Origin: Candidatus Bathycorpusculum sp.
Lineage (GTDB): Archaea; Thermoproteota; Bathyarchaeia; Bathyarchaeales; Bathycorpusculaceae
Direction: 5' to 3'
DNA length: 11,917 nucleotides
NCBI GenBank assembly: GCA_009779045.1
Contig: WREZ01000021.1
Span: 1-11,917, forward strand
The position numbers and the translations under genes are program-made. A model generated the notes under the pieces. It did no database searches and was not told the DNA's origin. It saw only the letters and a program-made list of their open reading frames with translations. Positions 1-11,917 of the stretch are shown in pieces; the first letter of the stretch is position 1; the number at the start of each line of letters is the position of its first letter.

Positions 1-21
1 ATTGCTTTGTTTTGATTAAAA

Positions 22-37
22 AGTTTTTGGAAAAACT
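22..37. repeat. Perfect inverted repeat, 7-bp arms, 2-base spacer
   Basis: AGTTTTT at 22-28 and AAAAACT at 31-37 are perfect reverse complements separated by GG. It may be the tail of a terminator belonging to a gene left of the window, but no coding sequence is visible there. A random A/T-rich palindrome is possible. Confidence 0.35.
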
Positions 38-99
38 GTAATAACTGTCTATGTTTGACGACAATTTATTATTGAGGTAGATGTACAAATTCTTGTCTA

Positions 100-191
100 T
101 TCTTAAATTTGAGTTTTATCTGTTGTGGGTGTTGTGTGTTTTTTGTTTTGTATATTTGTTTACTGAGTATGGGGGGGTGTGTTCTGGGGTC
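100..191 (+). other. G/T-rich leader upstream of the beta-helix gene promoter
   Basis: This stretch is made mostly of G and T on the plus strand and includes a run of seven G at 171-177. It lies directly upstream of the TATA-like box at 192-204. A 64-codon reading frame crosses it from 81 to 275, but its Phe/Val/Cys/Leu-rich product is what G/T-only DNA encodes by chance, and it would overlap the promoter and start of the next gene. I read it as non-coding. It resembles the tract before uS12 (4976-5130). Confidence 0.45.
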
Positions 192-204
192 AATATATAT
201 AAAG
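192..204 (+). promoter_or_regulatory. TATA-box-like element of the beta-helix gene
   Basis: The run AATATATATAAAG matches an archaeal TATA element. Initiation about 25 bases downstream would fall near 225, giving a leader of about 30 bases that contains the GGAGAAGGA Shine-Dalgarno sequence at 245-253, five bases before the ATG at 259. Confidence 0.5.
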
Positions 205-258
205 GTCTTCTTTTTTTATTCTATTTAAAAACTATGATAATGTTGGAGAAGGATATTT

Positions 259-1971
259 ATGAATTTGAATGTTAAGTCTAAGTTTGGTTTGCGTTCTGCC
301 TCTGAGAAGAACGTGTTATTTGTTTCTTTATTGTCTATGTTGTTATTTGTTTCTTTATTGTCTTGTAGTGTATTAGTGGTGGTGGGTGCTGATGCTGCTG
401 TTATGGACGAGCCTGAACTTAATGCGGCTATTACTAGTGCGCCACTTGGTGTGTCTACTGTTGTTACTCTTGGTAAAGATATTACCCTTACAGGAGCACT
501 TAGTATTATTAGTGGTAAAAATATTACTTTAGTAAGTGATGGTACTAGTGAATTCAAGTTAGTTGGTGTTAATGATGAGAGTACTATTAGTGTTGAGTCT
601 GGTGGTATATTGTTTCTTAACGGTATTGTTGTAACTCATGTAACTAATGAAGTTGGTAGTGGTGTAACGGTTGCTTCTGGTGGTAATTTTACTCTGTTAA
701 GCGGTAAAATTTTTGGTAATACAGATGCTGACGGTGGTGGTGTAGTTAACGATGGTAACTTTACTATGTCAGGTGGTGCTGTTCTTAACAATACAGGTGT
801 TATGGGTGGTGTAGTTAACAATGGTAACTTTACTCTATCAGGTAATGGTGTTATTACTAACAATACTGTTATAGTTGATGAGGATGGTGATGTTTATGGT
901 GGTGTACTTAATACTGGTGTTTTTAGGATGTCTGGCGGTGAAATTTCTAATAATACTGCTTGTGGTGTGTCCAATTTTGGCAACTTTACTATGTCCGGTG
1001 GTAAAATTCTTAAAAACATTGGGAATGGTGTATTCATCAATCATGATGGTAATTTTACTATGACCGGTGGTGAAATCTCTTATAATAAGGCTGAGTTTGG
1101 TGGTGGTGTGTATATTGACAGCTCTTTTGGTGTTGGCACATTTATTATGTCTGGTGGTAGCATTCTTAATAACTCCGCTACATTGTATGGTGGTGGTGTG
1201 TATAATTCTGGTGACTGTTCTTTTAGCATGTCTAGTAATGCCATGATTGCTAACAATACAGCTTCTAATGGTGGTGGTGTGTATACTGTTGGTGCTTTTA
1301 CTATGTCTGGTGGTGAAATTTCTAACAATACAGTGGCTGCTTATGGTGGTGGTGTATACAATTACTATGGTAAATTTAGCATGACTAATGGTAAAATTGT
1401 TAAAAATGTTGCTGCTATAGACGGTGGTGGTGTATTCAGTTATGCAGGTAATTTTACAGTGTCTGGTAGTAGCGAAATTTCTTATAACACAGCTAACCGA
1501 AACGGTGGTGGCATTGGAGTTCCTGGCATTGAAGGGCTTTCGTATGTTTATGTGCGTGAGGGCGTAACATTTTCAAATAACCGTGCAGCTACAGCATATA
1601 ATAGAGCTCCTACACATGATGCTTTATACGATTCACGTGTAAGTAGTAATAAGTGGACTTCTCCTTTTACACAAGGATACAACAACTATGACATCTACTA
1701 TATCAGTGGAACACAAGTTGATCCTGAGACTGGCAAACCCATTACCAGTCCCTCTCCTAGTCCAACTAACTCTCCATCCGGTACTCCACGTCCTCCTGCA
1801 AGCACTCCTCCTGGTTCTTCTCCTAAAGATCCTAGCTTTAATTGGTTTGCTGTTGCTATTGTCTTAGCTATAGTTGTAGGTCTTCTTGTTGCTGTTTTAT
1901 TTTTTTACCGACCAAAAAAGGCGACAAAACAGGTTATTGAAGAAGACTTGAGCGACTTTACAGTCGTCTAA
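259..1971 (+). CDS. Secreted beta-helix, adhesin-like surface protein
   Basis: A 570-residue predicted surface protein of unknown ligand. Residues 18-43 form a hydrophobic signal segment, with a possible cleavage site after the A-D-A at 44-46. Residues 142-421 hold about eleven imperfect repeats of 21-31 residues built on GNFTMSGGEISNNTA followed by GGGVY, the pattern of right-handed parallel beta-helix, polymorphic-membrane-protein-like adhesins. A Ser/Pro/Thr-rich stalk spans about 497-526. One transmembrane helix (about 528-549) follows, then a short cytoplasmic tail that is basic and then acidic. I count thirteen N-X-S/T sequons, eleven of them in the repeats, which suggests heavy N-glycosylation outside the cell. 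The ATG has a good Shine-Dalgarno (245-253). A perfect 23-bp direct repeat lies in the signal-peptide codons. A role in attachment to host, substrate or other cells is inferred from the family. The fold is fairly sure and the function is not. Confidence 0.85.
   Translation: MNLNVKSKFGLRSASEKNVLFVSLLSMLLFVSLLSCSVLVVVGADAAVMDEPELNAAITSAPLGVSTVVTLGKDITLTGALSIISGKNITLVSDGTSEFKLVGVNDESTISVESGGILFLNGIVVTHVTNEVGSGVTVASGGNFTLLSGKIFGNTDADGGGVVNDGNFTMSGGAVLNNTGVMGGVVNNGNFTLSGNGVITNNTVIVDEDGDVYGGVLNTGVFRMSGGEISNNTACGVSNFGNFTMSGGKILKNIGNGVFINHDGNFTMTGGEISYNKAEFGGGVYIDSSFGVGTFIMSGGSILNNSATLYGGGVYNSGDCSFSMSSNAMIANNTASNGGGVYTVGAFTMSGGEISNNTVAAYGGGVYNYYGKFSMTNGKIVKNVAAIDGGGVFSYAGNFTVSGSSEISYNTANRNGGGIGVPGIEGLSYVYVREGVTFSNNRAATAYNRAPTHDALYDSRVSSNKWTSPFTQGYNNYDIYYISGTQVDPETGKPITSPSPSPTNSPSGTPRPPASTPPGSSPKDPSFNWFAVAIVLAIVVGLLVAVLFFYRPKKATKQVIEEDLSDFTVV
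314..363 (+). repeat. In-frame direct repeat in the signal-peptide codons
   Basis: A 23-bp sequence at 314-336 recurs without mismatch at 341-363, an offset of 27 bp or nine codons. The protein therefore carries LFVSLLS twice, at residues 20-26 and 29-35. It looks like a tandem duplication that lengthened the hydrophobic core without breaking the frame. Confidence 0.85.
682..1521 (+). repeat. About 11 degenerate beta-helix repeats of 63-93 bp
   Basis: Codons 142-421 encode the repeat units. They begin at about residues 142, 166, 189, 220, 241, 264, 293, 320, 345, 371 and 397. The DNA recurs as variants of GGTAATTTTACTATGTC and GGTGGTGGTGTGTAT, so the array could gain or lose units by recombination or slippage. 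Unit length varies from 21 to 31 residues because the turn between the NNT and GGGVY motifs differs. Confidence 0.75.
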
Positions 1972-1981
1972 TTTGTATATT

Positions 1982-2022
1982 GCTCACTAACTTTTAAGTG
2001 AGCCCATTTTTGTCTCTATTTT
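1982..2022 (+). terminator. Hairpin plus T-tract terminator after the beta-helix gene
   Basis: GCTCACT at 1982-1988 pairs perfectly with AGTGAGC at 1997-2003 around an 8-base loop. T-rich sequence follows, including a run of seven or more T near 2018. It begins 11 bases after the stop codon, so it probably ends the beta-helix transcript and separates it from the PQQ gene. Confidence 0.65.
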
Positions 2023-2069
2023 TTTAACAATCAACCCGTTTTATGTGTTTATGTATTGCTAAAACATTG

Positions 2070-2127
2070 CCCTTTCATTTGAAAGGGGGGGGGGGTGAAT
2101 TAATTTTTTTTATTAAATAAAAAATTC
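2070..2127. repeat. Inverted repeat, G11 homopolymer and A/T hairpin
   Basis: CCCTTTCA (2070-2077) and TGAAAGGG (2080-2087) are perfect reverse complements. The right arm runs into eleven consecutive G (2085-2095). Just after it, GAATT at 2097-2101 and AATTC near 2127 flank complementary T-rich and A-rich stretches. The block lies between the upstream terminator and the PQQ promoter. Long G runs are slippage-prone, so this may be a length-variable site or a place where sequencing is unreliable. Confidence 0.5.
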
Positions 2128-2171
2128 ATAATAATGCATTCTTTTAAAATTACTATACAAACTGAAAATAA

Positions 2172-2214
2172 CTTTTATTAAAACATATTTAGTTAGTAAG
2201 CGTTATAATGAGGT
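2172..2214 (+). promoter_or_regulatory. TATA-like box and Shine-Dalgarno of the PQQ gene
   Basis: CTTTTATTA at 2172-2180 is a plausible archaeal TATA element. Initiation near 2203 would give a leader of about 18 bases. GAGGT at 2210-2214 is a good Shine-Dalgarno six bases before the ATG at 2221. Unlike other genes here, this promoter is preceded by A/T-rich and not G/T-rich DNA. Confidence 0.5.
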
Positions 2215-2220
2215 AAATAA

Positions 2221-4824
2221 ATGAATTATACAAAATCTAAAAATATCGTTAAATTGCTTGCAGTATTACTAATGCTGTCTTTTATAATATCTATGATTGC
2301 AGTGCCAAGCGCAAACGCACAAACTTATAGAGAATCTTATCCATTCGTTGAACCTGTTCCACGAACAGTCGGTGTTGGACAAGCTGCTCTAATTAACTTT
2401 GGTCTACTAAACTTCGTAGCTCTTGGAAGCGGTTGGAACATGACTTTAACAATTATTGATCCCGATGGTAAAGTTGAAACATTTGATAGAATGACATGGT
2501 CTACAGGTACAGTCGGACTGCACTATACACCAACAAAAGCTGGTAACTATACATTGATTGCTAGCATGAAAGAACAACGCTACGGTGGTACAACTACTAA
2601 CCCAACTATGTATAAAGCATGTGAAAGTGAAAACGTTACTTTGCAAGTGTTAGAGGATTGGTATAAACCTTGGCATCCAGGTCACAGCATGCCAACAGAC
2701 TACTGGACAAGACCAGTTGATTCACAACTACGTGAATGGTACAGTCTTATGGGTAGCTGGCTTGCACCAAAACAACGCAATGGCAACATGTTTGCTCCAT
2801 ATAACGAGGCACCAACAACTGCACACATTCTATGGTCTACACCTGACATTCAATACACAGGCGGTTTAGCAGGCGGTGCCCTATACGAGGGTGGCTTCCA
2901 ACACGGTGATGCATATGAAAGCAAATTCTACAACGCCATCATAATTGCAGGTGTTTTATACTACAACGTAGCACCAGTCTACAGCGTTGGCTCTCAGGGC
3001 AAGAATCAAACAATCAGAGCACTAGACCTACACACAGGCAAAGAGCTTTGGACACGAGATATTTCAGCCTTTGGCACTCAGGCTAGACTTAGCCGAGGAC
3101 AAGTTCATATGTATATGACTGAAAACAACCGTGGCGCATGGGCATATCTCTGGGTACAAAATGGCGGCACTGGAACTACATGGTGGGCACTTGACCCTCT
3201 AACAGGCGAACACATGTACACAATGACTGGCTTTAATTCTCCTTCTGCTGGTGGCCTATCAGGCGGCACAAAAGTCTACTATGGTCCAAACGGTGAAATG
3301 CTAACATACTCAATATTTACTAATACAACTGGCGCTTACTTACGTCAACATAACTCTTCAATGGTCATTCAAAGAGGTACTGGTTCACTAAACAGCTGGG
3401 GTATGAAAGTTAACATTGTTTCTGCAACTAATCCATCTGGAATTAGTTCATTTAATGCAGCAACCCTTGCTTTTAGAACTAGCGATGATATCTTGTTGGC
3501 AAGAAACTTTGGTCAGTCTGGTGTAAACGGTGTAAACAGTAACCCAATGGGTAATCCTATACAAGTGTTCCCAGAGGATCGTGCTATCTTTGCTACCACT
3601 AACGCTAGCGGTATATATATGTCAGCAGTCAGCCTCGAAGAAGATAGTTGGGGCGCTAGATTATACACTGATAGATTCTGGAAAGCTCCTGAAAACTGGG
3701 AATCTATTACAGGCACTGTTACAGGTGATAGCAATGGTCAAACTGGTTGGGCATGTTTCTCTGATGATCCTTATGTAGGTGTTTTCTGGACAAAAGAAGA
3801 CAGAGTTAACCACGTTTTCAACTTAGACACAGGCAAACACATGTATGATACGCCCTCTCAATTCTTTGCAGATGGTTGGGGTGGAGTTCAATCAAACTCT
3901 GCACCAGAAAAAGTCATTGCATACGGCTGTCTGATTTCAGGAAGTGGTGGTGGTATTGTGTACTGCTATAACGTTTCAACAGGTGAACTACTTTGGACAT
4001 ACGAGGCAAAAGATCCATACATTGGCGAATCTTATCTTGTCGAAAACTGGTATGCTGTAATTTGCTTTGTTTCAGACGGTAAAGTCTACTTTGGTCACTC
4101 TGAACACTCTGCACAAGAGCCTAAGCCAAGAGGTGCACCATTCTATGCATTGGATATAGAGACTGGTGAGGTTGTTTGGAGAATTGATGGAGCATTCCGT
4201 CAGTTAGCTTGGGGTGGACGCGCAGTCATCGGCGATAGCATCATTGCAACAATAGATTCATATGACTCACAGATTTACGCAATCGGCAAAGGTCCAAGTG
4301 AGCTAACAGTTTCAGCACCTAACTATGCTGTCACAGCAGGTACAACCGCACTAATTACTGGCACAGTTATGGATATTTCACCAGGCACAAACAGTGATCG
4401 TTCACAACTACACTTCCCTAAGGGCGTTCCAGTAGCTTCTGATGAAACACAAAGCGAGTGGATGCTTCACGTCTACAAACAATTTGAAGCTCCAGCTGAA
4501 TTTAAGGGTGTTGAAGTTTCACTATATGCATGGGATGGACAATCTTCAGAATCAGTACCAATCGGCACAACGACAACTGACATATACGGTAAATTTGCAA
4601 TAGAATGGACACCAACCAAAGCAGGTCAGTATGAAATCTTTGCATTCTTTGACGGCAGCGGCGCATACTACTCTAGTGAAGCAACAGCTGCAACATACGT
4701 ATCAGCAGCACCAGAAGTAGTAGAAGTTGAAACTCCACCATATGAATGGTACATCGTTGGCGCAGCAATTGCAATCATTGCAGTAGTCATCGTTATTGGC
4801 TTGTTGAATCTCAAAAAGAAATAA
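2221..4824 (+). CDS. Secreted PQQ-type beta-propeller/Ig-like surface protein, membrane-anchored
   Basis: An 867-residue exported protein. Residues 10-33 are a typical signal peptide ending in ANA, with probable cleavage after residue 33. An Ig-like segment (about 40-145) is followed by a propeller region (about 200-690). Five strand-turn motifs of the PQQ-repeat kind are visible: ALDLHTGKELW (267-277), ALDPLTGEHMY (323-333), NLDTGKHMY (534-542), YNVSTGELLW (583-592) and ALDIETGEVVW (643-653). A second Ig-like region (about 693-825) contains WTPTKAGQYEIFAFF, which echoes YTPTKAGNYTLIASM at 102-116. One helix (843-862) and the tail NLKKK anchor it with the propeller outside. Proteins of this architecture are frequent in Bathyarchaeia. 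There is no evidence that it binds PQQ or is an enzyme. A structural or binding role at the cell surface is inferred. It has its own promoter. Confidence 0.85.
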   Translation: MNYTKSKNIVKLLAVLLMLSFIISMIAVPSANAQTYRESYPFVEPVPRTVGVGQAALINFGLLNFVALGSGWNMTLTIIDPDGKVETFDRMTWSTGTVGLHYTPTKAGNYTLIASMKEQRYGGTTTNPTMYKACESENVTLQVLEDWYKPWHPGHSMPTDYWTRPVDSQLREWYSLMGSWLAPKQRNGNMFAPYNEAPTTAHILWSTPDIQYTGGLAGGALYEGGFQHGDAYESKFYNAIIIAGVLYYNVAPVYSVGSQGKNQTIRALDLHTGKELWTRDISAFGTQARLSRGQVHMYMTENNRGAWAYLWVQNGGTGTTWWALDPLTGEHMYTMTGFNSPSAGGLSGGTKVYYGPNGEMLTYSIFTNTTGAYLRQHNSSMVIQRGTGSLNSWGMKVNIVSATNPSGISSFNAATLAFRTSDDILLARNFGQSGVNGVNSNPMGNPIQVFPEDRAIFATTNASGIYMSAVSLEEDSWGARLYTDRFWKAPENWESITGTVTGDSNGQTGWACFSDDPYVGVFWTKEDRVNHVFNLDTGKHMYDTPSQFFADGWGGVQSNSAPEKVIAYGCLISGSGGGIVYCYNVSTGELLWTYEAKDPYIGESYLVENWYAVICFVSDGKVYFGHSEHSAQEPKPRGAPFYALDIETGEVVWRIDGAFRQLAWGGRAVIGDSIIATIDSYDSQIYAIGKGPSELTVSAPNYAVTAGTTALITGTVMDISPGTNSDRSQLHFPKGVPVASDETQSEWMLHVYKQFEAPAEFKGVEVSLYAWDGQSSESVPIGTTTTDIYGKFAIEWTPTKAGQYEIFAFFDGSGAYYSSEATAATYVSAAPEVVEVETPPYEWYIVGAAIAIIAVVIVIGLLNLKKK

Positions 4825-4853
4825 ACAACCAATAAAACAAAAACCAAAACAAA

Positions 4854-4876
4854 CCCTTTTTTCTTTTTTTGTTTTT
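4854..4876 (+). terminator. T-tract terminator after the PQQ gene
   Basis: A long pyrimidine run (CCC then T-rich to 4876) begins about 30 bases after the stop codon, the usual form of archaeal termination. A weak inverted repeat, ACAAGCG/CGTTTGT (4877-4903, one G-T pair), follows it. Confidence 0.55.
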
Positions 4877-4975
4877 ACAAGCGTATTTTGTTTAGACGTT
4901 TGTGAAGTCAGAAAATAGTAGTAGTTATTTTTTAGCCAAATAGACAAGCTTAAAACGTAACATGGCTGTCAATTA

Positions 4976-5130
4976 TGGTTGTATGGTTTTTTTGAAGTGT
5001 TGTGGTTATTTGTGGTGTGTGTTTTTTTGTGTGTTTGTGGGTGGTTTTGTTGTTTGTTGTTTTATGGTTTTTCTTTTGTGGGGGTTTTGGTGTTCTGTTA
5101 ATATGGTTAATGTTTTGTGTTGTTTTTTTT
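4976..5130 (+). other. Extreme G/T-rich tract upstream of the uS12 promoter
   Basis: This gene-free stretch is nearly all G and T on the plus strand: I count 56 of 60 bases in 5041-5100. A 70-codon frame (4962-5174) crosses it, but the product is a Cys/Phe/Val-rich string expected from G/T-only DNA, it has no Shine-Dalgarno, and it overlaps the uS12 TATA box. I treat it as non-coding. It may have a topological or promoter-insulating role, but nothing in the sequence proves one. Confidence 0.5.
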
Positions 5131-5137
5131 CGGTTAA

Positions 5138-5180
5138 TTTATATATTGGTGTTTTAACTATGCTTGTGCATTAAAGAGGA
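5138..5180 (+). promoter_or_regulatory. TATA box and Shine-Dalgarno of the uS12-uS7 operon
   Basis: TTTATATATT at 5138-5147 is the cleanest archaeal TATA element in the window. Initiation about 26 bases downstream falls near 5168, giving a leader of about 25 bases. GAGGA at 5176-5180 is a Shine-Dalgarno 11 bases from the ATG at 5192. Confidence 0.65.
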
Positions 5181-5191
5181 ATATCTTAAAT

Positions 5192-5632
5192 ATGGGTTCC
5201 AAGTCTCCAAGAGGCGAATTTGCCGCAAGGCAATTGGCAAAGAAACGGAAGAATTTCCGTTGGCATGATCGTTACTTTAACAGGCGTATGCTTATGCTAG
5301 ATGAAAAAGTTGACCCTATGCAGGGTGCACCCCAATCTAGGGGTATTGTTCTAGAAAAAGTAGGTGTCGAATCAAAGCAGCCTAACAGCGCCGTTAGAAA
5401 ATGTGTCCGTACGCAACTTATTAAAAATGGTCGAACAATCACTGCTTTCTTACCAGGTGACGGTGCGCTTAACGTTATCGATGAACATGATGAAGTCGTC
5501 GTTGAGGGTATTGGTGGTACAAGAGGTGGTGCTATGGGAGACATTCCCGGTGTACGCTGGAAAGTAGTAATGGTAAACGGCGTATCCTTAAACGAGCTAG
5601 TTTACGGGCGAAAACAAAAACCATCAAGGTAA
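5192..5632 (+). CDS. rps12: 30S ribosomal protein uS12 (archaeal S12)
   Basis: A protein of the small-subunit decoding centre. The 146-residue length, the N-terminal [14 protein letters not shown] segment and the core [18 protein letters not shown] (residues 63-80) identify the archaeal/eukaryotic form. The conserved [15 protein letters not shown] and [18 protein letters not shown] blocks are intact, so the protein looks complete and functional. It is the first gene of a two-gene operon: uS7 starts five bases after its stop. In many archaea the same string continues with the EF-2 and EF-1A genes, but here a convergent GTPase gene follows. Of the first 60 codons 34 end in G or T, a mixed wobble usage that shifts to almost only A/C in uS7. 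Confidence 0.97.
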
Positions 5633-5637
5633 TACTT

Positions 5638-6231
5638 ATGAGTACACAAACAATCACAGCCCAATCTCAAGAAATCAAACTTTTCCAAAAATGGTCATTT
5701 AAAGAAATAACCGTAAGAGACATTGGACTGCAACGTTACCTAAACTTAGTTCCAATGGTTGCCCCCCACAGCATGGGACGCCATGAACACCAAAGATTCC
5801 GCAAAGCAAAAGTAAACATTGTCGAACGCTTAATCAACGGCTTAATGCGCAGCGGCAAAAACAGCGGCAAAAAAGCCAAAGCAGCAAACATTGTAAAAGA
5901 AACATTCGAAATCATAAACGTAAAAACAGGCAAAAACCCCATAGAAGTCCTCGTCAAAGCCGTAGAAAACTCTTCACCCTGTGAAGACACAACAAGAATC
6001 AGCTACGGCGGAGTCGTCTACCACTTATCCGTCGACGTCGCACCACAACGAAGAATCGACCTAGCCATACGCCACATCACCGCAGGCGCAAGAAACGCAT
6101 CACTAAACAACCCCCGCAGCATACAAGAAACACTAGCAGACGAACTCATACTAGCCGCAAACAAAGACATCAAAAGCGCAGCAGTCGCAAAACGCAACGA
6201 AATCGAACGCGTCGCACAAAGCAGCAGATAA
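5638..6231 (+). CDS. rps7: 30S ribosomal protein uS7 (archaeal S7)
   Basis: A protein that nucleates assembly of the 30S head and contacts the E and P sites. It has 197 residues with the archaeal N-terminal extension. The conserved MGRHEHQRFRKAKVNIVERL (46-65), the NPIEVLVKAVENSSP segment (100-114) and the C-terminal RRIDLAIRHITAGARNASLN (138-157) are present. It follows uS12 after a five-base gap, and an AAGGT Shine-Dalgarno overlaps the uS12 stop, so the two are co-transcribed and probably translationally coupled. Wobble usage is extraordinary: codons 86-197 contain only two G/T-ending codons (TCT112, TGT115), and codons 116-197 contain none. The protein sequence is normal, so this affects DNA composition only. 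Confidence 0.97.
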   Translation: MSTQTITAQSQEIKLFQKWSFKEITVRDIGLQRYLNLVPMVAPHSMGRHEHQRFRKAKVNIVERLINGLMRSGKNSGKKAKAANIVKETFEIINVKTGKNPIEVLVKAVENSSPCEDTTRISYGGVVYHLSVDVAPQRRIDLAIRHITAGARNASLNNPRSIQETLADELILAANKDIKSAAVAKRNEIERVAQSSR

Positions 6232-6271
6232 AACAACAACTCTTTTCCCCATATATTATATCACAAACTAC

Positions 6272-6298
6272 CTTTTTCTTGTTTCTCTTAAAAAATAT
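6272..6298. terminator. Convergent T-tracts between uS7 and the GTPase gene
   Basis: On the plus strand a T-rich tract (6272-6288) lies about 40 bases after the uS7 stop. On the minus strand a T6 run (read from about 6298 to 6288) lies about 35 bases after the GTPase stop. Both fit archaeal U-tract termination. There is no strong hairpin. Confidence 0.45.
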
Positions 6299-6332
6299 AA
6301 TTACCTTAATAATCTTAATAAATTAACTTTTT

Positions 6333-7520
6333 TTAACCCGATCTAGTGTGAATTTCCACTATATCCCCATCATCTAAGACAAAACTTAACCCAACTTTCT
6401 TTGGACTAAAAGGCAAACGTTTAGCCCAGACCATTGCAAATAAAAAGTTACTAATAAACTCTTTATGAATACTTTTCGCTAAATCACCTATGGTAGTCCC
6501 ACTCCTAAGTGCAAAAGGCCTACCAGTATCCATTTTTGAACCCGGCTCTTTAGTATATATACGTATAATACCTAAACTTTGAATTAAAGCCTTACCTAAC
6601 TCTTCCACACCCAACTTTTTCTCACACGACATAGGCACAATTAAAATTCTATTATTAACATGTTTTTTAAGCATCTGCAAATTTGCTAACGTCCCCGGCA
6701 AATCCGCTTTATTAGCCACAATCACCGCCGGCTTATACGTAGTAGTTTCAAAAATAGCATCCTCAACATCATCCAAAGACACCTCACCACTAATCCTTAC
6801 AATAGCATCATGAATTTTATAACCCCTCAACAATTGCTCCACCTCCCTTAAAGTACAATCAATCAATTTACCAACCAAAATAACCCGCAACGCCGTACCC
6901 GCATGCCGCCTCTCCACTTCCACACGACCATTAGGCTTCTTTACCAAAACCCTACTCTTCTCCAACTCAGAAATCACCAACTCAACCTGCCCCACAGGAT
7001 TATCTGCTAAATCAACCATCAAAATCACCCCATCAGCATTCCTAGCAACCCCCAAAGTCACCGGACCCCAAGCCCGACCATCACCACTGCCCTCCATAAC
7101 CGCTGGAGTTTCAACTAGTTGAAATTGAACATCCCCAAAATCCATAATACCTGGAACCGGCTGAGTCGTAGTATACTTTGTAGGCGAAACAACAACATTA
7201 GCCTTAGTAACCAACTGCAACAAACAACTCCTACCCACATTAGTAAGCCCCAAAATAGCCACCTGCGCCGACCCCTCCTTCTCAACAAATAACTTTGGAC
7301 CACCACTACTCTTACCCGTACCCTTACGCTTCTTATCCTCAAGATCCTCACGAATAATTGCAATCTTTCTTTTAATCTCTCCACGAAGCTTCAACGTACC
7401 CTTATGCTGCGGAACGTACTTTAGAAACTCTATCATTTTCTCCATTTTATCTCTTGGAGTATGGGCGGCTTCAACTTCTTCCCATTTATCAAGCGCCTCA
7501 GGTGGAAGATTTGTCGGCAT
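6333..7520 (-). CDS. Obg/DRG-like GTPase with C-terminal TGS domain, altered P-loop
   Basis: A translation-associated GTPase of the archaeal DRG/Obg-like group. Numbering is from the longest frame (Met at 7544). A helical N-terminal segment (about 10-85) precedes the G domain. The G1 loop is GLTNVGRS (99-106), with Arg105 where the family normally has Lys. The G3 position reads VETPA (144-148) instead of D-T-P-G. NKAD (278-281) is an intact G4 that specifies guanine. A TGS domain covers about 326-403, ending in LDDGDIVEIHTRSG. I chose Met9 (7520) because MPTNLPPEALDKW matches the usual start of such proteins as I remember it, and because a TATA-like string (7531-7540) would otherwise lie in the coding region. 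Met1 at 7544 remains possible. It converges on uS7 and diverges from asnS. DRG-type proteins bind ribosomes with a partner protein. Whether this one hydrolyses GTP normally is open. Its sense strand is G/T-rich throughout, unlike its neighbours' 3' ends. Confidence 0.85.
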   Translation of the reverse strand: MPTNLPPEALDKWEEVEAAHTPRDKMEKMIEFLKYVPQHKGTLKLRGEIKRKIAIIREDLEDKKRKGTGKSSGGPKLFVEKEGSAQVAILGLTNVGRSCLLQLVTKANVVVSPTKYTTTQPVPGIMDFGDVQFQLVETPAVMEGSGDGRAWGPVTLGVARNADGVILMVDLADNPVGQVELVISELEKSRVLVKKPNGRVEVERRHAGTALRVILVGKLIDCTLREVEQLLRGYKIHDAIVRISGEVSLDDVEDAIFETTTYKPAVIVANKADLPGTLANLQMLKKHVNNRILIVPMSCEKKLGVEELGKALIQSLGIIRIYTKEPGSKMDTGRPFALRSGTTIGDLAKSIHKEFISNFLFAMVWAKRLPFSPKKVGLSFVLDDGDIVEIHTRSG

Positions 7521-7599
7521 GTAAACTTCAGCAAAATATACCACAAGTCAACTTTAAGTCTATTTCGAATTCTATACCTGCTTTTCTATTTGTTCTACG

Positions 7600-7760
7600 T
7601 CTTTCTATGTGTTTATGATGTACACTTAGCGACATAGCTACATCTGTAAGCGGGGGCGAGCTAAACGATTTTTTAGTTTACCAATTTAACTAAAAAGCGG
7701 TTCATAAATATCAACATGATAAATACTCAACGCTTTTGGCGTCAGGTTTTTGTGTTTATT
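7600..7760. other. Gene-free divergent intergenic region with inverted repeats
   Basis: I see no protein gene between 7545 and 7889. Several short dyads are packed together: TAGC/GCTA near 7627-7640, TTTTTAGTT (7670-7678) with AACTAAAAA (7688-7696), and a small ACGC/GCGT hairpin near 7730-7743 followed by a T-run (7747-7751). A G/C-rich island (7650-7661) stands out in A/T-rich DNA. A small structured RNA is possible, but no family motif is clear. It could also be paired operators for the divergent GTPase and asnS genes. Confidence 0.3.
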
Positions 7761-7802
7761 TAAAAGAAAAAACTGTTAAGTGTTGTTTGTGTTTTTCTTG
7801 AA

Positions 7803-7815
7803 TATATCTATATAT
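7803..7815 (+). promoter_or_regulatory. TATA-box-like element of asnS
   Basis: TATATCTATATAT at 7803-7815 is a plausible TATA element. It predicts initiation near 7838 and a leader of about 55 bases. G/T-rich sequence flanks it on both sides. Confidence 0.45.
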
Positions 7816-7892
7816 GTGTTTGTTTGGTTGATTGTTTTATTGTGTGACAATAGGCATTTAGGTTACCTGTTGTTCTATTAAAAGAATGGTTG

Positions 7893-9185
7893 ATGCTTAC
7901 AATGACTTTAAAGAAAATAAGTGACGTCTTAGATGGGTGTTGTTTAGATCAAAAGGTTCAGGTTAGGGGTTGGGTTTATCGTAAACGTGAGGGTAAAGAG
8001 TTAATTTTTCTTGTTTTACGTGATTCTACAGGTGTTATTCAATGTACTGTAAAGAAGGCGTGTCTTGCTTGGGGTGAGGCTCAAAAATTAACTATAGAAT
8101 CTAGTTTATCTCTTGAGGGGGTTGTACATGAGGATAAGCGTGCTCCTGGTGGTTATGAAATTAGTGTAGAGGATCTTAATATTATTGGGTTAGCAGAAGT
8201 TTTTCCTATAGGGAAAGATAAAAGTGAAGAATTTATTCGTGATATGCGGCATCTTTGGTTGCGTAGTCGTAAAATGAATTTAGTTATGAAAGTTCGTAAT
8301 CAGGTTTTTGAGTCTGCCCGAGAATATTTTAACAGCCAAAAATACACGGAGGTTTCTCCACCTATGTTTATTTCTGCTGCTGTAGAGGGTGGTTCAACAC
8401 TTTTTGGCTTAAAATATTTTGACCAACAACTCTATTTAACCCAAAGTAGCCAGCTTTATCTTGAAATTCTCATGTATTCTCTAGAAAAAGTTTACTGCAT
8501 TGCCCCCTCATTTAGAGCTGAAAAAAGCAGAACCATTCGTCATTTAACTGAATATTGGCACATGGAGGGTGAGTGGCCCTTTGCTGACATGAATGAGCTT
8601 ATGGCTTTTGAAGAAGGGTTAATGACTCATATATGTCAAAGCGTTAGTGAGAAATGTGAAAAAGAATTCGCTGAACTAGGCGCTGATATAAATAAGCTAA
8701 AGACAGTTAAAGCTCCTTTTCCAAGAATTACTTATAAAGAGGCTATTGAACGCTTAAAACCAAAAAACCCCGCGTTAGACTGGGGTGCAGACTTAGGATA
8801 TGAAGACGAAAAAGTATTAGCAGAAGAATTTGGCCAACCCTTCTTTGTGTATGATTACCCCACAGAAATCAAAGCTTTCTACTGCAAAACCTATCCAGAC
8901 CATCCTGAAATAGCTATGAGTGTAGACATGATGGTTCCAAGAATCGGAGAAATCAGCACCGGCGGTGCAAGAGAAGACAACAAAGACACTCTAACACAAC
9001 GAATGAAAGCCCAAGGCCTAAACCCCGAAGACTACGAATGGTACATAGACCTAAGACGCTACGGAACAGTCCCACACGCCGGCTTTGGCATGGGCGTAGA
9101 ACGACTCATCGTCTGGCTGCTAGACCTAGACAACATAATAGACGCCATACCATTCCCAAGAACCACAAGACGATTCTACCCCTAA
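7893..9185 (+). CDS. asnS: Asparaginyl-tRNA synthetase (class IIb)
   Basis: It charges tRNA-Asn with asparagine in the cytoplasm. Numbering is from the TTG at 7890. An N-terminal OB-fold anticodon-binding domain (about 22-105) carries VQVRGWVYRKREGKELIFLVLRD. The class II catalytic domain shows motif 1 around YTEVSPPMF (152-160), motif 2 FRAEKSRTIRHLTEYWHME (208-226) and motif 3 GFGMGVERL (398-406). RHLTEYWHME, the YPTEIKAFY segment (323-331) and DLRRYGTVPHAGFG favour AsnRS over archaeal AspRS, whose motif 2 typically continues with RHLTEVTSID. The length, about 430, is normal for the family. Starts at ATG 7893, ATG 7902 or TTG 7890 are all possible and none has a clear Shine-Dalgarno. I use ATG 7893. 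Wobble usage changes along the gene: 44 of the first 60 codons end in G/T, against only 6 of the last 60. Confidence 0.9.
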   Translation: MLTMTLKKISDVLDGCCLDQKVQVRGWVYRKREGKELIFLVLRDSTGVIQCTVKKACLAWGEAQKLTIESSLSLEGVVHEDKRAPGGYEISVEDLNIIGLAEVFPIGKDKSEEFIRDMRHLWLRSRKMNLVMKVRNQVFESAREYFNSQKYTEVSPPMFISAAVEGGSTLFGLKYFDQQLYLTQSSQLYLEILMYSLEKVYCIAPSFRAEKSRTIRHLTEYWHMEGEWPFADMNELMAFEEGLMTHICQSVSEKCEKEFAELGADINKLKTVKAPFPRITYKEAIERLKPKNPALDWGADLGYEDEKVLAEEFGQPFFVYDYPTEIKAFYCKTYPDHPEIAMSVDMMVPRIGEISTGGAREDNKDTLTQRMKAQGLNPEDYEWYIDLRRYGTVPHAGFGMGVERLIVWLLDLDNIIDAIPFPRTTRRFYP

Positions 9186-9198
9186 CACCCCTCTTGCT

Positions 9199-9215
9199 AT
9201 TTTTGTTATAAAAAT
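9199..9215. terminator. Weak hairpin between convergent asnS and rnhA
   Basis: ATTTTT (9199-9204) and AAAAAT (9210-9215) form a 6-bp A/T stem in the 57-base gap between the two convergent genes. It could act in both directions. The plus-strand composition switches from A/C-rich to G/T-rich just here. Confidence 0.35.
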
Positions 9216-9242
9216 TTGTAAATATACCTGTAAAGTTTGTTG

Positions 9243-9659
9243 TCAAGTTCTTTGTTGTTGGTCTAAGGTTTTGTTTACTAGAGTGTCGGCTTTTTGTATA
9301 AAGTTGTTGCTTCTGGCGACATTGTAGAATTCTGCTTTTTTGAATTGTACTCGTATAGCGTGTGCTTTAAGGTATAATTTGCGTAGTTCCAAATTTTTTA
9401 CGCTGTATTCTCCTTTCATTTGTCGACCTACAAGTTCACTATCTAAGTAGCAGATTACTTCTTCTGCGCCACTGTTTAAGGCATATTCTAAACCCATGGT
9501 TAAGGCTTCATACTCTGCCTGATTGTTAGTACGTATGCCTAAGAATCGTGAATCTGTTTTTATAATTTCAGTGTTTTCCATTGCTAAAAAAGCTGCTGCG
9601 GATGGTCCAGGATTCCCTCTTGCGCCGCCATCTGAATAAATTACTAATCGCTTAACCAT
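9243..9659 (-). CDS. rnhA: Ribonuclease HI, archaeal type
   Basis: It cuts RNA in RNA-DNA hybrids such as primers and R-loops. The 138-residue protein is one RNase H fold. The acidic active site is visible: Asp10 in YSDGGARGNPGP, Glu49 in TNNQAEYEAL, Asp73 in YLDSELV and Asp125 in KADTLVN. The loop before the last Asp reads NVARSNN, where relatives I remember have His-Val-Pro-Arg, so the helper His may be Asn113. I could not align this formally. The ATG at 9659 has only a weak Shine-Dalgarno. It converges with asnS and is divergent from the acetaldehyde dehydrogenase gene. The last 19 codons before the stop (from Phe120) have 16 ending in A/C on the sense strand, so it too ends in the A/C phase. 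Confidence 0.88.
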   Translation of the reverse strand: MVKRLVIYSDGGARGNPGPSAAAFLAMENTEIIKTDSRFLGIRTNNQAEYEALTMGLEYALNSGAEEVICYLDSELVGRQMKGEYSVKNLELRKLYLKAHAIRVQFKKAEFYNVARSNNFIQKADTLVNKTLDQQQRT

Positions 9660-9681
9660 ATTACTCTACAAACCTTCAATG

Positions 9682-9700
9682 AGCTTTATCATTTAAAGCT
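9682..9700. repeat. Dyad AGCTTTA-N5-TAAAGCT in the divergent promoter region
   Basis: AGCTTTA (9682-9688) and TAAAGCT (9694-9700) form a perfect 7-bp dyad with a 5-base spacer. It lies 22-41 bases upstream of the RNase HI start on the minus strand and about 135 bases upstream of the acetaldehyde dehydrogenase gene. It could be an operator or overlap the minus-strand TATA element (TTTAAA). Function is unproven. Confidence 0.4.
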
Positions 9701-9807
9701 TATCTGCTAAAAACGTTATGAAAAGGCTGTGTAATGAAGAAAATGTCTAATGTAGAGGTGTATCTTTTTATCACACAAAAATTACTTGTTTAGTAAATCT
9801 CTGTTAC

Positions 9808-9822
9808 ATAGTATACTGTATT
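9808..9822 (+). promoter_or_regulatory. TATA-like element upstream of the acetaldehyde dehydrogenase
   Basis: The run ATAGTATACTGTATT includes AGTATACT, a plausible weak TATA element inside an imperfect dyad (TACA...TGTA). Initiation about 26 bases downstream would be near 9840, implying a leaderless or very short-leader message. Confidence 0.35.
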
Positions 9823-9832
9823 TGCAGAGAGT

Positions 9833-11359
9833 TTGACTTATTTGTGGAGCGTGTTTGAACTGACAAAAATTGCTAAAGAAGCTGTAGTGTTGGGGAAGGG
9901 TGGGATTTGTGGTGTTGTGTCTAATGTTGAGAAGGGTGATGTGGGGTGTGTGTCAGATGTTGAGGCTAAATTGTTAGATGCAAAGGTTGCGCGTGTTAGG
10001 GCGGCGCAGGAGGTTTTTGCGTGTTTTTCTCAGAAGGCTGTGGATAAGATTTTTTCTGCGGCTGCAAAGGCTGCGTCTGAGCAGAGTCTTTTTCTTGCAG
10101 AGTTAGCAGTTAAGGAGACAGGTATGGGTGTGGTTGAGGATAAGTTTGTTAAGAATCTTTTTGCGTCGGAGGAGATTTATAGGTGTTATAGACGTGCTAA
10201 GACTTGTGGGGTTGTGCGGGAGGATAAGTATGGTAATGCAGAATTTGCGGCTCCTATAGGTGTTATTGCAGCTATAATTCCAACGACTAATCCAACTTCT
10301 ACGGCAGTGTTTAAGGCGTTGCTTGCACTTAAGACGCGTAATGGTATGATTTTTAGTCCTCATCCACGTGCTAGGGAGTGTACTATTGCGGCAGTTAGAA
10401 CTGTTCTTGAGGCTGCGGTTAAGGCTGGAGCACCTGAGGGAATTTTTGATTGGTTAGATGCACCCAGTCTGCCTCTTATTAATGCTCTTATGGAACGTGC
10501 AAGTGTTACTCTTGCGACTGGTGGTCCGGGGATGGTAAAAGCTGCGTATTCTAGTGGTAAACCTGCTATTGGTGTGGGTTCAGGAAATACACCTGCTGTT
10601 ATTGATGATACTGCTGATATTGCTTTAGCTGTTAGGTCAATTATTGAGTCTAAAATTTTTGATAATGGTATGATTTGTGCCTCTGAACAGGCAGCTATCG
10701 TTTTAGACAGTATTTATGATAAAGTGAAAGCTGAGTTTATCGAAAGTGATTGTCATTTTCTAACCTCTGATGAAATGATTTTAGTTAAGGAAAAACTTGT
10801 TGTAAATGGAGCGTTAAACCCTGTTATAGTTGGCCAGTCAGCTGAAACCATCGCAAAAATGGCCGGTGTAACTGCTGTTAATGAGTGTACAAAAATTCTT
10901 ATAGCCGAAGTGGTCAGCACAGATTTTTCTGTGGAGCCTTTTGCGTGTGAAAAGCTCTCCCCTGTGCTTGCTATGTATAGAGTAAAAACTTTTGAAGAAG
11001 CTCTTGATAAAGCCTCAAAGTTAATTGAAGCCGGCGGTTTAGGCCATACTTCTTCAATATACACAACTGATGCATCAAAAATAAAAGAGTTTGCCGATAG
11101 AATGAAAACCTGCAGAGTTTTAGTAAACACCCCCGCATCTCAAGGCGCCATAGGCGGCATTTACAATAAACTTACCGCGTCCTTAACACTTGGATGCGGC
11201 TTCTTTGGCGGTAATTCCGTAGCTGGAAACATAGGACCAAAACATTTGCTAAATATAAAACAACTTTCCCTACCTGACATAACGGTAAGCCAAAAACGAA
11301 ATAATCCCAAACCCCTAAGAAAAAGAAATATGGATACAAAGACACCAGACGAAAAGTAA
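9833..11359 (+). CDS. CoA-acylating acetaldehyde dehydrogenase, AdhE N-domain type, stand-alone
   Basis: It interconverts acetyl-CoA and acetaldehyde with NAD(H) and CoA (EC 1.2.1.10 type). It aligns by eye with the N-terminal half of bifunctional AdhE: ESGMG-like KETGMGVVEDKFVKN (94-108), IPTTNPTSTAVFKALLALKTRN (149-170), ATGGPGMVKAAYSSGKPAIGVG (228-249), and the catalytic Cys282 in DNGMICASEQ. NTPASQGAIGG (432-442) and GCGFFGGNS close the fold. A basic tail (about 475-508) is followed by a stop, and no iron alcohol dehydrogenase domain follows, so ethanol formation would need another enzyme. The start is uncertain: TTG 9833 and GTG 9851 are in frame, both with poorly spaced Shine-Dalgarno-like bases, and the TATA spacing favours GTG 9851. 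It is followed by a class II aldolase gene. Wobble usage falls from 55 of 60 G/T-ending codons (19-78) to 19 of 60 at the 3' end. Confidence 0.88.
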   Translation: MTYLWSVFELTKIAKEAVVLGKGGICGVVSNVEKGDVGCVSDVEAKLLDAKVARVRAAQEVFACFSQKAVDKIFSAAAKAASEQSLFLAELAVKETGMGVVEDKFVKNLFASEEIYRCYRRAKTCGVVREDKYGNAEFAAPIGVIAAIIPTTNPTSTAVFKALLALKTRNGMIFSPHPRARECTIAAVRTVLEAAVKAGAPEGIFDWLDAPSLPLINALMERASVTLATGGPGMVKAAYSSGKPAIGVGSGNTPAVIDDTADIALAVRSIIESKIFDNGMICASEQAAIVLDSIYDKVKAEFIESDCHFLTSDEMILVKEKLVVNGALNPVIVGQSAETIAKMAGVTAVNECTKILIAEVVSTDFSVEPFACEKLSPVLAMYRVKTFEEALDKASKLIEAGGLGHTSSIYTTDASKIKEFADRMKTCRVLVNTPASQGAIGGIYNKLTASLTLGCGFFGGNSVAGNIGPKHLLNIKQLSLPDITVSQKRNNPKPLRKRNMDTKTPDEK

Positions 11360-11363
11360 TTGT

Positions 11364-11387
11364 AAAAAAGGGCTATACACCTTTTTT
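11364..11387 (+). terminator. Hairpin terminator after the acetaldehyde dehydrogenase
   Basis: AAAAAAGG (11364-11371) pairs perfectly with CCTTTTTT (11380-11387) around an 8-base loop, five bases after the stop codon. It probably ends the transcript, so the aldolase gene downstream likely has its own promoter. Confidence 0.55.
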
Positions 11388-11388
11388 G

Positions 11389-11398
11389 TTTATATTTT
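11389..11398 (+). promoter_or_regulatory. TATA-like element upstream of the class II aldolase
   Basis: TTTATATTTT at 11389-11398 is a plausible TATA element directly after the terminator. It predicts initiation near 11420 and a leader of about 65 bases made largely of G and T. GGAG at 11472-11475 is a Shine-Dalgarno 11 bases before the GTG start. Confidence 0.4.
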
Positions 11399-11486
11399 GG
11401 TTTATGTTTTTTTGAGATAAGGATTATATGACTGTTTTTTGTATTATGGGTTTATTGTTAGTTGTAAATTTGGAGTATGGATTTGA

Positions 11487-11917
11487 GTGCTTGTTACAAA
11501 TAAAGAGTTAATGGTTGCTGCCAGAGCGGGTGGTTATGCTATTGGCGCATTTAATGTTCAGAATCTTGAGAGTGTGAAGGCTATTGTTGAGGCGGCTGTG
11601 GAGGAGTGTTCTCCTGCTATTCTTCAGATTACTCCCAGTGTTGTAAAATATGCTGGTATGGGTTATATTACTAGTCTTGTTAAGACTGCAGGGGCTGAGG
11701 TGTCGGTGCCTTTGGCTATGCATCTTGATCATGGTGAGGATTATGAAACTGCCATTAAATGTGTTGACGCCGGTTTTACCTCTGTAATGATTGACGGCTC
11801 ATTTCTTAGCTTTGAAGAAAACATTGCGGTAACTAAGCGTGTTGTGGACTATGCGCACGCTAAAGGGGTTTCTGTTGAGGCTGAATTAGGTAAACTTGCC
11901 GGTGTAGAAGAACGCAG
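11487..11917 (+). CDS. Class II fructose-bisphosphate-type aldolase, 5' part
   Basis: A zinc-dependent aldolase that cleaves or forms fructose-1,6-bisphosphate, or a related ketose bisphosphate, in the cytoplasm. The window holds the first 143 codons and the gene runs off the right edge. The frame opens at GTG 11487, directly after an in-frame TGA (11484-11486), so this is the earliest possible start. The product begins LVTNKELMVAARAGGYAIGA, which matches the family N-terminus; an ATG at 11511 would cut into it. Visible motifs are AFNVQNLESVKAIVEAA (21-37) and HLDHG (79-83), holding catalytic Asp81 and zinc ligand His82. SVMIDGS and SVEAELGKLAGVEER follow. Substrate could be fructose, tagatose or another sugar phosphate, and the specificity region is mostly missing. 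Archaea usually use class I or bifunctional FBP aldolases, so a class II enzyme suggests transfer from bacteria. Confidence 0.88.
   Translation, partial: MLVTNKELMVAARAGGYAIGAFNVQNLESVKAIVEAAVEECSPAILQITPSVVKYAGMGYITSLVKTAGAEVSVPLAMHLDHGEDYETAIKCVDAGFTSVMIDGSFLSFEENIAVTKRVVDYAHAKGVSVEAELGKLAGVEER

Follow-up and report, generated by a model that had tools for sequence, protein, structure and literature searches.

Kilobase-scale amino/keto strand tracts in a Candidatus Bathycorpusculum genome, the A- or C-ending codon run of uS7 being one among many

Results

Genes and composition around uS7

The window, that is, the whole 11,917-nt stretch of Candidatus Bathycorpusculum sp. contig WREZ01000021.1 (assembly GCA_009779045.1), carries the genes and composition features collected in Table 1. 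The region coding for a PQQ-repeat protein (positions 2221–4824) is without strong amino (A/C) or keto (G/T) tracts. This region has many matching places in several genus relatives and belongs to a large multi-copy family. A Pfam search with the 570-codon open reading frame (ORF) at 259–1971 gave no match, and neither did tRNA and Rfam scans across the window. The start of the aldehyde dehydrogenase gene was placed at 10124 by our greedy longest-ORF script, versus 9833 in the ORF list of the window.

Table 1 Features of the window, with coordinates on the analyzed stretch
Feature	Position	Strand	Basis or description
Intergenic keto stretch, 5' of the TATA-like sequence preceding uS12	4960..5135	+	A 15, C 6, G 53, T 102
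uS12 gene	5192..5632	+	PF00164; immediately 5' of uS7
Amino (A/C) tract: end of uS12, uS7, antisense of DRG-like GTPase	5601..7400	+	A+C 0.56–0.76 per 100 bp, all bases
uS7 gene	5638..6231	+	PF00177 match; 197 codons plus TAA
uS7 codons 86–197, 110/112 A- or C-ending	5893..6228	+	Recount and simulation
DRG-like GTPase gene	6333..7544	-	MMR_HSR1 and TGS domains (Pfam)
Class II tRNA synthetase gene (called AsnRS)	7890..9185	+	Pfam; wobble A/C 0.30 to 0.90, 5' to 3'
Sharp A/C-to-G/T switch where the synthetase and RNase HI-like genes converge	9186..9242	+	Composition profile
RNase HI-like gene	9243..9659	-	Pfam RNase H-type; own-strand wobble A/C 0.62 to 0.89, 5' to 3'
Aldehyde dehydrogenase family gene	9833..11359	+	Pfam; wobble A/C 0.12–0.20 in first 280 codons, 0.68 at end

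A first-pass annotation had drawn attention to the A- or C-ending codons of uS7, and our recount agrees with it: among codons 86–197, only TCT112 and TGT115 end in G or T (2/112), and none of codons 116–197 does (0/82). These last 82 codons use sixteen amino acids, Met and Trp being absent. When synonymous codons were drawn at random according to genome-wide usage (138,727 codons), 39.4 ± 4.4 G/T endings were expected in this stretch and the observed zero had a log10 P of -24.1; codon usage taken from the C14 contig's ribosomal cluster (2,662 codons) gave 31.7 ± 4.3 and -18.0. These P values assume independent sites; they establish the reality of the local tract and do not imply that uS7 is unique.

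The annotation had also argued that neither A/T bias, G/C bias, nor selection on the protein accounts for the run, which we uphold, as we do its reading of an amino-base preference on one strand. Its account is incomplete in that the bias extends beyond uS7. The A/C tract of the plus strand runs on through the oppositely oriented GTPase gene, in which own-strand wobble A/C is just 0.05–0.40 per 40 codons (strongly keto, hence amino on the plus strand). In uS12, which is separated from uS7 by 5 bp, wobble A/C by quarters is 0.39, 0.51, and 0.42, then 0.68 in the last. The intergenic keto stretch has G or T at 155 of its 176 bases, and A+C drops from 0.66 (9101–9200) to 0.31 (9201–9300) at the switch between the synthetase and RNase HI-like genes.

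Strand-wise tracts across the source genome

We read 504 kb of the 1.375-Mb source metagenome-assembled genome (MAG), hereafter G000, comprising the window and 40 other contigs. Genes were called with the greedy script, by which some starts and a few genes are wrong, and 452 ORFs of at least 90 codons were kept. In 40-codon blocks, the variance of wobble A/C was 2.69 times binomial, with a lag-1 correlation of 0.82. The overall longest runs (113 A/C-ending and 119 G/T-ending codons) are both found in transposases. With three transposases set aside, the longest A/C-ending runs in the remaining 449 genes comprised 84, 83, 82 (uS7, ranking third), 64, 62, and 61 codons; for G/T endings, the longest run had 62 codons. 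Runs of at least 40 codons occurred in 15 genes for A/C and in 4 for G/T. G000 has many strand-wise amino/keto tracts, and the uS7 run belongs to one of them.

The amino or keto excess takes the form of strand-wise tracts of about 1 kb that cross gene borders. With wobble deviation expressed in strand coordinates across 21 contigs, tandem neighbors less than 300 bp apart were correlated at r = 0.67; at 300–600 bp, the correlation was 0.39 for convergent and 0.22 for divergent neighbors, and it was near zero from 1.2 kb. For G007, a relative from the same genus, the values at 300–600 bp were 0.10 (convergent) and -0.24 (divergent).

The preference had been described as lying at wobble positions. 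The wobble is shifted, but codon positions 1 and 2, the choice between CTN and TTR for Leu, and the adjoining intergenic DNA share its sign. From wobble-keto to wobble-amino blocks, A/C goes from 0.394 to 0.586 at codon position 1 and from 0.475 to 0.581 at position 2, and the CTN share of Leu codons goes from 0.36 to 0.78. Wobble composition also correlated with that of the neighboring 60 bp of intergenic DNA, at r = 0.61 (n = 428), versus 0.35 in G007 (n = 404). Since these sites shift along, the effect is not only one on codons, and this shows that the tract-forming process acts on DNA, beyond codon choice alone.

In the chromosomal genes of G000, the log-odds shift was 3.39 for C:T and 3.79 for A:G; the corresponding pairs in five further genomes were 2.42/3.04, 2.98/3.25, 3.57/3.38, 1.65/1.66, and 1.16/1.46. 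Purine and pyrimidine sites in these genes are affected alike, as expected of EndoMS-biased repair. The mean wobble keto fraction of the G000 coding strand was 0.487.

Shape of the tracts along the chromosome

Sharp switches on the plus strand of G000 ran from A/C to G/T in 55 cases and in the reverse direction in 25. Of the former, 27/55 had a gene 3' end no more than 100 bp away (background 16%); of the latter, 11/25 were near gene 5' ends (background 17%). The differences between adjacent windows had a skewness of 0.16–0.37 depending on window width, and of 0.33 in the switch analysis. Elsewhere, upward and downward switches numbered 13/13 in G020, 6/3 in G001, 5/5 in G008, and 2/0 in G010, and the skewness was small in G020 (0.08) and G001 (0.09). 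A sawtooth is established for G000 alone. The switches of G007 show the same association with 3' and 5' ends (16/30 and 17/25), which a plain coding-strand preference for A/C (mean 0.64) would yield as well.

Over the 200 complete genes of G000, mean wobble A/C by decile rose from 0.474 to 0.579 toward the 3' end, and the last 30% exceeded the first 30% in 122 of them. This rise was greatest before a convergent neighbor (0.45 to 0.67, n = 31). The profiles seen around gene borders are much alike. A model in which transcription makes 5' ends keto and 3' ends amino fitted the window; it was rejected, as the gradient over the 200 complete genes is small and the border profiles hardly differ. On contig C15, a gene that does not encode a transposase (L046:9690–10910) has a strong amino-to-keto step, from 0.77 to 0.15.

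uS7 and tracts in related genomes

Candidatus Bathycorpusculum occurs in termite guts, peat soils, sediments, and digesters, according to passages of PMC10684969. Genomes G001–G024 are from the same genus as G000. The uS7 locus was readable in 30 of the 38 matching genomes, the reading strand being set by the protein match. The last 82 codons contain 0–31 G/T endings in 24 genus genomes and 15–42 in 6 genomes of other families; within the genus (24/24), the wobble bases do not follow the random pattern that would have spoken against the first-pass annotation. Ribosomal-cluster genes have wobble A/C mostly above 0.5 in both G000 and G007, and the G000 cluster leads to an expected 0.61 for uS7. 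The uS7 bias comes partly from this genus-wide A/C-ending preference of ribosomal genes.

The GC-richer G007 (L066, L058, L059) has A/C-ending runs of up to 118 codons despite weak cross-gene strand tracts, with an overall coding-strand wobble A/C of 0.64.

The lag-1 correlation of wobble A/C was 0.70–0.84 in G000, G020, G001, G008, G010, and G002, the last three being samples of 49, 37, and 15 kb and most samples from other genomes being small. It was 0.62 in G005, 0.52 in G007, and 0.39 in G036. Beyond the genus, small samples gave 0.64 for G027 and 0.56 for G037, with low values for others. In other families of the order, likewise from small samples, we observed 0.90 in 3 genes of G030 (L097) and 0.67 in 7 genes of G032 (L099). 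With some outside values high, exclusivity of the chromosomal tracts to the genus is not established.

The tract signs of the window genes are conserved in part among genus relatives. For the GTPase gene, the sign is keto in G000, G020, G008, and G005 and intermediate in G001 and G017, with G006 and G012 about even. A strong gradient along the synthetase gene is seen in G000 and a weaker one in G020 and G001; in G005, G017, G006, and G012 it is flat or falling.

Amino-to-keto steps in insertion sequences

The bias is strongest in DDE- and IS110-type insertion sequences, the coding strand of which is, at the wobble position, nearly A/C-only in the 5' half and G/T-only in the 3' half. We define the step as wobble A/C of the 5' part minus that of the 3' part, so that amino 5' and keto 3' gives a positive value. 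Three DDE transposases of G000 have steps of 0.93, 0.93, and 0.88, ranking 1 to 3 in the genus sample, which comprises 1,037 complete genes of 150 codons or more; a fourth G000 gene above 0.4 (step 0.62) was judged from the start of its sequence not to encode a transposase. For the first DDE transposase, wobble A/C in 12 equal parts is 1.0, 0.98, 1.0, 0.98, 0.9, 0.54, 0.44, 0.02, 0.1, 0.05, 0, and 0. This amino-then-keto order opposes the mean order of host genes.

At four-fold sites, the three G000 transposases have A 119, C 104, T 5, and G 4 in their 5' parts and T 127, G 95, A 11, and C 3 in their 3' parts. Protein composition was also compared: Asn, Lys, Thr, Pro, His, and Gln account for 0.44 of the residues 5' and 0.21 of those 3' in G000, versus 0.20–0.24 and 0.27–0.31 in four bacterial copies. 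On contig C32 (L164:6600–9840), terminal motifs indicate a DDE insertion sequence, the one with the first transposase, nested in another, each keeping its own A/C-to-G/T pattern.

At 198 conserved four-fold sites compared between G000 and two other genus copies, we counted 63 within-class differences (A–C or G–T), 6 transitions, and 6 between-class transversions. A transition/transversion argument against deamination was dropped, as strong transition pressure with background transversions would look alike; the 63 within-class versus 12 between-class differences are open to the same reading.

Counts for DDE_5 and IS110 were restricted to ORFs at the matches, out of 39 ORFs of which several are neighbors and not transposases. 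All seven DDE_5 ORFs of at least 350 codons have steps of 0.45–0.93, the remaining 5/12 loci being shorter or broken; G000 contributes three of the seven, including one that also enters the family count of the first transposase below. A full IS110 ORF of at least 300 codons was present at 8/29 loci, with steps of 0.79, 0.74, 0.73, 0.62, 0.36, 0.34, 0.19, and 0.03; seven of these eight copies thus have a step of at least 0.19, and copy L274 is flat. Two longer TnpB ORFs, both from G005, are without a step of that size; the IS110 copy of the same genome is at 0.36.

The flanks of the 25 ORFs with a step above 0.4 are neutral on average, with A/C at 0.48 (400–1000 bp before, 18 loci) and 0.51 (300–900 bp after, 20 loci). 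On average, the sign changes at fraction 0.34 of the ORF for IS110 (7 stepped copies) and at 0.51 for DDE_5 (7 copies). Element centers are predicted at about 0.40 (IS110) and 0.53 (DDE_5) from homology limits of about -255 to +19 around the ORF for IS110 pairs and -82 to +151 for DDE_5 pairs, a crude fit from few pairs, with one IS110 pair homologous further upstream. These positions weakly suggest that the sign change may be anchored at the element ends.

In other genera of the order, eight short loci yielded 12 ORFs, candidate transposases of which some are only putative, with steps of -0.41 to 0.31. In G041, from another genus of the same family (L308, L309), the ORFs at transposase matches are keto 5' and amino 3', with steps of -0.24 and -0.41.

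One transposase family in archaeal and bacterial hosts

The first DDE transposase had matches in 12 of 41 genomes, every one of this genus, and at 29 titled loci, mostly from bacterial MAGs, several of them from termite guts. The family set comprised 59 loci (L194–L252) with 22 distinct ORFs of at least 350 codons. Full-length genus copies all have steps of 0.51–0.93 (9/9) and full-length bacterial copies all lie between -0.05 and 0.12 (13/13); in shorter genus pieces, the halves agree with the step. The maximum-likelihood tree, in which rows L203 and L222 have very long branches, requires 5 host-label changes, at least 4 of them forced by well-supported branches; shuffled labels on the same tree need 7.2 on average. 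On this tree the genus copies are polyphyletic. As they are stepped nonetheless and their bacterial homologs are flat, the host seems to impose the step, and the cause seems to lie there. The title of one bacterial copy and that of one Bathycorpusculum fragment share the assembly label JGI24705J35276, an argument against an assembly artifact.

Transposases up to 65% identical were seen in bacterial MAGs (L224–L241, L245; Clostridiales, Spirochaetes, Deltaproteobacteria, and others), several from termite guts. As a side observation, this suggests transposon exchange between bacteria and these archaea.

Discussion

The best explanation, which we put forward tentatively and at somewhat less than an even chance, is that substitutions arise strand-asymmetrically where one DNA strand is synthesized or exposed, probably in break or gap repair, and that this acts over the ribosomal preference for A/C-ending codons. 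We infer this mechanism from sequence. Repeated one-strand synthesis or single-strand exposure during repair would generate the asymmetry. In an excised or cut transposon, repair copying inward from both flanks would make the 5' half of each strand new; in an equivalent geometry, 5' resection would leave the 3' halves single-stranded. If keto–keto mismatches (G–T, G–G, T–T) were removed and amino–amino mismatches survived, the new strand would gain A/C at purine and pyrimidine sites alike. Recurrent repair tracts on the chromosome would give weaker tracts, such as the one over uS7, atop the ribosomal preference. Given that transposases on separate branches are stepped in the genus only and that the element ends are mirrored, the process seems to be end-symmetric, with the strand told by distance from the end. 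Inward synthesis with a mismatch bias and resection with strand damage predict identical halves, and either may apply.

EndoMS/NucS, a non-canonical mismatch repair enzyme, offers a likeness in that its preferred substrates are keto–keto mismatches (G–T, G–G, T–T), with little action on A–C, as described in passages of PMC8228993, and its gene is present here. The NucS gene of G000 lies on contig C9 (E = 6.2e-27), and matches were found in 38 of the 41 genomes searched, G002, G008, and G040 giving none. G002 and G008, MAGs that are 88% and 80% complete, bear tracts without a NucS match. Loss of a repair gene was considered as the cause and rejected, NucS and UDG both being found in G000. Two properties of NucS count against the repair model: in vivo it corrects mainly transitions (parts of PMC8228993), and a passage of PMC12999951 describes it as a priori unable to act strand-specifically. 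The flat IS110 copy L274, the unstepped TnpB ORFs of G005, and the reversed ORFs of G041 also count against it, and the sharp A/C-to-G/T switches near gene 3' ends need further assumptions under break repair. The model accounts less well for the chromosomal pattern, to which transcription or origins may contribute. We found no reports of EndoMS/NucS leaving a strand asymmetry.

Translational selection would have the highly expressed ribosomal gene use A- and C-ending codons, which pair Watson–Crick with U34 and G34 tRNAs. We consider it unlikely, although the uS7 wobble is A/C-rich in all 24 genus genomes, the ribosomal clusters of G000 and G007 are mostly above 0.5, and G007 has both an A/C-rich coding strand (0.64) and A/C runs of up to 118 codons. 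Ribosomal usage predicts 31.7 G/T codons in the last 82 of uS7, where 0 are seen, and uS12, 5 bp upstream, stays at a wobble A/C of 0.39–0.51 over three quarters of its length. Furthermore, the shift is not confined to synonymous choice, as positions 1 and 2 and intergenic DNA move too, and other genes are pushed toward G/T endings.

Transcription-associated mutation is rather improbable. Here the non-template strand would turn G/T-rich in the bubble, and antisense transcription would give A/C-rich 3' ends; the sharp switches near gene 3' ends (27/55 versus a 16% background) and the climb of wobble A/C toward 3' ends, most before a convergent neighbor (0.45 to 0.67, n = 31), fit this idea. However, the mean coding-strand wobble keto of 0.487 leaves no net coding-strand sign, the sign is wrong in uS7, a gene presumably transcribed at a high level, and uS7 and the GTPase carry opposite coding-strand signs inside one plus-strand tract. 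In addition, the keto stretch at 4960–5135 sits upstream of the TATA-like sequence, and transposase genes show the reverse order.

Spontaneous deamination of single-stranded DNA (C to U, A to I), in the manner of the mitochondrial H strand, also has a rather low probability in our view. It is known from PMC1794132 to yield GT-rich and AC-rich strands with A/C-ending codons, and the expected A/C-ending codons on one strand with G/T on the other are indeed found here. If transposon ends were resected, the DNA left exposed would be precisely their keto-rich 3' halves. The three transposases have fewer C than A in their 3' parts (3 versus 11), with a somewhat larger shift of C:T than of A:G, and this excess leans back toward deamination. 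However, C deaminates much faster than A, and the chromosomal C:T and A:G shifts are about equal in six genomes, which favors mismatch handling over spontaneous deamination; G000 also encodes UDG. Vertebrate mitochondria, with their AC-rich L strand, resemble our case in having one A/C-rich and one G/T-rich strand and mainly A/C-ending codons. Passages of PMC1794132 describe one constant strand per molecule there, explained by exposure of the H strand in replication, whereas Bathycorpusculum has alternating tracts of about 1 kb and, on the chromosome, C:T and A:G shifts of nearly the same size.

A replication-strand asymmetry in which initiation sites are very numerous, the A/C-to-G/T switches being origins, is very unlikely. 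Human N-domains have a skew sawtooth with sharp upward jumps and gradual declines, tied to replication origins, and the sawtooth of G000 (skewness 0.16–0.37, 55 upward and 25 downward switches) is similar in shape; N-domains are far larger, the scale here being 1–3 kb. However, skewness is small in G020 (0.08) and G001 (0.09), G020 has 13 upward and 13 downward switches, and every transposon would require its own central origin. We know of no archaea that fire origins every few kilobases. The leading/lagging skew of bacteria is alike in that one strand is enriched in keto bases within genes as well as between them, but it extends over replichores, whereas here the sign alternates every 1–3 kb and the correlation is lost by about 1.2 kb. 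GT-rich strands are known from eubacterial replication bias (passages of PMC1794132), but replicon-scale skews are weak in archaea (passages of PMC12999951).

Selection on the composition of nascent RNA or DNA, for instance via termination, is highly improbable: the switches do lie near gene 3' ends, but archaea, to our knowledge, lack Rho, amino/keto is a different axis from purine/pyrimidine, and transposases on several tree branches are stepped in the genus and not in bacteria. Termination can select composition in bacteria, and the Rho-driven purine bias of bacterial genes, as presented in parts of PMC13323073, is likewise a strand-wise base-class bias with codon consequences; that bias is purine/pyrimidine, framed on the coding strand, and selected through Rho, whereas the present one is amino/keto, framed on the DNA strand, and archaeal.

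Searches of the literature for keto/amino skew, insertion-sequence skew, and transposon asymmetry found no report of the pattern in a set of articles with few subscription journals. The words skew and transposase are absent from the main text of two articles on termite-gut Bathyarchaeia (PMC10684969 and PMC7886697).

The genus shows nearly complete strand asymmetry at the kilobase scale, and the wider pattern hints at an undescribed strand-specific mutation process in an archaeal group with termite-gut members. For annotation, this means that gene finders based on codon usage and tests for gene transfer would misread such genes. It is quite conceivable, although less likely than not, that Candidatus Bathycorpusculum has an undescribed strand-resolved mutator, by which the strand made or exposed in recombinational repair would be rewritten along the amino/keto axis. 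Transposons residing in the genus would thereby become A/C-then-G/T on either strand, and the chromosome would keep a fossil map of recurrent repair tracts, the uS7 run being one. If one-strand repair synthesis is what the tracts record, they would provide a readable map of repair sites in archaea not yet cultured and would allow the influence of EndoMS/NucS on mutation to be tested.
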